Shown here piece by piece: positions 1 through 64,000 of a DNA stretch of 64,000 nucleotides. This DNA is from Neisseriaceae bacterium (GTDB lineage Bacteria > Pseudomonadota > Gammaproteobacteria > Burkholderiales > Neisseriaceae): positions 1-64,000 of the forward strand of contig JAGBKK010000022.1 of the NCBI GenBank assembly GCA_017934045.1, in the 5' to 3' direction. The notes beneath the pieces were generated by a model. That model saw nothing but the letters and a program-made list of their open reading frames with translations, made no database searches and was not told where the DNA came from. A program made the translations under genes and the position numbers. Positions within the stretch are counted from its first letter, which is position 1; every line of letters starts with the position of its first letter.

Positions 1-1
1 C

Positions 2-526
2 TTATATCGTTGCATTTATTTAGACCCCAAAGGAAAATTGGGCAATAAACCCTATATTCAATTAGCACATCGTGATAGGGTTACTTTTTATCGAGAAACG
101 GAAAGAAAAAATCCCAAAGAATGGAAAAAATATAAGAAAAATATCCAAAAATCTCAAAAAAATATTGTGAAACAATTTGCAAAAATTAAAAAGAATATTA
201 AAAAATTGTTTCAGCAAGTCAATAAAGAAGAGAAAAAACAATTAGTTGAAATTGTTAGTTTTTTATTGCTACAATTAAGTTATATGGTGAAACATTCTGC
301 CTATCAGGAAGAACAAGAATGCCGTATTTTTCAATTTGCTCCTTTTGATAGTGATAAGATTAAAAAGAATATTAACGAAAAACGCATGTATATGGAATAT
401 CAGCCCATACACAATTATGTTAAAAAAATCTACCTTTCGCCATATGCAGAACAATATGCCGATATGTTTCGGGCGTTGAGTAATGGCAGAGTTGAAGTGC
501 GTTCTTCGGATAATCCGTTTAGATAA
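2..526 (+). CDS. DUF2971-like protein, C-terminal part (5' end outside window)
   Basis: The reading frame is open from base 2 and has no clear start inside the window, so the gene begins upstream; the TTG at 38 is probably internal. The visible 175 codons are Lys-rich in the first half (possible coiled coil). They end with 'YQEEQECRIF' and, near the C-terminus, 'VKKIYLSPYAEQYADMF'. A short 'EE.ECR' block followed by a '(V/I)Y(L/I)(S/G)P.A' block is what I know from the C-terminus of DUF2971 proteins, a family of unknown function often found in accessory islands. Assignment rests on those two blocks only. A hairpin terminator follows about 140 bp downstream. Confidence 0.45.
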   Translation, partial: LYRCIYLDPKGKLGNKPYIQLAHRDRVTFYRETERKNPKEWKKYKKNIQKSQKNIVKQFAKIKKNIKKLFQQVNKEEKKQLVEIVSFLLLQLSYMVKHSAYQEEQECRIFQFAPFDSDKIKKNINEKRMYMEYQPIHNYVKKIYLSPYAEQYADMFRALSNGRVEVRSSDNPFR

Positions 527-528
527 TT

Positions 529-543
529 TTCAGGCAGCCTGAA
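529..543. repeat. Palindromic DNA uptake sequence (first of many copies)
   Basis: TTCAGGCAGCCTGAA contains AGGCAGCCTGAA on one strand and AGGCTGCCTGAA on the other, the AG-kingDUS and AG-simDUS dialects known from Kingella and Simonsiella. Other copies begin near 704, 5597, 6889, 8649, 9720, 10912, 12048, 12199, 14400, 17911, 17950, 17976, 41212, 46319, 47663, 48861, 50757, 52606, 54669, 58304, 61570 and 63134, among more. Most lie just after a stop codon; some lie inside genes. Confidence 0.9.
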
Positions 544-667
544 AGGTTTTTGTATCGCCGTTTTTCATTGTCAGGAGATTGCGTACGCCGTGATAAATCA
601 CGGCTCGTAATGACGGTTTTGGGGTAGGCAGGGCAACTTGTTGCCCACGCGTTTTAATCAAAAAAAC

Positions 668-699
668 AAACAGCGAAAACCCAAAACTTTCGCTGTTTT
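668..699 (+). terminator. Intrinsic terminator after the DUF2971-like gene
   Basis: AACAGCGAAA pairs with TTTCGCTGTT across a nine-base loop and is followed by a run of T. It separates the upstream gene from nrdA. The rest of the 527-937 gap holds two uptake sequences, the NrdR boxes, and a 'gggcaacttgttgccc' hairpin that recurs elsewhere in the window. Confidence 0.7.
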
Positions 700-864
700 T
701 ATTTTTCAGGCTGCCTGAAAATATATAATCATTTGTTTTTATTATAAAAATATCAATAAGACATTTTTTACCACATTCTATTAACGCAGGCACAAAATAA
801 ATGTTCAATAAAAACAAACACTGTGATAAAACCTTGATTTTTGTCCATTGCGATAATGGGGAAA

Positions 865-912
865 ATACTATATATTGTGGTCAAATTCAATTTAAAACAC
901 TATATGTAGTGT
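865..912 (+). promoter_or_regulatory. Tandem NrdR boxes upstream of nrdA
   Basis: Two 16-mers match the NrdR-box consensus acaCwAtATaTwGwgt: ATACTATATATTGTGG at 865-880 and ACACTATATGTAGTGT at 897-912. Their starts are 32 bp apart, about three helical turns, the usual arrangement for NrdR, the ATP/dATP-sensing repressor of ribonucleotide reductase genes. The second box ends 25 bp before the nrdA start. No such box is seen before nrdB, so this is the only NrdR control point for both subunits. The nrdR gene is not in the window. Confidence 0.8.
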
Positions 913-937
913 TTTTTCCATTTTTCACAGGTGTGCG

Positions 938-3217
938 ATGAACGATTTTTCAAAACTGAAAGTAACCAAACGGGACGGCAGATTAGAAGCGATCGATTTG
1001 GATAAAATTCACAAGGTGATTACTTGGGCGGCGGACGGATTGAATAATGTGTCGGTTTCGCAAGTGGAGTTGAAGTCGCACATTCAGTTTTATAACGGTA
1101 TTCGCACGGCGGATATTCACGAAACCATTATCAAGGCGGCGGCGGATTTGATTAGCGAAGAATCGCCTGATTATCAATACCTTGCCGCTCGGCTGAATAT
1201 TTTTCATCTGCGTAAAATCGCTTTTGGCGGTTTTGAACCGCCGCATTTGCTGGCTCATACACAAAAGTTAGTGGCAGAAAAACGCTATGATAAGGCTTTG
1301 CTTACTGATTATTCAGAAGATGAATTTAATGAGTTAAATCAATATATTAGCCATTGCCGTGATATGAATTTTTCGTATGCGGCAGTCAAGCAGTTGGAAG
1401 GCAAATACTTGGTGCAAGACCGTGTTACCAAGCAGGTGTTTGAAAGTCCGCAGTTTTTGTATATGCTTGTGGCAATGTGTTTGTTTTCGCAATATCCAAA
1501 AGATAAGCGATTGATTTATATTAAAAAATTTTACGATGCGGTGAGTTTGTTCAAAATTTCGTTGCCTACGCCGATTATGTCTGGGGTGCGAACGCCAAGC
1601 CGTCAGTTTAGTTCTTGCGTGTTGATTGAGTGCGATGACAGTTTGGATTCGATTAACGCCACCACTTCGTCTATTGTGAAATATGTGTCGCAACGTGCAG
1701 GCATTGGCATTAACGCAGGTCGCATTCGTGCGGTGGGTAGCCCCATTCGTGGTGGTGAAGCTCAGCACACGGGCTGTATTCCGTTTTTCAAGATGTTTCA
1801 GGCAGCGGTGAAATCGTGTTCGCAAGGCGGCGTGCGTGGCGGTGCGGCAACGCTGTTTTATCCTTTGTGGCATTTGGAAGTGGAATCGCTTTTGGTGCTT
1901 CGCAATAATCGTGGCGTGGAAGAAAATCGGGTGCGTCATTTGGATTATGGCGTGCAAATCAATAAAACGCTGTATCAACGCTTGATTAAAAGCGAGAAAA
2001 TTACGCTGTTTTCGCCTGCTGATGTGCCTGATTTATATGAGGCATTTTTCGCTGACCAAGAAAAATTTGCACAATTATATGCCAAATATGAAGCGGACGA
2101 AACCATACGCAAACGCAGTATTCCTGCGGTTGATTTATTCTCCTTGATGATGCAGGAGCGAGCCAGCACAGGGCGAATTTATATTCAAAATGTCGATCAT
2201 TGCAATACGCACAGCCCCTTTATTCCTGAAATTGCTCCTGTGCGGCAATCAAATTTATGCTTGGAAATTGCTCTACCAACCAAGCCCTTAAATGATATTA
2301 ACGATGAAAACGGTGAAATTGCGTTATGTACGCTTTCTGCCATTAACTTGGGTGCGTTAGACAATTTAGACGAATTAGAAAATTTAACCGATTTAACCGT
2401 GCGTGCGTTAGACGCACTGTTGGATTATCAAGATTATCCTATTCGTGCCGCCAAAATCGCCACAATGAAACGGCGTGCATTGGGCGTGGGCGTGATTAAC
2501 TATGCGTATTATTTAGCCAAAAACGGCAAAAAATATTCGGACGGTTCGGCTTTTGCCTTAACGCACAAAACCTTTGAAGCCTTGCAATATTATTTACTTA
2601 AAGCGTCCAACCAGTTGGCAAAAGAAAAGGGAGCGTGTCCAGCTTTTCTTGATACGCGTTACGCACAAGGCATTCTGCCGATTGATACCTACAAAAAAGA
2701 CTTGGATGCAATTTGCAATGAGCCTTTGCATTACGACTGGGAAGCCTTGCGTGCCGATATAAAACAATACGGCTTACGCAACTCCACGCTCACTGCCCTA
2801 ATGCCGTCCGAGACTTCCAGCCAAATTTCCAACGCCACCAACGGCATTGAGCCACCACGCGGTTTGGTGTCGGTCAAACAATCCAAAGACGGCATATTAA
2901 AACAAGTAGTGCCCGAAATCGAACGCCTAAAACACGGCTACGAATTGTTGTGGCACATTCCCGATAACGATGGCTACCTGAAATTAGTTGGCATTATGCA
3001 AAAATTTGTCGATCAAGCCATATCCGCCAACACCAACTACGACCCAAAACGCTTTGAAGGCGGCAAAGTGCCGATGAAAATCTTACTTAAAGACTTACTC
3101 ACCGCCTATAAATACGGCTTAAAAACCCTGTATTATCAAAACACAAGAGACGGAGCCGATGACGGACAAGCCGATTTGGAAGAAGACGGCTGTGCAGGCG
3201 GGGCGTGTAAGATTTGA
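938..3217 (+). CDS. nrdA: Ribonucleoside-diphosphate reductase class Ia, alpha subunit
   Basis: Catalytic large subunit of aerobic ribonucleotide reductase, which makes dNDPs from NDPs together with NrdB. At 759 aa it matches the usual length (E. coli about 761). The N-terminus is an ATP cone ('KVTKRDGRLEAIDLDKI'), the allosteric activity site. The active-site cysteines are seen at about C227 ('SSCVLIE') and C441 ('NLCLEI'), and the C-terminal redox pair lies in 'DGCAGGACKI'. AGGTG lies nine bases before the ATG. The paired NrdR boxes lie just upstream. In most related bacteria nrdB follows directly; here the next 6.5 kb is a restriction-modification cluster and nrdB comes only at 9767. No terminator is visible after the stop. 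Confidence 0.97.
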   Translation: MNDFSKLKVTKRDGRLEAIDLDKIHKVITWAADGLNNVSVSQVELKSHIQFYNGIRTADIHETIIKAAADLISEESPDYQYLAARLNIFHLRKIAFGGFEPPHLLAHTQKLVAEKRYDKALLTDYSEDEFNELNQYISHCRDMNFSYAAVKQLEGKYLVQDRVTKQVFESPQFLYMLVAMCLFSQYPKDKRLIYIKKFYDAVSLFKISLPTPIMSGVRTPSRQFSSCVLIECDDSLDSINATTSSIVKYVSQRAGIGINAGRIRAVGSPIRGGEAQHTGCIPFFKMFQAAVKSCSQGGVRGGAATLFYPLWHLEVESLLVLRNNRGVEENRVRHLDYGVQINKTLYQRLIKSEKITLFSPADVPDLYEAFFADQEKFAQLYAKYEADETIRKRSIPAVDLFSLMMQERASTGRIYIQNVDHCNTHSPFIPEIAPVRQSNLCLEIALPTKPLNDINDENGEIALCTLSAINLGALDNLDELENLTDLTVRALDALLDYQDYPIRAAKIATMKRRALGVGVINYAYYLAKNGKKYSDGSAFALTHKTFEALQYYLLKASNQLAKEKGACPAFLDTRYAQGILPIDTYKKDLDAICNEPLHYDWEALRADIKQYGLRNSTLTALMPSETSSQISNATNGIEPPRGLVSVKQSKDGILKQVVPEIERLKHGYELLWHIPDNDGYLKLVGIMQKFVDQAISANTNYDPKRFEGGKVPMKILLKDLLTAYKYGLKTLYYQNTRDGADDGQADLEEDGCAGGACKI

Positions 3218-3248
3218 TGAATTGTTAAAAATAAAGGAGCTACATATT

Positions 3249-4223
3249 ATGACTATAACAACTAAAAAAATTAGTTATCTGCGTGCATTAAATGGAAATG
3301 AACCATTTAATTTGGAAGAAGCGTTAAGAATTATTTTTAGAGAAAATAATACGGAAGAAATATTTCAAATAGAAATATTAGGTGAGATTATTCAAATTAT
3401 CGATAGAAATCCATTACCACGAGATGATAGGAATAATAATGTTAATGGATTATTATTGCATATAGGTGATGGTGTTAGAGATGAGCGTATGAGAGTAATG
3501 GTAAGCCAACCAACTGACACAGCTAATTTTATAAATAGAGATAATTATGAACCGCCAGCAGGATATTCTTTTGTAAAAAAAGAAGCATTTATGTTTGTTT
3601 CTGGAGAACATGTAGTTTTCTGTTCAGATGGATTAAGACAAAGTAGGGTTTCTTCGTATTTTAATCAATTAAGTATTAGATTAAACAGAATAAATAATAG
3701 AACTCCTATTATAAATATTGATTTAAGATTTACTGCAAACTATGATATGTTACATGAAGTGATCAATAGAGATGGATTAAAAGGGGTTGAATTGGGACTT
3801 TCTGTTAATCAACAACAAGCAACAAACTATCTTTTTAACAATGATAGAGGAGTTGTCCATAAAATTATAAATTTTTTAAATGATATAGCAACTGATGAAG
3901 AAAATATAAGAAGAAGACAAAGAGGTGGTAATGGTATCAACACTACTATTTTTTTGAATTTACAAAATAAGAATAGAGCGACAATCGAATGCAGAGATTT
4001 AATTAACCAAGTTGGTGAATTATTAGTAGATCAGGATGATGAAGAGCAAGATTTCAAATTGATTACTATGTCTGGACAGGAAATCAAACCTGATGAATTT
4101 AAATTATCAAAAACTATTTATATAAATAGAGGTGTAGATGGTTTGCCAAGAGGAATTGTTTTTCAAGAATTAGTTAGGTACTTTATTGAAACAAGAGATG
4201 CTTTACCTTATCATTTGGATTGA
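3249..4223 (+). CDS. Unrecognised 324-aa soluble protein, first gene of a two-gene unit
   Basis: The start is ATG at 3249 with AAGGAGC nine bases upstream; an in-frame extension back to 3159 would overlap nrdA and lacks a good ribosome site. The protein has no signal peptide or membrane segment and is rich in Asn, Ile and Arg-Asp. I do not recognise the family. Visible blocks are 'GLLLHIGDGVRDERMRVM' near residue 75, an 'EHVVFCSDGLRQSR' block near 125 and a very acidic 'DQDDEEQDF' near 270. The TGA stop overlaps the ATG of the next gene (TGATG), so the two are probably coupled in translation. The AT-rich composition is unlike nrdA. Being placed with restriction genes suggests a defence or toxin role, but this is inference from position only. 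Confidence 0.7.
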   Translation: MTITTKKISYLRALNGNEPFNLEEALRIIFRENNTEEIFQIEILGEIIQIIDRNPLPRDDRNNNVNGLLLHIGDGVRDERMRVMVSQPTDTANFINRDNYEPPAGYSFVKKEAFMFVSGEHVVFCSDGLRQSRVSSYFNQLSIRLNRINNRTPIINIDLRFTANYDMLHEVINRDGLKGVELGLSVNQQQATNYLFNNDRGVVHKIINFLNDIATDEENIRRRQRGGNGINTTIFLNLQNKNRATIECRDLINQVGELLVDQDDEEQDFKLITMSGQEIKPDEFKLSKTIYINRGVDGLPRGIVFQELVRYFIETRDALPYHLD

Positions 4224-4717
4224 TGATGAATAAAATTAAAAATTATTTTCCACTAATTCGATTTACTATTATTACCATTATTAGTAGTATTATTTCTTAT
4301 TTTGTTTTACCATATTTTCATGGTAATAAAAATGCTATGGATATGTTAGTTAATATATTTTCTATTTTAGTTGGTGTTTTAATTGCAATTATGACATTTT
4401 TTATTGGTGTAAAAAATTATAGTAAAGATATTGAATTAGGACAGTTAATTTTAGAAAAAGAATTGCAAGAAAAAAGATATAAAAAATATGTTGCACTATT
4501 TTATTGTTATTTATCTTCTTTAATAGTAATATTTGTTTTATCATTATTTTCAAGTGAAAATAGTTTTTTAGTTAGATATTTAGAGTTTTTTTGTTTGTCT
4601 TCAACAGGAATTTCTTTTATTTATTCTTTTATTCTTCCGAATAATTTATGGAAAATTCATGAAGATGAGTTTGAAAAATTAAAAAACAAGAAACCACCAA
4701 CACCTTTTACAGGATAA
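4220..4717 (+). CDS. Small four-helix membrane protein, partner of the preceding gene
   Basis: 165 aa with four hydrophobic stretches, at about residues 10-33, 43-68, 88-111 and 117-141, separated by a Lys/Glu-rich loop ('LEKELQEKRYKK') between helices 2 and 3 that should be cytoplasmic. The start overlaps the stop of the upstream gene; a second ATG directly follows (4223) and could be used instead. I do not recognise the family. A soluble protein coupled to a small multi-helix membrane protein is a layout seen in two-gene anti-phage systems, where the membrane protein is the effector, but no signature here proves that. Confidence 0.7.
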   Translation: MMMNKIKNYFPLIRFTIITIISSIISYFVLPYFHGNKNAMDMLVNIFSILVGVLIAIMTFFIGVKNYSKDIELGQLILEKELQEKRYKKYVALFYCYLSSLIVIFVLSLFSSENSFLVRYLEFFCLSSTGISFIYSFILPNNLWKIHEDEFEKLKNKKPPTPFTG

Positions 4718-4759
4718 ATTTGGTTTTAATTTGTATTTTACCTATTTGAAAGAAGAACA

Positions 4760-6103
4760 ATGCAATTTATAGACAAACGCTCCACACAAAAAAACAACGG
4801 TCGTTACTATACGCCGAGCAATATGGTGTGTTTCATTTTAGATACCGCAAATTATTGTGGCGATAATATATTGCAAAAACACATTATTGATAACAGTTGC
4901 GGAGACGGTGCGTTTTTATGTGAAATTGTTCGCCGTTATATTGAAGTTTCTTTGCAAAATAAATACAGCACAGAACAAATAAAACACGATTTAGAATGCT
5001 ATATTCACGGTATAGAAATTGAAAAAAGTGAATATCAAAAATGTATCGATAATTTGAATAAAATAACTGAATTATCAGGTATTTGCAATATTCAATGGGA
5101 TATAAAAAATACGGACGCATTAACCTGCCAAGATTATAATGGCAAAATGGATTTTGTGGTCGGCAATCCGCCTTATGTGCGTGTGCATAATTTATTAGAT
5201 TATTCATCGGTAAAACAATTTTATTTAACCCAACAAGGAATGACGGATTTATATATTGTATTTTATGAAATCGGTATCAATATGCTGGGTAAAACAGGCG
5301 TATTGTGCTATATCAATCCGTCATCTTTGTTTAACAGTTTAGCAGCAAAATTATTACGCAAAAGTTTAATTCAAAATCAATTACTCAAAAAAGTGATTGA
5401 TTTAAAACACATGCAAATATTTAACGCCACAACTTATACTGCCATTGTTTTATTATCACAAGAAAAAAATAATTGTATTGAATATGAAAATTATGAAACA
5501 CAAAAAATAGAAACATTAAAATACAAAGACTTTTATCTTGACGGTAATTTTTATTTCTCTAATCCCAAAAACTTAATTAAAATAAAAAATATTCTTTTCA
5601 GGCAGCCTGAAAAAAATATTGTTGATGTAAAAAACGGCTTTGCCACGCTGTGTGATAACTTTTTTATCGGTCAATTTGATTTTGATGAATATACTATTCC
5701 AGTGATTAAATCTTCTACTGGTGTAACCGCACAATGTTTTTATCCGTATGATAAAAATGGCAAATATATTCCTTTTGATGAATTGATTAAAGTGCCAAAA
5801 ATTAAAGACTATTATTTTCAAAATGCAGAACGCTTAAAATCTCGCAGTTTAGAAAATAAAAACATTTGGCATATTTTTGGTCGTTCGCAAGGCATATTAG
5901 ATACTTGGAAAAACAAATACGCCATTAACGCTCTAATTCGCCATATTGATGATATTAAATTAACACCCTGCCCAGCAGGAGTGGGCAGTTACAGCGGTTT
6001 ATATATTCTAACCGAACTATCTTTTAATGAAATTAAAGATATTTTATTGCAACAAGAGTTTGTGGATTATATTCAATCATTAGGTAAATACAAACAAGGC
6101 TGA
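4760..6103 (+). CDS. N6-adenine DNA methyltransferase (Eco57I/TaqI-like), C-terminus cut by a premature TGA
   Basis: Gamma-type adenine methylase that would protect host DNA against the endonuclease encoded next to it. Motif X is 'NNGRYYTP', motif I 'DNSCGDGAFL' (about residue 40) and motif IV 'VVGNPPYVRVH' (about residue 135). The 447-aa frame ends in 'GKYKQG' at a TGA. Reading on in frame gives 31 more codons starting 'YYKFSSKDLLKYL' to a TAA at 6197-6199. This family normally ends in a 'KYK.GGYY.F' block, so TGA sits where a Gly codon is expected. An uptake palindrome at 5597 is translated as 'FRQPEK'. The methylase may be weakened, or the stop may be a sequencing error. Confidence 0.85.
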   Translation: MQFIDKRSTQKNNGRYYTPSNMVCFILDTANYCGDNILQKHIIDNSCGDGAFLCEIVRRYIEVSLQNKYSTEQIKHDLECYIHGIEIEKSEYQKCIDNLNKITELSGICNIQWDIKNTDALTCQDYNGKMDFVVGNPPYVRVHNLLDYSSVKQFYLTQQGMTDLYIVFYEIGINMLGKTGVLCYINPSSLFNSLAAKLLRKSLIQNQLLKKVIDLKHMQIFNATTYTAIVLLSQEKNNCIEYENYETQKIETLKYKDFYLDGNFYFSNPKNLIKIKNILFRQPEKNIVDVKNGFATLCDNFFIGQFDFDEYTIPVIKSSTGVTAQCFYPYDKNGKYIPFDELIKVPKIKDYYFQNAERLKSRSLENKNIWHIFGRSQGILDTWKNKYAINALIRHIDDIKLTPCPAGVGSYSGLYILTELSFNEIKDILLQQEFVDYIQSLGKYKQG

Positions 6104-6199
6104 TATTACAAATTTTCATCAAAAGACTTATTAAAATATTTAGATTATAAAATTATAGGTGAGCAAAATGGACAATCAGACCTTTTTGAATGTGCTTAA
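6104..6199 (+). other. Detached in-frame tail of the upstream methylase
   Basis: Thirty-one sense codons follow the TGA at 6101-6103 in the same frame, ending at TAA 6197-6199. They carry the expected C-terminal block of the methylase family. The last 32 bases overlap the start of the endonuclease gene, so in the ancestral form the two genes overlapped. Confidence 0.65.
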
Positions 6200-6887
6200 A
6201 CAATCTTTTTTAACTTATTTGCAAACGCATGCCCGTAGCAATGAAAAATTAAAAGTATTGCATGGGTATGTTGCACAACATATTGATAATAAAATAAAAG
6301 ATAAAAATACAGATAAAACAGTTTATACTGTATCTGCATTAGGATTTAACAGTAGTAAGGAAGAAAAAATACAAGGTAGATATATTGAAAAAATGGTTGA
6401 TATAACCATTAAAAATAATCATCAACCAATCGCAGGAATAGCGGTTAAATATGTAATGAGTAATTATTTTCAAAATTCAAATAATTATTTTGAAAATATG
6501 TTAGGCGAAACCGCAAATATTCGTAGTGCAAAACAAAAATATTTTCAGGTATTGATCATTCCTGAAAAACTGCCTTATTTTGATAAAAATGGAAAAATAA
6601 CTAAATGGGAAATAATAGATGAATATCATTTAACAAAATATATTAAATTATCGCAAGACAATACAGAAACATTTTATCATACACCAGATAAAACTTTGTT
6701 ATGTATTGTCCATATTTCCGAACCTAATCGAGAAATAAAAACCAAACAAGATTATATTAACTATTATTTGAATAATGATTTTTCAATTCAATTATCCAAT
6801 AAACAGTTTCATTTTGACTGTGGCGTTATTTTTAATGATTATGAAAAATTTATCAATAAAGTAGTATTTTCTATATTAAGTATTTAA
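6168..6887 (+). CDS. Putative type II restriction endonuclease, partner of the first methylase
   Basis: 239 aa from ATG 6168, preferred because AGGTGA lies five bases upstream; GTG 6159 is possible but has no ribosome site. The central block 'GRYIEKMVDITI...GIAVKYV' looks like a PD-(D/E)xK-type core with an acidic residue followed about 15 residues later by a Lys, although Ala stands where the second acid is usual. It is followed by 'NYFENMLGETANIRSAK'. These blocks, the length and the position next to a methylase point to a type II endonuclease; I cannot name its recognition site. The start lies inside the lost tail of the methylase. An uptake palindrome follows the stop. Confidence 0.6.
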   Translation: MDNQTFLNVLKQSFLTYLQTHARSNEKLKVLHGYVAQHIDNKIKDKNTDKTVYTVSALGFNSSKEEKIQGRYIEKMVDITIKNNHQPIAGIAVKYVMSNYFQNSNNYFENMLGETANIRSAKQKYFQVLIIPEKLPYFDKNGKITKWEIIDEYHLTKYIKLSQDNTETFYHTPDKTLLCIVHISEPNREIKTKQDYINYYLNNDFSIQLSNKQFHFDCGVIFNDYEKFINKVVFSILSI

Positions 6888-6922
6888 TTTCAGGCAGCCT
6901 GAAAAATAAATTAGGATAAATA

Positions 6923-7759
6923 ATGTATTCACAAGAAAAAGCCGAATTTATACAGCAATTAAAGATATTTGCTCAAACTTTATCGGCAAAAATTGCCAGC
7001 AACAACGAATGGAATATTCGTGGTTTTGTGGATATTTTTAAAAATATTTATCCGATTTCACACGATACCAAAGTAATTTCTAAAATATTAGAACTTCACC
7101 TATTGCCCCATTTTTTATCTTTTGCCGAACAAATGCAATACGATATAGAATTGCCAACACAACAAAATTATTATCCTGATATATCGTTTATTTCTTGCCA
7201 CAATCGTCAAATCAAATTTGCCGTAGATATAAAAACCACTTATCAAGATAATGAATATTTGGGTTTTTGTAATGGTTTTACATTAGGCTCGCATGGGGCG
7301 TATTTTATTGATAGAAACAGTACTAAAAATATTCACTATCCTTATAATGAATATGCAGGGCATTTTTGTTTGGGTATTATTTATGCCCGTGCTGATATAG
7401 AACAAATTTTAGAAAGAAAAATTTATTCATTCAATGAAATAAAGCATATTCCTGCGGTAATTAAAAACTTTATCTTTTTTGCCGAAGAAAAATGGAAAAT
7501 TGCCAGTGATAAAAGCGGTAGTGGCAATACAGCAAATATCGGTAGTATTCAATTTATTGATGATTTACTATCAGGAAACGGTGTTTTTGCCAAAGCGGGT
7601 GAAGAAATATTTAATGATTACTGGGCAAATTATGGCAAAATAGAAATCAATCATCAGGGTGTCTATAAAAAATTATCATCATTTAGCGAATATTTAGATT
7701 ATCGTGGCTTGCCGCAAAGTTTGAATAATCCGAAAAAACAAAAAAGGAAAATAAAATGA
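6923..7759 (+). CDS. EcoRV-like type II restriction endonuclease
   Basis: 278-aa homologue of R.EcoRV (245 aa), which cuts GATATC to blunt ends. The catalytic residues are visible: Asp86 in 'QNYYPDISF' and Asp102/Lys104 in 'FAVDIKTTY', matching Asp74, Asp90 and Lys92 of EcoRV. The DNA-recognition loop GSGNTTNIGS is present as GSGNTANIGS near residue 195, and 'NSTKNIHYPYNEY' matches 'NNTKNIVYPFDQY'. The conserved loop suggests recognition of GATATC, perhaps altered by the one T-to-A change. AGGA lies before the ATG. The stop overlaps the methylase start by four bases (ATGA), so endonuclease and methylase are translationally coupled. Confidence 0.92.
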   Translation: MYSQEKAEFIQQLKIFAQTLSAKIASNNEWNIRGFVDIFKNIYPISHDTKVISKILELHLLPHFLSFAEQMQYDIELPTQQNYYPDISFISCHNRQIKFAVDIKTTYQDNEYLGFCNGFTLGSHGAYFIDRNSTKNIHYPYNEYAGHFCLGIIYARADIEQILERKIYSFNEIKHIPAVIKNFIFFAEEKWKIASDKSGSGNTANIGSIQFIDDLLSGNGVFAKAGEEIFNDYWANYGKIEINHQGVYKKLSSFSEYLDYRGLPQSLNNPKKQKRKIK

Positions 7760-8646
7760 ATAAGGTTTTTGTTCCGCCGATAAAAATTCAAGGAATTAAA
7801 ACAAAATTAGTACCACTAATTAAAGAAAATATTAAATTAGATAAAAATACCGTATGGGTAGAACCTTTTATGGGTTCTGGTGTTGTGGGGTTTAATGTTT
7901 GTGCAGAACAGGCAGTTTTTGCAGATATAAATCCACATATTATTCAGTTTTATCAACAAATTAAAAATAAACAAATTGATGGTTATATTGTTCGGCAATT
8001 TTTAGAAGAAAATGGACAATTATTGAGCCAAAAAGGACAAGATTTTTATTATGAAATCAGAAATCGTTTTAATGAAAATCACAGTTCATTAGACTTTTTA
8101 TTTCTTAATCGTTCTTGTTTTAATGGCATGATTCGTTTTAATAAAGATTATAAATTTAATGTTCCTTATGGACATAAAGACCAACGCTTTGCCAAAGCAT
8201 ATATTACAAAAATTGTTAATCAAGTTAAATATGTTGAAGAATGTTTGCACAATTTTGATTGGCATTTTTATTGTCAATCATTTGAAAAAACAATTCAACA
8301 AATAAATGAAAATTCATTTATTTATTGCGACCCTCCTTATATTGGACGACATATTGACTATTACGATTCTTGGAATGAAGATTTAGAAATTAAGTTAAAA
8401 GAAATATTATTAAAATCAAAGGTAAAATTTATGCTTTCCACTTGGGATAAGAATATTTATCGCACAAATGATTGTGTTCAAAAAATTTGGGGATTTTGTA
8501 ATAAAATTACCCAACAACATTTTTATCATATTGGTGCAAAAGAAAAAAATAGAAACAGCATAATTGAAGCCTTGATGACAAATTATGAAAAAATACCATT
8601 ATTCAATCATTCGCCGATATATCAACAACATGTTTTATTTTCTTAA
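7756..8646 (+). CDS. EcoRV-like N6-adenine methyltransferase (D12/Dam class)
   Basis: 296 aa, close to M.EcoRV (298 aa). Alpha-class order: motif X with 'GIKTKLVPLIKEN' near the N-terminus, motif I 'EPFMGSGVVGFN' (about residue 37), the 'FLNRSCFNGMIRFN' block, and motif IV 'YCDPPYIGRH' (about residue 195). It would methylate adenine in the site cut by the preceding endonuclease. The frame is complete with no sign of decay, so this pair looks active, unlike the first methylase. The ATG overlaps the endonuclease stop. The stop is followed by an uptake palindrome at 8649. Confidence 0.92.
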   Translation: MNKVFVPPIKIQGIKTKLVPLIKENIKLDKNTVWVEPFMGSGVVGFNVCAEQAVFADINPHIIQFYQQIKNKQIDGYIVRQFLEENGQLLSQKGQDFYYEIRNRFNENHSSLDFLFLNRSCFNGMIRFNKDYKFNVPYGHKDQRFAKAYITKIVNQVKYVEECLHNFDWHFYCQSFEKTIQQINENSFIYCDPPYIGRHIDYYDSWNEDLEIKLKEILLKSKVKFMLSTWDKNIYRTNDCVQKIWGFCNKITQQHFYHIGAKEKNRNSIIEALMTNYEKIPLFNHSPIYQQHVLFS

Positions 8647-8665
8647 TTTTCAGGCTGCCTGAAAA

Positions 8666-9733
8666 ATGATACAAACTCATTTAAACCACAAAGACACCAT
8701 TAACTTGGGCAGTTTCTATACGCCCGAGTTTTGTGTGGATATTGTTTATCAAATGTTAGAAAAAGTGGTTGATTTGCAAGATTTTTTGTTGTTTGACAGC
8801 AGTTGTGGTTATGGAGATTTTTTTTCCAAGAATTTGAATTATTTAGGAGCGGATATTGATAAAGAGGCTTTGGCAAAAGTTAATAAAAATATTCCGACTG
8901 TTTGTACAAATTCTTTATTTAAAGTTAATCGTCAAAAATATCATATTCGGAAAAATGAAAAACTGATTATTATCGGCAATCCGCCTTATAATGATAAAAC
9001 TTCAATAATTAGAAATCGGATTAAAAAAGATTTGTTTCCAATAGATGAAAACTTAAAACACCGTGATTTAGGTATTTCTTTTTTGCGTTCGTATGAATTA
9101 TTGCAACCTGAATGGATTTGTGTTTTACACCCTTTATCTTATTTAATTAAGAAAACAAATTTTAATGCTTTGAAAAATTTTAAGAAAAATTATCGTTTAA
9201 TGGATAGTTGTGTGGTAAGTTCGCAAATTTTTATGCCGAATTCGAGTACTTTTTTTCCGATTATTATTGCATTGTACCAAAAAAACGCACAAGGAATGGA
9301 TGATTTATTTATTCACAATTATCCATTTAAGATTTATCCCACAAATCAAATATTGCGTTTATGCGACTTTGATTTTATTGCCAATTATGTACAAAAATAT
9401 CCAAACCATCAAGATAAACGAAAAGAAGTGGCTTATTTTTATACTTTGCGAGATATAAATGCCTTAAAACGCAGTAAAACTTTTTTAGAAAAACCACAAA
9501 AAAATGCGGTAAAAGTTTTTGCTCATAATTTAAAATATTATTACTATATTCACCATTTTAAGCAATTTGCTCATCAACTTCCTTTTTATTTGGGAAATTT
9601 GGATATTTTTATTGATCATGACGCTTTTTTATCTATGGAAGATGAATTTTTACAATTAAAATCGAATTATCGGGTTAAAGAATATTTTGAAAAACTGTTT
9701 TATCCATATGTTGATCATTTTCAGGCAGCCTGA
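8666..9733 (+). CDS. Third adenine-specific DNA methyltransferase, no partner endonuclease
   Basis: 355 aa. 'NLGSFYTPEFCVDIVYQML' (motif X), 'LLFDSSCGYGDFF' (motif I, about residue 45) and 'IIGNPPYND' (motif IV, about residue 110) identify a SAM-dependent N6-adenine methylase. No endonuclease gene adjoins it: the EcoRV-like pair is complete and nrdB follows. It may be an orphan methylase or the remnant of a lost system. The uptake palindrome before it leaves no clear ribosome site. The last codons (HFQAA, TGA) are themselves an uptake palindrome, so the mobile sequence supplies the stop codon. The true ancestral C-terminus may have been different. Confidence 0.8.
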   Translation: MIQTHLNHKDTINLGSFYTPEFCVDIVYQMLEKVVDLQDFLLFDSSCGYGDFFSKNLNYLGADIDKEALAKVNKNIPTVCTNSLFKVNRQKYHIRKNEKLIIIGNPPYNDKTSIIRNRIKKDLFPIDENLKHRDLGISFLRSYELLQPEWICVLHPLSYLIKKTNFNALKNFKKNYRLMDSCVVSSQIFMPNSSTFFPIIIALYQKNAQGMDDLFIHNYPFKIYPTNQILRLCDFDFIANYVQKYPNHQDKRKEVAYFYTLRDINALKRSKTFLEKPQKNAVKVFAHNLKYYYYIHHFKQFAHQLPFYLGNLDIFIDHDAFLSMEDEFLQLKSNYRVKEYFEKLFYPYVDHFQAA

Positions 9734-9766
9734 AAGAATCAATTTTTGTAAAAAAGGAATACCGAA

Positions 9767-10900
9767 ATGAAGTACAGCACTTTTTGTCAAACCCCCAACA
9801 ATGCCTTAAAAGAACCGATGTTCTTTGGGCAACCTGTGAATGTGGCTCGCTATGACCAGCAGAAATATGAAATTTTTGAGCAGTTAATTGAAAAACAATT
9901 ATCGTTTTTCTGGCGACCCGAAGAAGTTGATGTATCACAAGACCGCATTGACTATGCCGAATTGCCCGACCACGAAAAACATATTTTTATCAGTAACTTA
10001 AAATATCAAACGCTATTAGATAGCATTCAAGGTAGAAGCCCTAATGTGGCGTTTTTGCCCTTGGTTTCTATTCCTGAATTAGAAACTTGGATTGAAACTT
10101 GGAGTTTTTCCGAAACAATTCATTCTCGCTCATATACGCATATTATTCGCAATATTGTGAATGAGCCGTCTATTATATTTGATGATATTGTGCGTAATGA
10201 ACATATTATTCGCCGTGCGAATGATATTAGCGTTTATTACGATGATTTAATTTGTCATTCGTGGATTTGGCAAAAATTTGGCGATGGTTTGCATACCATT
10301 AACGGCAAATCTTATGACGCAACGACACGCAGTTTGAAAAAGAAACTTTATTTAGCGATGATGTGCGTGAATGTATTAGAAGCCATTCGTTTTTATGTCA
10401 GTTTTGCCTGTTCTTTTGCCTTTGCCGAACGCAAATTGATGGAAGGCAATGCCAAAATTATTCGCCTAATCGCACGCGATGAAGCCTTGCATTTAACAGG
10501 CACACAGCACATTATCAACATTATGCAAAAGGGCGTTGATGACGCAGAAATGGCAGAAGTTGCCGCAGCAGCCCAAAACGAGTGCTTTGAATTATTCAAA
10601 CGCGCCGCCGAGCAGGAAAAAGAGTGGGCAGCGTATTTATTCAAAGACGGCTCGATGATAGGTTTGAACAAAGATATTTTGGGGCAGTATGTGGAATACA
10701 TTACCAATGCCCGCATGCAAGCGGTGAATCTGCCGCCTGCATTCCCCAACGCCCGCCAAAATCCGATTCCGTGGATTAACACTTGGCTGGTGTCCGATAA
10801 TGTTCAGGTTGCCCCACAGGAAGTGGAAGTGTCGTCCTATTTGGTGGGACAAATTGACGCAGAAATCAACGCAGGAGATTTGGGCGATTTTGAGTTGTAA
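9767..10900 (+). CDS. nrdB: Ribonucleoside-diphosphate reductase class Ia, beta subunit
   Basis: Small subunit carrying the di-iron centre and tyrosyl radical for NrdA. 377 aa, the normal length. The ferritin-like core shows '[16 protein letters not shown]', the ligand block '[14 protein letters not shown]', and '[15 protein letters not shown]'. AAGGA lies 8 bases before the ATG. It has no NrdR box and no obvious promoter of its own, so it probably depends on transcription through the whole island from the nrdA promoter or on a promoter inside the island. A bidirectional terminator follows. Confidence 0.97.
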
Positions 10901-10930
10901 TGATTGATTGTTTCAGGCTGCCTGAAAGAT

Positions 10931-10960
10931 AAAAATCCCATTCAAACGAATGGGATTTTT
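10931..10960. terminator. Bidirectional terminator between nrdB and the surface lipoprotein gene
   Basis: AAAATCCCATTC pairs with GAATGGGATTTT across a four-base loop, with A and T runs on the two sides, so it can stop both convergent genes. Confidence 0.85.
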
Positions 10961-10977
10961 GATTAACAAACAATAAC

Positions 10978-11913
10978 TTATTGTTTATTTGCACCAAATA
11001 CACCGTGTAAGTTTTGGCTCTTGTCGTGAAATGCACCAGCCAAGTTTTGGGCTTTGGGACCGTAGAATTTGCCTTCGGCATAACCTGTTTTGTTAGCTGT
11101 GCCTTGGAAAGTGTTGGCTTTAATCGTTGCGTCAATGCTAACCGCTTTTTTGGCAGGCATTTTGTCTCCATTCCAGTTATTCAGGGTGCCTGTTAATTTT
11201 TTGTTGGTGAAATCCACTTGAAATTCAGAACGACCTGTATAAGGGGAAAATGTCATCTGCCCATTTTCTTTGTATAGTTGTGTTATTTGATCATTATAAT
11301 GAACCATATCATATGCCACTGCATTCCCTAAATAAGTTGCAGTGCCTGTTTTTGGCATATCTGTTGTTGGTTGTCCTGTATAGAATAGACTATTTTGTTC
11401 TCCAAAAAATTTACCTGTATCATCATTGAAGAAAGAAATTTGTCTCAAACCATAACGAGCATAAGCAGTTCCGCGAACTCCTTTTGTTTGTCCATAAAGT
11501 ACTACATCTTCATCATTAAGGGAATCTGTTCCTGAAAGAAGAATAAAATCATCATTTTCTTCTTTACTTATGATATTAGGATTTGAACTTGAATCCCAAT
11601 AGTCAACGAAGTGTCCTTTGTAATAACTTTCATCTTCACTATCATTTTTCCAAACCATTATTTCTGGGGCTTCTACATCAAAATTAAGTGGTATCATTTT
11701 TCCGTTTATCATAACAATACTATCAGGAGGGTTTGGATTTGCTGGAACATACCAAGCTACATGTGATCGTTGCAATGTGAATGGTTTTTCGTTATTAACT
11801 GGTTTGTTATCTGAAACTGGTTCATTAACGGCAATGGAATCACCACCGCCACCACCACAAGCCGATAATGCGAATGCCGAAATCAGTGTTACTGCCAAAA
11901 GTTTTGTTTTCAT
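10978..11913 (-). CDS. Surface lipoprotein with C-terminal beta-barrel (Slam-dependent type)
   Basis: 311 aa. The N-terminus is a lipoprotein signal, 'LISAFALSAC' then a Gly-rich linker 'GGGGGD', typical of Neisseriaceae surface lipoproteins. The last 100 residues ('STFTGTL'-type strands, 'FQGTANKTGYAEGKFYGPKAQNLAGAF') resemble the eight-stranded barrel of factor-H-binding protein, TbpB and similar cargo of the Slam exporter: the 'GKFYGP.A..LAG.F' turn is the family hallmark. The ligand is unknown. AAGGA precedes the ATG. No Slam gene lies nearby. A strong palindrome lies just upstream. Confidence 0.75.
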   Translation of the reverse strand: MKTKLLAVTLISAFALSACGGGGGDSIAVNEPVSDNKPVNNEKPFTLQRSHVAWYVPANPNPPDSIVMINGKMIPLNFDVEAPEIMVWKNDSEDESYYKGHFVDYWDSSSNPNIISKEENDDFILLSGTDSLNDEDVVLYGQTKGVRGTAYARYGLRQISFFNDDTGKFFGEQNSLFYTGQPTTDMPKTGTATYLGNAVAYDMVHYNDQITQLYKENGQMTFSPYTGRSEFQVDFTNKKLTGTLNNWNGDKMPAKKAVSIDATIKANTFQGTANKTGYAEGKFYGPKAQNLAGAFHDKSQNLHGVFGANKQ

Positions 11914-11955
11914 TTGAGTTTTCCTTTATGAAAAATTGAGAAAAAAATTTTGTAC

Positions 11956-11996
11956 GGGGGTGCTTTGTCAAGCACCCCCTATACAGTACTGTATAG
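11956..11996. promoter_or_regulatory. Adjacent hairpin and perfect palindrome upstream of the lipoprotein gene
   Basis: GGGGGTGCTT and AAGCACCCCC form a hairpin with a four-base loop (11956-11979), followed at once by the perfect 18-bp palindrome CTATACAGTACTGTATAG (11979-11996). They lie about 45-85 bp before the start codon of the minus-strand lipoprotein gene. The second could be an operator; the regulator is unknown. Confidence 0.4.
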
Positions 11997-12400
11997 GCGT
12001 TGGCGACAATCAAAACGCCAAACGGCGTGAGCGTTTAGCGTAGGCTTTCAGGCTGCCTGAAACATAATAAGAGACTTCTACAAAACTGGTAGATATTGGA
12101 TACAGCAAGCGTAGGGTGGACAACTTGTTGCCCACGCTGAAATGGTGATTGTGTGAATATTTTTATATTTTATGGTAAAAATGACAATAAAACACCATTC
12201 AGGCTGCCTGAAAAATGAAAACAGCGTTTGCAACAAGTTACACATTCTACACTTGTTAATATGCTGATTTTTATGATATTTTTATACTTTGTGGTAAAAA
12301 GAACAACAAAACTTATTCATGCTGCCTGAAAAGTTTGCCTAATATATTGCACTGCATTAAAATCCCACTTCCACTCATCAACTTAAAAAGGATACGCATT
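11997..12400. other. Intergenic stretch with uptake sequences, no gene
   Basis: Contains uptake palindromes near 12048 and 12199, a degenerate one near 12318, and a 'gtagggtgg...ttgcccac' segment that recurs across the window. No convincing reading frame is seen. Confidence 0.6.
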
Positions 12401-12716
12401 ATGTTGAAAAAATTGATTTTTTCTGCTGTTTCTGTTTTCGGTGTGTCTTTTTCATTAGCGGCGGTGAATTTAAACACAGCCACAGCGGACGAGTTGGAAG
12501 CCTTGCCAAGGTGTGGGCAAAGCCAAAGCGGCAGCGATTATTGAATATCGTGAGCAAAACGGCGGTTTTAAAAGCAAAGAAGAATTAAAACAAGTCAAAG
12601 GCATTGGCGATAAAATTTATGAACAAGTAGAAAAAGACATTGAAGTTACGCCTGCCAAAACCACCCCAAAACCCAAAGCCGCTAAACCTGCGGTAAAAAA
12701 AGAAACGAAAAAATAA
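12401..12716 (+). pseudogene. comEA: ComEA-type competence DNA-binding protein, frameshifted
   Basis: ComEA binds incoming double-stranded DNA in the periplasm during transformation. The first frame from ATG 12401 gives a signal peptide ('MLKKLIFSAVSVFGVSFSLA') and '[15 protein letters not shown]', the start of the helix-hairpin-helix domain. The rest of that domain, '[18 protein letters not shown]', '[16 protein letters not shown]' and a Pro/Lys-rich tail, continues in the next frame to 12716. The break is at 'cca agg tgt ggg'; removing one A restores 'L-P-G-V-G-K'. So the gene carries a one-base insertion. It may be real or a sequencing error; competence would be affected unless another copy exists. 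Confidence 0.85.
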
Positions 12717-12730
12717 AGAGTTATAGCAAT

Positions 12731-12758
12731 AAAAGCAGACCTTAATCGGTCTGCTTTT
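12731..12758 (+). terminator. Intrinsic terminator after comEA
   Basis: AAAAGCAGACC pairs with GGTCTGCTTTT across a six-base loop. An uptake palindrome follows near 12765. The remaining sequence up to dgt (13035) holds a miniature inverted-repeat element and no gene. Confidence 0.8.
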
Positions 12759-12827
12759 GTGTTTTCAGGCTGCCTGAAAAACACTTTGGTGTATTATCTA
12801 TATGAGAGTCCTGCAAAACTTATCTTT

Positions 12828-12934
12828 TATAGTCAATCAACTTCAAAATTGAAATGCGTTGGCTCGCCTTGCCGTATTATTTATACTGTCGCAGGCAAAA
12901 ACGCCTTTTATTGTTTTGAAGTTTAACGACTATA
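12828..12934. mobile_element. Miniature inverted-repeat element, family 1
   Basis: 107 bp bounded by TATAGTC and GACTATA, inner ends 'aacttcaaaa' and 'ttttgaagtt'. Shares its core 'gccttgccgtattatttatactgt' in part with the copies at 22428 and 45391 (the latter inverted). No coding capacity. The size and TA ends recall Correia elements of Neisseria, but the sequence is different. Confidence 0.75.
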
Positions 12935-13034
12935 TAAAACAATTCGTTGAAATTCTTCGTTTTTCTACGGAAAATTCAGAATGACAAGTTTTGCAAGAGT
13001 CTCTGCAATGAAAAGACCATTATGCCCATTTACC

Positions 13035-14384
13035 TTACACCATACCAATCCCCGACACTTCGCGTGCCATTCTGGCAGCGGCGTTGTCGGTCATACCGCC
13101 GACAAAGTCAAGCACTTTCATATAGGCAGCGTAGGGCGTGTCGTTTTCGTTTAGGGTGTGTTCGCCCAACAGCGATAACGCCAATATTTGTCGGTGATTT
13201 AACGCCTTTTTCGTGGTCAGAGCGAACGCTGTGGGAATGAACAGCGACAAAATACTGCCCAAGCACGGATAAGCGGCGATTTCGGTGATGACTTTGCTTT
13301 CGTGGCGAAATACTTGATTGGCGGCGATTTCTTTGGCGTTTGCCAAAGTTTCGCTAATTTCAGCTTCGGTTACCGAAATTAAATCTTTGGCTGGAAAATC
13401 GCCTGCCAATAGGGCAGTGTGGTGCGTGATAAATGTGTTGGCAACGCTGTCAATCGCTTTGCCAATCGCTATGCCACGCAACATTGCACAGCGTTGGCGG
13501 TCGGTAGTGGCAGACCACGAATCCACTGTTTCGCCTGCCATAGGGGCAAAAAGCCGTTCGACTTCGCGTGCGTCTAACATACCAATTTCTACCGCGTCTT
13601 CCAAATCCAATAAGGCGTAGCAAATGTCGTCTGCCGCTTCCATTAAGTAGGATAGGGGGTGTCTTGCCCAAGTATTGCGTGCGATTTTGGGTAAGCCTAA
13701 AACTTTGGCGGTTTCTTCAATAAAGGGCAATTCGGTGCGATAAATATTGAATTTGCCTTTTTCTTTGGCACGATGGGCGTTGGCAGTCCAAGGGTATTTC
13801 ATTAGCGTACCAATGCTTGCCGCCGTAAGCCGCATACCGCCTTGATGACGATACATTTCTAAATTGGCGACAATCCGCAAAGTGTGGGCGTTGCCTTCAT
13901 AAGTTTGGACATCAGCCAATTCTTTTTTGGATAGGCATTGCAGATAAACGGCGTTTTCAGGCTGCCTGAACCAATCTCGCAAAGCGGCTTCGCCTGTGTG
14001 TCCGAACGGCGGATTGCCCATATCATGCGATAAACAGGCAACCTGAACAATAGAGCCAATGTCAGACGGCGTATAGCCATCGGGCAGATAGCCCAATTTT
14101 TCCAACATAACCCCCACTTGATTGCCTAAACTGCGTCCGACACTTGCCACTTCCACGCTGTGCGTTAGGCGATTGTGGGTTAAATCGTGCTTGGCAAAGG
14201 GGTGAACTTGCGTTTTGCGTCCCAATCGTCTGAAACTGCCGCTAAACACCACGCGGTCGTAGTCAATATGAAAATCGGTTCGCAAAACATTTTTGCCTTC
14301 TGTGGTCGAACGCGTGGCGGTGCGGATAATTTCGCCATTTTCCACTTTAAAGCGTTGCGTGCTGAGTAATTGTTGCCAGTTCAT
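13035..14384 (-). CDS. dgt: Deoxyguanosinetriphosphate triphosphohydrolase-like protein
   Basis: 449-aa HD-domain dNTPase that removes triphosphate from dGTP or other dNTPs and helps set the dNTP pool. The N-terminal 'SFRRLGRKTQVHPF' and metal-binding 'HNRLTHSVEVASVGRSL' and 'CLSHDMGNPPFGHTGE' are diagnostic. AAGGAA precedes the ATG. An uptake sequence inside the gene (about 13968) is translated as 'RQPEN'. It stands alone, convergent with the element-rich gap after comEA. Together with nrdAB it is one of the dNTP-pool genes in the window. Confidence 0.92.
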   Translation of the reverse strand: MNWQQLLSTQRFKVENGEIIRTATRSTTEGKNVLRTDFHIDYDRVVFSGSFRRLGRKTQVHPFAKHDLTHNRLTHSVEVASVGRSLGNQVGVMLEKLGYLPDGYTPSDIGSIVQVACLSHDMGNPPFGHTGEAALRDWFRQPENAVYLQCLSKKELADVQTYEGNAHTLRIVANLEMYRHQGGMRLTAASIGTLMKYPWTANAHRAKEKGKFNIYRTELPFIEETAKVLGLPKIARNTWARHPLSYLMEAADDICYALLDLEDAVEIGMLDAREVERLFAPMAGETVDSWSATTDRQRCAMLRGIAIGKAIDSVANTFITHHTALLAGDFPAKDLISVTEAEISETLANAKEIAANQVFRHESKVITEIAAYPCLGSILSLFIPTAFALTTKKALNHRQILALSLLGEHTLNENDTPYAAYMKVLDFVGGMTDNAAARMAREVSGIGMV

Positions 14385-14439
14385 TGTGATTCCTTATGTT
14401 TTCAGGCTGCCTGAAACAGTGTTTTTATTTAATCAACAA

Positions 14440-15351
14440 TTACCCTTGTTCGACATATTCTTTCAAATGCTGTTTGACGGCAATCCACGCTCCGATAACG
14501 GCGAGTAAGCCCACAATCAGCAATACCAAAAATAACTCTTGGGCGTTGAAAAAACGCCATTCGGGGTGTATGCCGTAGGGGGCGAACATTTCGGTGAGTT
14601 TGGGGGCAAAAGTTGATTGAATAATGCCTGCCAAAATTAAGCCAATCACCATAGACAGCAAACCTTGCCACAGAGCGAAATACACAAACGGACGGCGAAC
14701 AAAGGACGCAGGCGCACCCAAAAGGCGTGTGATTTCAATTTCTTCCTTGCGTGCCAAAGTTTGCAAACGCGTGGTGTTGTGGGTTACCAACACAAACGCC
14801 AAGCCCAAAGTAATCGACAAAAACCACAAAATTTGCCGAGCAAATTCTTTAATGTCGTGCAGGGTTTGCAACCATTGTGCGTCCATTTGAGCCGATTCGA
14901 CTTGCGGCAGTTGTTCAATTTTGCTGCGTAAATCTTCCACCGCTTTGGGGTCGGTGGTATTGGGTGTTACGCTAAATGCGTCAGGCAAAGGATTTTCGTC
15001 CAACAAAGAGACAATATCTGCATTGCCTAAACTGTTTTGCATTTCTTTAAGTGCTTGATTTTTATCGATTAGTTTAATATTCGATAAACTTTTATCGGCT
15101 TGTAATGCCTGTTGTACCGCAGACACTTCGGCAGGTGTGGCGTTATTTTTCAGATACACCGTCATTTGTGGATTAGACGACAGCGAGCCAAACAAATTTT
15201 GCGTACTTTGCACCGCCAAATACAAGCACAAGGGTAGGGTGAGTGCAATGCCCGTCATCAGCAAAATCATTGCCGAGCCAATCGGGCGTTTCAAAAGATG
15301 ACGCAGGGCATTTTTCGCCGCAGAAATATTTAAATTAAACCAAGAGTTCAT
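14440..15351 (-). CDS. ftsX: Cell division protein FtsX
   Basis: 303-aa membrane partner of FtsE that couples cytoplasmic ATP hydrolysis to periplasmic murein hydrolase activation at the septum. The first membrane segment ('SAMILLMTGIALTLPLCLYLAV') follows a short cytoplasmic N-terminus; a periplasmic domain of about 110 residues follows, then three more segments near residues 168-190, 220-245 and 270-290. It starts within the last four bases of ftsE (ATGA overlap), the standard ftsEX order. Confidence 0.95.
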   Translation of the reverse strand: MNSWFNLNISAAKNALRHLLKRPIGSAMILLMTGIALTLPLCLYLAVQSTQNLFGSLSSNPQMTVYLKNNATPAEVSAVQQALQADKSLSNIKLIDKNQALKEMQNSLGNADIVSLLDENPLPDAFSVTPNTTDPKAVEDLRSKIEQLPQVESAQMDAQWLQTLHDIKEFARQILWFLSITLGLAFVLVTHNTTRLQTLARKEEIEITRLLGAPASFVRRPFVYFALWQGLLSMVIGLILAGIIQSTFAPKLTEMFAPYGIHPEWRFFNAQELFLVLLIVGLLAVIGAWIAVKQHLKEYVEQG

Positions 15352-16004
15352 TTTGTTACAAACCTGCCTTCCTGTAAGCGAATAATGCGGTGTCCGTAGT
15401 CTGCCATAATGCTTTCATCGTGTGCGGAAATAATCACCGTTGCCCCATTTTTATGAAACGATTTGAATAATTCCATAATGTCCAAAGCGTAGGCTCGATC
15501 AAGGTTGGCAGACGGTTCATCGGCGATGATGACACTCGGTTGATGAACCACAGCTCGTGCAATGCACAAGCGTTGCTGTTCGCCGCCTGAAAAGGTTACA
15601 GGGTCGGTGTTTTCGCGTCCGCCCAAGCCCACTTTTTCCAAAGCGGTTAAAGCACGCTTTTTCGCGGCTTTAATATCGTAGCCAATAATTTGTAGGGGCA
15701 ACATGACATTTTCCAAAGCACTGCGGTCGAACAAAATTTTGTGGTCTTGAAACACAATACCAATATGTTGCCGCATATAGCCCAACTGATCATCGCTTAA
15801 CGCACCAATATTGTGTCCGTTAATCGACACACGCCCCGAAGTGGGTTTAATAATGCCCGCAATCAACTTCAAAATAGTCGATTTACCTGCTCCCGAATGC
15901 CCCGCAATAAACACCATTTCGCCTTTTTGAATATCAAAACTGATATTGTCCAAAGCGGTGTATTGATTAGGATACACTTTGCTGACTTGGTCAAAAGTTA
16001 TCAT
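15348..16004 (-). CDS. ftsE: Cell division ATP-binding protein FtsE
   Basis: 218-aa ABC ATPase of the FtsEX complex. Walker A 'GHSGAGKSTILKL', signature 'FSGGEQQRLCIARAV' and Walker B 'VIIADEPSANLD' are intact. AAGGAA lies ten bases before the ATG. It is first in the ftsE-ftsX pair. ftsY, which precedes ftsE in many bacteria, is not here; hfq lies upstream with its own terminator between. Confidence 0.96.
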   Translation of the reverse strand: MITFDQVSKVYPNQYTALDNISFDIQKGEMVFIAGHSGAGKSTILKLIAGIIKPTSGRVSINGHNIGALSDDQLGYMRQHIGIVFQDHKILFDRSALENVMLPLQIIGYDIKAAKKRALTALEKVGLGGRENTDPVTFSGGEQQRLCIARAVVHQPSVIIADEPSANLDRAYALDIMELFKSFHKNGATVIISAHDESIMADYGHRIIRLQEGRFVTK

Positions 16005-16066
16005 AAGTATTTGATTTCCTTTGTGTAAATTTGTTTTCAGGCAGCCTTTATTGCTGGTTTAATTAT

Positions 16067-16090
16067 AAAAAAAGGCTGAAAAATCAGCCC
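16067..16090 (-). terminator. Intrinsic terminator after hfq
   Basis: On the minus strand GGGCTGA, a short T loop and TCAGCC are followed by a run of seven T. It lies between the hfq stop and ftsE. Confidence 0.8.
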
Positions 16091-16109
16091 TTGATTACGA
16101 TTGTTTTCC

Positions 16110-16364
16110 TTATTGTTGCGGTGCTTGTGTTGCTGGGGTATCGTGATTGATGGATACCATGCGTGCAGGTACAATGGTGGAAATTGCGTGCTTATATACC
16201 ATTTGTGTTACCGTTGAGTTGCGTAGCAACACCACATATTGATCGAAAGATTCTACCTGCCCCTGCAATTTAATGCCATTCACCAAGTAAATTGACACTG
16301 GCACATGCTCTTTGCGAAGTGCGTTTAAGAAAGGATCTTGTAATAATTGTCCCTTGTTGTTCAT
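16110..16364 (-). CDS. hfq: RNA chaperone Hfq
   Basis: 84 aa. Hexameric Sm-like chaperone that helps small RNAs pair with mRNAs. The Sm1 block '[20 protein letters not shown]' and the Sm2 block '[12 protein letters not shown]' are complete; the C-terminal tail is short. The start is ATG 16364 with GGAG six bases upstream, not the ATG at 16376, which overlaps that ribosome site. It lies downstream of der on the same strand, gap about 100 bp. Confidence 0.97.
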
Positions 16365-16465
16365 TCTGAACTCCATTTATGTTTATGTGTTAATAAAAAA
16401 TCAAAAGACTTTAAAAACTTAAAGTCCGTTGCGGATTATATCCTATTTAATAGGAAAAAGGATAG

Positions 16466-17887
16466 TTATTTTTTCTTGTTCAATCGTTTGTTTCTCAGCA
16501 CCTTTTTCTCTTCTTTTTTAGCAATACGATTGCTTAACACTGCTCGGCGTGGGGGTTGTTTGGGTTTGTCTTTATCGGCAAAGGGGTTGTCACTGGAACG
16601 GTATTCAATCCTTAACGGCGTGCCTTGTAAATCAAACGCTTTGCGGAATGATTGCGTTAAATAGCGTGTGTATGCGTCTGAAATATGTTGCAAGGCGTTA
16701 CCGTGAATGACGATAATCGGCGGATTAGAGCCGCCCTGATGAGCGTATCGCATTTTCGGACGCACCAAACCTGCTCTGGGTGGGGCTTGGCGTTCAATGG
16801 CGGTTTGTAATACTCTGGTGATTTTGGGCGTGGGCATTTTTATCATCGCCGCATTGTAGGCAGCCTGAACGGACGACAATAAGCCAGCAACACCTTGCGA
16901 TTTTAGGGCGGAAATATAATGCAGTTTGGCAAAATCCAAAAAATGCAGTTTGCGAGATAAATCGTGTTTGACTTCTTCACGCCGCTCTTGCGAGACTGCG
17001 TCCCATTTATTCACTGCCAAAACCAAAGCTCGTCCAGCTTCCAAAGCAAAACCTGCGATATTGGCATCTTGGTCGGCGATGTCTTGGGCAGCGTCCAACA
17101 CCAAAACGGCGACATTAGCGTTTTCAATCGCTTGCATGGTTTTGATGACGGAAAATTTTTCCACCGTTTCCTGCACTTTGCCACGCCGTCTTACGCCTGC
17201 GGTGTCGATGACGGTGAATTTTTGTCCATTGCGTTCAAAGTCGATATAAATCGAATCCCTCGTGGTGCCTGCTTCGTCAAAGGCAATCACCCGTTCTTCG
17301 CCCAAGATTGCATTCACCAAAGTGGATTTACCCACATTTGGACGACCGATAATCGCAAAGCGTGGATATTGCGTTTCGTCTTCGGTTTCTTCGTCAGGAA
17401 ACAATTGCAGAATTTCATCAATCAAGGCACGCACGCCATCGCCGTGTGCGGCAGAAATAATCGCAGGTTCGGATAAGCCTAATTCAAAAAACTCGGCGGC
17501 GGCAATATTTTTGTCCATACCCTCGCATTTATTCACTGCCACAAAAACAGGAGCGTTACACTGCCGCAGACGATTGGCAATCAGTTTGTCCTGTGCGGTT
17601 AAGCCCGTTCTACCGTCTAACAAAAACAGCACAGCGTCTGCTTCATCAACCGCTTGCAGGGACTGTTTTGCCATTTCATACAAAATGCCCGAATCAACCA
17701 CAGGCTCAAAACCGCCTGTATCCACCACCAGATAAGGCTTATCGCCCACACGACCATGCCCATAACTGCGGTCGCGCGTTAAGCCTGGAATGTCCGCCAC
17801 CAAAGCGTCTCGCGTTTTGGTAAGCCGATTAAAAAGCGTGGATTTGCCAACATTGGGACGACCCACAATCACAAGGGTTGGTTTCAT
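16466..17887 (-). CDS. der: Ribosome biogenesis GTPase Der (EngA)
   Basis: 473 aa with two tandem GTPase domains, each with '[10 protein letters not shown]' (about residues 8 and 180), and NKWD/NKCE G4 motifs, followed by the KH-like domain ('[23 protein letters not shown]'). Needed for late 50S assembly. The Lys/Arg-rich C-terminal tail is normal. Start ATG 17887 with GGAAAA upstream. Confidence 0.97.
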
Positions 17888-17910
17888 ATTGTTTATTTTC
17901 CAAATATATT

Positions 17911-17990
17911 TTTCAGGCAGCCTGAAAGCGATTAAAGAGCATTATTGTATTTCAGGCAGCCTGAAAAAACAAAATTTCAGGCTGCCTGAA
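17911..17990. repeat. Cluster of three uptake palindromes
   Basis: Three copies begin at about 17911, 17950 and 17976, and are followed by a terminator whose stem is a degenerate copy. This is the densest cluster in the window, in the der/tyrB gap. Confidence 0.85.
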
Positions 17991-17994
17991 AACA

Positions 17995-18030
17995 AAAAGG
18001 CAACCTGAAACTTATTCAGGTTGCCTTTTA
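17995..18030 (-). terminator. Terminator of the aminotransferase gene, built from a degenerate uptake sequence
   Basis: AAAAGGCAACCTGAA pairs with TTCAGGTTGCCTTTT across a short loop; both arms differ from the uptake palindrome by single bases. It ends the minus-strand aminotransferase gene. Confidence 0.8.
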
Positions 18031-18040
18031 TTCAACGAAA

Positions 18041-19234
18041 TTAACGCAACACTTCCGCAAAAGCGTTGGCGATATAGTCGATGTTTTTGCTGTTCAAACC
18101 AGCCACGCACATTCTGCCTGATTTCACCAAATACACCGCAAATTCGTTGCGTAGGCGATCCACTTGTTCAAGGTTTAAGCCTGTAAAACTGAACATACCG
18201 CGTTGTTTGGTGAAGTAAGAAAAGTCGCGTCCAGGTACTTTTTCGTTTAACACGGCAACCAGTTGTGTTCGCATTAAAGCAATGCGTTGTCGCATAGCCT
18301 CGACTTCTTGTGTCCATTGTTTGTACAATTCAGGCGTGTTCATTACTTTATCAACCACATTGCCGCCGTGTGATGGGGGGCTAGAATAAATGCGGCGGAC
18401 GGTGAATTTCAGTTGTCCATACACCAACTCGGCTTGCTCTTTATCTGGACAAACGGCAGACAAACCGCCAACGCGTTCGCCGTATAAAGACAAGTTTTTG
18501 GAGAACGAGTTGCTAACAAAGAACGACAAGCCGATTTGTTCCGCACGGCGAATGGCGTATGCGTCTTGTTCCAAACCATCGCCCAAGCCTTGATAGGCAA
18601 TGTCCATAAAGGCAATCAGTTTGCGGTTTTTGATGATGTCTAACACTTCGTCCCATTGTGCAGGCGATAAATCCACGCCTGTGGGGTTGTGGCAGCAGGG
18701 GTGCAACAGCACGATGTCGTTTTCAGGCAGCCCTTTTAAGAATTCGGTCATTTTTTCAAAACGCACGCCGCCGTGATTTTTGCTGTAATAAGGATATTCG
18801 CCCACGGTAAAGCCTGCCCCTTCAAAAATGCCAATGTGGTTGCCCCAAGTGGGGTCGGAAACATAAACTTTGGCTTGGGGGAAATATTTGCGTAAAAAGT
18901 CGGCACCGACTTTTAACGCACCTGAACCGCCCAAGGTTTGAATGGTAGCAACGCGACCAGCAGCAACCGCTTTGGAATTTTCGCCAAACAATAAGTTTTG
19001 GCAGGCTTTGCGGTAGCCAGCCAAGCCTTCCATAGGCAAATAAGCACGCGGCGTATGAGCGGCGGCGATTTCGTCTTCTACGGTTTTCACACAGTCTAAT
19101 AAAGGCAATTTGCCTTCATCGGTGTAATAAACGCCAATGCCCAAATTCACTTTGTTGGGTCGTTCGTCTTGTTTGAATGTTTCGACCAAACTCAAAATGG
19201 GGTCGCCTGGGTAATAATCGACATGTTTGAACAT
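18041..19234 (-). CDS. tyrB: Aromatic/aspartate aminotransferase
   Basis: 397-aa class I PLP aminotransferase, transferring amino groups between aromatic or acidic amino acids and 2-oxoglutarate. 'HPCCHNPTGVDL' carries the conserved Asn, 'AYQGLGDGLEQDA' the Tyr, and 'SNSFSKNLSLYGERVGGL' the PLP Lys. Start chosen at ATG 19234 ('MFKHVDYYPGDPI'), with AAGGA eight bases upstream; a 23-codon upstream extension lacks this. tyrB and aspC cannot be told apart with confidence by eye. Confidence 0.88.
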   Translation of the reverse strand: MFKHVDYYPGDPILSLVETFKQDERPNKVNLGIGVYYTDEGKLPLLDCVKTVEDEIAAAHTPRAYLPMEGLAGYRKACQNLLFGENSKAVAAGRVATIQTLGGSGALKVGADFLRKYFPQAKVYVSDPTWGNHIGIFEGAGFTVGEYPYYSKNHGGVRFEKMTEFLKGLPENDIVLLHPCCHNPTGVDLSPAQWDEVLDIIKNRKLIAFMDIAYQGLGDGLEQDAYAIRRAEQIGLSFFVSNSFSKNLSLYGERVGGLSAVCPDKEQAELVYGQLKFTVRRIYSSPPSHGGNVVDKVMNTPELYKQWTQEVEAMRQRIALMRTQLVAVLNEKVPGRDFSYFTKQRGMFSFTGLNLEQVDRLRNEFAVYLVKSGRMCVAGLNSKNIDYIANAFAEVLR

Positions 19235-19476
19235 AATGTTTTCCTTATGGGATTGTTCTTGACAAAAGACAATCATTTTACGCCGAAAGATAGGGCTTTG
19301 CACAGCGATTTACACTTTTTCTTTCAGGCTGCCTGAAAGTGTGTTAATTTAGAAATACATTAAATAGCCAAAACTGCAACATTCGATTATCTTATTTTAT
19401 TGAATTGTTTTCATCAAACAATGTAGCGTGTTATGATAACATTTCATTTTTTTGTCGCCTATACTTACTCATTAAA

Positions 19477-20571
19477 ATGAAAAAAATTCTTTTATTTGCA
19501 GGACTCATCACCACCACAACGGCTTTTGCCGCTGATGAGTTGGTATTTTTACCTGATGTGGCTGTTTATAATCAAGACCGTCATGTGATTGTGAATATTC
19601 CGCAAGCACGCGTGTTTTTGTATGATAATGGCGAATTATTAAAATCCTATCCCGCAGGGCCGGGCAACCCCAAAACGCCAACAAATTTGGGTGAATATGA
19701 AGTATTAGCCATCGCCAAAAATCCTGACTGGCATATTCCGAAAAGTATTCAAAAAAGCGAAAATAATCGCAAAATTGTTAAATATTGCGAAGATTCTTCC
19801 TATCCTTTTGCCGTTGCCAAAAAAACGCTGATTTCTAAAACCGAACGCAAAGATGCCGATGGTTATGTGGTAACCAACGACAAAGGCGAAGTGGTGTATG
19901 ACACCAAATATTCTTATTCCTGCGAAGAAACGGCGTTTATTAAATTTAGCGATGAACACAGTTTGGGCTTACACGGCACAAATGCACCGCACCGCATTCC
20001 CAGTTGGCCATCGCATGGTTGCGTGCGTATGAAAACGCCTGATGTGATGGACTTAAAAGGCTATGTTTCGCGTGGCACGCCTGTGTATGTGATTCATCAA
20101 CGCTACACACTCAACAGCGATGACAACAACGATTTGTGGTTGGGCATTTATCCGAATAAATACGCAGGTTCCAAAGAACACACCGAAGAGAAAACCGAAC
20201 AGTTAATTGCTGCTTTGCATTCGTGGAATTCAATTAGCGAAAAACAAATTGATGTGGCTGCCGCAGAAAAATGGATTAACGAATGGCGACCGAAAGTTAA
20301 ACAACACCACGAAATTTGTTTGACTTGTGCACCGACAGAAAAAGGCAAGAAAAAACCACGCCCCCAAGGCAACCTGAAACCTTTGTCTTGGACAGACGGT
20401 TTATCTACCATTCGCACGCCGATTGAACCCGAAGTGGTGCCTGAATTTACGCCACCTGAAGGTGAATACAACACGCTAAAAGCGGTGGAAGTGGAAATTG
20501 ATTCTACGCCTGATACGCCTAAACCTGTGCCCAGCAACGCGGTGAAAGGCAATACGGACGCATTGTTCTAA
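19477..20571 (+). CDS. L,D-transpeptidase (YkuD family), periplasmic
   Basis: 364 aa with a cleavable signal peptide ('MKKILLFAGLITTTTAFAA'), which sets the start at ATG 19477 rather than 19405. The YkuD domain (about residues 45-200) forms 3-3 peptidoglycan cross-links or anchors lipoproteins; the catalytic motif is 'SWPSHGCVRM' with 'GLHGTNAPHRIP' before it. The last 120 residues are Pro/Glu-rich and probably disordered, with a CxxC in 'EICLTCAPTEK'. It ends 12 bp before hisF and may be co-transcribed with it. Confidence 0.88.
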   Translation: MKKILLFAGLITTTTAFAADELVFLPDVAVYNQDRHVIVNIPQARVFLYDNGELLKSYPAGPGNPKTPTNLGEYEVLAIAKNPDWHIPKSIQKSENNRKIVKYCEDSSYPFAVAKKTLISKTERKDADGYVVTNDKGEVVYDTKYSYSCEETAFIKFSDEHSLGLHGTNAPHRIPSWPSHGCVRMKTPDVMDLKGYVSRGTPVYVIHQRYTLNSDDNNDLWLGIYPNKYAGSKEHTEEKTEQLIAALHSWNSISEKQIDVAAAEKWINEWRPKVKQHHEICLTCAPTEKGKKKPRPQGNLKPLSWTDGLSTIRTPIEPEVVPEFTPPEGEYNTLKAVEVEIDSTPDTPKPVPSNAVKGNTDALF

Positions 20572-20583
20572 TGGTGAAAAATC

Positions 20584-21348
20584 ATGTTAGCCAAACGCAT
20601 TATTCCTTGTTTAGATGTTGATAATGGACGCGTGGTTAAGGGAATCAATTTTGTCTCCCTGCGAGACGCAGGCGATCCTGTGGAAACGGCTAAACGCTAC
20701 AATGACGCTGGTGCGGACGAAATTACTTTTTTGGATATTACTGCGTCAAGCGACAATCGCAACACCATTTTAGATGTGATTGAACGCACTGCATCGCAAG
20801 TGTTTATACCGCTTACTGTGGGCGGTGGTGTGAGAACGGTGGATAATGTGCGTCAATTATTGAACGCAGGGGCAGATAAGGTAAGCATTAACACCGCTGC
20901 GGTGTTTCGTCCTGAATTTGTGAATGAAGCGGCTGATTTTTTCGGCTCGCAAGCGATTGTGGTGGCGATTGACGCCAAAGCGGTGAATGACGACAACACG
21001 CAATGGGAAATCTTTACCCACGGCGGACGCAAAAGAACAGGCATTGACGCAGTCAAATGGGCTTGTGATATGCAACAACGCGGTGCAGGTGAAATTTTGC
21101 TCACTTCAATGGACAGAGACGGCACTAAAGCAGGTTTTAACTTGCCTTTAACGCGTGCCATTGCGGACGCTGTGGATATTCCTGTGATTGCGTCAGGCGG
21201 TGTGGGCAATGTGCAGCATTTAATTGACGGTGTGTTGCAAGGACACGCAGATGCCGTATTAGCCGCCAGCATTTTTCATTTTGGCGAAGTTCGTATTCAA
21301 GACGCCAAAATAGCGATGAAAAATGCGGGCATTGAAATGAGAGTATAA
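20584..21348 (+). CDS. hisF: Imidazole glycerol phosphate synthase, cyclase subunit
   Basis: 254-aa beta/alpha barrel that makes imidazole glycerol phosphate and AICAR with ammonia from HisH. '[15 protein letters not shown]' carries the first catalytic Asp; '[10 protein letters not shown]' the second region; 'SGGVGN' is a phosphate-binding loop. Start ATG with GGTGA upstream. Followed by an unknown gene, then hisI and hisE; the rest of the his pathway is elsewhere. Confidence 0.97.
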
Positions 21349-21421
21349 TTAAAAACTTTCAGGCAGCCTGAAAGTATCAATATGATTAAAACGAGTTCAA
21401 TATATTAAGGAATAGCAATAG

Positions 21422-22321
21422 ATGAAAATCGTTAATTTATATGAAAAACTCGATGTTCATTTTGCCGCCGTTGAAGCGGAAATTTTGATTGCGTTAGCTC
21501 GTTATCAATACAAAAATGGCGACAAAGCAGACCCAACCATTGTGGCTGATGTCAAACAATGGTTGCTGAATCCTGCGGTGCGTCCTTTGTATAATCAGCA
21601 GTTGCTTGCCGAATACCCAAAAACCCAAACCGAAGGCTACACCCCTGAATATTTAGGCATATTTTTTAATATTAAAAATCAAGCGGTGATGTTACGAGAA
21701 TTACGCAATGCCGCCAAAGAACTCAAAGAAGCTAACGAATTATTAGGCGGACGCATTTCGCAAATGCGCAGTGAAGAAAAACTGTATCGTTCGCCATCAC
21801 ACAGCCATGAAATACAAAATGTGAATTACCACGCTTTTGCTAAAAATTTCGTCAATGATGAAGCCCAAAGTATTTACTTTACGCTACTGCATTTATTAGC
21901 GTTAAATCGCCGTCCTGTGCGTCATTTGCTATATACCGAGAGTAAAACTTATTCGTATATTCGTTATTACGAATATACACTGATGAAATTTAAAGTCGAA
22001 GGGCGAAAAAAATATTTATTAGCTCGTGCCACGCCCGAAGAATTACATGCCAAAGGCATTGAAAATGTTGAACCCACACGCGATACAGACGGACCATTGT
22101 TTCATTCGCGTTTATTGATTGACCAAAATCACTCCGTCAGCCCATTTTTCCTGACCGAAACCGAAGCGTTTGACCATATTATTGACGAAATTCAAGAAAT
22201 TTACGATTATGCGATTGAAAGCATTGCCACTTTCAACGAAGCCATTTTGAATATGAAACACGCCCAAATGGAACGCTTACTGTCGTCAAAAATTGTGAAA
22301 GATGCACAGAAAAGTAAATAA
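21422..22321 (+). CDS. Conserved-looking unknown protein inside the his cluster
   Basis: 299 aa, no signal peptide or membrane segment, high Glu/Lys/Tyr, mostly helical in appearance. I do not recognise a domain. 'RELRNAAKELKEANELLGGRISQMRSEE' looks like a coiled coil near residues 95-125; later 'NRRPVRHLLYTESKTYSYIRYYEY' is a Tyr/Arg-rich block. Composition matches its neighbours, so it does not look recently acquired. It lies between hisF and hisI but an uptake sequence separates it from both, and I see nothing linking it to histidine synthesis. Confidence 0.75.
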   Translation: MKIVNLYEKLDVHFAAVEAEILIALARYQYKNGDKADPTIVADVKQWLLNPAVRPLYNQQLLAEYPKTQTEGYTPEYLGIFFNIKNQAVMLRELRNAAKELKEANELLGGRISQMRSEEKLYRSPSHSHEIQNVNYHAFAKNFVNDEAQSIYFTLLHLLALNRRPVRHLLYTESKTYSYIRYYEYTLMKFKVEGRKKYLLARATPEELHAKGIENVEPTRDTDGPLFHSRLLIDQNHSVSPFFLTETEAFDHIIDEIQEIYDYAIESIATFNEAILNMKHAQMERLLSSKIVKDAQKSK

Positions 22322-22427
22322 AATAAGCTTTCAGGCAGCCTGAAAAGCCTTGTAGGGTGGGTTTTCAACCCAGCGAAAATATTGTAGGGTGGGTATTTTT
22401 GCCCACCATTTGCCTAATAGGGCAAAA

Positions 22428-22533
22428 TATAGTCAATTCATACCAAAATTATGCAGCGTTGGTTTGCCTTGCCGTATTATTTATACTGTTGCAGGCAAGT
22501 TGCCTTGCCTGCTTTTGCTCTGAATCGACTATA
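22428..22533. mobile_element. Miniature inverted-repeat element, family 1 (second copy)
   Basis: 106 bp from TATAGTC to GACTATA with the core 'gccttgccgtattatt' and 'tatactg.tgcaggca' shared with the copy at 12828. It lies between the unknown gene and hisI, flanked by 'gtagggtgggt' repeats. Confidence 0.75.
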
Positions 22534-22598
22534 AAATCGAATGATGACCAACAATCTTTTCAGGCAGCCTGAAAGTCAATCCAAGCAAGGAAAAAAAT

Positions 22599-22985
22599 AT
22601 GTCTCACAATCTATTAGATAAACTGAAATTTGACGACAAGGGTTTAATCTGCACCATTGCCCAAGACTACCAAACAGGGCGAGTGTTAATGGTGGCGTGG
22701 GCGAATAAGGACGCAATACAAAAAACCGCGGAAACAGGTTTAGCCCATTATTACAGCCGCTCACGACAAAAATTGTGGTGCAAAGGCGAAGAATCGGGGC
22801 ATTTTCAAAAAGTCAAAGAAATACGAACCGACTGCGATGGCGATACCTTATTGTTGCAAATCGAACAAGTGGGCGGCATGGCGTGCCATACAGGGCGACA
22901 ATCGTGTTTTTTCCAAGTTTGGCAAAATGATGAATGGCAAATTGCCGATCCTGTCATCAAAAATCCTGATGAAATTTATAAATAA
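22599..22985 (+). CDS. hisI: Phosphoribosyl-AMP cyclohydrolase
   Basis: 128 aa, third step of histidine synthesis, opening the adenine ring of PR-AMP. The zinc-binding and active-site blocks '[18 protein letters not shown]', '[15 protein letters not shown]' and '[11 protein letters not shown]' are all present. Start ATG with AAGGAA upstream. Separate from hisE, as in Neisseria, rather than fused as in E. coli. Confidence 0.97.
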
Positions 22986-23051
22986 TAAATAACAATTATA
23001 TTGCAATGCAGTATAATAAGCATGAAACACATTGATTAAAGGGACAACATT

Positions 23052-23411
23052 ATGGACACACAACAAAAAAAAGCACACCTGTACGCCGTATTAGGCGAAA
23101 TTGCCGAAGTCATTGAAATGCGTCGCCAAGCCGCACCTGAATCTTCCTATGTATCGCAACTGTTGCACAAGGGCGAAGATAAAATTCTTAAAAAAGTCAT
23201 CGAAGAAGCAGGGGAGGTGCTGATGGCTTCCAAAGATGTGGAAAAATCTGCCCAAGGACGCTTACACTTAATCAAAGAGGTGGCTGATGTGTGGTTTCAC
23301 ACCATGGTGCTTTTGGCACACCACAATCTGCGTGTGGAAGATGTGTTAATGGAACTCAAACGCCGTCAAAATATTTCAGGCATAGACGAAAAAGCATCTC
23401 GTCCGCAATAA
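23052..23411 (+). CDS. hisE: Phosphoribosyl-ATP pyrophosphatase
   Basis: 119 aa, second step of histidine synthesis. MazG-like all-alpha fold: 'SYVSQLLHKGEDKILKKV', 'EEAGEVLMASK' and 'EVADVWFHTMVLL' carry the metal-binding acids. AAGGGA lies before the ATG. Follows hisI by 66 bp and ends with a strong terminator. Confidence 0.96.
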   Translation: MDTQQKKAHLYAVLGEIAEVIEMRRQAAPESSYVSQLLHKGEDKILKKVIEEAGEVLMASKDVEKSAQGRLHLIKEVADVWFHTMVLLAHHNLRVEDVLMELKRRQNISGIDEKASRPQ

Positions 23412-23419
23412 AATCAAGC

Positions 23420-23453
23420 AAACGGAATGTTGATTAAACATTCCGTTTTTTTT
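23420..23453 (+). terminator. Intrinsic terminator after hisE
   Basis: AAACGGAATGTT pairs with AACATTCCGTTT and is followed by eight T. Confidence 0.9.
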
Positions 23454-23555
23454 AATACTGTGTTAATATTTTGCAGTGCAAAAATATTGATCGCACGCTG
23501 GTCAATACTTTTGATGTATTGAATTTTTATTTTTTAATGTGTGGGGGAACACTAA

Positions 23556-24654
23556 ATGAAAACCTTGCAAATACTGGGCATGAGTGCCGCATTAAGTGCA
23601 GCCTTGGTTGTTTCGGGCTGTGGTAATCAACAAACTGCTGGAAAAGACGATAAAGCCAAGCAAGAATTGGTGATTGGTTTTGCTCACTGTTGCGAACGAG
23701 GGCAAATTTCCACGATGGATGCTGTGGAAAATGTGATTAAAGTCGAAGCCGAAAAAGCAGGCGTGAAAATGCTGTTTGAAACTGCCGAAGAAACCAAACA
23801 TATCGTCAAAGATGAAAACGGTAAAGATAAAGAAATGGACGATTACTACACCATTCAGCCTACTCAAATGAAAAAACTGATTGACGCAGGTGCAAAATCC
23901 ATTATTCTGATTACCGTGCAAGGTAAAGAAGAAGAAAAAATGCAGGAAAAAATGTTGGCATACGCCAAAGAAAAAGGCGTTTCCGTGGTTGCTGTGCGTC
24001 GTCCTTTGAAGAAGAGCCATTCATAGCCGTTTCCCAAATGCTTATTCAGTGGGTTCTTCGCCTGAACAAGTGCCGACATTGCAAAGTAAAATGATTGTTG
24101 ATCAATGGAAAAAACACGCCGAATGGGATAAAAATGGCGATGGCAAAATTCAATTCGGTTTAATTCGCGGCAAAGAAGGGTCTGCAAATGATAACTTGCG
24201 TAAGAATGTACCTACGCGTATTAACAGTTCAGGTCTTGAAGTGCAACGCATAGCCGAAGGCATTGCCAACTGGAACCGTGAAGAAGGAAAAGCCTTGGTT
24301 GAAAAATGGATTAAATCGGGCGATATTGACAAAATGGAAATCATCATCAGCGGTTCGGACGATATGGCATTGGGTGCGTTAGACGCATTACGCGAAGCCA
24401 AAAAACCTGTGCCACCGATTTTTGGCTTTAACGCTGTAAAAGAAGCCCAAGAAGCCATTAAAACAGGCGAATTTGGCGGTTCTTTACTGCGTGATTTTAC
24501 TGGACACGGCAAAATGGCATACAAAGTGGCAGAAAACTTGGCTTTGGGCAAAAGCCCGATTGACGGTATTAACGCGGAATTAGAAGGTGGCACCACCATT
24601 AACTTGCCTTACGACATTGTTACCCAAGATAATGTGGATCAATATTTGAAATAA
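23556..24654 (+). pseudogene. MglB-like galactose/glucose-binding lipoprotein, interrupted by frameshifts
   Basis: Periplasmic sugar-binding protein of an ABC transporter. The first part (from ATG 23556) has a lipoprotein signal ('LVVSGCGNQQ') and the N-lobe up to 'VSVVAVRRP', then runs out of frame to a stop at 24024. The C-lobe, 'GSSPEQV', the EF-hand-like 'DKNGDGKIQ' and 'GSDDMALGALDALREA', resumes two frames away from about 24034. Between them a third frame reads 'FEEEPFIAVSQ', so two one-base losses in short homopolymers (near 24005 and 24033) explain everything. It is either a young pseudogene or two sequencing errors. mglA and mglC are not here. Confidence 0.75.
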
Positions 24655-24667
24655 ATTGATGATAATG

Positions 24668-24698
24668 AAAAACGGCAGTTTCAGGCTGCCGTTTTTTT
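24668..24698 (+). terminator. Intrinsic terminator after the MglB-like gene
   Basis: AAAAACGGCAG and CTGCCGTTTTTTT form the stem. The loop and inner stem contain 'ttcaggctgcc', most of an uptake sequence. Confidence 0.85.
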
Positions 24699-24719
24699 GT
24701 TTTTCAGGCTGCCTGAAAT

Positions 24720-24752
24720 AAAAAACCGTCTATTTTCCATAGACGGTTTTTT
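24720..24752 (-). terminator. Intrinsic terminator after infB
   Basis: AAAAAACCGTCTAT pairs with ATAGACGGTTTTTT around a five-base loop. It ends the minus-strand rimP-nusA-infB operon and may also act on the plus strand. Confidence 0.85.
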
Positions 24753-24767
24753 GTTGCAACGAGAAAA

Positions 24768-27521
24768 CTACTCAATCTTGCGTTCGACTTCGATGATTTC
24801 GAAGAATTCCAACTGGTCGCCTTCGATAATATCGTTGTAGTTTTTCACCATTAAGCCGCATTCAAAGCCTTTTTTAACTTCTTTCACATCGTCTTTAAAG
24901 CGTTTGAGTGAGTCTAATTCGCCTGTGAAAATCACCACATTGTTGCGTAACACACGCACTTTGGCATCTCGTTTGACCAAGCCTTCGGTTACCATACAGC
25001 CTGCAATGTTGCCGACTTTGGATATGGAAATCACTTGACGGATTTCTGCCAAGCCCAAGACTTGTTCTTTTTCTTCGGGCGACAACATTCCGCTCATGGC
25101 GGCTTTTACATCGTCAATCACATCGTAAATAATGTTGTAATAGCGAATTTTCACGCCTTCGTTTTCGGCTAACTTTCTTGCACCGCCGTCTGCACGCACA
25201 TTAAAGCCCACAATCACTGCTTCGCTGGCTAATGCCAAATTGACATCGGACTCGGTAATGCCGCCCACGCCGCTGTGAATAATGTTGATTTTAACTTCTT
25301 CGTTCGACAGTTTATTCAGGCTGCCTGAAAGTGCTTCGTATGAACCTTGTACATCGGCTTTGATGATAATTGGCAAGGATTGCACTTCGCCACTTTCCAT
25401 ATTGGTGAATAAGTTTTCCAACTTGGCGGCTTGTTGTTTCGCCAAACGCACATCACGGTATTTGCCTTGACGGAATAAGGCAATTTCGCGTGCTTTTTTC
25501 TCGTCCGCCAATACGATGGCGTCTTCGCCTGCGTTGGGGACATCGGACAAGCCCAAAATTTCCACAGGAATGGACGGCCCTGCTTCTTTGATTTCTTTGC
25601 CGTTTTCGTCCAACATTGCACGCACTTTACCAAACGCTGTGCCTGCTAACAGCATATCGCCTTTTTTCAGGGTGCCTGATTGCACGAGTAGCGTAACCAC
25701 CACGCCACGACCTTTGTCCAAACGCGATTCGACAATAATGCCTTTGGCAGGGGCTTCCACAGGGGCTTTCAGTTCCAAAACTTCGGCTTCCAACAAGACT
25801 GCGTCTAACAATGCGTCTATATTCAAGCCTTTTTTGGCTGAAATATTGATACATTGCACATCGCCGCCCCACTCATCAGGCACAATGCCGTATTGCGTGA
25901 GTTCTTGGCGGATTTTCTCTGGATTTGCCGACTCTTTATCGATTTTATTCACAGCCACCACAATCGGCACGCCAGCGGCTTTGGCGTGGTTAATCGCTTC
26001 AATCGTTTGCGGCATGACACCGTCATCGGCAGCCACCACCAAAATCACAATATCGGTGGCTTGGGCACCACGAGCCCGCATAGCCGTGAAAGCCTCGTGT
26101 CCTGGTGTATCCAAGAATGTAATCACGCCTTTATCAGTTTGTACATGATACGCACCAATGTGTTGCGTAATACCGCCCGCTTCGCCTGACACCACCGAAG
26201 TGCGGCGGATATAGTCCAAGAGCGAAGTTTTACCGTGATCCACATGCCCCATCACCGTTACCACAGGCGGACGCGTCAGTTTTTCGGCTTCCACATATTC
26301 GCCACCATCGTCCAAAAATGCTTCTGGATCGTCCGCTTCGGCAGCTTTGCCAATGTGTCCCATTTCTTCCACCACAATGAGAGCGGTTTCTTGGTCTAAC
26401 ACTTGGTTAATGGTTACCATCATACCCATTTTCATCAAGGCTTTAATCACTTCAACGGCTTTAACTGCCATTTTGTGGGCAAGTTCTGCCACCGTAATGG
26501 TTTCAGGCACCACCACTTCATGCACCACAGGTTCGGTCGGTGCTTGGAAACCGTGTTGATTTTCCACTTTCGGCAATTTTTTGCCTTTTTTCGCACCACG
26601 CCATTTATCCGAATCCAAGTCTATGTCTTGGTTGCGACCTTTGACTTTACCGCCACGGCGTTGTTCTCTGTCGTCTCGATCGTTATTATTATTGCCTTTG
26701 CGTTTGCCTTTATCACCGCGTTTTTCGCCACGATTATCATCAATCGCAGGGGCTGCCTGAACGGTTTTTTCAGGCTGCCTTGCTTTGTCTTTTTCTTTAT
26801 TTTTATCTTTGGCTTTGACTTCTTCTTTTTTATTGCCAGACGCTTTGGCACTTCTTAACGCCGCTTCTTTTTGCTGTTGAGCGGTTTTCTTTTCTTCTTC
26901 CGCACGCAAACGCGCGGCGGCTTTGCGTTCTTCGCGTTCTTGTTTTTGACGCATCAACGCCGCTTGGGCTTCACGCATTGCCGCTGCACGGCGTTCTTCT
27001 TCCGCACGGCGTGCTAATTCTGCATCGCTGATAATCGGTTGTGGCACAATAGGTTCAGCCGCTTTTGCCGATTTGCCTTTTTTCTCTGCCTTGTCAGCTG
27101 ATTTTTCTTTGGCAGGTTTTTTGGCTTTTTTGGGTTTTTCTTCTGCCTTATGATCAGCCGATTTTTCAGGCTGCCTTTTTTCAGGAGCTTTGGGTTTTTC
27201 GGCTTTTTCAGTTTTTTCAACTTTGGGTTCTTTGGGGGCAACCGCCGCTTGGGGTTCAGGCGTTTTTTCAGGCTGCCTTACTTCTTCTTTTTTCTCGACC
27301 ACTGGCGTAGGTTTTTCTGCCACTTGTGGGGTTGGTGCAGGTTTTTCTTCTACTTTTGTCGCAGGAGCAGGTTCTGCCTTTTCAGCCACAGGTGTTGCCG
27401 TGGGCGTTTCATCAATCGGTGGCACAACCACACGGCGTTTGCGGCGTGTAACCACTTCCACGCCAGCCACCGTGCTGTGTTCTTCCTTATTTCGTGTTCT
27501 GACTTCTTTGTTATCTGCCAT
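24768..27521 (-). CDS. infB: Translation initiation factor IF-2
   Basis: 917-aa GTPase that places fMet-tRNA on the 30S subunit. The G domain begins at about residue 415 ('[16 protein letters not shown]', 'DTPGHEAF', 'NKID'), followed by the IF2 beta-barrels and C-terminal domain. The N-terminal 300 residues are a low-complexity Lys/Glu/Ala/Pro stretch. It contains several 'RQPEK'-type segments, each encoded by an uptake sequence (about 26765-26780, 27165-27176, 27266-27278). GGGAG precedes the ATG. It follows nusA by 17 bp in the usual rimP-nusA-infB operon. Confidence 0.97.
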
Positions 27522-27538
27522 ATTTCACGCTCCCTACA

Positions 27539-29023
27539 TTATTCAAACCAACCTAATTGTGTGCGTGCTTGCATAATCACTTCTGTGGCGGTTTCGTTGT
27601 CAATCCCTGTAATTTCCACCAACTCATCGGCGGATAATTCGGCTAAATCGTCCAAATTGTTAATTTCCGCATTCAGTAAATCCAACAACATTTGACGGTC
27701 TTCGCCACACAATTCTTTCAATTTTTCATCGGCGTTATTGAGTTTTTCTTCATCTGCCACCGATTGAGCCAACATTGCGTCCCTTGCTCGCGTGCGTAAA
27801 ATCACCGCCGTGGGTTCATCAATGCCGTCAATTTCCAACATTTCTTCCATCGGCACATACGCCACGCCTTCCAAAGAATCAAAACCCTCTTGCACCAACA
27901 AGGCGGCAATATTTTCTTCAATGCGTAAAGTATCGACAAACATTTTGGTTAAAGCACGATCTTCGGCGTTGTAGCGTTCTTCGGCTTCTTCAATCGTCAG
28001 AATATTCAAATTCCAGCCTGTGAGTTCTGCTGCCAAACGCACATTTTGACCGCCACGACCAATCGCCATTGCTAATTGATCCGCAGCCACCACCACATCA
28101 ACCGCATGTGCGTCTTCGTCAATTAGAATGCGTGTAACCGCCGCAGGGCTTAACGCATTGATAATGAACTGGGCAGGTTCAGGCGACCACAACACCACAT
28201 CAATGTTTTCGCCAGCCAACTCTTCGGTAACCGCTTTCACACGCGAGCCTTTAACGCCAATGCAAGTGCCTTGTGGGTCGATTCGCGGATCGCCTGATTT
28301 CACCGCAATTTTGGCACGCAAGCCAGGGTCACGCGCCACGGCTTTGATTTCCAACAAACCGTCTTCAATTTCAGGCACTTCCATTTCAAACAGTTTAACC
28401 AAAAATTCTTTGGCAGTGCGGCTTAAAATCACCGTAGAACGATTGTTGTGTTGGCGAATTTCACGGCAGAACGCACGAATGCGGTCGCCTGTGCGGAATT
28501 TTTCGCGTGGAATTAAATGTTCGTTAGGGATAATCGCGTCCAATTTACCGATTTCCACAATCACACCATTTTTCTCAACGCGTTTGACTGTGCCTGTAAC
28601 CAAACTTTCTTGGCGTTGTAAAAAGTCGTTTAAGATTTGTTCGCGTTCGGCATCACGAATGCGTTGCAAAATCACTTGTTTAGCGGTTTGTGCACTGATT
28701 CTGCCAAATTCAGCGGCTTCAATTTCTTCTTCATAAAATTCGCCGACTGCCATTTTAATGCCTAAATCTTCTTCCACCGCTTCATCAATTTTTTGTTTGT
28801 ATGAATCAACATAATCTTCGGCAGAAACAATTTCCCAACGGCGATAGACCTTGTATTCGCCTGTTTCACGGTCGATGGCTACACGCACATCAAAGCGTTC
28901 GTTACCAGGCTGCTTACGCACCGCACCTGCTAGTGCAAATTCCAAAGCGTCAAACACAATATCTTCGCTGACATTTTTTTCACCAGCCAAGGCTTCTGCC
29001 AACAATAAAAATTCACGACTCAT
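27539..29023 (-). CDS. nusA: Transcription termination/antitermination factor NusA
   Basis: 494 aa with the N-terminal polymerase-binding domain, S1 domain ('GTVKRVEKNGVIVEIGKLDAI'-region), two KH domains ('DPRIDPQGTCIGVKGSR', 'AIGRGGQNVRLAAELTG') and two C-terminal acidic repeats ending 'IMQARTQLGWFE'. AAGGAG lies nine bases before the ATG. Middle gene of rimP-nusA-infB. Confidence 0.97.
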   Translation of the reverse strand: MSREFLLLAEALAGEKNVSEDIVFDALEFALAGAVRKQPGNERFDVRVAIDRETGEYKVYRRWEIVSAEDYVDSYKQKIDEAVEEDLGIKMAVGEFYEEEIEAAEFGRISAQTAKQVILQRIRDAEREQILNDFLQRQESLVTGTVKRVEKNGVIVEIGKLDAIIPNEHLIPREKFRTGDRIRAFCREIRQHNNRSTVILSRTAKEFLVKLFEMEVPEIEDGLLEIKAVARDPGLRAKIAVKSGDPRIDPQGTCIGVKGSRVKAVTEELAGENIDVVLWSPEPAQFIINALSPAAVTRILIDEDAHAVDVVVAADQLAMAIGRGGQNVRLAAELTGWNLNILTIEEAEERYNAEDRALTKMFVDTLRIEENIAALLVQEGFDSLEGVAYVPMEEMLEIDGIDEPTAVILRTRARDAMLAQSVADEEKLNNADEKLKELCGEDRQMLLDLLNAEINNLDDLAELSADELVEITGIDNETATEVIMQARTQLGWFE

Positions 29024-29164
29024 TGATTGATACTCCTTAAAAAATTTTCAAAAATTGCGTAGGGTCTTCGACCCACCACCCAACCGCAGGTTTTGCGATT
29101 AAACAGTTTCAGGCAGCCTGAAATGGTTTGTTCCACGGTGGGCAAGAATGCCCACCCTACCTAT

Positions 29165-29590
29165 TTAAAAATCAGGTTTTAAGCGTGCTTTTTCGATATT
29201 ACTCAAAGCAATCGCCACATCTTGTTCATCAACCGTTAAAGTTAATGTATTGTTTTCAAAATGTTTTATCACGCCCACAAACTTTTTGCGACCATTTTCA
29301 GGTAGCCGCAATTTAAGCGTGGCTTTATGTCCTGCAAAACGGATAAAGTCTTGTTCTTTTTTCAAAACCCGATCCAAACCAGGTGAGGACACTTCCAAGC
29401 GTTCGTAATCCACATTTTCCACCATAAACAAACGGCTTAAATGATTGCTCACAAACGCACAATCATCAACCGTAATGCCGCCGTCTTTGTCAATAAACAC
29501 CCGCAAAGTGCCGTTGTGCGTCATTTCAATATCCACACATTCATAACCCAAAGGCGGCAAAGTTTTGTTTAATAATTGTTCAATATCCAT
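29165..29590 (-). CDS. rimP: Ribosome maturation factor RimP
   Basis: 141 aa, needed for 30S maturation. '[21 protein letters not shown]' and '[19 protein letters not shown]', then '[21 protein letters not shown]', are the family blocks. A 140-bp gap with an uptake palindrome and two 'gtagggt' repeats separates it from nusA, longer than usual for this operon. Confidence 0.95.
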
Positions 29591-29797
29591 AAATCAATAT
29601 CTTGTTTTACCATAAAAAAATGGGACGCTTGGCGACCCATTCCCGAAAAATCAATTACGAAAACCTGTTGATTATAATCAATCTAATCAAAAAAATAAAG
29701 TAGTTTTTTTCATTAAGTTTTTGTTCATTTTGGGTTAAGTCCTTGTTAAGTTCATTACCAGATACTGATCATATTCCAAAAAAGTTAGGAGACAACA

Positions 29798-30121
29798 ATG
29801 ATTTTATCTGTGAAAAAATGGCTTGTGGCAGGCGTGATAGGGGCATTTTCGCTCACCAGTTTAACAGGTTGTGTTATTTCTGATGACCCTTATGTGAATA
29901 CTGCCGCAACGGCAGTTGCCACTGCGGGCGTGGTGAGTTTGTTATTGCACAGTGCTCATGATAACCGCTATTACGACCAAAGTTATCGTCCTATGCCACG
30001 CCATTATCGCCCTGCACACAATGCACGCGTAGTGCATGTGCATAATATTCACGACTATCGCCGTAGTCATCATTCGCCACGCCATTATTCATCGTATGGA
30101 CGCGGTCATTATTATCGATAG
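29798..30121 (+). CDS. Small His/Tyr/Arg-rich lipoprotein of unknown function
   Basis: 107 aa. The signal 'GAFSLTSLTGC' is a lipobox, so the protein should be membrane-anchored. After a hydrophobic Ala/Val stretch the last 55 residues are full of His, Tyr, Arg and Ser ('RYYDQSYRPMPRHYRP', 'YRRSHHSPRHYSSYGRGH'), perhaps binding metal or peptidoglycan. Start ATG with AGGAGA upstream. I know no named family. A bidirectional terminator follows. Confidence 0.7.
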   Translation: MILSVKKWLVAGVIGAFSLTSLTGCVISDDPYVNTAATAVATAGVVSLLLHSAHDNRYYDQSYRPMPRHYRPAHNARVVHVHNIHDYRRSHHSPRHYSSYGRGHYYR

Positions 30122-30148
30122 TTCAATCTGTTCAGGCAGCCTGAAAAA

Positions 30149-30171
30149 AAATACCGCCTATGGGCGGTATT
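30149..30171. terminator. Bidirectional terminator between the small lipoprotein and S41 protease genes
   Basis: AATACCGCC and GGCGGTATT around a four-base loop, A-rich on the left and T-rich on the right. Confidence 0.75.
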
Positions 30172-30177
30172 GCTTAT

Positions 30178-31668
30178 TTAGTTTTCTGCGTTATGTTCGT
30201 CATTCACCACTTTTTTAGTGTCGCGTTTTTCCTTGGCGGCTAAACCGATGCTTTGTTGATAAAGCGTTGAATCTTTTAATAAATCCAAGGCTTTTTTCAA
30301 CTGTTCATCTTTGGTAGGATCAGGTTCGCGGCGACTTAACAAATCGTCAAATTTTTCGTCTTCGCTTTTGGCTTTGTTTTTTTCTACCACTTCTTTGCGT
30401 TTGGCTGCGGCATCTTCATCAATTTTGCCTTTGGTTTCTTTATCGCCTTTGGGATTGTTTAAGTGTCCGCTTAAATCTGCTTCACGCATTTGGTAATCAT
30501 CGTATTCGCTTTTGACTTCCACATCAGGCACAACGCCGTTGGCTTGAATGGAACGATCATTCGGCGTGTAATACAAAGATACAGTGAGTTTTACGCCTGA
30601 ACCGTTGGATAATGGAATGACGGTCTGCACGGAACCTTTACCAAAACTTTGTACGCCCACCATCACGGCTCGTTTATGGTCTTGCAATGCACCTGCGACA
30701 ATTTCACTGGCAGACGCTGAACCTGAGTTAATCAACACGGTTACAGGTATATCCTTAATATATGCAGGCAAGTTGGACAATGGATCTTTACCTACCAAGC
30801 GTTTGCCTGGCATATAATCTTTTTTCTCTGCTTTATATGATACCGTGTTGCGTCCATCTCGTCCTTTGGTACTCACCACCACTTTACCTTGTGGTAGAAA
30901 AACCGCAGAAACGCCTACGGCTTGGTGCAATAAACCACCTGGGTCATCACGCAAATCCAACACCAAACCTTTTAACGGTGTTTTATTTTTTTTAACTAAC
31001 TCATTGATATGACTAACTAAATCTTCTGTTGTTCGTTCTTGGAAATTGGAGACTTTCACATAACCAATACCGTCTTCCAATAATTTAGAACGCACGCTTT
31101 TGACTTTAATCACATCACGAATAATATGCACTTGAATGGGGGTGGAACTGTCTTTGCGACTTAAAGTTAAATCAATCGGCGTGCCTGGTTTGCCACGCAT
31201 CAATTTCACGGCAGCGGAAGTACTCATACCACGCGTGGATTCATCGTTGATTTTTAAAATATAATCGCCGCTTTTTACACCTGCGCGTTCGGCGGGCGTA
31301 TCTTCAATCGGTGCAATAATCACAATCGAATCATTGCGTTTGCCGATTTCCATACCCAAACCACCAAATTCACCTGCGGTGTGTTCTTTTAAATCTTCAT
31401 AATCTTTGGCGGTTAAATATTCAGAATGCGGATCTAAACCGCTCACCATACCTTTTACGGCTTCTTTAATGAGTTTATCGTCCTTGGTGTCTTGATAGTA
31501 ATTGGCTTTAATCTGCCCATATACTTCAACAAAATTGCGAATTTCTTGCACAGGCAAAGCGTCTTTTTGATTGTCCGCAAATGACTGCACAGATATAGCA
31601 GACATTGCACCAGCCAAGGCACATAAAATGCACAAGGAAAGTTTTTTAATCGTACCTTTTTTTGACAT
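30178..31668 (-). CDS. ctpA: C-terminal processing peptidase, S41 family
   Basis: 496 aa, periplasmic serine protease. Signal peptide or anchor at residues 1-32; PDZ domain at about 100-175 ('GLGMEIGKRNDSIVIIAPIEDTP', split here: 'GLGMEIG', 'IIAPIEDTPAERAGV'); S41 core with catalytic Ser in 'INSGSASASEIVAGAL' and Lys in 'VQSFGKGSVQTV'. The last 90 residues are charged and probably disordered. It cleaves C-terminal tails of envelope proteins and takes part in peptidoglycan hydrolase turnover in relatives. Confidence 0.92.
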   Translation of the reverse strand: MSKKGTIKKLSLCILCALAGAMSAISVQSFADNQKDALPVQEIRNFVEVYGQIKANYYQDTKDDKLIKEAVKGMVSGLDPHSEYLTAKDYEDLKEHTAGEFGGLGMEIGKRNDSIVIIAPIEDTPAERAGVKSGDYILKINDESTRGMSTSAAVKLMRGKPGTPIDLTLSRKDSSTPIQVHIIRDVIKVKSVRSKLLEDGIGYVKVSNFQERTTEDLVSHINELVKKNKTPLKGLVLDLRDDPGGLLHQAVGVSAVFLPQGKVVVSTKGRDGRNTVSYKAEKKDYMPGKRLVGKDPLSNLPAYIKDIPVTVLINSGSASASEIVAGALQDHKRAVMVGVQSFGKGSVQTVIPLSNGSGVKLTVSLYYTPNDRSIQANGVVPDVEVKSEYDDYQMREADLSGHLNNPKGDKETKGKIDEDAAAKRKEVVEKNKAKSEDEKFDDLLSRREPDPTKDEQLKKALDLLKDSTLYQQSIGLAAKEKRDTKKVVNDEHNAEN

Positions 31669-31820
31669 TTTTTTCTCACTAATGTTATGAAATAATCATT
31701 TTTCAGGCTGCCTGAAAAAAAACCGTATTATAGACAAAACTTTATTTAGACTGCCTAAAATTATGTAACTGTATCATACAAAAATGATAATTAACTTAAC
31801 TTTCAGGCTGCCTGAAAGCC

Positions 31821-32828
31821 TTATACGCTATACGGACGATACGGTATGCGAATATCCACACGATACACGCCGCCCACTTCGCTGCGATTTAACACCGCAT
31901 CGCGGTCGTACATTAAAAACAGCCGTTCGGATAAATTTTGCAATGCCATTTTATTGCCTGACACATGTTCTTGTTGCTCATCATTGGGCGGAATGGGGTT
32001 TTCGATGCGAATGTAAATCCATTCGCCTTTGTGGCTAATGCTTACCGTAATGGTGCATTTTATCAAACTGGGTTCAACACCGTGATAGACGGCGTTTTCC
32101 AGCAAAGGTTGTAACAATAGGTGCGGCACGCGTGCGTTGTCAGGGGCGTTGATTTGCCATTCACACGCCATACGGTCGCTGCCCATACGCATAATTTCAA
32201 TGGCAATATAACCTTGTGCGAGTTCAATTTCTTTACCCAAAGAACTGTCTTTGCCTGATGATTTTAGTTGGGCACGAAATAAATCCGCTAAATTTAACAG
32301 CACTTCTTCTGCGTCATACGGACGCGTATGCACCAAACTAACCGCCGCATTCAGACTATTAAACAAAAAATGCGGACGAATGCGAGCGGTGAGTGCATCT
32401 AACTGGGCTTGGGCAAGTGCTGGCGAAAACGCTTTTTGCAACACCGCCTGATAGTGCATTAGAGCAAGCGTATAAACGGCAATAATCATCAGATGACGCA
32501 GATTTAGTTCAATATCGATTGGCGTGAAAAAAGTTTCGCATAAAGAACAAATACTTAATGTTACAAACAACACCCAAAACGGCGGAAATGGCAGGCGATG
32601 AATGGGACGATTGAGTAACCATAATGCACTGATAATCATCAAAATCGCAGGAGCTAACCATATCGCAAAATTGGAAAAATGCACCATATACGGCGTGTTT
32701 TGGTCGGGCGTTAAAATGGGCAACAACAATAACAACAACATTGATGACGCAAACACACGCAACGCCACGCCCAAATTGCGAAAATCGGGCACTGCAAATA
32801 AAGGGATTTCTTGTCGTATAATACGCAT
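31821..32828 (-). CDS. LytS/AlgZ-type sensor histidine kinase
   Basis: 335 aa. Four hydrophobic segments lie in the first 140 residues; the His_kinase domain follows with the phospho-accepting His in 'RPHFLFNSLNA' and the N-box 'LLQPLLENAVYHGVEP'. The ATPase end is short, as in this family. Its usual partner, a LytTR response regulator, is not adjacent: argH diverges on one side and the S41 protease gene follows on the other. Ligand unknown. Confidence 0.82.
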   Translation of the reverse strand: MRIIRQEIPLFAVPDFRNLGVALRVFASSMLLLLLLPILTPDQNTPYMVHFSNFAIWLAPAILMIISALWLLNRPIHRLPFPPFWVLFVTLSICSLCETFFTPIDIELNLRHLMIIAVYTLALMHYQAVLQKAFSPALAQAQLDALTARIRPHFLFNSLNAAVSLVHTRPYDAEEVLLNLADLFRAQLKSSGKDSSLGKEIELAQGYIAIEIMRMGSDRMACEWQINAPDNARVPHLLLQPLLENAVYHGVEPSLIKCTITVSISHKGEWIYIRIENPIPPNDEQQEHVSGNKMALQNLSERLFLMYDRDAVLNRSEVGGVYRVDIRIPYRPYSV

Positions 32829-32933
32829 TTTTAAATTCCAAAGGTTTTATGGCTGCCTGAAAAAATAACTGATAAAAATTGAAATGATACCTTTTCAGGC
32901 AGCCTGAAAGCATAAATTATAGGATAAAAAACA

Positions 32934-34319
32934 ATGTCTAATGATAGCAAAACTTGGTCGGCACGGTTTAGTGAGCCTGTGTCGGCATTGGTGAAAACTT
33001 ACACCGCGTCCATTCAATTTGACAAACGATTAAGCCTTGTGGATATTCAAGGCTCGCTCGCACACGCCCAAATGCTCACCGAATGCGGCGTGTTAAGTGA
33101 AGAAGATTTAGCCGATATTCGCCGTGGTATGGCAGAAATTATTGATTTAATTAACCATAATCAAATCGACTGGTCGATTGATTTAGAAGATGTGCATATG
33201 AATGTGGAACGCTTGCTCACGCAAAAAGTGGGGGACGCAGGGGCGAGATTACACACAGGACGCAGTCGCAACGACCAAGTTGCCACCGACATTCGCCTGT
33301 GGTTACGGGGTGAAACCGACACCATTTTGCAACTGATTAAAAACTTTCAGGCAGCCTTGCTTGATTTAGCAAAAAACCACACCGACACCATTATGCCAGG
33401 TTTTACGCATCTGCAAGTAGCTCAACCTGTGAGTTTTGCTCATCATTTAATGGCATATGTGGAAATGTTTGGACGAGACGCGGAACGCTTTGCCGATTGC
33501 CGCCGCCGCATTAACCGCAGCCCTTTGGGAGCTGCCGCTTTGGCTGGCACAACTTACCCCATTAACCGCGAAAGAACGGCGGAATTGTTAGGCTTTGAAG
33601 AAGTGTGTCGCAATTCATTAGACGCCGTGTCCGACCGTGATTTTGCGATTGAATTTGCCGCCGCCGCCAGTATTTTAATGATGCACTTTTCTCGTTTAAG
33701 TGAAGAATTGGTGCTGTGGTCAAGCCAACGCTTTGCGTTTATCAAAATGTCCGACCGCTACTGCACAGGCTCGTCCATTATGCCGCAGAAGAAAAATCCC
33801 GATGTACCAGAGTTGGTGCGTGGCAAAACTGGTCGCGTTTATGGACATTTAATCGCCTTACTCACCTTAATGAAATCGCAACCGTTGGCATACAACAAAG
33901 ACAATCAAGAAGACAAAGAACCCTTGTTTGACGCGGTGAATACGGTAATTGATACACTGCGTATTTACACCGATATGGTGTCAGGCATTGTGCCTGTGGT
34001 GGAAAATATGCGACAAGCCGCCCTACAAGGCTTTGCCACCGCCACTGACTTGGCGGATTATTTGGTGAAAAAAGGCATTCCTTTTCGTGAAAGCCACGGC
34101 ATAGTCGCCGCTGCCGTGCGTTATGCGGAAGAACAACAATGCAAATTAGAAGATTTGCCGTTGAAAAAATTGCAATCATTCTCCGACAAAATCGGTGAAG
34201 ATATTTACAGCGTCTTAACCTTGGAAGGCAGCCTGAAAGCCCGTAACCACACAGGCGGCACCGCTCCTAATCAAGTAAAACGCCAAATTGAAGAATGGCA
34301 AAAACGCTTGGAAAAATAG
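32934..34319 (+). CDS. argH: Argininosuccinate lyase
   Basis: 461 aa, last step of arginine synthesis (argininosuccinate to arginine and fumarate). '[16 protein letters not shown]' and the superfamily signature '[12 protein letters not shown]' are intact, as is 'DVHMNVE'. AGGA precedes the ATG. Uptake-sequence pieces occur in frame near 33348 ('NFQAALL') and 34227 ('GSLKA'). Confidence 0.97.
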
Positions 34320-34361
34320 TTTCAGGCAGCCTGAAAGTATCAGCAACAAGGAAAAACAACA

Positions 34362-35582
34362 ATGAACAACATTCAACAAGTACGCCTTTTGGGGCAGCAA
34401 ATTTGGTTAGATAGTTTATCGCGTTCGATGATTATCAAAGGCGAATTAAGCGAAAAAATGCGTCAAGGCGTTTGTGGCGTTACCACCAATCCTGCGATTT
34501 TTCTTTCCGCCATTAAAAATGACGAGTTGTATCACGCACAAATGCGAACACTCAAAGCGGAAGGCAAAACCGCCAAAGAAATTTACGAAACGATGGCGTG
34601 TGCCGATGTTCAGGCTGCCTGCGATATATTTTTAATGGAATATCAATACAGTAACGGCAATGCAGGTTTTGTGAGTATTGAAGTTGATCCCGCTTTGGCG
34701 AATGACGAAGACGGCACAGTGTTTGAAGCACGCCGTTTGCAACAAAAAATCAATCGTCCCAATGTGATGATTAAAATTCCTGCCACAGAAGCTGGCATTA
34801 AGGCAGTACAACGCTTGGCAGGCGAATGCCATATCAACACTACGCTGATTTTCTCACCTGAAACGGTTTATCAAATAGAAAAAGCATTTTATGCAGGTTG
34901 CCCACAATCGCACCGCCGCTTGGTTGCCAGCGTATTTTTATCACGCATTGACACGGCGATTGACAGTCAATTACCTGCCGAATTACAAGGCAAAACAGCG
35001 GTGGCAATGGCTCAATCTTTATATCAAGAAATGCAAAGCCATACCATTCCTGCCACGCTCATCAACGCTTGGCAAAATCCTGAACCGCAAGATGATGAAG
35101 AAGACGGCTGTTGCGGTGGTTGCGGTTGTGGTGGTCATCATCATCATCACGATGATGAACACGAATGTTGTGGCGGCGGCGGTTGCGGCGGTCATCATCA
35201 CCATGACGATGAACACGAATGTTGTGGTGCGTGTGATGAACACCATCATCATTTCACCCCAACTTATCAAGCAGGCACGCCGTTAATTAACTTATTGTGG
35301 GCTTCCACGGCGACCAAAAATCCAGCCTATTCAGATACGCTGTATATCGACAATTTAATCGGCAAAAACACCGTCAATACGCTGCCTGAAAAAGCACTGA
35401 ACGCCTTTTTGGAACACGGCAAAGTGGCTGAAATAAATTGCAGCCAAGCGGATAAAATTTTAAGCCAAGTGGCACAATACGCCGACTTATCCGCTGTTGC
35501 AAAAGACTTACAAATCAAAGGGTTGCAACAATTTCAGGCAGCTTTTGATGAAATTTTGGCGTTTATTGAAGCATTTGAATAA
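34362..35582 (+). CDS. tal: Transaldolase with a Cys/His-rich insert
   Basis: 406 aa, against about 350 in Neisseria relatives. It moves a dihydroxyacetone unit in the pentose phosphate pathway. 'GVTTNPAIFL', 'FVSIEVDPALA', 'VMIKIPATEAGI' (Schiff-base Lys) and 'LLWASTATKNPAYSDTLY' are normal. Residues about 244-298 form an added block with 10 Cys and 15 His: an acidic lead-in, then units of the form CCGG.GCGGHHHH(H)DDEHE repeated, and a final 'CCGACDEHHHH'. It sits in a surface loop just before the 'WAST' strand. AAGGAA precedes the ATG. The insert probably binds Zn, Ni or Cu; the barrel itself looks functional. Confidence 0.93.
   Translation: MNNIQQVRLLGQQIWLDSLSRSMIIKGELSEKMRQGVCGVTTNPAIFLSAIKNDELYHAQMRTLKAEGKTAKEIYETMACADVQAACDIFLMEYQYSNGNAGFVSIEVDPALANDEDGTVFEARRLQQKINRPNVMIKIPATEAGIKAVQRLAGECHINTTLIFSPETVYQIEKAFYAGCPQSHRRLVASVFLSRIDTAIDSQLPAELQGKTAVAMAQSLYQEMQSHTIPATLINAWQNPEPQDDEEDGCCGGCGCGGHHHHHDDEHECCGGGGCGGHHHHDDEHECCGACDEHHHHFTPTYQAGTPLINLLWASTATKNPAYSDTLYIDNLIGKNTVNTLPEKALNAFLEHGKVAEINCSQADKILSQVAQYADLSAVAKDLQIKGLQQFQAAFDEILAFIEAFE
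35091..35256 (+). repeat. In-frame tandem repeat encoding the Cys/His-rich transaldolase insert
   Basis: Units of about 54-57 bp repeat two and a half times ('tgttgtggcggcggttgc', 'catcatcaccatgacgat', 'gaacacgaatgttgtgg'). Copy number could change by slippage or recombination without loss of frame. Confidence 0.8.
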
Positions 35583-35596
35583 GCATTTCAAAATCA

Positions 35597-35623
35597 GAAA
35601 AACCGCCCCAATGGCGGTTTTTT
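35597..35623 (+). terminator. Intrinsic terminator after tal
   Basis: AAAACCGCC and GGCGGTTTTTT around a short loop; an uptake palindrome follows. Confidence 0.85.
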
Positions 35624-35679
35624 GTTTCAGGCTGCCTGAAAAAATCAATTCATCAACAGTATTTTGTTATAAAATACAC

Positions 35680-35888
35680 ACGGACAAAATGATGGGTATT
35701 TCGATACCTGTGATTTTGCCCCAGTTGAGTAAATTTGTTTATTCATCCATTTGACATAATTAGGGAGCGTCGAAGTCTGTGCTCCGAAGGTTACCTCCTA
35801 TATCAAATAACCTCTTAAGGCTATCCTTGCATAGAACCTGCATAGACTTTCAAAGTCCAAGCAATGCTTGGGCTTTGGTGTTTTTTTA
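35680..35888 (+). ncRNA. Candidate structured small RNA between tal and pqiB
   Basis: A TATAAA box at 35668-35673 precedes about 209 bp with little coding potential and several hairpins: CAAAAT/ATTTTG enclosing GGTAT/ATACC (35685-35718), GGAGC/GCTCC (35765-35787), GGTTA/TAACC (35791-35814) with CCTCCT in its loop, and a terminator GTCCAAGC/GCTTGGGC followed by seven T at 35881-35887. A CCUCCU loop can pair with ribosome binding sites and the poly-U end suits Hfq. A 6S-type RNA is another possibility; I cannot assign a known family. Confidence 0.5.
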
Positions 35889-35957
35889 GCACCTTTTTGT
35901 TCTTGACGGCGATATTTTGATAGAATAAGCCATTCAATCAACATATAGAAAACAATA

Positions 35958-37562
35958 ATGAATCCAACGCCTGACAATATACCGCAAGCACGCAAAAGAC
36001 GCACTTCAACAGCACTCATCAATACAGTGTGGTTAGTGCCGCTTTCTGCCTTAATTGCAGGCGTTTGGTTATTAGCCAGCACCATTCGCGAACGCGGTCC
36101 TGAAATTACCCTTGCCTTGCCTGACGCAGACGGCATTCAGGCAGGCTCAACGGTGATTAAGTTGTTGAATGTTGATGTCGGTCGTGTGGTGAAAGTATCG
36201 CTTAACGACCAACACAACGGCGTGATTTTGCAAGCGAGAATGGACAAATCGGCTGCCAAATTATTGACCAATGAAACGCAATTTTGGTTGGTTAAGCCAC
36301 GCATTGACCGCACAGGCGTAACTGGGCTTGGCACATTGGTATCGGGTTATTATATTGAAATGTCGCCTGGCAAAAACGGCACGCCACGACGCAATTTTAC
36401 GGTGATTGATGCCAAACCGTCCGATTTAAATGCCACAGGTGGCAAGTATTTTCAACTGACAGGCATTGCCGATGATTCTTTGCTGTCGGTGGGTTCGTCT
36501 GTGTTGTATCGCAATATTGAAGTGGGCGAAGTGTCGGACGCACGCTTTAATCCGCAGAAAAATACGGTGGAATATCGCATTTTTATTAAGCACCCCAATG
36601 AGACTTTAATCGGTGAAAATACGCAATTTTGGTCGGCAGGTGGTTTGAATGTGGATTTTAACGGCGGCACCCTGAATGTGGCTGCACCGCCTGTGGGGGC
36701 AATTTTAAGCGGTGGTGCGATTGCGTTTGATAATCCCACCCAAGGCAAGGGGGCAGAAGTTGCCGAAAACACGCATTTCACTTTACATAAAAACCATTCT
36801 GCGATTGAAGAAAAAAAACCTGAAAATGCTTTTCATTTAGTTGCATTTTTTGATCAAAGCGTGGCAAATTTACATAAAGGATCGCCTGTTGTTTATAAAG
36901 GAATTACCGTAGGATATGTTGAAAATCCACAGTTTTTTCATTCATGAGATAAATCTAAACTCTTTGATAATAAAAATATTCCTGTGTTGTTTTATTTATC
37001 CCCTGAATTATTTAGCGAAAATATTAATATCAGCGAATGGCAAAACTCTATTCAGGAAGCCTTAAATCAAGGTTTAACGGCGACAATAGGCAGTAATAAT
37101 TTATTATTAGGTGGCGGACAAATTGAATTAAGCGACAATAATCAAGACCAACCTTTAAAACCGATGAATAAATATCAAGATTTTTTAGTGATCGGTACAC
37201 ATAAAGGTGGCTTTGACAGTATTACCCAACAACTCAATGCGGTATTAGAAAAAATCAACCATTTACCATTGGAAAAAACTGTGGTGGAACTGAATAAAAC
37301 CATTAGCGATTTAGATAAACTGTTGGCAAATAAAGAAATGCAATCATTACCTGCCGACATTCATAACACCTTGCAAGAATTGCAAAAAACGCTAAACGGC
37401 ATTTCGCCTGATGCTCCTGTTTATCGTGATATACAAATAACTTTGCATAAAATCAATCACACTTTGGATAAAGCCGAACCTGTGTTAAGACGATTAGATG
37501 AAAAACCGAATGCCTTAATTTTTAACGACAATCGTCTTGACCCAATTCCGAAAGGCAAATAA
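35958..37562 (+). pseudogene. pqiB: PqiB/MCE-domain lipid transport protein, interrupted by an in-frame TGA
   Basis: Envelope protein with an N-terminal membrane anchor ('VWLVPLSALIAGVWLLA') and repeated MCE domains, 'GPEITLALPDADGIQAGSTVIK', shown here as 'GPEITLALPDADG', then 'VGSSVLYRNIEVGEV' and 'HKGSPVVYKGITVGYVE', which build a periplasmic lipid channel. The frame stops at TGA 36945-36947 after 'NPQFFHS' and continues in the same frame with 'DKSKLFDNKNIPVLFYLSPELF' (in parts 'NIPVLFYLSPEL') to TAA 37560-37562. Total is about 535 codons, normal for PqiB, so one nonsense change (perhaps TGG to TGA) has cut it at residue 330. pqiA is not upstream; pqiC follows. Confidence 0.82.
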
Positions 37563-38104
37563 TGAATAAATTATTTTTATGGTCTGTTGTGTTTCTTACC
37601 GCCTGTGCTGTCCCACAAGCTACGCAATATTACACCTTGCCTGACAGCGTTTTCAGGCAGCCTGAAAACAAGGTATTGCGGTTGGAAAATAGCGTACAAG
37701 TTTGGGTGGAAAACAGCAGTCAAAACAATGCCTTAATTTATCAAACCACAGCAGAAACGGTGCATTTTGCCAAAAATGCGGTGTGGGCAGTGCCATTAAA
37801 TCAAGCAGCAAGTAATGCGTTTGCCAATGCAATGAATGAAAACAGTAAAAATATCATTTACTTACCAAAAAACAACGAAAAACAAAACTGCCCTTGTATT
37901 AAAATAGATTTACAATCTTTTCAGGGAGCCTATACAGGCGAAGTGAAAGTGGCAGGCGTAGCGTATTTTTATGATAAAACTGGCAAAACCAATAAAATTA
38001 AGCCATTTACCGTTACACACATTCAACAGGGAAATGGTTATGACGCAATGACAAAAGCGTTGGGGGAAGCGGTTAAGCAAGCCGCAAGAGAAATTGTGCG
38101 ATAA
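37562..38104 (+). CDS. pqiC: PqiC-like outer membrane lipoprotein (ABC-type transport auxiliary)
   Basis: 180 aa. Lipoprotein signal 'LFLWSVVFLTAC', then 'QYYTLPDSVFRQPENK', the YajG/DUF330 start, where 'FRQPEN' is an uptake palindrome in frame (37655). PqiC docks the PqiB channel to the outer membrane. The ATG shares one base with the pqiB stop (TAATG), so it depends on ribosomes finishing pqiB. Confidence 0.8.
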   Translation: MNKLFLWSVVFLTACAVPQATQYYTLPDSVFRQPENKVLRLENSVQVWVENSSQNNALIYQTTAETVHFAKNAVWAVPLNQAASNAFANAMNENSKNIIYLPKNNEKQNCPCIKIDLQSFQGAYTGEVKVAGVAYFYDKTGKTNKIKPFTVTHIQQGNGYDAMTKALGEAVKQAAREIVR

Positions 38105-38148
38105 TCAATTATCAGGCAGCCTAACTATTGGATTAAGGGGATAAAAAA

Positions 38149-39528
38149 ATGAAAAAATTGATGATTATACTGGCGATTTTAGTCGTGGTAGGCGTAGTGT
38201 ACAGTGCTTTTGCTTTTCAATTAGGGCAAGCATTTCATCAAAATGCTACCCAAGAAATGCAGTCGTTAAATTTAGCGTTTTCACAAAATTTGGGACAAAC
38301 CAACAACGCAGATTTATTTCAAATTGAACAAACAGATTTTAAAAATAATATTTTTTCATCACAAGCACAATATATTGTTCATTTAGGTGGCGTTGAAACA
38401 ATTAAATTAAATGCCAAAACCAAACATGGTCCCATTATTGGTTTTCAACCTATGCGTTATTCAACCGTTTATGAATTAGAAAAAGATGCCAATACCGCTG
38501 CTTTTTTTCAGGCAGCAGGTGATCAAAGTCCCCTTAAAGTTACCGTTAAAACAGGTTTTAGCGATAATACCAACATTCGTACCGAAATTATGCCTTTACG
38601 ATTTGATAAAACTGCGTCTTTTATCTTTTCTGGATTAGATAGCCGTATTGAAACCAATAAAGAAAAATCGTTTATTCAAGGTAAATGGCAATCGGACGGA
38701 TTAAAAATTTTAGGTTTAGGAGCATCATTTGTTATTAACGAATTAAAAGGAACAATCAATCTTAAAGAAAACAATGGCTTATATGTTGGTGATAACAGTT
38801 ATACTATCGGCAATATTAAAATAGACGGTGGTGAAGTTGCCAAAATGATGACCGCCAATCCAACCGCGTCTATTGATAGCATTTCATACACCAGCAAAAG
38901 CGATAAAATCAACGGTGATTATCAAACACAAATGGCATTGACATTAAATAATGCACAGGTGGCAGGTTTTCATTTTGGCAGCCTGAAAGGTAATATTCAA
39001 TTAGATAAATTGCCTGTGGATATGCTTCAACAAATATCGCAAATGCGTCATCGTCAATTATCACAAAATGAAAAAGAAAAATTATTGATTGATGTATTAA
39101 AAACCAACCCAGTAGCAAAAATCAATTTAACTTGGGAAAACAATAATCAAATTGCCACGGCTTTATTTGATTTAGAAGCCAAAATGCCGAAAAAATCTTT
39201 TAAGCAAGCAGAACCACAAGATTTCTTATTTAAGGCATCTGTGAATATTGATATACCCAAACAAATGATTCATCAAGCTGTGAGTCAATCGTTAATGATT
39301 GCCAATCAATCTGACGCTGAAAATCAAGCACAAAAATGGCTCAATCAAATGGTGGCAAACAGCAACGGCTTATTGGTGGAAGATACACAAGCGTATAAAT
39401 CAAATATTGTGTTTGATAACAATAAGTTAGTGGTTAATGGTGTGGTGCAAAATTTTAATGATTTGGGCAAACCCCCTGCATTGCCTGAACATAAACCAAC
39501 CCCCAATAATCCCGCACAAGACTTATAA
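38149..39528 (+). CDS. DUF945 (YdgA-like) protein
   Basis: 459 aa. One N-terminal membrane segment ('LMIILAILVVVGVVYSAFAF') followed by a long extracytoplasmic region. 'FQPMRYSTVYELEKD', 'IDGGEVAKMMTANP' and repeated 'SDKINGDYQTQMALTLNNAQV'-type strands match the YdgA/DUF945 family, whose function is not settled. AAGGGG precedes the ATG. It follows pqiC by 45 bp and may belong to the same operon, joined by a shared theme of envelope maintenance. Confidence 0.72.
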   Translation: MKKLMIILAILVVVGVVYSAFAFQLGQAFHQNATQEMQSLNLAFSQNLGQTNNADLFQIEQTDFKNNIFSSQAQYIVHLGGVETIKLNAKTKHGPIIGFQPMRYSTVYELEKDANTAAFFQAAGDQSPLKVTVKTGFSDNTNIRTEIMPLRFDKTASFIFSGLDSRIETNKEKSFIQGKWQSDGLKILGLGASFVINELKGTINLKENNGLYVGDNSYTIGNIKIDGGEVAKMMTANPTASIDSISYTSKSDKINGDYQTQMALTLNNAQVAGFHFGSLKGNIQLDKLPVDMLQQISQMRHRQLSQNEKEKLLIDVLKTNPVAKINLTWENNNQIATALFDLEAKMPKKSFKQAEPQDFLFKASVNIDIPKQMIHQAVSQSLMIANQSDAENQAQKWLNQMVANSNGLLVEDTQAYKSNIVFDNNKLVVNGVVQNFNDLGKPPALPEHKPTPNNPAQDL

Positions 39529-39821
39529 AATCAATGTGTTGATATGCTGAAATTCTTGTCAAATTTTTGATTTTGGGTATAATAAAATAATCATTATAAA
39601 ACAAATAATTAGATTATTCAGTTTCTGCTAAAAGTTTAATATGGTGATTTTTATAGGGATTGTCAATTTCAGGCTGCCTGAAAAAAATTCTTATAAATAA
39701 CACGCAATTATTTTCAGACAACCTAAACAGGGTAAAATACCCTTGCAAATTTCATTTCAGGCAGCTTGAAACGAAGTTCGGCGTAAGCCAAAACTATTTA
39801 ACTTATTGAAAATAAATCATA

Positions 39822-41204
39822 ATGGACGAACAACAGACTTTTGATGATAACGCTTTATCGTCTGCCATATTGCCGCCGCATTCTTTGGAAGCCGAACAAT
39901 CGGTTTTGGGTGGTTTGTTGATTGACAACAATTCGTGGGAAAAAATTGCCGATTTACTGTCGGCAAACGATTTTTATCGCCGTGAGCATCGCATTATTTA
40001 TCAAACCATTGCCAAACTGATTGAATCGGCACGCCCTGCCGATGTGCTGACAGTGCAGGACGCTTTGCTGATTAGCAATCAATTAGAAGAAATTGGTGGT
40101 TTGCCTTATTTGGTATCGATTAACCAAAACACGCCATCTGCTGCCAATATTCGCCGTTATGCGGAGATTGTTCGCGAACGCTCGCTTTTGCGACAATTAG
40201 CCGAAGCAGGCACGGAAATTGCGAATACAGCGTATCAACCGCAGGGCAAAGACGCTCAAAACATTTTGGACGAAGCTGAACAAGCCATTTTTCGCATTGC
40301 CGAAAATTCGCAACGCGCTAAACAAGGCTTTATCGATATGCCGCCGTTACTTACCACCATTACCGACCGCATTCAAACTTTATACAATCGCAAAGATAAC
40401 AATGAAATCACAGGATTAGCCACAGGTTTTGTGGATTTAGACAAAACCACTTCTGGTTTGCAAGCAGGCGATTTAATTATTGTGGCAGGTCGTCCGTCTA
40501 TGGGCAAAACCGCTTTTGCGATGAATATTGCCGAAAATGCTGCCATTCAATCGCACGCACCTGTGGCGGTGTTTTCAATGGAAATGTCGGCAGAACAGTT
40601 GGCAATGCGTATGTTGGGTTCGGTGGGCAAAATCGATCAAAATGTGTTACGCACAGGACGCATGCAGGACGAGCATTGGGATAAATTAGGTTACGCCACC
40701 ACGCAATTGTCAGACGCTCCGATTTTTATTGACGAAACGCCAGCTTTGACGGCTTTGGAAATTCGTACGCGTTGCCGCCGTTTGGCAAGACAACACAATG
40801 GGCAGTTGGGTTTGATTGTGATTGATTACTTACAACTGATGTCAGGGTCAGGCAGAAGTGATAATCGCACCGCGGAATTGGGCGAAATTTCTCGCTCCCT
40901 GAAAGCCTTGGCGAAAGAGTTAAGTGTACCTGTAATTGCCTTATCACAGTTATCGCGTGCGGTTGAACAACGCACCGACAAACGCCCAATGATGTCGGAT
41001 TTGCGTGAATCAGGTGCGATTGAACAAGACGCAGATTTAATTATTTTTATGTATCGCGATGCCTACTACAACCCAGCCACCGAACACAAAGACTTGGCAG
41101 AAGCCATTATCGGCAAACACCGCAACGGTCCCACAGGAAAAGTGTATCTTACTTTTATTGGACAGTATGCACGCTTTGAAAATGCGGCTTATTCATCACA
41201 GTAA
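39822..41204 (+). CDS. dnaB: Replicative DNA helicase DnaB
   Basis: 460-aa hexameric fork helicase. N-terminal primase-binding domain with 'PPHSLEAEQSVLGGLLID'; RecA-like motor with Walker A 'GRPSMGKTAFAMNIA', 'VIDYLQLM' and 'LSQLSRAVEQRTDKRPMMSD'. No clear ribosome site. The 290-bp gap before it has two uptake sequences and no gene. An uptake palindrome follows the stop. Confidence 0.97.
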   Translation: MDEQQTFDDNALSSAILPPHSLEAEQSVLGGLLIDNNSWEKIADLLSANDFYRREHRIIYQTIAKLIESARPADVLTVQDALLISNQLEEIGGLPYLVSINQNTPSAANIRRYAEIVRERSLLRQLAEAGTEIANTAYQPQGKDAQNILDEAEQAIFRIAENSQRAKQGFIDMPPLLTTITDRIQTLYNRKDNNEITGLATGFVDLDKTTSGLQAGDLIIVAGRPSMGKTAFAMNIAENAAIQSHAPVAVFSMEMSAEQLAMRMLGSVGKIDQNVLRTGRMQDEHWDKLGYATTQLSDAPIFIDETPALTALEIRTRCRRLARQHNGQLGLIVIDYLQLMSGSGRSDNRTAELGEISRSLKALAKELSVPVIALSQLSRAVEQRTDKRPMMSDLRESGAIEQDADLIIFMYRDAYYNPATEHKDLAEAIIGKHRNGPTGKVYLTFIGQYARFENAAYSSQ

Positions 41205-41228
41205 TGTTTTTTCAGGCTGCCTGAATAT

Positions 41229-41558
41229 TTATTGTACAAAATAAGCAATGACAATACCTAATAAGGCAAAGAAAAAACTGTACCATATAAAAGTGCCAAA
41301 TATATGTGTTGTTTGAAAAGCGTCATCGGTATATGAGAAAAAATGTTTAAATACTCTTGCAAATCTATATTCCCAATATTCCGCAATCGCTTCCTGAATA
41401 CACCAGCAAAATCCTATTAGAAATCCTGTCGCACCACCGCCGATAACAAAACCAAACATTTCTATCAATGTTTTGCTTTTAATAAATATTATGGTAATAA
41501 CACTCCAAGCAAGTGCATAGATGATAAAATCAAATAGTCTATTTTCAAATAAAATCAT
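41229..41558 (-). CDS. Small membrane protein downstream of prfC
   Basis: 109 aa with three hydrophobic segments, at about residues 10-27, 33-52 and 85-108. I do not recognise the family. Its ATG overlaps the prfC stop (ATATGA), so it is probably translated from the prfC mRNA. Function unknown. Confidence 0.6.
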
Positions 41559-43153
41559 ATAGTTAATTGTGCTGCATGTTCGCGTGTTTCGTGAAATTCA
41601 ATGTCTTTCCAGCGTTCTTGGGTGAGTTGTAAATTCACGCGATTGGGGGCTAAATAAGTTAAATTGCCGCCAGCGTCTGTTGCCAAGTTTATGGCATTGG
41701 CTTTTTCAAAGTCGGTTAATTTTTTCTTGTCATCGCAGGAGACCCAGCGGGCGGTTTGTACGGCGACATTGTCAAACACGGCTTCTACACCGTATTCTGC
41801 TGCCAAGCGTGCGGTTACCACTTCAAATTGCAGAACGCCAACCGCTCCCAAAATTAAGTCTGCACCTGAATGGGGGCGGAATACTTGCACCGCACCTTCT
41901 TCGCCTAATTGTTGTAATCCTTTTTGTAACTGTTTGAGTTTTAATGGGTTTTTTATGCGAACGGCACGGAATAATTCAGGGGCAAAAAACGGAATGCCTG
42001 TAAATTGCAGCATTTCGCCTTCGCTGAAACTGTCGCCGATTTGAATATTGCCGTGATTAGGCAAGCCGATAATATCGCCTGCGTATGCCACTTCGGCAAG
42101 TTCGCGTTCGTGCGACATAAAAGTTACGGCGGCGTTGGTAGCGATTTCTCGATTAAGCCGCAAATGTTTGACTTTCATCGAGCGTTCAAATTTGCCCGAA
42201 CATACACGCAAAAAGGCAATGCGATCGCGGTGTTTGGGATCCATATTCGCTTGAATTTTAAACACAAATCCTGAAAATTTTTCTTCATCGGGTTGCACCA
42301 TTCGCACGCTGGCATCGCGTGGTTGTGGGGCAGGCGACCAGTCTATCATCGCATTTAAAATTTCTTGGATACCAAAATTGTTAATCGCTGAACCGAAAAA
42401 TACAGGGGTGAGCTCACCTGAAAGAAATTCGTCCAAATCAAACGCATTAGAGGCTGCCTGAACCAACTCAATTTCAGAACGCAACTGATTGATTTCCAAA
42501 GGAAATAACTCATCAAGTCGTGGATTATCCAAGCCTTTGATAATTTCAAATTCATTCGGCAATTTTTCGCCGCCTGCGTCAAACAGATAAATTTCATCAT
42601 TTAAAAGATGATACACGCCACGAAACGCCTTGCCCATACCGATTGGCCAAGTAATTGGGGCACAGCGGATTTTGAGAATGCTTTCAACTTCGTCTAAAAG
42701 TTCCAAAGAATCACGCACTTCACGGTCGTATTTATTCATAAAGGTGATAATCGGCGTATTGCGTAAGCGACACACATTCAGCAATTTAATGGTTTGCTCT
42801 TCCACGCCTTTGGCTGCGTCAATCACCATCAACGCACTATCCACGGCGGTTAGCACACGGTAAGTGTCTTCGGAAAAGTCTTGGTGTCCTGGCGTGTCCA
42901 ACAAATTAACCGTATGATTTTTATATTCAAATTGCATAACGGAAGACGCAACCGAAATGCCCCTTTGTTTTTCAATTTCCATCCAGTCGCTTGTGGCAAA
43001 TTTGCCTGTTTTTTTGCCTTTAACCGTGCCCGCACTCAAAATCGCCCCTGAAAACAACAACAGTTTTTCAGTGAGCGTGGTTTTGCCTGCGTCAGGGTGA
43101 GAAATAATCGCAAATGTGCGGCGTTGGGAGACATTTTCGGAAATGGACGACAT
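41555..43153 (-). CDS. prfC: Peptide chain release factor RF3
   Basis: 532-aa GTPase that recycles RF1/RF2 after termination. G domain with '[19 protein letters not shown]', '[14 protein letters not shown]' and 'MNKYDR', followed by the RF3 C-terminal domain. Start at ATG 43153 ('[14 protein letters not shown]'); an in-frame extension to 43201 would translate an uptake sequence ('FRQPET') and is unlikely. Confidence 0.96.
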
Positions 43154-43219
43154 ATTTTTTACTCTAATAATGGTTTCAGGCTGCCTGAACGAAAAAGGCA
43201 ATATTATATAACAAACAAA

Positions 43220-43245
43220 AAAGCGGTTTTCAGGAAAAACCGCCT
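43220..43245 (-). terminator. Hairpin after the pilin-like gene
   Basis: AAGCGGTTTT and AAAACCGC form a hairpin with a short loop just beyond the stop of the minus-strand pilin gene. The T run is weak, so it is a less certain terminator. Confidence 0.5.
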
Positions 43246-43267
43246 ATTGAAAACAAGGAGCATTGGA

Positions 43268-43750
43268 TTAGAAAATTTTGCAATCGTCCTTACCTGTGGT
43301 GCAAATCAACATCTTGCCACCATTATCCAAAGTTAAATAGCGTTTTTCACGATTTTTCCAAGTGCCTGTTGATTTGGCTGTCATTTCGTATTTATCTGTA
43401 CCTGTGTAAGTGATTGTAATTGCAAATTTATTACCAGGTACCTCATTAAATAAGCGACCGCCTTGGCAATTTTCTTGTTTGCCGTTCTTATATTCACAGT
43501 TTCCGCCCACATTATATTTGGTATCGTCTATAATACCCTTACCAGTCGCATCAGCAAATTTCTTATTTTGAGCATAAACCTGTTCCAAAGCGTGGGCGTT
43601 TTCCAACAGTGCTGATTGAGCCTTACGCAGTTGTGCTTTTTTGGTAAAGTGCGAAAAAGACGGAATAGCAATCGCTGCCAAAATGGCCAAAACAGCAACC
43701 ACAATCATCAATTCAGTTAATGTAAAACCGTGTTGTTTCGTGCGTAACAT
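43268..43750 (-). CDS. comP: Type IV pilin-like protein, candidate ComP uptake-sequence receptor
   Basis: 160 aa. Class III signal 'GFTLTELMIVVAVLAILAAI' with processing before F, then the pilin helix. The block 'SALLENAHALEQVYAQNKKF' is very close to ComP of N. meningitidis as I recall it ('AALLENAHFMEKFYLQNGRF'), and four Cys in two pairs (NC..ENC and ICTTGKDDC) fit its two disulfides; the ends 'DCKIF' and 'DCKLL' agree. ComP is the minor pilin that binds uptake sequences. A different minor pilin such as PilE/PilV type is possible but the match is better to ComP. Confidence 0.65.
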   Translation of the reverse strand: MLRTKQHGFTLTELMIVVAVLAILAAIAIPSFSHFTKKAQLRKAQSALLENAHALEQVYAQNKKFADATGKGIIDDTKYNVGGNCEYKNGKQENCQGGRLFNEVPGNKFAITITYTGTDKYEMTAKSTGTWKNREKRYLTLDNGGKMLICTTGKDDCKIF

Positions 43751-43916
43751 AATATCAATCCTTAATGTTTGAACCGCTTAAAATGTGTGAATGTTCGCAT
43801 TATAACACTTTCAATAAAAAGCGATTGATTTATAAATAATCGGCAATTTTAACGAATTAACGGTTAAAGCCTTGCTGATAAAAGTTTTCAGGCAGCCTGA
43901 ATAAGCCGCAGAACAC

Positions 43917-43945
43917 TTGACAAAAAATTGAAAATGTTGCAAAAT
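43917..43945 (+). promoter_or_regulatory. Sigma-70 promoter of rplU-rpmA
   Basis: TTGACA at 43917-43922 and CAAAAT at 43940-43945, spacing 17. The transcript should start near 43952, 60 bp before the rplU ATG. Confidence 0.65.
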
Positions 43946-43959
43946 ATGTCCCTTTCGTG

Positions 43960-43985
43960 CTTAACACAAGGGTGTTAAGTTTTTT
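43960..43985 (+). terminator. Terminator-like hairpin in the rplU leader
   Basis: CTTAACAC pairs perfectly with GTGTTAAG around AAGG and is followed by six T. It lies between the predicted start of transcription and the rplU start codon (44012), so it could act as an attenuator of the L21-L27 operon. Confidence 0.65.
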
Positions 43986-44011
43986 ATTCAACTTAAATGG
44001 AGCAGAAGTCT

Positions 44012-44320
44012 ATGTATGCGGTCATAAAAACTGGCGGAAAACAGTATAAAGTTTCTGTCGGCGACAAATTGAAAGTAGAACAGATACCAGCAGACATCGA
44101 CAGCAAAATCGAACTTTCCGAAGTTTTGATGATCGCTGACGGTGATGCGGTTAAAGTTGGCACACCGTTAGTGGCAGGTGCCAAAGTTACTGCCACAGTA
44201 GTGGCACATGGTCGTGGCGAAAAAATTCGCATTTTCAAAATGCGTCGCCGCAAACACTATCAAAAACACCAAGGACATCGCCAGAATTTCACCGAAATTC
44301 GTATCGATGCGATTGCTTAA
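44012..44320 (+). CDS. rplU: 50S ribosomal protein L21
   Basis: 102 aa. Starts '[14 protein letters not shown]'; the ATG at 44012 has GGAG upstream, while ATG 43997 overlaps that site. The conserved C-terminus '[21 protein letters not shown]' is present (shown here up to 'GHRQNF'). First gene of rplU-rpmA, with a terminator-like hairpin in its leader. Confidence 0.97.
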
Positions 44321-44338
44321 AATTTAGGAGTATGAATT

Positions 44339-44605
44339 ATGGCAAGTAAAAAAGCAGGCGGTAGTTCTAAAAACGGACGCGATTCAGAAGCTAAACGCTT
44401 GGGCGTTAAAGCCTACGGCAATGAGTTAATCCCCGCAGGTTCAATCATCGTTCGCCAACGCGGTACGCGTTTTCACGCAGGTGAAAATGTTGGTATGGGC
44501 AAAGACCACACCTTATTCGCCAAAGTTGATGGCTATGTTGAATTTAGCGTTAAAGGTGCATTAAAACGCCAAACCGTTAGCGTTCGCCCTTATACTGGTG
44601 AATAA
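44339..44605 (+). CDS. rpmA: 50S ribosomal protein L27
   Basis: 88 aa. '[20 protein letters not shown]' at the N-terminus and '[20 protein letters not shown]' are the family blocks. TTAGGAG precedes the ATG. Cotranscribed with rplU. Confidence 0.97.
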
Positions 44606-44704
44606 TTTAAAAAAGAGTGGCAATGGGTTTTATAAGTATTTGTTATTCAATAATAAATCACCTAATTGCCTGTTGATAAACCAACAAAAATAGGACAAAC
44701 AAAA

Positions 44705-44902
44705 ATGCCTAAAATGAAAACCAAATCCAGTGCGAAGAAACGCTTCAAAGCACTTGGTAATGGCGGCGTAAAACGCAGTTTTGCGTTCAAACGCCACATT
44801 CTGACCAAAAAAACCACCAAAAACAAACGCCAATTACGCGGCACTACGATGGTCAATGAACGCGATATGGCTTCGATTAACAAAATGATGCCTTACGCAT
44901 AA
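44705..44902 (+). CDS. rpmI: 50S ribosomal protein L35
   Basis: 65 aa, '[20 protein letters not shown]' to '[17 protein letters not shown]'. Start ATG 44705 with AGGA upstream; the longer frame from 44666 is not likely. infC, the usual upstream neighbour, is absent: the gene follows rpmA by 99 bp. Confidence 0.96.
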
Positions 44903-44920
44903 TTGAGAAGGAGTTAAGAT

Positions 44921-45277
44921 ATGCCACGCGTAAAAAGAGGTGTAACCGCAAGAGCACGCCATAAAAAAGTTCTTGCATTAGCAAAAGGTTATCGCGGTCG
45001 CCGTAAAAATGTGTACCGTGTAGCGAAACAAGCGGTGATGAAAGCAGGGCAATACGCCTATCGCGACCGCCGCCAACGCAAACGCCAATTCCGCCGTTTG
45101 TGGATTGCCCGCATTAACGCTGCCGCACGCCAATACGGTTTATCGTACAGCAAATTTATGAACGGCTTGAAAAAAGCCGCAGTCGAAATTGACCGCAAAG
45201 TGTTGGCAGACATTGCCGTATTCGATCAAAACACTTTTGCACAATTAGTCGAAAAAGCCAAAACCGCCTTGGCGTAA
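44921..45277 (+). CDS. rplT: 50S ribosomal protein L20
   Basis: 118 aa. '[20 protein letters not shown]' and '[20 protein letters not shown]' are the conserved RNA-binding N-terminus. AAGGAG lies before the ATG. Paired with rpmI; L20 commonly autoregulates rpmI-rplT. Strong terminator follows. Confidence 0.97.
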
Positions 45278-45294
45278 TTTGCATTGTTGTGAAT

Positions 45295-45332
45295 AAAAAC
45301 CGAATTTTCTGCTTATGGAAATTCGGTTTTTT
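45295..45332 (+). terminator. Intrinsic terminator after rplT
   Basis: AAAACCGAATTT pairs with AAATTCGGTTTT, followed by T. Confidence 0.85.
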
Positions 45333-45354
45333 GTTTCAGGCAGCCTGAACAACA

Positions 45355-45391
45355 AAAAACGCTTGTTTATATCAAAAAAACAAGCGTTTTT
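45355..45391. terminator. Second hairpin in the rplT/ubiE gap
   Basis: AAAAACGCTTGTTT and AAACAAGCGTTTTT, A-rich before and T-rich after, so it may work on both strands. It directly abuts a miniature element. Confidence 0.65.
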
Positions 45392-45497
45392 ATAGTCGTT
45401 AAACTTCAAAACAATAACAGGCGGCTTTGCCTGCGACAGTATAAATAATACGGCAAGGCGTGCCAACGCATTAGTGTTTTGAAGTTTAACGACTATA
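45391..45497. mobile_element. Miniature inverted-repeat element, family 1 (third copy, inverted)
   Basis: 107 bp with near-perfect ends TATAGTCGTTAAACTTCAAA and its reverse complement. Interior is the reverse complement of the 12828 and 22428 copies ('cagtataaataatacggcaa'). It is the best-preserved copy. Confidence 0.85.
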
Positions 45498-45514
45498 TTA
45501 TAAAAATCAAAAAA

Positions 45515-46258
45515 CTACGCCTTAATGCCCTTATGCAAAGCCACAATGCCTGCACTCATATTGTGATAATCCACCATGGCAAAGCCTGCGTCTATCATCA
45601 TTTGTTTGAGCGTTTCTTGGTCGGGGTGCATGCGGATTGATTCGGCTAAATATTGGTAACTTTCTTCATCTTTGGCAATCAATTTACCGAATTTCGGCAA
45701 GAATTTGAACGAATAAAAATCATACACACCTTGCAAGGGTTCGTAGATTTTGGAAAACTCCAATACCAACAACTTGCCGCCGTGTTTTAACACACGGCAC
45801 ATTTCTTGCAACGCCACATCTTTGTGCGTCATATTGCGTAAGCCAAACGCCACCGATACCAAGTCGAAATAATTATCAGGAAAGGGCAGTTGTTCTGCGT
45901 CTGCCAACGCCACAGGCAGAATTTTGCCCTCGTTGAGCAAGCGGTCTCGCCCAACCGTCAGCATAGACGAATTTATATCGGTGAGCCACACTTCGCCTGT
46001 GTTGCCAACGCGTTTTGCCCAACCGCGTGCCAAATCGCCCGTGCCGCCTGCAATGTCCAACACTTTCGCCCCAGTGCGAACGCCCGCGGTATTCAGCGTA
46101 AAAGACTTCCACACACGGTGCAAGCCCACGCTCATTACATCGTTCATAATGTCGTATTTTTTAGCAACAGAATGAAAAACATCTGCCACTTTTCCCGCTT
46201 TATCGTTTTCATTCACGGTTTGATAACCAAAATGCGTGGTTTTGTCTTGTGTGTTCAT
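45515..46258 (-). CDS. ubiE: Ubiquinone/menaquinone methyltransferase UbiE
   Basis: 247-aa SAM-dependent C-methyltransferase of quinone synthesis. '[19 protein letters not shown]' (SAM site), '[20 protein letters not shown]', '[19 protein letters not shown]' and '[11 protein letters not shown]' are the family blocks. No nearby ubi partners (ubiJ, ubiB). Confidence 0.96.
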
Positions 46259-46337
46259 TTTGCATATGCTTTGATTGATAAAATAAGTCCGCCATTATAG
46301 ACGATTTTGAATAATCTTTCAGGCTGCCTGAAAGTGA

Positions 46338-46661
46338 TTAAAACAACAAAAACTGTTCAGCATTCACCTTTTTTTCTTGTCGTGTGCTGCTACCGATTAA
46401 CAGTTTCATACCAGCATATTGTTTTTCGGTAACTTCCAAGCAACGCACATTGCCGTCTTTGGGCAGCATTTGAATTAAACGCCGCTCGTGTTTGGCAACC
46501 GCGTCCCGTCCCCGAACAATTCTGGAATAAACCGATAATTGCAACATAGAATAACCGTCTTTAATTAACGATTTACGGAAACGATTTGCAATCTTTCTTT
46601 CTTCCGCAGTTTTAACAGGCAAGTCAAAAAAAACAATAATACGCATAAAACGATTACTCAT
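46338..46661 (-). CDS. cas2: CRISPR-associated endoribonuclease-like Cas2
   Basis: 107 aa. '[20 protein letters not shown]' with the conserved Asp, then '[13 protein letters not shown]', and the C-terminal '[12 protein letters not shown]'. Joins Cas1 to form the spacer-integration complex. Start ATG 46661, overlapping the cas1 stop by eight bases; the longer upstream frame lies within cas1. No CRISPR array follows: only 80 bp remain before ubiE. Confidence 0.93.
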
Positions 46662-47565
46662 ATTGACACTCATTAGCGTATGATATTTCAGGCAGCCTGA
46701 AAAAATCTGCATTTTGATGATGAAAAACCGCTGTAAGCGATTTAACCATTTGTTCCATTGCCGATAAAACACTGTATATTTTTTGATTAAACAGCATTTC
46801 ATAATTGAGTAATTTAACTAATTGATATTTATCAGGCGGTATCAATTCATCGTTCAGGCTGCCTGAAACTAATTGCGTATAAATTTCTAAATCCACAATT
46901 TGACGAAAAACTTCCATTAAATCATCTGCTAAATTAAATTGATTTAATTCACTTTTATGCCACAATCCTAATGCAGGCAAAAAGCCGTATGCCACCAAAA
47001 CTCTTGCCACAGCCGAACGCATAATCGAATAACCATAATTTAATCTTATATTTACAGGCGTATCAATACCACGCGAAAAACCATTACCAAATAATGCAGG
47101 AAAATATAAAGCAGCAGCTTTTGCTTCGCATTTATCTAAATCATTCGCTTTAACACTGTTGGATAAAGCTAATAATTTTTGCGATATTATATCTTGACCT
47201 GCCCATTTTAATACCAAAGATTGATGATAAATTTTTTGGCGAATAATTTGTTGCCACAGAATTGATTTGATTTCCTCTGATAAAGAAATTTGCAAAGACA
47301 ACATTTTCAAAAAACGGCTGTGTTGCGAAAACGACAAAAACTGCCCGCACGGCAAAAAATGCTCATCGCACACAATCAGCGTTACGTCGTGTTGGGCAAT
47401 GGCGGTTAAAAGCGGGGCAGTCATCACCACTTCACGGCTATCCACCACAATCACCGCAATATCTTCCAAAGGCACAGTAATTTTGTTGTCTTGACTAATA
47501 AGTAACTGATTGTTTTGCAAAGATAATTTTGCAGGTTGAGAAATAAACACACTTCGCCACGACAT
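46654..47565 (-). CDS. cas1: CRISPR-associated integrase Cas1 (type II)
   Basis: 303 aa, type II Cas1 that integrates new spacers with Cas2. '[20 protein letters not shown]', '[19 protein letters not shown]', the metal-binding Glu in '[14 protein letters not shown]', and '[21 protein letters not shown]' with His and Asp/Glu ligands. GGAG lies seven bases before the ATG. It runs away from cas9, whereas the normal type II-C order is cas9-cas1-cas2 on one strand. An uptake sequence is translated at 46857 ('VSGSLND') and near 46690 ('FFRLPEI'). Confidence 0.95.
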
Positions 47566-47723
47566 TATACTGCTCCTTTTTTTTGAAATGTTTTTAATTA
47601 TCTGTGGATTAAAAATATAATACTTTGTTTTTTATCAATAAATATTGTATTTATGAATATTTTTCAGGCAGCCTGAAATTATTTTGTTCGTTACGGTGGG
47701 TAAGAATACTCTTTCTACAATAG

Positions 47724-48136
47724 ATTGATTTTTTAAATAAAAAACACAAAAACAATAGTCGCAAAATAATGCAAAAATGCTATTTTTGCTTGATTTTTTG
47801 GCATTGCGTTTTTTATTGATAAATCAAATATTTGTTATTTTTTTATTGACTTCCAAGTGGTATATAGTTGCCCCCCATTTTGGGGTGGGCTATAATTAAA
47901 AATGGCAACGAACGCAATCTATTACGGTTATAGCCACCCCCCAAAATTAGGTAGCCTATATACCACTACTTAAATTTTGAGGGGTCTTGTGTGCTGTAAT
48001 AAGAGCCGTTTATGGCATTCTTTTTAGAAATTTGGTTTTTAGGGATTTCTTTGAAGAGTGAAGCTCGCGTGGTAAATCATATCCACTAACCATAAACAAA
48101 CAATCAAAACCGACAAGTTAAACGCTTGTCGGTTTT
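47724..48136 (+). repeat. Left arm of an inverted repeat flanking cas9
   Basis: Imperfect inverted copy of 52214-52605. Shared landmarks, in order from outside to inside: 'aaaaaacacaaaaacaatag' region, a GCAAAAA hairpin, 'ttttattgataaa', the repeat-like element, a 30-bp interval, its inverted partner, GCTGTAATAAGAGC, GCTCGCGTGGTA, ATCCACTAA, CAAACAATCAAAACCGAC and the terminator stem. Differences are spread throughout, so the duplication is not recent. Confidence 0.8.
47860..47963 (+). CRISPR. Single CRISPR-repeat-like unit, 30-bp interval and inverted anti-repeat (left)
   Basis: The 37-bp element 47860-47896 starts GTATATAGTTGCCCCCCA and ends TTTTGGGGTGGGCTATAAT. It matches the layout of Neisseria type II-C repeats, including the 3' end 'GCTAYAAT', which in Neisseria is the -10 box inside each repeat. 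After exactly 30 bp comes 47927-47963, its partial reverse complement: eight end bases pair, a middle segment mismatches (bulge), the rest pairs again. That is the repeat/anti-repeat geometry of a tracrRNA. It is not an array. Confidence 0.6.
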
Positions 48137-48140
48137 GCCT
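47903..48140 (+). ncRNA. Candidate tracrRNA, left copy
   Basis: Transcription should start about seven bases after TATAAT at 47891-47896 and run through the anti-repeat (47927-47963), a tail with GCTGTAATAAGAGC and GCTCGCGTGGTA, to the hairpin ACCGACAAG/CTTGTCGGT at 48106-48136 followed by T. The tail has an extra segment not in the right copy (about 48015-48055), so it may be the less active one. Confidence 0.55.
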
Positions 48141-48379
48141 TTATACAATATTTCAGGCAACCTGAAATATTGGTTTTCATCATTTTCATCGCACCTTGCG
48201 GTGCGTTGGTGGGTTAGAAACCCACCCTACGGCGGTAGTCATTCGGTGCATTTGTTATGGCAAGGCTCGCAATAACAGTAGTTTATGTAGGGTGAAATTT
48301 TAGCCCACTGTAACGAACGAAATAATTTCAGGTAGCCAAAAAAAATATAACTCATTGAAAAAAATTATTTTTTTTATAT
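48137..48379. other. Spacer between left tracrRNA and cas9 promoter
   Basis: No gene. Holds a degenerate uptake sequence (48151-48165) and the segment 'cgcaccttgcggtgcgttgg' with 'gtgggtttctaac' type sequence, which recurs inverted at about 52745-52785 outside the right arm. Confidence 0.55.
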
Positions 48380-48408
48380 TTGAATAATGATTTTAAATTT
48401 GTTATGCT
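48380..48408 (+). promoter_or_regulatory. Likely cas9 promoter
   Basis: TTGAAT at 48380-48385 and TATGCT at 48403-48408, spacing 17, about 25 bp before AAGGA and the cas9 ATG. Confidence 0.5.
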
Positions 48409-48441
48409 GTTTTTTTCACACGGATATAAAGGATAAGCAAA

Positions 48442-51400
48442 ATGGCACAGCAACAACACAATTATATTATCGGTTTGGATTTAGGCATTGCGTCTGTGGG
48501 TTGGGCGTGTGTGGCAGTGGATATTTTTACCGATAAAGACGGTAAGGAGCAAGCACAGCCGATAGGGTTGATTGATTGTGGGGTGCGGTGTTTTGCCGCC
48601 GCCGAAAATCCGAAAAATGGCGAGAGTTTGAATTTTGCACGCCGCCAAGCACGCAGTCAAAGACGCACCATTGCCCGCCGTGCCAACCGTATGCGGCAAG
48701 TGCGAAAATTGTTGTTTAAATACGGACTATTAACGGCAAACGAGTTTCAGGCTGCCTATTGTCAAAATCCAAAACATAAAAAAGACAAAGATACAACGCT
48801 TATTAAAGAACGCAATGAAAAATTATTGAAAAAGATAGGTATTCCTGAACAACAACTGCTTTCAGGCAGCCTGAAAAATGATGAAAAAGCCTTTTTCTCT
48901 AATGTTTGGCAGTTGCGAGTTGAAGCCCTACACCGCAAATTAGAGAGAGCAGAATTTGCGGCGGTGATTTGTCATTTGGTGAAACACAGAGGTTATCGTT
49001 CAACAAGAAAATCAGAACGAAAAAATGCGGACGCAGAAACAGGCAAAATGCTAAAAGGCGTTACGGAAAATCATAATTTATTAGAAAATAAAGAATACCA
49101 AAGCCCTGCGGAAATTGCGGTTCATTATTTCTTTAAAGAACACGGTCAAATGCGAAATAAGCAAACACTTGCTTACAAACGCATAAGCAAAGGCGAAAAC
49201 AAGGGGCAGTTTGAATTAGACGCACAGGGGCAGAAAATTCCCATTATTAAAGACGGCGTTCATCAAAAAGAAGGCTCTTATCTGCACACCTTTAACCGTT
49301 TGGATTTAGAAAACGAATTACAACTGATTTTTGAACGCCAAAAATCTTTTGGCAATGAGTATGCGGATAAGGCTTTATGCCAAAAAATCAAGCATATATT
49401 GCATTATCAAAAACCTGCCCTGCAAGGCGATGCTTTGAAAAAAATGTGGGGCAAATGTTCGATTTATGAAAATGAATTGCGAGCTCCCAAAGCGTCTTAT
49501 TCAGGCGAACGCTTTGTGTGGATTTCTAAACTGAATAATTTGAAAATCAACAATAAACCACTCACGGAAGAACAACGCTTGTTGCTCAAAGAATTGCCGT
49601 TTGAACAAAGCAAACTCGCCTTTACGCAAGTGCGTAAAAAATTAGGGCTTGCAGACAATGCAACATTTAATTTATGCCGTTATGTTTATGATAAAGACAA
49701 AACCGCTGAACAAAATTTAGCGGATAGCGAAAAAGCAACGCTGTTTGAAGCCAAGTTTTTTCACGAAGTCAAAAAAGCCTATAAAAATTTGCCGAATGAA
49801 TGGGGCAACCTGAAAGATAATCACGAAAAATTAGACCAAATCGGCGAAGTTTTGGCATTTTACAAGGAAGATAAGGATAGAAAACAGCATTTAAGCGATT
49901 TTTCTAATGATGAAATTGAGGCGATTTTAGAGTTAAATTTTGATAAATCGTTGAATTTATCGCTTAAAGCCATTCGTGAAATTTTGCCCTTAATGGAAAA
50001 CGGTTTGCGTTATGACGAAGCCTGTACGCAGGTTTTTGGCAACCATTACGGCAGAAGTAAAAACAAACAAGCCTTTGACAAACTGCCGCCGATTGATAAA
50101 AAAGACCCTGACACGCCCAATAATCCAGTGGTGTATCGCACCATAACACAGGCACGCAAAATTATTAACGCCCTTATTGCCCAACACGGCAAACCTTTCA
50201 GGGTGCATATTGAAATGGGGCGAGATTTAGGCAAAAGCCGTGATGAACGCAATAAAATTGAAAAACGCCAAAAAGAAAATCAAGCCGAAAGAGAAAGAGA
50301 ACGAGAGCGTTTTATTGAAAATCACGGTTTTGAACCCAAAGGCAAGGATATTTTGCTGTATCGCTTGTATGATAATCAGCACGGCAAATGTTTGTATTCA
50401 GGAAAACCGATTGATTTAGAACAAATTTTTGAAAAAGGTTATGTGGAAATTGACCACGCCATACCGTTTTCGCGTTCTTGGGACGACAGCCAAAATAATA
50501 AAGTTTTGGTTTTGGGGGCAGAAAATCAAAATAAAGGCAATAAAACGCCGTTTGAATGGCTGGGACACGATGAACAAAAATGGCGTGATTTTGAAGCAAG
50601 AGTGAATGCTTGTCGTTTTTCCTTGCGTAAAAAACAAAATATTTTGCGGCAAGAATATGATGAAGAGAAAGAAAAAGAATTTATTTCTCGCAATATCAAC
50701 GATACGCGTTATGCCACTCGCTACCTGAAAAACTATCTTGAAAATAATTTAGCGTTTTCAGGCAGCCTGAAATATCGTGATGAAAATGGCGAAGAACATT
50801 GTTATCAAAAAGTATTTGCACCGCAAGGGCAGATTACTTCCATACTTCGTCGCTCTTGGGGATTTAGCAAAGTGCGAGAAGATAACGACCGTCATCACGC
50901 ATTAGACGCAATTATAGTCGCTTGTGCCACTCCTTTTGTGCAAAACAAAATCACAAATTGGTATAAAAATAAAGAAAATAAGAATACAAATTTAATGCTT
51001 GAAGAAGATGAACAAGGTGAAAAACATTATTCACTTAAAAAACCTTTTCCTACGCCGTGGTACTTTTTCCGCAATGAAATTAACTTGCGTGTATTTAATC
51101 AAGTAGAAAAAAGCAAAGATGAGTGGGAAGTGTTAGACATTGAACACCGTGATGAACTTCTTGATTTAATTCGCGACAAACTCCCCGACCGTCCTGCTGA
51201 ATTAGCACAACACGAATTTGTGCAACCTTTGTTTGTTTCACGTAAAGTGCGTAAAAAAATTTCAGGGCAAGGGCATTTGGAAACTTTGTATTCCGAAAAA
51301 TCCACGCACAAAAATAAACCGCAAAGCGGCATTCACCTGCGTGGCGGCATTGTGGCAAATGCCACAATGATACGCATTGATGTTTTCCGCCACAAAAAAA

Positions 51401-51903
51401 CGCACAAAAATTATATTGTGCCGATTTACGCACACCAAGCCACAAACGGCGTTTTGCCTAATCGTGCGATTGTGTCAGGAAAAGATAAAGGCACAGGCAA
51501 GAAAAAAGAATGGTTAGAAATGACGGACGAATATGAATTTATCTATTCATTCTATCCATTTGATTTAATTGAAATTCGTGATAAGAAAAATCCTGAAAAA
51601 CGCATTTTTGGGTATTATCGACAATGCAATATTGCAACAGGCGGTGTGGATATTCAACAGCCCGAAGACGACTGGACAAGAATAAAACATTACCAAAATA
51701 AATTTGGTCGTCAAAGAAAATCATCAGATAATGAATCTGACACAACCGCCAAAGATGAAAAACAAACCACTTTATTTCAGGGCGTGGGCATTCAAAATAT
51801 GGAAGTTACCAAATATGCCGTTGATGTTTTAGGACGCAAAATCACCCCGATTGCCCCAGAAGAACGGCAAGGCTTTGATGAATTGTTTCATGATGACGAA
51901 TAA
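48442..51903 (+). CDS. cas9: CRISPR-associated endonuclease Cas9, type II-C
   Basis: 1153 aa, a little longer than N. meningitidis Cas9 (1082). RuvC-I '[14 protein letters not shown]' with Asp13; Arg-rich bridge helix '[20 protein letters not shown]'; RuvC-II '[14 protein letters not shown]'; HNH '[15 protein letters not shown]' with His672; RuvC-III '[16 protein letters not shown]' with Asp822; the C-terminal PAM-interacting region has 'ADNATM'-type block '[16 protein letters not shown]'. All catalytic residues are present. Two uptake palindromes are translated as 'SGSLK' (48861 and 50757). AAGGAT lies seven bases before the ATG. It stands alone between two tracrRNA-bearing inverted repeats, divergent from cas1-cas2. 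Confidence 0.97.
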
Positions 51904-51957
51904 AGCATTTATGCGTAGGGTGGGCAACTTTGAAGCTCCACGCAGTTTTATTCAATT

Positions 51958-52183
51958 TTCAGGCAGCCTGAAACCTTTACAAAACCTATTTATCTATATA
52001 ATAAATGCAGATATTATAGGGTGGGCAGGCTACCCACCAACAACGCCGTGAGAAGTTGATTACTTATTGATATTTAATAAAATTCCGACCTGTCGGGCGG
52101 CTGGTGGGCTGACACGCCCACCCTATAACGATTGCATTTATCATTATGCTTAAAATAGGTTTTGCAAAGGTTTCAGCCTGAAA
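51958..52183. mobile_element. Miniature inverted-repeat element, family 2
   Basis: Begins TTCAGGCAGCCTGAAACC then TTTACAAAACCTATTT, and ends with AAATAGGTTTTGCAAAGG then TTTCAGCCTGAA, a near-perfect inverted repeat of about 34 bp. The interior has 'gtgggcaggctacccacc' hairpins. The ends start with an uptake sequence. A second copy lies at 55585. Confidence 0.65.
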
Positions 52184-52209
52184 AACTCGCAATGACGAAA
52201 TAAATAAAA

Positions 52210-52426
52210 AGACAAAACCGACAAGTTTTAACTTGTCGGTTTTGATTGTTTGGGGGATTGTTGTGTGGATTAGTGGATACCCCTTTTATGTGAATGCACA
52301 CATATACCACGCGAGCGTCTTTTAACCACACTGCTCTTATTACAGCCTGTTCATACCTTTTAAGGTATATAGCCCACCCTTATTTGGGGGGGCGGCTATA
52401 ACAAATAAAGGTAAAACAATTTGCTT
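52210..52426 (-). ncRNA. Candidate tracrRNA, right copy
   Basis: Minus strand: after TATAAT at 52438-52433 and a 30-bp interval comes the anti-repeat (52402-52365), then the hairpin ATACCTTAAAAGGTAT, then 'AGGCTGTAATAAGAGC', 'AGTGTGG', 'ACGCTCGCGTGGTA', and the terminator ACCGACAAG/CTTGTCGGT at 52243-52214. The order AGGC..GU, AAGA..UGUG, ACGCUC resembles the N. meningitidis tracrRNA tail as I recall it. It runs towards the 3' end of cas9. Confidence 0.6.
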
Positions 52427-52605
52427 GATAGGATTATAGCCCACCCCGAAATGGGGGGCAACTATATACCCCTTGAACGCTCATAAAAAAAACGCAACGA
52501 TTTGTTTTATCAATAAAAAATTTAACGCTAAAAAATAAAGCAAAAACACCGTTTTTGCACTATTTTACGACTATTGTTTTTGTGTTTTTTATTAAAAAAA
52601 TCAAT
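52214..52605 (-). repeat. Right arm of the inverted repeat flanking cas9
   Basis: Inverted, diverged copy of 47724-48136, about 4.1 kb away inner end to inner end. The outer part keeps a hairpin GCAAAAAC/GTTTTTGC where the left has GCAAAAAT/ATTTTTGC. An uptake palindrome follows directly outside. Confidence 0.8.
52365..52469 (-). CRISPR. Single CRISPR-repeat-like unit, 30-bp interval and inverted anti-repeat (right)
   Basis: Read on the minus strand, 52469-52433 starts GTATATAGTTGCCCCCCA and ends TTTCGGGGTGGGCTATAAT, one base different from the left unit. The 30-bp interval (52432-52403) is unrelated to the left interval. Then comes the anti-repeat 52402-52365 (38 bp). The core CATTTCG is shared with the N. 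meningitidis repeat. Confidence 0.6.
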
Positions 52606-52942
52606 TTCAGGCTGCCTGAAAACACTTTATCCATTACAGTGGCGTAACGCCCTTATGACGATAATTATTCGCTGCATTTTCCATAGCAAGAAGATGACCA
52701 CGCATAGCCTGTCGGCTATACTCGTTATGACAGAAATGGCGTAGAGTGGGTTTCTAACCACCAACGCACCGCAAGGTGCGATGAAAATGATTAAACTAAT
52801 CTTTCAGGCAGCCTGAAAATTATATAAAATCCACAATCAATTCAATCAACTACCATTTTCAGGCTGCCTGAAACTTTGTTTATAGGGCAATACAGGTTAA
52901 AATCTACCCTTTATCCAATCGACAACAACAGGAGTGCCAAAA
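52606..52942. other. Intergenic stretch before pta, no gene
   Basis: Uptake palindromes at 52606, 52803 and 52859, the recurrent 'ccaccaacgcaccgcaaggtgcg' type segment (inverted relative to 48190), and no convincing frame. Confidence 0.6.
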
Positions 52943-54622
52943 ATGAGTGTTTTTCTTACCGTTTCTTTGAACAAATCCGCTGCCACTGCGTATCCTGCTT
53001 ATGCCGTTGCACGGGCGTGCAAACGCTTGGGGCGTGTTGTGGGCTGTTTGATGTTTGCTGCCGAACGCAAATCTGCCGAACGCATTTTTCGTGAAGCGCA
53101 GGAAAAATTCAATACCAATTTGCCGCCGTTAATGCCTTTAACTTCTGTGGAAGATTTTTTTATTCAGGGGGCGGCTGATGATTTTATTGATGAAATCTAC
53201 GCTCGCTATAAACTCCTTGCCGATTGTGATACGGTGGTGGTGGAAGGTTTAACGCCGTCTAATAAACGCCCATTTTTGTTTGCGAAAAACCGCGAGATTG
53301 CCAAAGAATTAAACGCCCAAGTGATTTTGGTGATTGACGCGTCTGAACACGAACCCGAAGATGTGGTTCTGCACTTAAAAACAGGTGCAAATGAATTTGC
53401 CGATGTGGGTGTGGCTGGTTTTGTTTTGGTTCGCGATCAAGCGGACGCGGATATTTTTGTTAAGAAAATCCGTGAGTTAATGGGTGAAAATGCCATACCG
53501 TGTTTGGGCACTATGCCGAATGATAAAGACGGCGACTGGAACAGTTTATTTGCGGACGCTTTGCGTGATTGCGTGGATAAAGCAGAAACCAGCCGTGTGT
53601 CGCCTGCGGCGTTCCGCAGCAATATGATGGCACAAGCGATTGCCGCCAACAAACGCATTGTGTTGCCCGAAGGTGCTGAACCACGCACGGTTGCCGCCGC
53701 CATTATCTGCCAAAATAAAGGCATTGCTCGCTGTGTACTTTTGGCAGATAAAAAAGAAGTGCAGCAAGTTGCTGAACAGATGAATTTAACGCTGCCTGAA
53801 AGTTTGGAAATTATTAACCCTGCGGAAATTGCAGAAAATTATGTTGCACCGCTGGTTGAAATGCGAAAAGCCAAAGGCATGACCGAAGAAAAAGCCCGTG
53901 AAGCCTTAACCGACAGCGTTTTTGTCGGCACAATGATGATGGCATTGAACGAAGTTGATGGTTTGGTATCAGGTGCGGTGCATACCACAGCCAACACCAT
54001 TCGCCCAGCGTTGCAAGTCATCAAAACCGCACCTAATGCGTCTTTGGTGTCCAGCGTATTCTTTATGTTAATGCCTGACCAAGTGTTGGTGTATGGCGAC
54101 TGTGCGGTTAATCCCAAGCCGACTGCGGCGGAGTTAGCCGATATTGCCATTCAATCTGCCGATTCAGCCATTGCCTTTGGTATTGAGCCGAAAGTGGCGA
54201 TGATTTCTTACTCCACAGGCAATTCAGGCACAGGCGAAGATGTGGAAAAAGTGATTGAAGCTACGCGTATTGCCAAAGAAAAACGCCCTGATTTGTTGAT
54301 TGACGGACCTTTGCAATATGACGCAGCAAGCGTGCCAAGTGTAGGCAAACAAAAAGCCCCCGATAGCAAAGTGGCAGGACAAGCCACCGTGTTTATCTTC
54401 CCTGATTTGAACACAGGTAACTGCACTTACAAAGCGGTACAACGCAGTGCCAATGTATTAAGCGTAGGACCAATGTTGCAAGGTTTGAACAAACCTGTGA
54501 ATGACTTGTCTCGCGGTGCGTTGGTGGGCGATATTGTTTATACCATTGCACTCACCGCCATTCAGGCAGAACAATTTAAAAACCGTCCAGCGTCAGGCAC
54601 AAGCGGCGTTCAGGCTGCCTGA
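52943..54622 (+). CDS. pta: Phosphate acetyltransferase
   Basis: 559 aa. Makes acetyl-phosphate from acetyl-CoA. The C-terminal PTA domain from about residue 230 shows '[20 protein letters not shown]', '[20 protein letters not shown]', '[16 protein letters not shown]' and '[19 protein letters not shown]' (first 20 only quoted). The N-terminal AAA-like domain is shorter than in E. coli (714 aa) and lacks a clear P-loop ('[15 protein letters not shown]'). Start ATG 52943 with AGGAG upstream. The last codons (VQAA, TGA) are an uptake sequence. ackA is not adjacent. Confidence 0.92.
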
Positions 54623-54797
54623 AAGTAGGGTGGGTCTTTGACCCACCATAATAAATGACTTGTTTTTTCAGGCAGCCTGAAAAAATATTCGTCATTCTGA
54701 ACGGAGCGTTAGCGTAGTGAAGAATCTCAACTATGATACAGATTTTTCGCCGATTGGCTCAAAATGACGCTTGTTTTTTTTAGCCTGCCTGAAAGCG
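54623..54797. other. Intergenic repeats after pta
   Basis: Contains 'gtagggtgggtctttgaccc', an uptake palindrome at 54669 and a 'cattctgaacggagcg...gaagaatct' segment of a kind found repeated in many bacterial genomes. No gene. Confidence 0.5.
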
Positions 54798-55526
54798 TTA
54801 AATTTGTTCATTATCTTTTAAAACTCGCCATTTGCCCAAAGGCAAGTCGGCGAGTTTAATTTTGCCAATGCGTACGCGTTTTAAGCCAATCACTTTCACG
54901 CCGACCAATGCACACATTCGGCGAATTTGGCGTTTTTTGCCTTCTTGTAAAATAAATTTTAATTGCTGTTCATTTTGCCGTGTAACAATCGCAGGTTTAA
55001 GTTTTTTACCGTCCAAAGATAAACCAAAATTAAGTAATTTTAAGCCTTGTTCATCTAATTTTCCTTGAATGCGTACCAAATATTCTTTTTTAATGAGACT
55101 TTCTTCACCGATGATTTTTTTGGCTAAAACGCCATTTTGTGTGAGCAATAATAATCCAGTAGAATCAATATCTAATCGTCCTGCTGGGGCTAATCCTTTT
55201 ATGGGTAATTTTGGCATTGGTTCATTATTGGGAGAATAAAAATTATCTGCTGTAATTAACGATAACGCCGATAAATAATTTTTTTCAGGCTGACTACTGA
55301 CATAACCCACAGGTTTATGTAAAATAACGGTGATTTTGTTATGGATATTTTGTTGTGCTTTGGATAATAATTCAATTTTGTCTGTTGCACACACTTTTTG
55401 CCCTAAAACCGCAGGCTTGCCATTTACCAAAACCCAGCCTTTTTCAATATATTCATCGGCTTCGCGGCGAGAACACAAGTTTAATTGTGCCATATGCTTG
55501 GATAGGCGGACAAGTTCGGTATTCAT
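54798..55526 (-). CDS. rluF: 23S rRNA pseudouridine synthase, RluF/RsuA family
   Basis: 242 aa. N-terminal S4 domain 'RLSKHMAQLNLCSRREADEY', then the catalytic 'APAGRLDIDSTGLLLLTQNG' with the Asp, and 'EGKKRQIRRMCALVGVKVIG'. These are RsuA-superfamily features; the short linker and 'GYVSSQPEKN' block favour RluF (U2604 of 23S rRNA) over RsuA or RluB, with moderate certainty. Confidence 0.8.
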   Translation of the reverse strand: MNTELVRLSKHMAQLNLCSRREADEYIEKGWVLVNGKPAVLGQKVCATDKIELLSKAQQNIHNKITVILHKPVGYVSSQPEKNYLSALSLITADNFYSPNNEPMPKLPIKGLAPAGRLDIDSTGLLLLTQNGVLAKKIIGEESLIKKEYLVRIQGKLDEQGLKLLNFGLSLDGKKLKPAIVTRQNEQQLKFILQEGKKRQIRRMCALVGVKVIGLKRVRIGKIKLADLPLGKWRVLKDNEQI

Positions 55527-55584
55527 CAGATTGATTTAGGGTAAAAGGCGTTATGGTATCTTATTTTGTGGTGTTTTAATAGTT

Positions 55585-55748
55585 TTCAGGCAGCCTGAAA
55601 CCTTTGCAAAGGGGGTAGATATGGTAGATTTCAAAGTTATAGTAGCACAGAAAACGAAGACATAACAATTAGTTAGGCTATGTTTGCGAGCAACGCATAA
55701 CAAAGAAATGTACCACAGATGCCCATTTTGCAAAGGTTTCAGCCTGAA
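55585..55748. mobile_element. Miniature inverted-repeat element, family 2 (second copy)
   Basis: Left end TTCAGGCAGCCTGAAACC then TTTGCAAA, right end TTTGCAAAGGTTTCAGCCTGAA, with looser pairing for about 20 bp more. Ends directly before the ribosome site of the NlpC/P60 gene. A 66-codon minus-strand frame in it is not thought to be a gene. Confidence 0.65.
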
Positions 55749-55763
55749 CATAAGGGAAATAAT

Positions 55764-56273
55764 ATGCGATTATGGCTTTTTATCGGTTTATTAAGCGTTT
55801 TAACAGCGTGTTCTACGCCTACGCCTGTGGCGAAAAAAACTTCGCCTGTTGCCAACACGCCAAGTGTTCGTATAGCAGAACTTGACCACGCCACTGCGTC
55901 AAGCGAACTGATGTTGCAAAGTATGAGCCTGATTGGCACGCCGTATCGTTTTGGCGGCAGCAGTCGTGATACAGGCTTTGATTGTAGCGGTATGGTGCAG
56001 TATGTGTATCAAACCGCACTCGGCGTATCTTTGCCACGCACCGCTCGCGATATGGCAGGAGCAGGACGCTCAATCCCTAAAAATCAGTTGAAAGTGGGCG
56101 ATTTGGTGTTTTTTAATACCAATGGCAAAAAATTCTCGCATGTGGGTTTGTATATTGGCGAAAATCGTTTTATTCACTCGCCAAGTAAAAATAAAACAAT
56201 TAGAATCAATTATTTAAGCGATAAATATTATGCAAGCCGTTTTACAGGGGCAAGAACTTTTTTTAGTAAATAA
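55764..56273 (+). CDS. NlpC/P60 lipoprotein endopeptidase
   Basis: 169 aa. Lipobox 'LLSVLTAC'; NlpC/P60 cysteine peptidase with 'GTPYRFGGSSRDTGFDCSGM' (catalytic Cys), 'GDLVFFNTNGKKFSHVGLYI' (His) and 'RFIHSPSKN'. It should cut D-Glu-diaminopimelate links in peptidoglycan. Start ATG 55764 with AAGGGAAA; the longer frame from 55719 lies in the element. Confidence 0.88.
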   Translation: MRLWLFIGLLSVLTACSTPTPVAKKTSPVANTPSVRIAELDHATASSELMLQSMSLIGTPYRFGGSSRDTGFDCSGMVQYVYQTALGVSLPRTARDMAGAGRSIPKNQLKVGDLVFFNTNGKKFSHVGLYIGENRFIHSPSKNKTIRINYLSDKYYASRFTGARTFFSK

Positions 56274-56298
56274 TTGTTTTCAGGCAGCCTGAAAACAG

Positions 56299-58284
56299 TT
56301 AATGATTTTCTCTTTGAAAATCGTTCATTGCCACTTCCACTTTTTTGACATTGTTACAGCCTTTTTGCGAACCGCCACGACAGGCTTCTTCAAAATAATG
56401 TTTGGCTTGGGTGAGATTGCGTTCAATGCCGTTGCCACGAGCATACAAAATGCCCAAGTTGTTTTGTGCTTTGGCATTGCCTTTTTCGGCGGCTTGTTCG
56501 TAGTGCGTTTTGGCTTGGGTGTAATCTATTGCCAAACCCAATCCGTCTTCATACATTGTGCCTAATGCAAATTGAGCGTCTTTGTCGCCTTGTTGGGCAG
56601 ATTGTTGTAAAAGTTGGTGGGCTTTGTAATAATTTTTTTCAACTTGAAGACCTTTCAAATAGGTAATGCCTAATACGGATTGGGCTTCTTTGTGTCCTTG
56701 ATTGGCGGCTTGTTGCAGCCATTCGCATGCTAGTGCTGCGTCTTTTTCTATGTCATCAACAAAATAGATTAACCCCAAAGCGTATTGTGCGTCTGCAAAA
56801 CCTTGTTGTGCGGATTTTTCAAACCAATATTTCATCATATTGTCATTTTTTGCAATGTGTTTGCCATTGCCATACATTTGTCCTAATTTGAATTGTGCTT
56901 TGCTATGGTTTTGTTCAGCCGCTTTGGTGAGCCATAATTTGGCTTGTTGTGGGTTTTTGGCAATGCCATCGCCGATTAAATAGGTTAATCCCAATAAATA
57001 TTGTGCGTCTCTGTTCCCTTGTTCTGCTGATTTTTGATACCAATAAACGGCTTTGTTTTTATCTTTGGCAATGTCTTGTCCTTTGTCGTATTTTATTGCT
57101 AAATAAAATTGTGCATTGCTGTCGCCCATTTCGGCGATTTGTTGCAATTCTTGAATAGACATTTTGCCATAGCGTTTTTGCAATAATTGTTTGTCTAATT
57201 TTTGCTGTGCCTGTGTGTGTCCTTGTTCGGCGGCTTTGGCATACCATTCAAAGGCTTGATTGTTGTCTTTTTTGACTTCTTTGCCGTATTCATACATCAA
57301 ACCTAAATGGTATTGTGCGTCTTTATTGCCTTGCTGTGCGGCTTTTTCGTACCATATTTTTGCTTGTTGTAAATCTTTTTGAACAAATTTGCCTGTTTCG
57401 TAGGCTAAACCTAATTTCAGTTGTGCTAGCGCATAGTCTTGTTGGGCAGATTTTTGATACCACTGAAAAGATCGTTCATCGTCTTGTAATACGCCTTTGC
57501 CGTGTTCATAGATTAAACCTAAATTACTTTGTGCAATGGCATTGCCTTGATTGGCGGCTTTTTCGTACCAATCGTAAGATTTGGCATAATCTTGTTGAAC
57601 GCCTTGTCCCAATTCATACAAAATGCCTAAATAATTTTGTGCGTCAGAATGATTTTGCTGTGCGGCTTGTTCAAACCAACTTTTGGCTTGTGCATAATCT
57701 TGTTTTGAATAATAAATAAAACCTAATTGATACTGTGCTTGGCTTGAATTTTGCTTTGCGGCTTTTAATAGCCATTCGATTGATTTTTCTTCATTTTTTG
57801 CCACGCCCCAACCTTTGGCATACATATGGGCGACATTATATTGTGCTTGAACACTGCCTTGATTGGCGGCTTTTTCGCACCATTCAAAGGCTTGTACATA
57901 ATCTTGTGCCACACCTTTGCCGTTGGCGTATAACAAACACAAATTGTTTTGTGCTGTGGCATAGCCTTGATGAGCAGATTTTTCATACCATTCTTTGGCT
58001 TGACGGTAATCTTGTTTGACACCCTGTCCTTGTTCATACAAAACGCCCATATTGTTTTGTGCCACAGGCAAATGATGGGCAACTGCTTTATCATAATACG
58101 ATTTGGCTAAACCATAATTTTGTGCTTTATGGTGTTGCCAGCCAATATCAAAACACGCCTGTGCATTGCCGTTTTGACATTGTTTTTCTTGTGTGTTTTC
58201 AGGCTGTGCTGGCGTGTTGTCCGAACACGCAGAAATACAGAGTAGGGCAGAAAGTAGGGCGTAAGATAAAATTGTTTTATGCAT
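56299..58284 (-). CDS. Large Sel1-repeat lipoprotein
   Basis: 661 aa. Lipobox 'LLCISAC', then a long run of Sel1-like repeats of about 36 residues from residue 40 to the end, each like 'A..WYEKAA.QG.A.AQ..LG..Y..G.GV..D'. I count roughly sixteen. Sel1 solenoids bind proteins; in the envelope they may bind peptidoglycan enzymes or act in host contact. 'GKHIAKNDNMMKYWFEKSA' and the C-terminal 'EEACRGGSQKGCNNV' with paired Cys are less regular. Long identical blocks make it a site for repeat expansion. Confidence 0.85.
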   Translation of the reverse strand: MHKTILSYALLSALLCISACSDNTPAQPENTQEKQCQNGNAQACFDIGWQHHKAQNYGLAKSYYDKAVAHHLPVAQNNMGVLYEQGQGVKQDYRQAKEWYEKSAHQGYATAQNNLCLLYANGKGVAQDYVQAFEWCEKAANQGSVQAQYNVAHMYAKGWGVAKNEEKSIEWLLKAAKQNSSQAQYQLGFIYYSKQDYAQAKSWFEQAAQQNHSDAQNYLGILYELGQGVQQDYAKSYDWYEKAANQGNAIAQSNLGLIYEHGKGVLQDDERSFQWYQKSAQQDYALAQLKLGLAYETGKFVQKDLQQAKIWYEKAAQQGNKDAQYHLGLMYEYGKEVKKDNNQAFEWYAKAAEQGHTQAQQKLDKQLLQKRYGKMSIQELQQIAEMGDSNAQFYLAIKYDKGQDIAKDKNKAVYWYQKSAEQGNRDAQYLLGLTYLIGDGIAKNPQQAKLWLTKAAEQNHSKAQFKLGQMYGNGKHIAKNDNMMKYWFEKSAQQGFADAQYALGLIYFVDDIEKDAALACEWLQQAANQGHKEAQSVLGITYLKGLQVEKNYYKAHQLLQQSAQQGDKDAQFALGTMYEDGLGLAIDYTQAKTHYEQAAEKGNAKAQNNLGILYARGNGIERNLTQAKHYFEEACRGGSQKGCNNVKKVEVAMNDFQRENH

Positions 58285-58356
58285 TGTTGTTCCAATAATT
58301 TATTTCAGGCAGCCTGAAAGGGTTTTGTATTCTTTCAGGCAGCCTGAAACCTTATC

Positions 58357-59613
58357 TTACACACGAATTTCGCCGTGTCCGAATACAATCCATTTTTGCG
58401 AAGTTAAGCCTTCTAAACCGACTGGGCCTCTGGCGTGGATTTTGTCGGTGGAAATGCCGATTTCTGCCCCCAAGCCGTATTCAAAGCCGTCTGCAAAGCG
58501 AGTTGATGCGTTAATCATTACCGATGACGAATCCACTTGACGCAAGAATTGTTGCGAATGGCTGTAATTTTCGGTGATGATTGCGTCTGTGTGATGACTG
58601 CCGTAGTGGTTAATGTGGCGGATTGCTTCGTCAATGTTTTCCACCACTTTAATGGCTAAAATCGGAGCTAAATATTCCGTTGCCCAGTCGTCTTCAACCG
58701 CCGCAATGCTTTCAGGCAGCCATACACGGCTTTTTTCGCAACCACGAAGTTCAACGCCTTTTTCTTTGTATGCTTTTGATAATAAAGGTAAAACTTTGTC
58801 CGCAATCGCACGATGAACCAAAAGCGTTTCCATCGTGTTGCAAGTGCCGTAGCGAGAAGTTTTGGCATTTACGCAAATTTTAACCGCCATATCTATTTGG
58901 GCAGATTCATCAATAAAGGTATGACAAATGCCGTCCAAATGCTTAATCACAGGCACTTTTGCTTCGTTGGCAATGCGAGCCACCAAGCCTTTGCCGCCGC
59001 GTGGCACAATCACATCAATTAAATCGGACGCTTGCAACATGGCTCCCACGCCTTGTCGGTCGGTGTTTTCCACTAATCGCACGGCGGTTTCAGGTAGCCC
59101 TGCCATTTTTAAACCTTGATAAATCAATTTCGCAATCGCAGTGTTGCTGTTAATGGCTTCACTGCCGCCACGCAAAACGCAAGCATTGCCAGACTTCAAA
59201 CACAAGCCAGCAGCGTCTGCTGTAACATTCGGACGCGATTCATAAATAATGCCCACCACGCCCAACGGCACACGCATTTTGCCCACTTGAATGCCTGATG
59301 GACGAAAAGCGAAATCGCCCATTTCGCCAATCGGATCAGGCAAAGACGCAATTTGTCGCAAACCGTCCGCCATAGCCTGCACCGTTTTTTCGCTGATTTT
59401 CAAACGATCCAGTAACGGTGCGTCCAAATTTTTTGCCGTTGCATTCGCCATATCTTGCTCGTTGGCTTGCAATAAATCGCTTTTGTGTTGCAACAACAAA
59501 TCCGCAATGTGATTAAGTGCCGCATTTTTCTGCCCAGTACTTGCCGTTGCCATAATGCTTGCCGCATTTTTTGCGTCTTTGGCAAGTGTTTGAATATATT
59601 GAGTAATGTTCAT
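58357..59613 (-). CDS. proA: Gamma-glutamyl phosphate reductase
   Basis: 418 aa, second step of proline synthesis. '[20 protein letters not shown]', '[11 protein letters not shown]', the Cys-bearing '[19 protein letters not shown]' and '[20 protein letters not shown]' are the family blocks. proB is not adjacent. Confidence 0.96.
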
Positions 59614-59678
59614 TTTATGCTTTCTATAAAAATTTTCAGGCTGCCTGAAAATAAGTTTAAAGGGTTGAATGACATCAT

Positions 59679-59786
59679 TATAGTCAATTCATACCAAAAA
59701 CAGGCAAGGCATTTTGTTGTGCCGTATGGTTTTTATCCTGTCTGCTTCTGGGTGCTTTGGCGTTTCTGTTCTCAATCAACGATATA
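59679..59786. mobile_element. Family 1 miniature element, diverged copy
   Basis: Starts TATAGTCAATTCATACCAAAA exactly as the copy at 22428 (first 20 bases), but the interior has diverged and the right end ('ctcaatcaacgatata') overlaps the last codons of rsmD. So the element may supply the rsmD stop. Confidence 0.5.
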
Positions 59787-60329
59787 TTCTGCCAATACAA
59801 AATGACTTATGCCACATTTGCCCTTTTTGCGTTCGGATAAAAAGGGCGGTAATTCGATTTTTTGTGCGTATTCGATATAAATTTCGGCATTTGTTTTTAA
59901 AATATTGGGTAAGAATTGCCATAGCGTTTGCCATTCTTGCCATTGATAGGGCGGATCAATAAAAACAATATCGAATTGATCAGGACTCGTGCGTAAAAAA
60001 TCAAAGGCGTTGGTGTTTTTAATTTCTATATTATCTATTTTTAATAACTTTTTGTTTTGTTTAATTTTTTCTGCTGTTTGTTTATTATTTTCAACCGCAA
60101 TAATATATTTTGCATTGCGTGAAGCAGACTCAAAAGCCATTATGCCGCTGCCTGAAAATAAATCTAAAACATTTTTGCCATATAAATCTTGTCCTAACCA
60201 ATTAAACAGTTTTTCTCGCACAAAATCAGCAGTGGGGCGTAAGCTGTCTGCGTCATTAAAGGTAATTATTCGCGAACGGTGTGTACCGCCAATAATGCGG
60301 ACTTGGTTTTTATGGTTGGGGTTTTTCAT
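59772..60329 (-). CDS. rsmD: 16S rRNA (guanine-966-N2) methyltransferase
   Basis: 185 aa. 'VRIIGGTHRSRII', 'LRPTADFVREKLFNWL', SAM site 'NVLDLFSGSGIMAFESASR' and motif IV 'IVFIDPPYQW' identify RsmD. The end of the gene overlaps a miniature element. Confidence 0.93.
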   Translation of the reverse strand: MKNPNHKNQVRIIGGTHRSRIITFNDADSLRPTADFVREKLFNWLGQDLYGKNVLDLFSGSGIMAFESASRNAKYIIAVENNKQTAEKIKQNKKLLKIDNIEIKNTNAFDFLRTSPDQFDIVFIDPPYQWQEWQTLWQFLPNILKTNAEIYIEYAQKIELPPFLSERKKGKCGISHFVLAEYIVD

Positions 60330-60390
60330 TATTTATTCTTTCAGGCTGCCTGAAAATATGTTGAACCGCGTGGGCAATAAATTGCCCACC

Positions 60391-61467
60391 CTACAAGATG
60401 ACAGGTTCAATACCTGTTTCTTTATCTTTTTCAATTGCTTGATTATTCAATGCGTTATTTAATATACGACTTGCGGCGAAACACACCGCAGGAGCAATCA
60501 TAAAGCCGTGTCTAAATAAGCCATTGATGGATAATATTTTTTTATGTGTATCCACACGAATTTCAGGATCGTGGTGATCGATTGTGGGGCGTAGATTGGT
60601 GGCAAGTTCCAAAATGCGTGCTTCGCCAAAGGCAGGCGTAACGGCATACAGCGAACTCATCAATTCCAAGCCTGAACGCACGGAAACTGGGCTTTCATCT
60701 TCGCTTTCAATCTGCGTAGCACCGATGACGAAAATGTGGTTTTCTTTGGGGGCGATATACAAGGGATAGCGTGGGTGAAGCAGACGAGTAGGGCGGTTGA
60801 GCGTGATTTCAGGGGCATAAACGCGAGCCACTTCGCCACGAATGCCACGCAATTGCGATTTGCCAGTGTTCCAGTCGGCTTTTGCCCCAAAACCACGACA
60901 GTCAATCAGCCAGTCGGCGGTTATATCGGTCAGCGAAACCGCTGTATTCCAGTGGCATTGTACACCTACTTCTTCAATGGCGTTCGCCAATGCCATCAAG
61001 GTTTGGCGATTGTCTAACTGCCCTTCGGTAGGCAGATAAAAACCACTCGTAAAGCGTCCGCCAAGTTGCGGTTCGTTGGTGGCAATATCATCGCCATTCC
61101 AATTTTGCCAAACTTCTTTGCCACCATTGCCACGCCGTAATTGCTGGGCAAAGCGATGAGAAATATCGCTGTCTTGGGCGTGCCACACAATCAGGCTGCC
61201 TGAAAACTGCATAAACACTTTTTCAGGCAGCATAGACATAATTTGTTTCCACAAATCAAGGCTTTGGTAACCTAATTGCAACACCAACGGTGTGGCATCA
61301 ACCGCTTCTGCCATAGGGGCAAGCATGGCTGCCGCCACAAACGCCGCCGACAAATTGCCGTCTTTGCCACCTTGTTCAAATAATTGAATACAATGTCCTT
61401 GTCGAGCCAACAATAAAGCCATTAAGCGACCTGTTAAGCCACCGCCTAAAATGCTGATTTGTGCCAT
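60391..61467 (-). CDS. thiO: FAD-dependent glycine oxidase-like protein
   Basis: 358 aa DAO-family oxidoreductase. N-terminal FAD site 'SILGGGLTGRLMALLLARQG', 'AAAMLAPMAEA', 'DCRGFGAKADW' and 'LRGIRGEVARVYAPEI', C-terminal 'HGFMIAPAVCFAASRI'. In Neisseria such a protein (ThiO) makes the glycine imine for thiazole synthesis. No thi genes adjoin, so substrate is not certain. AGGAAA precedes the ATG. The last residues ('EPVIL') run into a 'gtagggtgggcaa' repeat. Confidence 0.8.
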   Translation of the reverse strand: MAQISILGGGLTGRLMALLLARQGHCIQLFEQGGKDGNLSAAFVAAAMLAPMAEAVDATPLVLQLGYQSLDLWKQIMSMLPEKVFMQFSGSLIVWHAQDSDISHRFAQQLRRGNGGKEVWQNWNGDDIATNEPQLGGRFTSGFYLPTEGQLDNRQTLMALANAIEEVGVQCHWNTAVSLTDITADWLIDCRGFGAKADWNTGKSQLRGIRGEVARVYAPEITLNRPTRLLHPRYPLYIAPKENHIFVIGATQIESEDESPVSVRSGLELMSSLYAVTPAFGEARILELATNLRPTIDHHDPEIRVDTHKKILSINGLFRHGFMIAPAVCFAASRILNNALNNQAIEKDKETGIEPVIL

Positions 61468-61597
61468 GGTTTTTCCTGCTTTTGAAAATGGATTGAAAGT
61501 AAGATTGTACCTTTATCGCCGTTGATTGAAATATGCTTTTTATCAATAAATTGATGATATGAATAAAATTTTCAGGCTGCCTGAAAAAAACATTCAT

Positions 61598-62926
61598 TTA
61601 AGCACCTGCCACCGTCATTTGTTCGACCAAAATCGAACCAATGCTGTGCGGTGCATGTGGGCGGTAATCGTTGGCTATACCTAATATTTGTGCCAACATA
61701 TCTTGTAATCGTCCTGCAATGGTTAAATCTTGCACAGGATAAGCAATCACGCCGTTTTCCACCCAAAAACCTGACGCACCACGCGAATAATCGCCTGTGA
61801 GCAAATTCACCCCTTGCCCCATTAACTCGGTAACTAATAAACCTGTACCCATTTGTTTTAATAAGTCTTTTTGTGTCGGCACAGTGGGTTTTAATTGCAA
61901 ATGATGAATGCCACCTGCGTTGCCTGTGGTGGTCATTCCCAATTTTTGTGCCGAATAATGACTTAAAAAATAACCTTGAATAATGCCATTTTCAATCACT
62001 TGGCGTGGCTTGGTTGCTACCCCTTCATCATCACAGGCAGTAACCGAAAAAGCCCGTGGAATATGTGGATTTTCAAAGAGTTGCATAAAATCAGGCAGAA
62101 TTTTTTTACCTAAACTGTCGCATAAAAAACTGCTTTTGCGATACAACGCTTCGCCTGATAATGCTCCTGTTAAATGTCCAATCAGGCTGCCTGAAATGGT
62201 GTTGTCAAACAATACAGGATACACGCCTGTTTTGACGCTGCCTGAACCCAATCGTGCCAATGCTTTTTGAGCAGCGGTGCGTCCAATGTCATCAACCGCA
62301 CATAAATCGTGAATATTGCGTGCTGCGTCCGACCAATAATCGCGTTGCATACCGCTGTTGTCTGTGGCAACGGCAACGCAAGATACGCCAAATCGTGTGC
62401 GTTTGTCATACGCCGCAAAGCCGTGCGAATTGGCAAATACGCCCTGTGCGTGATCGGCAGAAACGCTGGCTCCTTCGCTATTGTTGATTTTTTCGTCATA
62501 CGACAAAGCGGCATCTTCGCACTGCATCGCAATTTGCAAGGCAGTATCAGGCGATAAATTGTGCTGATGATATAAATCTAAATCAATTAAATCTTTTGCC
62601 ATCAATGACTTATCAGGTAATCCTGCACATTCATCGTCTTGTGTATAATGCGCAATATTCAACGCCGCAGAAACGGTTTGCGACAAGGCGTTGGGCGATA
62701 AATCAGAAGTGGCAGCGTAGCCTTTCTTCTGCCCCACATACACCACCACTTCCACGCCAGTATCACGGCGATATTCTACTTTTTCCGTCTCCTGCATACG
62801 CACGGAAACTTCCAAACCTGTGGCTTCATACACATCAACAGAAGCGGCAGTTGCACCGCCCACTTTGGCTTGCCGCAACACTTCATCGGCAAATTGAAAT
62901 AAATCTTGTTGAGAACAAACAAACAT
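61598..62926 (-). CDS. pmbA: PmbA/TldE metalloprotease subunit
   Basis: 442 aa. TldD/PmbA family, partner of TldD in unfolding-coupled peptide cleavage and in CcdA or microcin maturation in E. coli. 'GYAATSDLSPNALSQTVSAA', 'PVLFDNTISGSLIGHLTGAL' and C-terminal 'GVNLLTGDYSRGASGFWVEN' are typical; PmbA lacks the zinc ligands of TldD. tldD is not adjacent. Confidence 0.93.
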   Translation of the reverse strand: MFVCSQQDLFQFADEVLRQAKVGGATAASVDVYEATGLEVSVRMQETEKVEYRRDTGVEVVVYVGQKKGYAATSDLSPNALSQTVSAALNIAHYTQDDECAGLPDKSLMAKDLIDLDLYHQHNLSPDTALQIAMQCEDAALSYDEKINNSEGASVSADHAQGVFANSHGFAAYDKRTRFGVSCVAVATDNSGMQRDYWSDAARNIHDLCAVDDIGRTAAQKALARLGSGSVKTGVYPVLFDNTISGSLIGHLTGALSGEALYRKSSFLCDSLGKKILPDFMQLFENPHIPRAFSVTACDDEGVATKPRQVIENGIIQGYFLSHYSAQKLGMTTTGNAGGIHHLQLKPTVPTQKDLLKQMGTGLLVTELMGQGVNLLTGDYSRGASGFWVENGVIAYPVQDLTIAGRLQDMLAQILGIANDYRPHAPHSIGSILVEQMTVAGA

Positions 62927-62983
62927 TTTTTAATAAAACTCTTGGCAAAATGGTTAATAAGGGTTAAAATCGCATTTCTTTTC

Positions 62984-63074
62984 GGAAGCGTGGCAGAGCG
63001 GTTTAATGCAGCGGTCTTGAAAACCGTCGTGGGTTAGTAGCCCACCGTGAGTTCGAATCTCACCGCTTCCGCCA
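62984..63074 (+). tRNA. tRNA-Ser (anticodon UGA)
   Basis: 91 bases from GGAAGCG to CGCTTCC-G-CCA. Anticodon stem GCGGT/ACCGT with loop CTTGAAA gives anticodon TGA. Long class II variable arm 'GTGGGTTAGTAGCCCACC' and T-loop GTTCGAATC. CCA is encoded. Confidence 0.97.
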
Positions 63075-63083
63075 ATTTATTTC

Positions 63084-63128
63084 ATAACCGTTTTTATTTT
63101 AATTGTTATTTAAAATAAAAACGGTTAT
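63084..63128. terminator. Long hairpin between tRNA-Ser and lspA
   Basis: ATAACCGTTTTTATTTTAA pairs with its reverse complement around a short loop. It probably ends tRNA-Ser and lspA transcripts. Confidence 0.7.
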
Positions 63129-63151
63129 TTATTTTCAGGCAGCCTGAAAAA

Positions 63152-63625
63152 TTATTTATCCTTTTTCTTTTTGGCACTTTCTAATAATAATAAACCTGCA
63201 CCAATACAAATAAAACTATCAGCAACATTAAACGCAGGATAATAATAATTACCGAAATAAAACAATAAAAAATCCACTACTTGTCCGTGAATTAAACGGT
63301 CAATCACATTACCAATTGCCCCCCCAACAATCATCATTGCACCAATGGAACCTAATAGTCCAAAATGTTTTTTAAAAACGGCGTAAATTAAATAACAACT
63401 TACCACAATGGCTAAAATTAAAAAGAAATATTTTTGCCAACCGTTTTGATTGGATAAAAAACTAAATGCAGCTCCTGGATTAAATACCAAAGTTAAATCA
63501 AAAAAATTGGGAATAATATTTAATCGTTCCGCATATTGAAAGTTTTTCAATACAGCAAATTTAGTGATTTGATCAAAAATAATGATAAATACCGATAAAA
63601 AAACAAATAAAATATTTCTTTTCAT
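63152..63625 (-). CDS. lspA: Lipoprotein signal peptidase
   Basis: 157 aa, aspartic membrane peptidase that removes prolipoprotein signals. Four membrane segments; 'DQITKFAVLKNF', 'FNPGAAFSFLS', 'GGAIGNVIDRLIHGQVVDF' and 'FNVADSFICIGAGLL' carry the catalytic Asps and Asn. Matches the many lipoproteins in the window. The ATG overlaps the upstream stop by four bases (ATGA). Confidence 0.96.
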   Translation of the reverse strand: MKRNILFVFLSVFIIIFDQITKFAVLKNFQYAERLNIIPNFFDLTLVFNPGAAFSFLSNQNGWQKYFFLILAIVVSCYLIYAVFKKHFGLLGSIGAMMIVGGAIGNVIDRLIHGQVVDFLLFYFGNYYYPAFNVADSFICIGAGLLLLESAKKKKDK

Positions 63626-64000
63626 TTTTGTTCCACCAATTTATTTAAATGACAAATTTCACCTTTATGATTAGGATAGGCTTTACCATCGTTGCCACGC
63701 ATTTCTAATTTTCCGTCTTTTCCGACAAAAAATACCATATTATCTCCATTTTCATCTAATTGAATTAAACCATCACCATCTAATCGCCATTTAAATTTAC
63801 CTTGCACAATTTGTGGCGGAAATTGAAGACTGCCTACTTTTTGTGTTTTCATTTGATAGGTAAAATCAGGTGATAATTTAATTTCCAATTCAATACGATT
63901 ACAATCAGCACAAGGTAATGCACCATAGTAGCTGCCTGCCCAAGTGTTGCTATTTTGCATTTCTACTGCGGATACTGTATTTTTTTGAGCAACATTTTGA
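63622..64000 (-). CDS. NlpE-like (copper resistance/envelope stress) lipoprotein, 5' end outside window
   Basis: The frame is open to the window edge. The visible 126 residues include 'WAGSYYGALPCADCNRIELE', the CxxC N-terminal barrel of NlpE, then 'DGDGLIQLDENGDNMVFFVG'. NlpE senses lipoprotein sorting and surface contact in E. coli. The signal peptide must lie upstream. ATG 63960 is internal. Coupled to lspA. Confidence 0.75.
   Translation of the reverse strand, partial: QNVAQKNTVSAVEMQNSNTWAGSYYGALPCADCNRIELEIKLSPDFTYQMKTQKVGSLQFPPQIVQGKFKWRLDGDGLIQLDENGDNMVFFVGKDGKLEMRGNDGKAYPNHKGEICHLNKLVEQK

Follow-up and report, generated by a model that had tools for sequence, protein, structure and literature searches.

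Cys/His-rich metal tails are familiar on chaperones and metallochaperones, whereas a central enzyme of sugar metabolism is an unusual place for a built-in Cys/His loop. The tail of Escherichia coli SlyD contains 13 His and 6 Cys residues and binds up to 7 Ni (PMC7840056, PMC7055735), and metal on this tail can reversibly inhibit SlyD itself (PMC7055735); the His/Cys extension of Helicobacter HspA is likewise described as a nickel sequestration domain (PMC3856676, PMC4671568). The transaldolase of Neisseria gonorrhoeae (NgTAL; PDB 3clm, 6zx4) possesses a surface, allosteric Lys8-NOS-Cys38 switch, and its cross-linking under oxidation lowers activity (PMC8964421, PMC11056971). Here we describe a transaldolase with an internal Cys/His-rich loop in a genus of uncultured, ruminant-gut Neisseriaceae.

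The window, i.e., the whole stretch of DNA analyzed, comprises 64,000 nucleotides of contig JAGBKK010000022.1 (assembly GCA_017934045.1). It carries tal at 34362..35582 on the plus strand, encoding a 406-residue transaldolase of the Neisseria/Corynebacterium type, as identified by its open reading frame (ORF), the PF00923 and TIGR00876 profiles, and a PDB match. The PF00923 match covers residues 14-400 (E 7e-70; 236 bits versus a cut-off of 27), and by profile search it is the sole copy in this genome; with TIGR00876 the product scores 245 bits, above the cut-off of 233.75. Because the subfamily model NF002881 (PRK03343) gave 342 bits, below its cut-off of 367 and in two separate stretches, the product was filed under PF00923/TIGR00876 and not under NF002881. 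The closest PDB sequence is 3clm (E 2e-87), whose match is split into query residues 4-227 and 303-400 with the Cys/His segment between them, and a fold search with the predicted structure returned 7oey, 3clm, 7bbx, and 7bbw as the best hits (E 4e-25 to 4e-24). Residues D17, N43, K138, N159, and S190, which we take to be catalytic, are kept in 30 of 30 aligned transaldolases, 6 from the genus and 24 from other Neisseriaceae; K138 (34773..34775, plus strand) is presumably the Schiff-base lysine of the family. NgTAL thus has its whole fold, catalytic residues, and family in common with the tal product, yet it differs by a short linker without a Cys/His loop, by Lys8 and Cys38 with the NOS switch as opposed to Arg8 and Cys38 in the window, and by a segment of 8 residues. 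This segment, near residues 178-179 after the fifth strand, is missing from all six transaldolases of the genus and present in most other Neisseriaceae. In a phylogenetic tree, the genus sequences group as a single, fully supported clade at the end of a very long branch, a placement to which the tree tool's warning that long branches may be falsely joined applies. When the first-pass annotation called the enzyme otherwise normal, it was nearly right: the PF00923 match and the catalytic residues, which are intact in the alignment, agree with it, but the 8-residue deletion and the long branch do not.

The Cys/His segment spans residues 244-298 (35091..35256, plus strand) in the linker between helix 231-238 and strand 311-315. 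The first-pass annotation had read it as about 55 residues arranged in repeated units, 10 of them Cys and 15 His, and the sequence, the ORF, and the residue count bear this out; its observation of the insert is confirmed. All motifs lie on the plus strand: an opening CCGGCGC (residues 250-256; 35109..35129), found in all four genomes of clade A, among them G006 in slightly altered form; repeat unit 1, HHHHHDDEHECCG (residues 259-271; 35136..35174); repeat unit 2, HHHHDDEHECCG (residues 278-289; 35193..35228); and a closing ACDEHHHH (residues 290-297; 35229..35252), which reads NCDECDNCH in three clade-A relatives. Repetition at the DNA level is real but degenerate, since Tandem Repeats Finder reported a repeat at 35136-35252 with a period of 54, 2.2 copies, and 73% matches. 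When every stop-to-stop frame of at least 100 codons in the window was scanned, this segment, with 25 Cys plus His per 55 residues, ranked above the second-best and third-best stretches, with 16 and 14. A profile built from the insert alignment had 0 matches among PDB sequences at E up to 1, and in an NCBIfam search at E up to 0.1, each of the 6 insert sequences matched 0 families. In an AlphaFold model of the tal product (14 sequences; mean pLDDT 69, pTM 0.72), no structure was seen in the segment, with pLDDT below 50 for residues 243-312; residues 316-358 were also poorly modelled. The segment is hence predicted to be disordered, and barrel geometry would place the loop on the N-terminal face, opposite the mouth of the active site, which opens at the C-terminal ends of the strands. 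With its dense Cys, His, and acidic residues, its Cys pairs, and its predicted disorder, the insert fits a SlyD/HspA-like extension by make-up.

We examined seven genomes of the genus, one per species and from separate assemblies, and found the insert at the same position in all six that bear tal. The five insert-bearing relatives are metagenome-assembled genomes (MAGs) from sheep omasum (three), roe deer abomasum (one), and water buffalo reticulum (one). The junction is constant in the genus, preceded by a helix that ends near W237 and followed by strand LLWAS. Counted from residue 240, the linker is 58-106 residues long with 6-17 Cys and 8-25 His in the six members, compared to 8-14 residues, 0 Cys, and no more than 3 His in all 24 other Neisseriaceae aligned (loci L007-L030, of 75 matching family genomes outside the genus, the other 51 not being aligned). 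By this alignment, the segment expands or replaces a linker already present in relatives. In searches of 369 genomes of the class (149 matching) and of 149 relatives (125 matching), only the genus spans the insert among the matches listed, and as these were the best matches only, the occasional similar case in another lineage could have escaped notice. Among the papers searched, none reported a transaldolase with such a Cys/His insert. The first-pass annotation had considered the insert foreign to familiar transaldolases and had asked if other isolates might lack it; the former agrees with its absence from the 24 aligned sequences, and the five other tal-bearing genomes of the genus all have it. 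In G001, a 99% complete genome of the same genus, no PF00923 match was present in the whole genome, with argH and slyD both found. A profile for the Cys/His block matched only at tal, in 5 of 16 genomes, and nowhere else in the seven genus genomes, although it is not fully sensitive, having missed the known insert of G003. Weak extra matches were seen at C27 of G000 (E 0.56), in G008 (E 0.13), and in G007 (E 0.5). Those in G000 and G008 were rejected as second blocks, no Cys/His-rich ORF being listed at either place; the ORFs at C27 were named by eye as RNA polymerase alpha, ribosomal protein L17, and a lipoprotein.

In the window, tal is preceded by argH upstream and followed by an MlaD-type transport operon. 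In relatives, tal is accompanied by genes for a class II tRNA synthetase, an LRR protein, LemA, an acyltransferase, homoserine dehydrogenase, and a nuclease, and argH sits on another contig than tal in the four relatives where both were found. No metal genes were found beside tal in the window or in relatives, except for an iron-containing alcohol dehydrogenase 3.9 kb off in G002. The gene for the LRR protein, of 318 residues, lies upstream of tal in L036 (4985-5941) and L039 (330-1286), two of the relatives. The window also contains 120 matches to AGGCWGCCTGAA, versus 0.01 by chance, mostly as overlapping palindromic pairs TTCAGGCAGCCTGAA; we take these sites to be DNA-uptake-like sequences with both dialects at one site, and one AGGCWGCCTGAA match lies inside tal (34609-34620). 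A second tandem repeat in the window, at 27309-27373 with a 30-base unit in 2.2 copies, falls inside a 917-residue ORF (24768-27521, minus strand) next to nusA, which is probably infB.

The number of CCG units differs among the six genomes, with three in the window, G005, and G002, five in G003 and G006, and two in G004. Even G005 and G006, whose cores are nearly alike (pS 0.14), have three versus five. The unit number therefore grows and shrinks, even between close species, as the first-pass annotation had proposed for the repeat. The units themselves are of two types, HHHH(H)DDEHECCG-like (HHHHDDEHECCG-like) in the window, G002, G005, and G006, and HCCGECDDHEH-like in G003 and G004, two lineages keeping the Cys/His chemistry with different units. 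Across 15 pairs, pN/pS was 0.12-0.55 in the insert versus 0.09-0.28 in the core, with weaker constraint on the insert in 15 of 15, and the alignment of low-complexity repeats favors matches, so that pN is underestimated and constraint overestimated in these comparisons between species. For four closely related pairs tested out of the 15, synonymous sites in the insert were more often changed than nonsynonymous ones (Fisher p 1.5e-6, 1.2e-5, 5e-4, and 8e-5). Aligned cysteines used a different synonymous codon in 40 of 123 Cys-Cys pairs (TGT/TGC), as did histidines in 27 of 112 His-His pairs (CAT/CAC). The comparison within the G003 array is independent of alignment choice; there, among units 1-4, which align ungapped, four codons differ synonymously and a single amino acid is replaced; unit 5 diverges at its end. 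Because nucleotide changes in the insert favor synonymous sites, these sequence comparisons imply selection to keep Cys and His.

This pattern bears on the possibility that the insert is a repeat whose expansion is tolerated, an array of codons prone to slippage that sits in a surface loop and is functionless in itself. Expansion of acidic His/Cys repeats need not involve metal, the units here are low in complexity and change fast, as between G005 and G006, the site is a permissive linker, and the whole of tal sits on a long branch in the genus. However, pN/pS is well below 1 in every pair, the synonymous excess is present in all four pairs tested, and both clades of the genus retain the insert; nor did the profile, which overlooked G003, find a second locus in the seven genomes, which argues against a general tendency of these genomes. 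We regard this explanation as unlikely, if still worth serious consideration.

We favor instead, with a probability of roughly 0.52, the reading that the insert is a disordered, selected metal-binding loop on an ordinary housekeeping transaldolase, serving mainly as a metal buffer. By analogy with SlyD and HspA, and from its composition, the insert likely binds metal. With its CCG, CxC, and His4-5 clusters, which Asp/Glu residues separate, each chain would hold several ions of the soft or borderline kind (Zn2+, Cu+, Ni2+); the transaldolase would double as a cytosolic metal buffer, as described for the Cys/His tails of SlyD and HspA, and gain or loss of tandem units would tune its metal capacity. 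Transaldolase is usually well expressed, and in a well-expressed enzyme with several sites per chain, we infer that buffering is the simplest purpose of the insert and would outrank control of the enzyme as its main role. The first-pass annotation had suggested that the segment stores or senses metal or places the enzyme under metal control, an interpretation that our analysis supports in part.

The comparison with known extensions supports this buffer reading in some respects and counts against it in others. The SlyD proteins of E. coli and H. pylori resemble the tal product in bearing a disordered His/Cys/acidic segment on a housekeeping enzyme, but the SlyD segment is a C-terminal tail on a PPIase, whereas that of tal is an internal loop of tandem units in a sugar-phosphate enzyme. 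Neither the FKBP nor the IF domain of the SlyD type was detected in the tal product, in which only PF00923 scored above cut-off. A protein search found slyD as a separate gene in all seven genus genomes. The insert as a copy of the genome's own SlyD tail is unsupported, the two tails read of the seven, those of G000 and G001, being short His tails without Cys. HspA, a GroES, offers a second likeness: it is a housekeeping protein that in a single genus carries a His/Cys-rich extension, with a Cys-Cys motif, which other bacteria lack (PMC3856676, PMC4671568). The HspA extension, however, is C-terminal, on a chaperonin, and tied to Ni enzymes, whereas the tal insert is internal and occurs in a genus in which neither urease alpha nor [NiFe]-hydrogenase was found (0 of 7 genomes for each, with positive results of the same searches in control genomes). 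These absences make nickel storage for the two enzymes unlikely and zinc or copper the better candidate metals. The same absences, together with the lack of metal neighbors noted above, leave no obvious client for stored nickel, which speaks against the buffer reading, as does the presence of SlyD in every genome of the genus, which thereby already owns a metal-tailed protein, albeit with a short tail in G000 and G001. The looser constraint on the insert than on the core, the bias of repeat alignments, and the potential of such repeats to grow without any tie to metal also weigh against it.

The loop could alternatively be a regulatory switch, with metal binding or disulfide formation changing the barrel, controlling activity, and replacing the Lys8-NOS-Cys38 switch. 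The position of Lys8 (34383..34385, plus strand) is Arg in all six genus transaldolases, compared to Lys in 22 of the 24 other Neisseriaceae; that of the NOS-bridge cysteine, residue 38 (34473..34475, plus strand), is Cys in 23 of the 24 and Ser in five of the six, with Cys kept in the window. The window's enzyme, with Arg8 and Cys38, thus falls outside the Lys-NOS-Cys class, which has both Lys8 and Cys38. As noted above, the gonococcal switch acts allosterically from the surface, with activity lost on oxidative cross-linking, and metal on the E. coli SlyD tail can reversibly inhibit the enzyme that bears it; moreover, the strand order of the model would put the loop and residue 38 both at N-terminal ends of barrel strands. 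On the other hand, L041 (a Snodgrassella MAG) and L047 carry Asn8 and Ser38 yet lack the insert, and the outgroups L040, L042, and L043 have Arg8, indicating that the pair can be lost with nothing to take its place. The retained Cys38 also counts against replacement: for other proteins, Arg-NOS-Cys links have been suggested (PMC12075730), so that Arg8/Cys38 in the window is no proof that the switch is gone. The loop, finally, is predicted to be disordered and probably lies away from the active-site mouth, which neither supports nor opposes metal control of the enzyme. We hold this switch to be doubtful.

Two further explanations fare far worse than the metal buffer. The insert might store nickel for Ni enzymes in the manner of H. 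pylori HspA, whose residue mix and Cys-Cys motif it shares, and the named relatives do come from gastric or forestomach habitats; the absence of urease alpha and [NiFe]-hydrogenase, the two Ni enzymes that the searches covered, makes this very improbable. An assembly or sequencing artefact, conceivable because all named relatives are MAGs, can be dismissed for practical purposes, as the insert recurs in six genomes with differing lengths, always in frame and synonymously diverged.

The metal buffer reading aside, a bolder proposal, which we advance only as a long shot, is that the transaldolase of this genus lost Lys-NOS-Cys and gained, on the same barrel face, a tandem Cys/His array, tunable by copy number, through which metal or the oxidation of thiols is sensed and flux in the pentose-phosphate pathway is set. 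If true, one kind of covalent redox switch would have been replaced by a metallothionein-like one. The NOS redox switch was first found in the transaldolase family, which makes enzymes with and without the switch a natural comparison. An internal, tandemly varying Cys/His array in an enzyme of central carbon metabolism, selected genus-wide, would couple the pentose phosphate pathway to metal handling or to redox state.

Follow-up and report, generated by a model that had tools for sequence, protein, structure and literature searches.

The type II-C CRISPR-Cas9 system of Neisseria meningitidis combines 30-nt spacers with part-palindromic 36-nt repeats whose 3′ end carries a −10 box, and its transcription begins some 7 nt inside the spacer. 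In type II systems, RNase III usually acts on long double-stranded repeat:anti-repeat stems; meningococcal type II-C guides, as Zhang is said to have reported in 2013, work without processing. Guide and scaffold occupy one RNA in the IscB omega-RNA, whose guide comes from the transposon context and is not adaptive, and in the engineered single guide RNA (sgRNA), an artificial molecule that tends to be described as invented. Within CRISPR systems, the natural single guide that is known, tracr-L of Streptococcus pyogenes type II-A, is a fixed regulator; its crRNA-like and tracrRNA parts form one Cas9-guiding molecule (PMC11417352). The scaRNA, or predicted sgRNA-like RNA, of type II systems is a repeat-like small RNA beside cas9 with its own promoter and terminator (PMC6199352, PMC13431127).

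The window analyzed here, a 64,000-nt stretch of a Neisseriaceae genome (contig JAGBKK010000022.1), holds cas9 between two inverted units. Probably, it represents a type II-C system in which arrays have been replaced by dispersed, one-spacer natural sgRNA genes for the enclosed Cas9. The features of the locus are as follows, with R1 and R2 denoting the repeats before and after each spacer.

46338–46802, minus strand: cas2 (TIGR01573, E 5e-25)
46654–47565, minus strand: cas1, divergent from the left cassette (TIGR03639, E 7e-91)
47724–47859, plus strand: left leader-like stretch, AT-rich, also conserved in the right arm and in four orthologous arms
47860–47896, plus strand: left R1 with embedded promoter TTGCCC-17-TATAAT (promoter scan, 10/12)
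47897–47926, plus strand: left 30-bp spacer TAAAAATGGCAACGAACGCAATCTATTACG, unrelated to the orthologous spacers (identity 0.20–0.30)
47927–47961, plus strand: left R2, crRNA-type repeat of the putative sgRNA; GTTATAGCC pairs with GCTGTAAT in the predicted fold (P 0.88–1.0)
47993–48006, plus strand: left true anti-repeat GCTGTAATAAG and start of the nexus stem (predicted fold)
48003–48074, plus strand: left nexus-like stem-loop GAGC...GCTC, then GCGTGGTA; stem conserved in 14 scaffolds
48105–48141, plus strand: left terminator hairpin with a T-rich end; its 12-bp stem is paired in 99% of cells across the scaffolds
48442–51903, plus strand: type II-C cas9, 1153 aa (TIGR01865, E 3e-211)
52207–52244, minus strand: right terminator hairpin and T-run; 14-bp stem, best-scoring terminator in the scan
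52305–52347, minus strand: right anti-repeat GGCTGTAATAAG and nexus-like stem-loop (predicted fold, scaffold comparison)
52367–52402, minus strand: right R2, predicted to pair with the anti-repeat (P 0.88–1.0)
52403–52432, minus strand: right 30-bp spacer CCTATCAAGCAAATTGTTTTACCTTTATTT (identity 0.33–0.37 to the orthologous spacers)
52433–52469, minus strand: right R1 with embedded promoter TTGCCC-17-TATAAT (promoter scan)
52470–52605, minus strand: right leader-like stretch, conserved with the left arm and orthologous arms

The Cas9, Cas1, and Cas2 families are shared with N. meningitidis. Cas9 is of the type II-C/Neisseria kind, with intact RuvC and HNH motifs and the type II-C Cas9s 8hnt and 6jdq as closest relatives in the Protein Data Bank. 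The cas2 reading frame overlaps the end of cas1, and its true start is probably downstream; among the reading frames of 44–57 kb, there are no further plausible cas genes, neither csn2 nor cas4. Also shared are the 36-nt part-palindromic repeat with its −10 box at the 3′ end, the 30-nt spacers, and, in the guide scaffold, a similar basal stem (GUUGUAGC:GCUACAAU versus GUUAUAGCC:GGCUGUAAU). Read in the same orientation, R1 is similar to the meningococcal repeat, whose sequence is given in PMC6199352. Unlike in N. meningitidis, an array was not found here; spacer, repeat, and tracrRNA fall within one predicted transcription unit, the units are dispersed with one spacer each, and R1 looks promoter-only and R2 scaffold-only. 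Like tracr-L, each unit would unite repeat and tracrRNA parts in one molecule; the guide of tracr-L, however, is short, fixed, and directed at the cas promoter, and it exists beside a normal array, whereas the spacer here is full-length and variable. The scaRNA-type molecules share the position by cas9, the promoter, and the terminator, but each is a single fixed regulator, without a variable 30-nt spacer or multiple cassettes.

A preliminary description had placed two units of about 0.4 kb in opposite orientation around cas9, and this arrangement is real and beyond chance. The arms at 47724–47896 and 52433–52605, both directed at cas9, are 86% complementary over 173 nt and form the longest inverted repeat in 46.5–54.5 kb, while a loose R1 pattern finds two matches in the window versus none in 100 shuffles. 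Each unit runs from leader through R1, 30 bp, R2, linker, anti-repeat GCTGTAATAAG, and nexus hairpin to terminator, which bears out the order described earlier (R1, 30-bp interval, second repeat-like element, shared blocks, same terminator stem). The identity of some parts changes. The supposed matching anti-repeat is R2, which does match R1 in inverted orientation (identity 0.74–0.82) yet is equally a direct copy of it (0.65–0.84), the repeat being part-palindromic; the pairing element is instead GCTGTAATAAGAGC. Likewise, GCTGTAATAAG is indeed a shared block, but by the predicted fold it is the true anti-repeat rather than part of the tail. The proposed pair of tracrRNA genes thus keeps its anti-repeat, nexus, terminator, and convergence on cas9, but not its standing as separate genes serving a distant array: because its own spacer and crRNA-type repeat precede the anti-repeat, each unit would be a complete guide gene. 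The units have diverged, as noted before, but their largest difference is the spacer, so they are expected to differ in target more than in timing. Consistent with the earlier claim of novelty, no published description of two convergent units enclosing a type II-C cas9 was found, and Rfam models at gathering cut-offs matched nothing here except a tRNA.

In the genus, a group of rumen bacteria, six genomes out of seven contain complete units (15 in all). A pair encloses cas9 in three species. Two is nevertheless not a special number, contrary to the initial emphasis, as another species has five dispersed copies, scattered among housekeeping genes, and degraded ones. Cassette leaders are lineage-specific, and uptake sequences flank the cassettes. 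A survey of 397 more genomes sampled from the order detected no scaffolds, and the cassette pattern is absent from IMG/VR; in a further genus, where a cas9 fragment is 93% identical, the sole match to the cassette is a terminator-like hairpin.

The interval between R1 and R2 is exactly 30 nt in all 15 units, and mean pairwise identity among the intervals (0.262) is that of shuffled sequence (0.268). Across seven orthologous pairs, spacer identity is 0.07–0.37, compared with 0.84–1.00 for R1 and 0.89–1.00 for the start of R2; the spacers have been replaced after the species split. One right-hand spacer (locus L011) matches virB11 of VirB/type IV secretion conjugative elements in two Neisseriaceae genera besides this one (25/30 and 26/30 positions); in frame, it reads RNICMVGGTG against LNICMVGGTG, and all mismatches past the first codon are synonymous. 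A spacer from genome G006 matches a phage major-capsid gene at 23/24 positions, in frame as ETGFTNNA (E 0.01 in 2.3 Gb; reversed control E 8). These plausible sources cover 2 of the 15 spacers, neither in the window genome, with both matches through distant relatives of the true target and E-values that are modest given the number of searches. Constant length, hypervariability, conserved borders, and the virB11 and capsid matches together argue that the intervals are real spacers. Pooled spacers had no match in phage and plasmid records, and exact scans of IMG/VR with spacer seeds returned nothing or chance 18-mers without extension. Candidate targets in apaH-, ahpC-, and ptsI-like genes of sister genomes were set aside as weak, with the seed end unmatched or the fit short, as was an unconvincing 22/30 match of the G5C105 spacer in G063.

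Anatomy, promoter, terminator, and fold predict guide, crRNA repeat, and tracrRNA on one transcript. The two R1 promoters are the top two promoter-like sites (10/12) in 47.6–52.7 kb. An intramolecular R2:anti-repeat duplex appears in 14 of 15 predicted folds (the G5C134 scaffold, which folds otherwise, is the exception), with 94% of its cells paired across scaffolds. Double changes from C-G to U-A in two scaffolds support the pairing, and A10L has a C-G to U-A change in the nexus-like stem; as the stems are nearly invariant, there is little covariation. At the left terminator, the terminator scan called only the minus strand. Transcription of the opposite strand was rejected, given that R1 is oriented as the meningococcal repeat and the terminator closes the tail on the cassette strand. 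We also rejected R1 and R2 as one hairpin with a spacer loop and the guide in the leader, because the supposed loop has a constant length of exactly 30 nt, is hypervariable, and matches mobile genes.

Several other readings share parts of this evidence. A pair of tracrRNA genes acting for a conventional CRISPR array at another site would account for the anti-repeat, nexus, and terminator of both units, but the anti-repeat lies in cis, 3′ of R2, in every unit rather than in a separate trans-acting tracrRNA, the 30-bp interval behaves as a spacer, and R1 pairs poorly with the anti-repeat (−5.7 kcal/mol, versus −12.2 for R2). Moreover, the window genome has no third copy of R1 or the repeat end, and no tandem R1 (R1–spacer–R1) turned up in the genomes of the genus, only single R1–spacer–R2 units. 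An array may lie in unassembled sequence, since these genomes are all drafts (40–320 contigs), but we regard this reading as very improbable. Even harder to credit are regulatory natural sgRNAs aimed at host genes, resembling tracr-L, which represses Pcas (PMC11417352), or the scaRNA known in N. meningitidis (PMC13431127): guides vary from cassette to cassette and from species to species, the window genome offers no second strong match to either of the two spacers in the window, and two other spacers match mobile-element genes.

A dying system, its arrays shrunk to the last spacer beside the tracrRNA, would explain the degraded copies (R1 without R2 at G006:C102, a scaffold at G006:C40, a second scaffold without R1 at G003:C23). 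Such decay is improbable, as none of the 15 complete copies has lost the promoter, the exact 30-bp length of the interval, or the anti-repeat, and 14 of them extend to the terminator, the other being cut by a contig end. The spacer replacement also postdates the species split, and cas1, present in five of the seven genomes, and cas2 are both intact, with purifying selection acting on them (dN/dS 0.09–0.29 for cas1 among four species; 0.06–0.12 for cas2). A less remote option, though still unlikely, is that a nuclease such as RNase III cleaves the linker of the cassette transcript to give an ordinary crRNA:tracrRNA pair from one precursor. The long double-stranded repeat:anti-repeat stems predicted here would suit this, but the linkers, which have come to differ and now take three or more folded forms, retain closed hairpins, and meningococcal guides are said to need no processing.

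For the putative natural sgRNA genes, we infer transcription, one-piece use without cleavage, and the route of spacer exchange. R1, the leader-proximal repeat, would be specialized as a promoter, with a predicted start about 7 nt inside the spacer, as in meningococcal repeats. The transcript would span some 23–24 nt of spacer, R2, the looped linker, anti-repeat, nexus hairpin, and terminator, a single RNA that serves as guide, crRNA repeat, and tracrRNA and whose repeat and anti-repeat pair with each other. Once bound to this one-piece RNA, Cas9 would cut mobile DNA matching the spacer. With one spacer per cassette, cassettes would scatter over the chromosome in place of an array, and spacers would be swapped as 30-bp units with the remainder unchanged, either through Cas1–Cas2 integration in which the old spacer is lost or through transformation between flanking uptake sequences. 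We would give even chances to the broader proposal of arrayless CRISPR-Cas9 immunity, in which dispersed sgRNA genes constitute the memory and learning replaces a cassette spacer or imports cassettes by uptake-sequence-driven transformation.

If true, the laboratory-style single guide RNA exists naturally as a unit of immune memory, and fusion of guide and tracrRNA can persist in an adaptive system, similar to the arrangement in IscB. How Cas1–Cas2 holds exactly one spacer per locus would then become a question. The genus also supplies ready-made, length-varied scaffolds for a Cas9 about 50% identical to Neisseria Cas9s. Among its degraded copies, the R1-less scaffold at G003:C23 might act in trans.

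The preliminary description had placed two inverted arms around cas9, and this arrangement is borne out: 173 nt align at 86% complementarity, and both arms face cas9 with an identical order of parts. The window derives from a genome of 1.9 Mb in 43 contigs of a Neisseriaceae genus, and the arm pair flanking cas9 is also kept in the two sister species, from metagenomes of roe deer abomasum and sheep omasum. Right arms are orthologous, as they are 89–90% identical across species, compared with 79% between left and right inside the window. The enclosed gene is:

48442-51903, + strand, cas9, type II-C, 1153 aa, RuvC and HNH motifs intact

The leader-side repeat (R1) ends 3′ in TATAAT with TTGCCC 17 nt upstream, and its two window copies rank first among the promoter-like sites of this region. 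Read in the same orientation, R1 is similar to the meningococcal repeat (quoted in PMC6199352). The second repeat (R2), beyond the spacer, starts with GTTATAGCC and is predicted to pair intramolecularly with GGCTGTAAT, as in 14 of 15 predicted folds of the scaffold (the RNA 3′ of the spacer). The shared block previously assigned to the tail is present, but its start, GGCTGTAAT, is this R2-pairing partner in the predicted fold. The stem of R2 with the anti-repeat, in which two scaffolds carry a C-G to U-A change, is the counterpart of GUUGUAGC:GCUACAAU, the meningococcal guide stem. The linker joining R2 to the anti-repeat differs between units, with at least three diverged hairpin forms; 3′ of the anti-repeat follow a nexus-like stem, GAGC...GCTC (one C-G to U-A change), and a terminator. 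In most units, R1 is predicted to pair with the anti-repeat at about −5 kcal/mol, versus −12 for R2, which suggests a division of labour, R1 serving as promoter and integration-side repeat and R2 as scaffold. A transcript driven by R1 would comprise a guide of about 24 nt, R2, linker, anti-repeat, nexus, and terminator, making it a putative natural single-guide RNA rather than the tracrRNA initially proposed. Within open full-text papers, natural single guides appear only as fixed regulators, namely tracr-L (PMC11417352), a predicted sgRNA-like RNA of Listeria (PMC6199352), and meningococcal scaRNA (PMC13431127). Nothing on one-spacer sgRNA genes was found there; an existing publication on them could have gone undetected.

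Alignment of six arms from three species shows a conserved leader and R1, exactly 30 nt without any similarity, and resumed conservation. Searching the genus yielded nine further complete units: two each in genomes G003 and G005, and five in G006, on five contigs and beside what we read from ORF translations as ubiB, prfA, lepB, zapE, and hisA/cmk genes. The R1–R2 interval is 30 nt in all 15 units, a constancy not imposed by the search pattern, because the R1 search, unlike the initial unit search, was independent of spacer length. At seven orthologous positions, spacers share 7–37% identity, near the shuffled-sequence mean (0.268), while R1 retains 84–100%, which argues that the 30-bp interval is replaced as one unit. 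Leaders upstream of R1 (loci L056-L064) fall into three lineage-specific families, most similar within a lineage. This pattern would fit either co-evolution of leader and Cas1-Cas2 or copying between the cassettes of one genome. In four G006 contigs (C28, C63, C88, C89), a cassette lies no more than a few hundred bases from the contig end; this genome may therefore hold more cassettes than were assembled.

Ordinary leader-side integration would produce R1-new-R1-old-R2. Because the new spacer would lack a scaffold, either the old spacer would then have to be lost or an exchange would have to take place among cassettes. As both window cassettes are flanked by DNA uptake sequences, exchange through transformation is plausible. 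In the intergenic regions L062 and L063, AGTCTGCCGGAAA-like repeats of G003 and G005 take the place of the window's AGGCAGCCTGAA and may represent a different uptake-sequence dialect inside the genus. No CRISPR array was detected: the R1 search found no tandem R1 across the genus, and the window's own genome has just two occurrences of the repeat end. Among 399 genomes of the order, matches to a covariance model of the scaffold are confined to this genus. Three copies are degraded or incomplete. At L061 (G003:C23, 524-2853), cas1, cas2, and a cassette are followed by a HigB/HigA-like toxin-antitoxin pair and a second scaffold that lacks both R1 and spacer; cas9 was not found in this incomplete genome. 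L014 (G006:C102, 2787-2823) is a degenerate copy in which R1 lies upstream of cas9 and R2 is missing, and L127 (G006:C40) a degenerate scaffold with a broken R2.

The right spacer of locus L011 agrees with virB11 at 25/30 positions in one other Neisseriaceae genus and at 26/30 in another. In frame it reads RNICMVGGTG (Walker A region), against LNICMVGGTG in the VirB11 proteins there, with all mismatches past the first codon synonymous. Judged by its neighbours, VirB8, VirB9 (CagX), VirB10 (TrbI), and a coupling protein, this virB11 is part of a conjugative type IV secretion system. Among the weak plasmid matches, some also fall in virB11 genes. For one G006 spacer, the match (23/24 nt; E 0.01, whole phage collection) lies in the major capsid gene of Vibrio anguillarum phages and preserves its reading frame (ETGFTNNA); the reversed spacer, as a control, gave a best E of 8. 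Since six of eight spacers searched singly in phage or plasmid collections gave no usable match, each match alone is only suggestive. As a pair, they make a convincing case for a mobile-element origin, given the in-frame agreement and two independent virB11 matches. What these two spacers actually target is probably to be sought in rumen relatives not yet sequenced. A target was found for neither the left nor the right window spacer.

The cas1 and cas2 genes lie upstream of cas9 on the opposite strand. Low dN/dS (0.09-0.29 for cas1, 0.06-0.12 for cas2) and the presence of cas1 in five of seven genomes of the genus, including all three good ones, indicate that the adaptation machinery is maintained. 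In another Neisseriaceae genus, a cas9 fragment (L112, G064:C53, 1-1764) with an insertion in its early part adjoins xseA, with neither cas1 nor cas2 within the 8 kb read. It is 93% identical to residues 139-507 of the window Cas9 and probably reflects horizontal transfer.

Follow-up and report, generated by a model that had tools for sequence, protein, structure and literature searches.

The window, by which we mean the whole 64,000-nucleotide stretch of DNA that was analyzed, carries a cas2 reading frame, a type II cas1, a cas9 and two copies of a short composite element, hereafter called a unit (Table 1). As in type II-C CRISPR-Cas, the Cas9 is a type II protein with HNH and RuvC domains and its gene is adjoined by cas1 and cas2; its closest solved structures are Cas9 proteins, with which the HNH and RuvC catalytic motifs align. 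Each unit consists of a repeat ending in TATAAT (R1) and, after an interval of exactly 30 bp (S), a partner repeat (R2); R1 and R2 are both quasi-palindromic. Unit 1 (47860-47963, plus strand) sits between cas1 and cas9, and unit 2 (52469-52366, inverted, minus strand) lies downstream of cas9. The two are 86% complementary across 173 nt including R1 and the upstream stretch, and in their alignment R1, R2 and the upstream stretch correspond while S appears unrelated. The last 100 bp of the upstream stretch, or leader, of unit 1 are 88-89% identical to G062 and G059 (G000 denotes the genome of the window, Gnnn:Cnn a genome and contig, and units are named accordingly). Many copies of a DNA-uptake-like sequence (TTTCAGGCAGCCTGAAA) occur around the units (window 47660-52873) and could favor unit exchange by transformation.

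Table 1. Features of the cas locus and of the two units in the window
Feature	Position	Strand	Basis or remark
cas2 reading frame	46338..46802	-	Cas2 domain beginning near ORF residue 53; PF09827 6.6e-15; TIGR01573 4.9e-25
cas1, type II	46654..47565	-	TIGR03639 cas1_NMENI 7.3e-91; PF01867
Unit 1 AT-rich upstream stretch (leader)	47724..47859	+	common to unit 2 and the same locus of two related genomes
Unit 1 R1, promoter-bearing	47860..47896	+	-35 TTGCCC 47868-47873, 17 bp, -10 TATAAT 47891-47896; 10/12 matches
Unit 1 S, 30-bp spacer	47897..47926	+	different in every unit; presumed guide roughly the final 23-24 nt, from a probable start point
Unit 1 R2, repeat part of proposed single guide	47927..47963	+	5' GUUAUAGC pairs with 47993-48000
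Unit 1 antirepeat GCTGTAAT	47993..48000	+	place and sequence match GCTACAAT.AAGG of Neisseria tracrRNA
Unit 1 nexus stem	48003..48066	+	GAGC 48003-48006 with GCTC 48063-48066; helix 5 in alignment, 100% paired, one both-side change
Unit 1 terminator hairpin	48105..48137	+	scan flags opposite strand only; T run after hairpin weak on +
cas9, 1153 aa, type II-C-like	48442..51903	+	TIGR01865 3e-211; Pfam HNH_4 and RuvC domains
Unit 2 terminator hairpin, then TCTTTTTATT	52213..52244	-	terminator scan
Unit 2 nexus stem	52313..52336	-	GAGC 52336-52333 with GCTC 52316-52313
Unit 2 antirepeat GGCTGTAAT	52339..52347	-	alignment of units
Unit 2 R2, repeat part of proposed single guide	52366..52402	-	alignment of units
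Unit 2 S, 30-bp spacer	52403..52432	-	different in every unit
Unit 2 R1 with promoter	52433..52469	-	TTGCCC-17-TATAAT (52461-52433)
Unit 2 upstream stretch	52470..52605	-	common to unit 1

Distribution of units

The genus of the window comprises ruminant-associated, uncultured gut bacteria, and two related Cas9 loci in a named collection come from metagenome-assembled Neisseriaceae of roe deer abomasum and sheep omasum. A scan of 83 genomes of the family for CTATAAT, 27-33 bp and GTTATAG found 15 units in six of the seven genomes of this genus and none in the other 76. The gap was exactly 30 bp in all 15 even though the pattern allowed 27-33 bp, and this constancy, with the restriction to one genus, indicates that the pattern is not due to chance. 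The arrangement originally predicted for both window units, a repeat ending in TATAAT followed 30 bp later by a second repeat, is therefore confirmed and holds across the genus. A search of the same 83 genomes with unit 1 returned units in the genus, several of them on separate contigs in G064. Two to five full units were detected per unit-bearing genome, with five in G064. Downstream of R2, an antirepeat, nexus and terminator hairpin could be read through in 14 of the 15, the remaining unit (G064:C28) being cut by a contig end after the nexus. Units occur between cas1 and cas9 as well as downstream of cas9 in G000, G059 and G062, one in G061 adjoins cas2, and elsewhere they lie beside housekeeping genes; G061:C65 and G063:C134 share one gene neighborhood, read by eye as trmJ/suhB. 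When a covariance model of the scaffold was run against 399 genomes of the order, two matched, both of this genus, and within the genus there were 19 hits in six of seven genomes. The seventh, G060 (85% complete), had neither scaffold hits nor a cas9 hit, and cas9 was not found in the 80%-complete assembly of G063. In G062, from sheep omasum, cas9 is split into two overlapping frames (L098 5253-8781) and both units are intact.

Not counted among the 15 were G064:C40, with a decayed scaffold; G063:C132 and G063:C102, of a second scaffold class; G063:C39, with a second-class scaffold and decayed R1; a second scaffold without R1 in G061:C23; and G064:C102, with R1 and no scaffold. G063:C102 is a 16th, variant unit with 28 bp between TATAAT and GTTGTAGC. 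What appears by eye to be a HigBA-like toxin-antitoxin gene pair separates the R1-less scaffold of G061:C23 from the neighboring full unit (L104 524-1323). The lone R1 of G064:C102, with its upstream stretch (L054 2787-2823), is divergent from cas9 and lacks S, R2 and scaffold; it is possibly a broken unit or R1 serving as a bare promoter. G000 is assembled in 43 contigs, and the draft assemblies of the rest of the genus have 40 to 320. The contig ends at the end of L099 and the start of L100 (G064 C28 and C63) suggest that two tandem units broke the assembly, and more G064 units may be missing.

Promoter and scaffold

In both window unit regions the best-scoring promoter-like site was TTGCCC-17-TATAAT (10 of 12 matches), which lies at the end of R1, in agreement with the original prediction that the repeat end is a promoter. 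These regions held no more promoter-like sites than their shuffled versions did, and the scan by itself therefore proves little. Across the 15 units the -35 element was TTGCCC at 17 bp in ten and at 18 bp in two, TTGTCC at 17 bp in one, and altered in two (G064 C28 and C63). In the variant unit G063:C102 the left part of R1 is missing and TTGCCC-17-TATAAT is retained, which suggests that the promoter is the conserved part of R1. Were transcription to start about 7 nt past TATAAT, the guide would be 23-24 nt long.

The antirepeat was placed by comparison with Neisseria tracrRNAs, which have their own promoter and end in GTTGCTACAATAAGG / GCTACAATAAGG; the stretch of the units matching this end (GCTACAATAAGG) is GCTGTAATAAGAGC / GGCTGTAATAAGAGC. 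This comparison identifies the downstream GCTGTAAT.AAGAGC as the antirepeat, to which R2 (GTTATAGCC) pairs, the start of R2 being complementary to it with two G-U pairs. The antirepeat lies in cis, 18-39 nt past the 37-nt R2, in all 15 units, and not in a tracrRNA separate from the crRNA as in type II-C. Judged from sequence, R2 most likely behaves as a CRISPR repeat with the true antirepeat downstream. It had been proposed that R2 is an inverted partner of R1 and that the antirepeat arose when the last repeat of an array flipped. Inversion is only one reading of R2, as R1 aligned to R2 better in inverted orientation in five of the 15 units, including both window units, better directly in nine, and equally well in one. 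A flipped origin was rejected, with the similarity undecided and a downstream antirepeat, partnered by R2, making a flip unnecessary.

The scaffold alignment comprised 15 sequences, 14 of them distinct. Among the distinct sequences the R2:antirepeat stem was 94% paired, with seven of nine pairs invariant. One pair showed a both-side change in two sequences (GTC/GAC for GCC/GGC) and was broken in three, and the last was broken in four of 14, so that the two innermost pairs were broken in 3 and 4. Of the five covariation measures, three (percentage paired, cells with both-side changes, covariation score) placed the structure as a whole above 499 of 500 column shuffles; the other two, both-side-change pairs (reached by 100 of 500 shuffles) and pair types (455 of 500), did not stand above shuffles. 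With a 24-nt guide, single-sequence folding gave the stem a mean probability of at least 0.88 in nine of 15 units, 0.56-0.58 in two and at most 0.15 in four. Unit 1 folded ambiguously (mean pair probability 0.15), and forcing the stem cost 0.6 kcal/mol. Folding being mixed across units, the scaffold is supported more by comparison than by folding; at the level of DNA sequence, guide, repeat, antirepeat, nexus and terminator follow in order in the units and the stems carry both-side changes. G063 has, alongside the main class, a second scaffold class, possibly for a diverged Cas9 (L171, C102:4164-4265; L170, C132:7135-7239; L181, C39:3546-3663); this class has the antirepeat CCTATAACAAG and a nexus and terminator of its own. 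Here GUUGUAG or GUUAUAG faces CUAUAAC, and the stem formed in two of three folds.

The start of transcription matters to this scaffold. According to the original prediction, an RNA beginning upstream of the first repeat would fold as a natural single guide, but such RNAs would mostly misfold. With R1 included, minimum-energy folds lacked the R2:antirepeat stem in 11 of 15 units (0/9 pairs), had it in part in two (3/9 and 7/9) and had it in full in two; with R1 left out the stem was absent in two of 15, both among those 11, and partial in three (3, 7 and 7 of 9). Pairing of R1 with R2 mostly replaces the stem, and S ends up as a hairpin loop. On these folding models a long RNA from upstream of R1, hiding S in the loop, could be an off state, and we infer that the single guide is a shorter RNA starting inside S. 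An alternative is that the long RNA is itself the product, an autoregulator resembling tracr-L with an R1:R2 fold, S as loop and a guide drawn from the sequence before R1. In all 15 units R1 is complementary to R2, and the two would form a strong hairpin; however, in most units this hairpin displaces the stem between R2 and antirepeat, a scan of both window units placed no promoter-like site on the strand of the unit upstream of R1, and the variant unit lost the outer part of R1 with the promoter part intact. The 24 bases before R1, which had been suggested for comparison with the cas9 promoter and with phage and plasmid sequences, matched only the same place in this or related units among the 12 matches listed per unit, and are therefore improbable as a guide directed at the cas9 promoter. 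This alternative we consider highly improbable.

Spacers

S differs in all 15 units, with a mean ungapped identity of 7.9/30 and a maximum of 16 over 105 pairs. Among the 7 pairs from three syntenic loci, identity is 80-96% in the leader, 89-100% in R1 and 84-97% in R2, with S matching at 2-11 of 30 positions. Conserved flanks around an unrelated S imply that S was replaced as a block with sharp edges, and the view of S as a spacer, advanced earlier for the window units, is upheld in this respect.

Protospacer searches of the two window 30-mers, called for by that view, had no such success: neither these nor the other tested members of the 15 had a significant protospacer. Among phages, for which nine of the 15 spacers were searched, there was no significant match (best E 0.01). 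That best match, of G064:C73 to a major capsid gene of Vibrio phages (23/24), was not taken as significant because nine spacers had been searched and the last two bases fell outside it. Seven of the 15 spacers, searched as exact 19-20-mers, were absent from viral contigs, and unit 1 was not found in plasmids. Whole-unit searches gave weak matches to S for unit 2, e.g. 24/30 at infB of G080, and a few short matches touching S for G064:C89 (19-20 nt, E 0.005-0.04), all taken as chance. Viral contigs contained 23 stretches of the form CTATAAT-30-GTTATAGYC; none matched the scaffold model, and they too are therefore ascribed to chance.

The 28-nt S of variant unit G063:C102 matched three places, in G063 C44, G061 C107 and G061 C7, at 25/28 with the last 21 bases exact and a common 3' flank, GATTTAACCC / GATTTAAC. 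The matched genes form a gene family of the genus, and in G063, where no cas9 was found, the match is self-targeting. On our reading, the frames hit by S resemble large proteins of one family, with calcium-binding-like motifs, and Pfam gave nothing above cut-offs on them. Large calcium-binding-like proteins are encoded at L208 (G063:C44) 1-3233 and L210 (G063:C102) 11958-14135, one family of which is matched by the C102 spacer; contig C102 itself carries the unit plus another protein with such motifs. Spacers derived from DNA of relatives are known in Neisseria, and apart from its self-targeting in G063 the match would fit spacers acquired in this way.

Alternatively, the units could be fixed regulatory RNAs of the scaRNA kind that steer Cas9 to, or pair with, a chromosomal gene. 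The only good match of S is to chromosomal genes of the genus, one of them in the same genome, and a CRISPR-linked scaRNA of N. meningitidis has been proposed to be sgRNA-like (PMC13431127). The guide of a regulator should, however, be conserved, and at syntenic loci S is unrelated; moreover, with up to 3 mismatches allowed, S of unit 1 matched nowhere else in its own genome and nowhere in 82 other genomes of the family. We regard fixed regulators as very unlikely. Nor is there one fixed guide against a cas promoter, as in tracr-L, S being different in each unit and without a match within 7 mismatches in the cas loci examined.

Arrays

Around cas9 of 20 relatives, arrays of 6-62 repeats were present in 18, and the tracrRNA, where found, was separate, with its own promoter-like sequence, and ended in GCTACAATAAGG. 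A repeat scan found no such multi-repeat array in the window, in 12 other stretches of the genus, or in one stretch of neighboring genus g8 (L108); the one exception among these stretches was a two-copy repeat of another kind in L101. Queries with R1 and R2 against G000 and the family returned units, half-units and short partial hits and no array, with no further copies of R1 or R2 in G000, these queries covering only repeats resembling R1 or R2. CRISPR repeats of unrelated sequence, which would have spoken against the original prediction, did not appear; the tests on G000 likewise covered only repeats resembling R1 or R2.

This raises the alternative that the units are tracrRNA genes with a decayed array end, R1 and S being a leftover promoter and the true array being lost or unassembled. 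R1 is in the orientation of the Neisseria repeat (six units compared), the genomes are drafts, and G064 contigs bearing units often end a few hundred bases from the unit. Decay would, however, yield neither an S of exactly 30 bp in all 15 units nor its wholesale exchange at syntenic loci. Furthermore, a pairing partner for the antirepeat is already present in cis, the six unit-bearing genomes yielded no array, and the five full units of G064 exceed what a tracrRNA would require. We therefore think it unlikely that the units are merely tracrRNA genes.

Discussion

Patterns established in the present study are the architecture of the units, block exchange of S, both-side changes in the stems, and the presence of cas1, cas2 and cas9 where no array was found. 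They are probably best read as a type II-C variant in which the array has been replaced by dispersed, one-spacer, natural sgRNA genes. R1 would be a CRISPR repeat kept as promoter, and transcription would begin a few bases into S, as with repeat-borne promoters in Neisseria. The predicted RNA would open with a guide of about 23-24 nt from S, followed by R2 as the repeat and then by a short loop, antirepeat, nexus and terminator. With crRNA and tracrRNA in one molecule, Cas9 may load and cut with neither an array nor a separate tracrRNA, and the memory of the genus would be held in dispersed one-spacer units. With the flanks constant, S would be swapped cleanly as a 30-bp block, and adaptation may proceed by Cas1-Cas2 or by allelic exchange. 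That this amounts to working array-free adaptive immunity, in which Cas1-Cas2 (or natural transformation) rewrites the single spacer in place, is a tentative proposal that we hold to be plausible and somewhat short of probable. Spacer replacement by acquisition at R1 followed by recombination between R1 and R2 was considered and not adopted because the product keeps the left end of R1, which is unable to pair with the antirepeat.

Among the closest known systems is type II-C of Neisseria: Cas9 is about 50% identical over the aligned part, cas1, cas2 and 30-bp spacers are shared, and there is a -10-like box at the repeat end and an GCTACAAT.AAGG-like antirepeat and nexus. Promoters within repeats have been described in that system (PMC5052741). 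Neisseria has arrays and a separate tracrRNA, whereas here no array was found, crRNA and tracrRNA appear fused, and units stand singly at several loci. The tracr-L of Streptococcus pyogenes is a natural single-guide RNA for Cas9 (PMC11417352; PMC8730458), and in the use of one natural RNA as single guide it resembles the RNA predicted here from sequence. However, tracr-L has a fixed short guide to a cas promoter and exists beside an array, while each unit here has a full spacer and no array was found. An sgRNA-like transcript has also been predicted in type II-A of Listeria monocytogenes (Guzina 2018, PMC6199352), with repeat-like segments and a tracrRNA-like tail in one RNA; in the relevant section of that paper it is a single regulatory candidate with no set of spacer-swapped units, compared with 15 units here. 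Miniarrays, delocalized crRNAs and repeated exaptation of repeats have been reviewed (PMC8730458). Miniarrays and delocalized crRNAs are similar in having one spacer between two repeats, or guides off the array, but on our own reading their scaffold lies outside the unit, whereas here the tracrRNA part is inside each unit. OMEGA systems (IscB with omegaRNA) likewise provide a single-RNA guide for a relative of Cas9 (PMC8730458), but OMEGA guides belong to transposons, in contrast to the type II Cas9, Cas1, Cas2 and spacer-like S found here. Finally, a scaRNA of N. meningitidis has been proposed to act like an sgRNA (PMC13431127). By these accounts, natural single guides so far known or proposed are regulators: tracr-L, the Listeria transcript and scaRNA. 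A literature search found no account of dispersed, array-free single-guide units, most subscription papers being outside its reach.

Single-guide RNA is viewed as a simplification of Cas9 achieved by engineering, built by hand in laboratories. This lineage appears to have reached the single-guide solution, and for changing guides as opposed to one fixed regulatory target. If the array-free reading is true, memory would be a swappable set of sgRNA genes and not a growing chronicle, organized much as OMEGA guides are, and array-finding software would overlook such systems. The units would also supply natural compact scaffolds for Cas9 tools and show a route by which crRNA and tracrRNA became fused, a fusion that would allow one useful spacer per unit and so raise the question of how spacers are exchanged.
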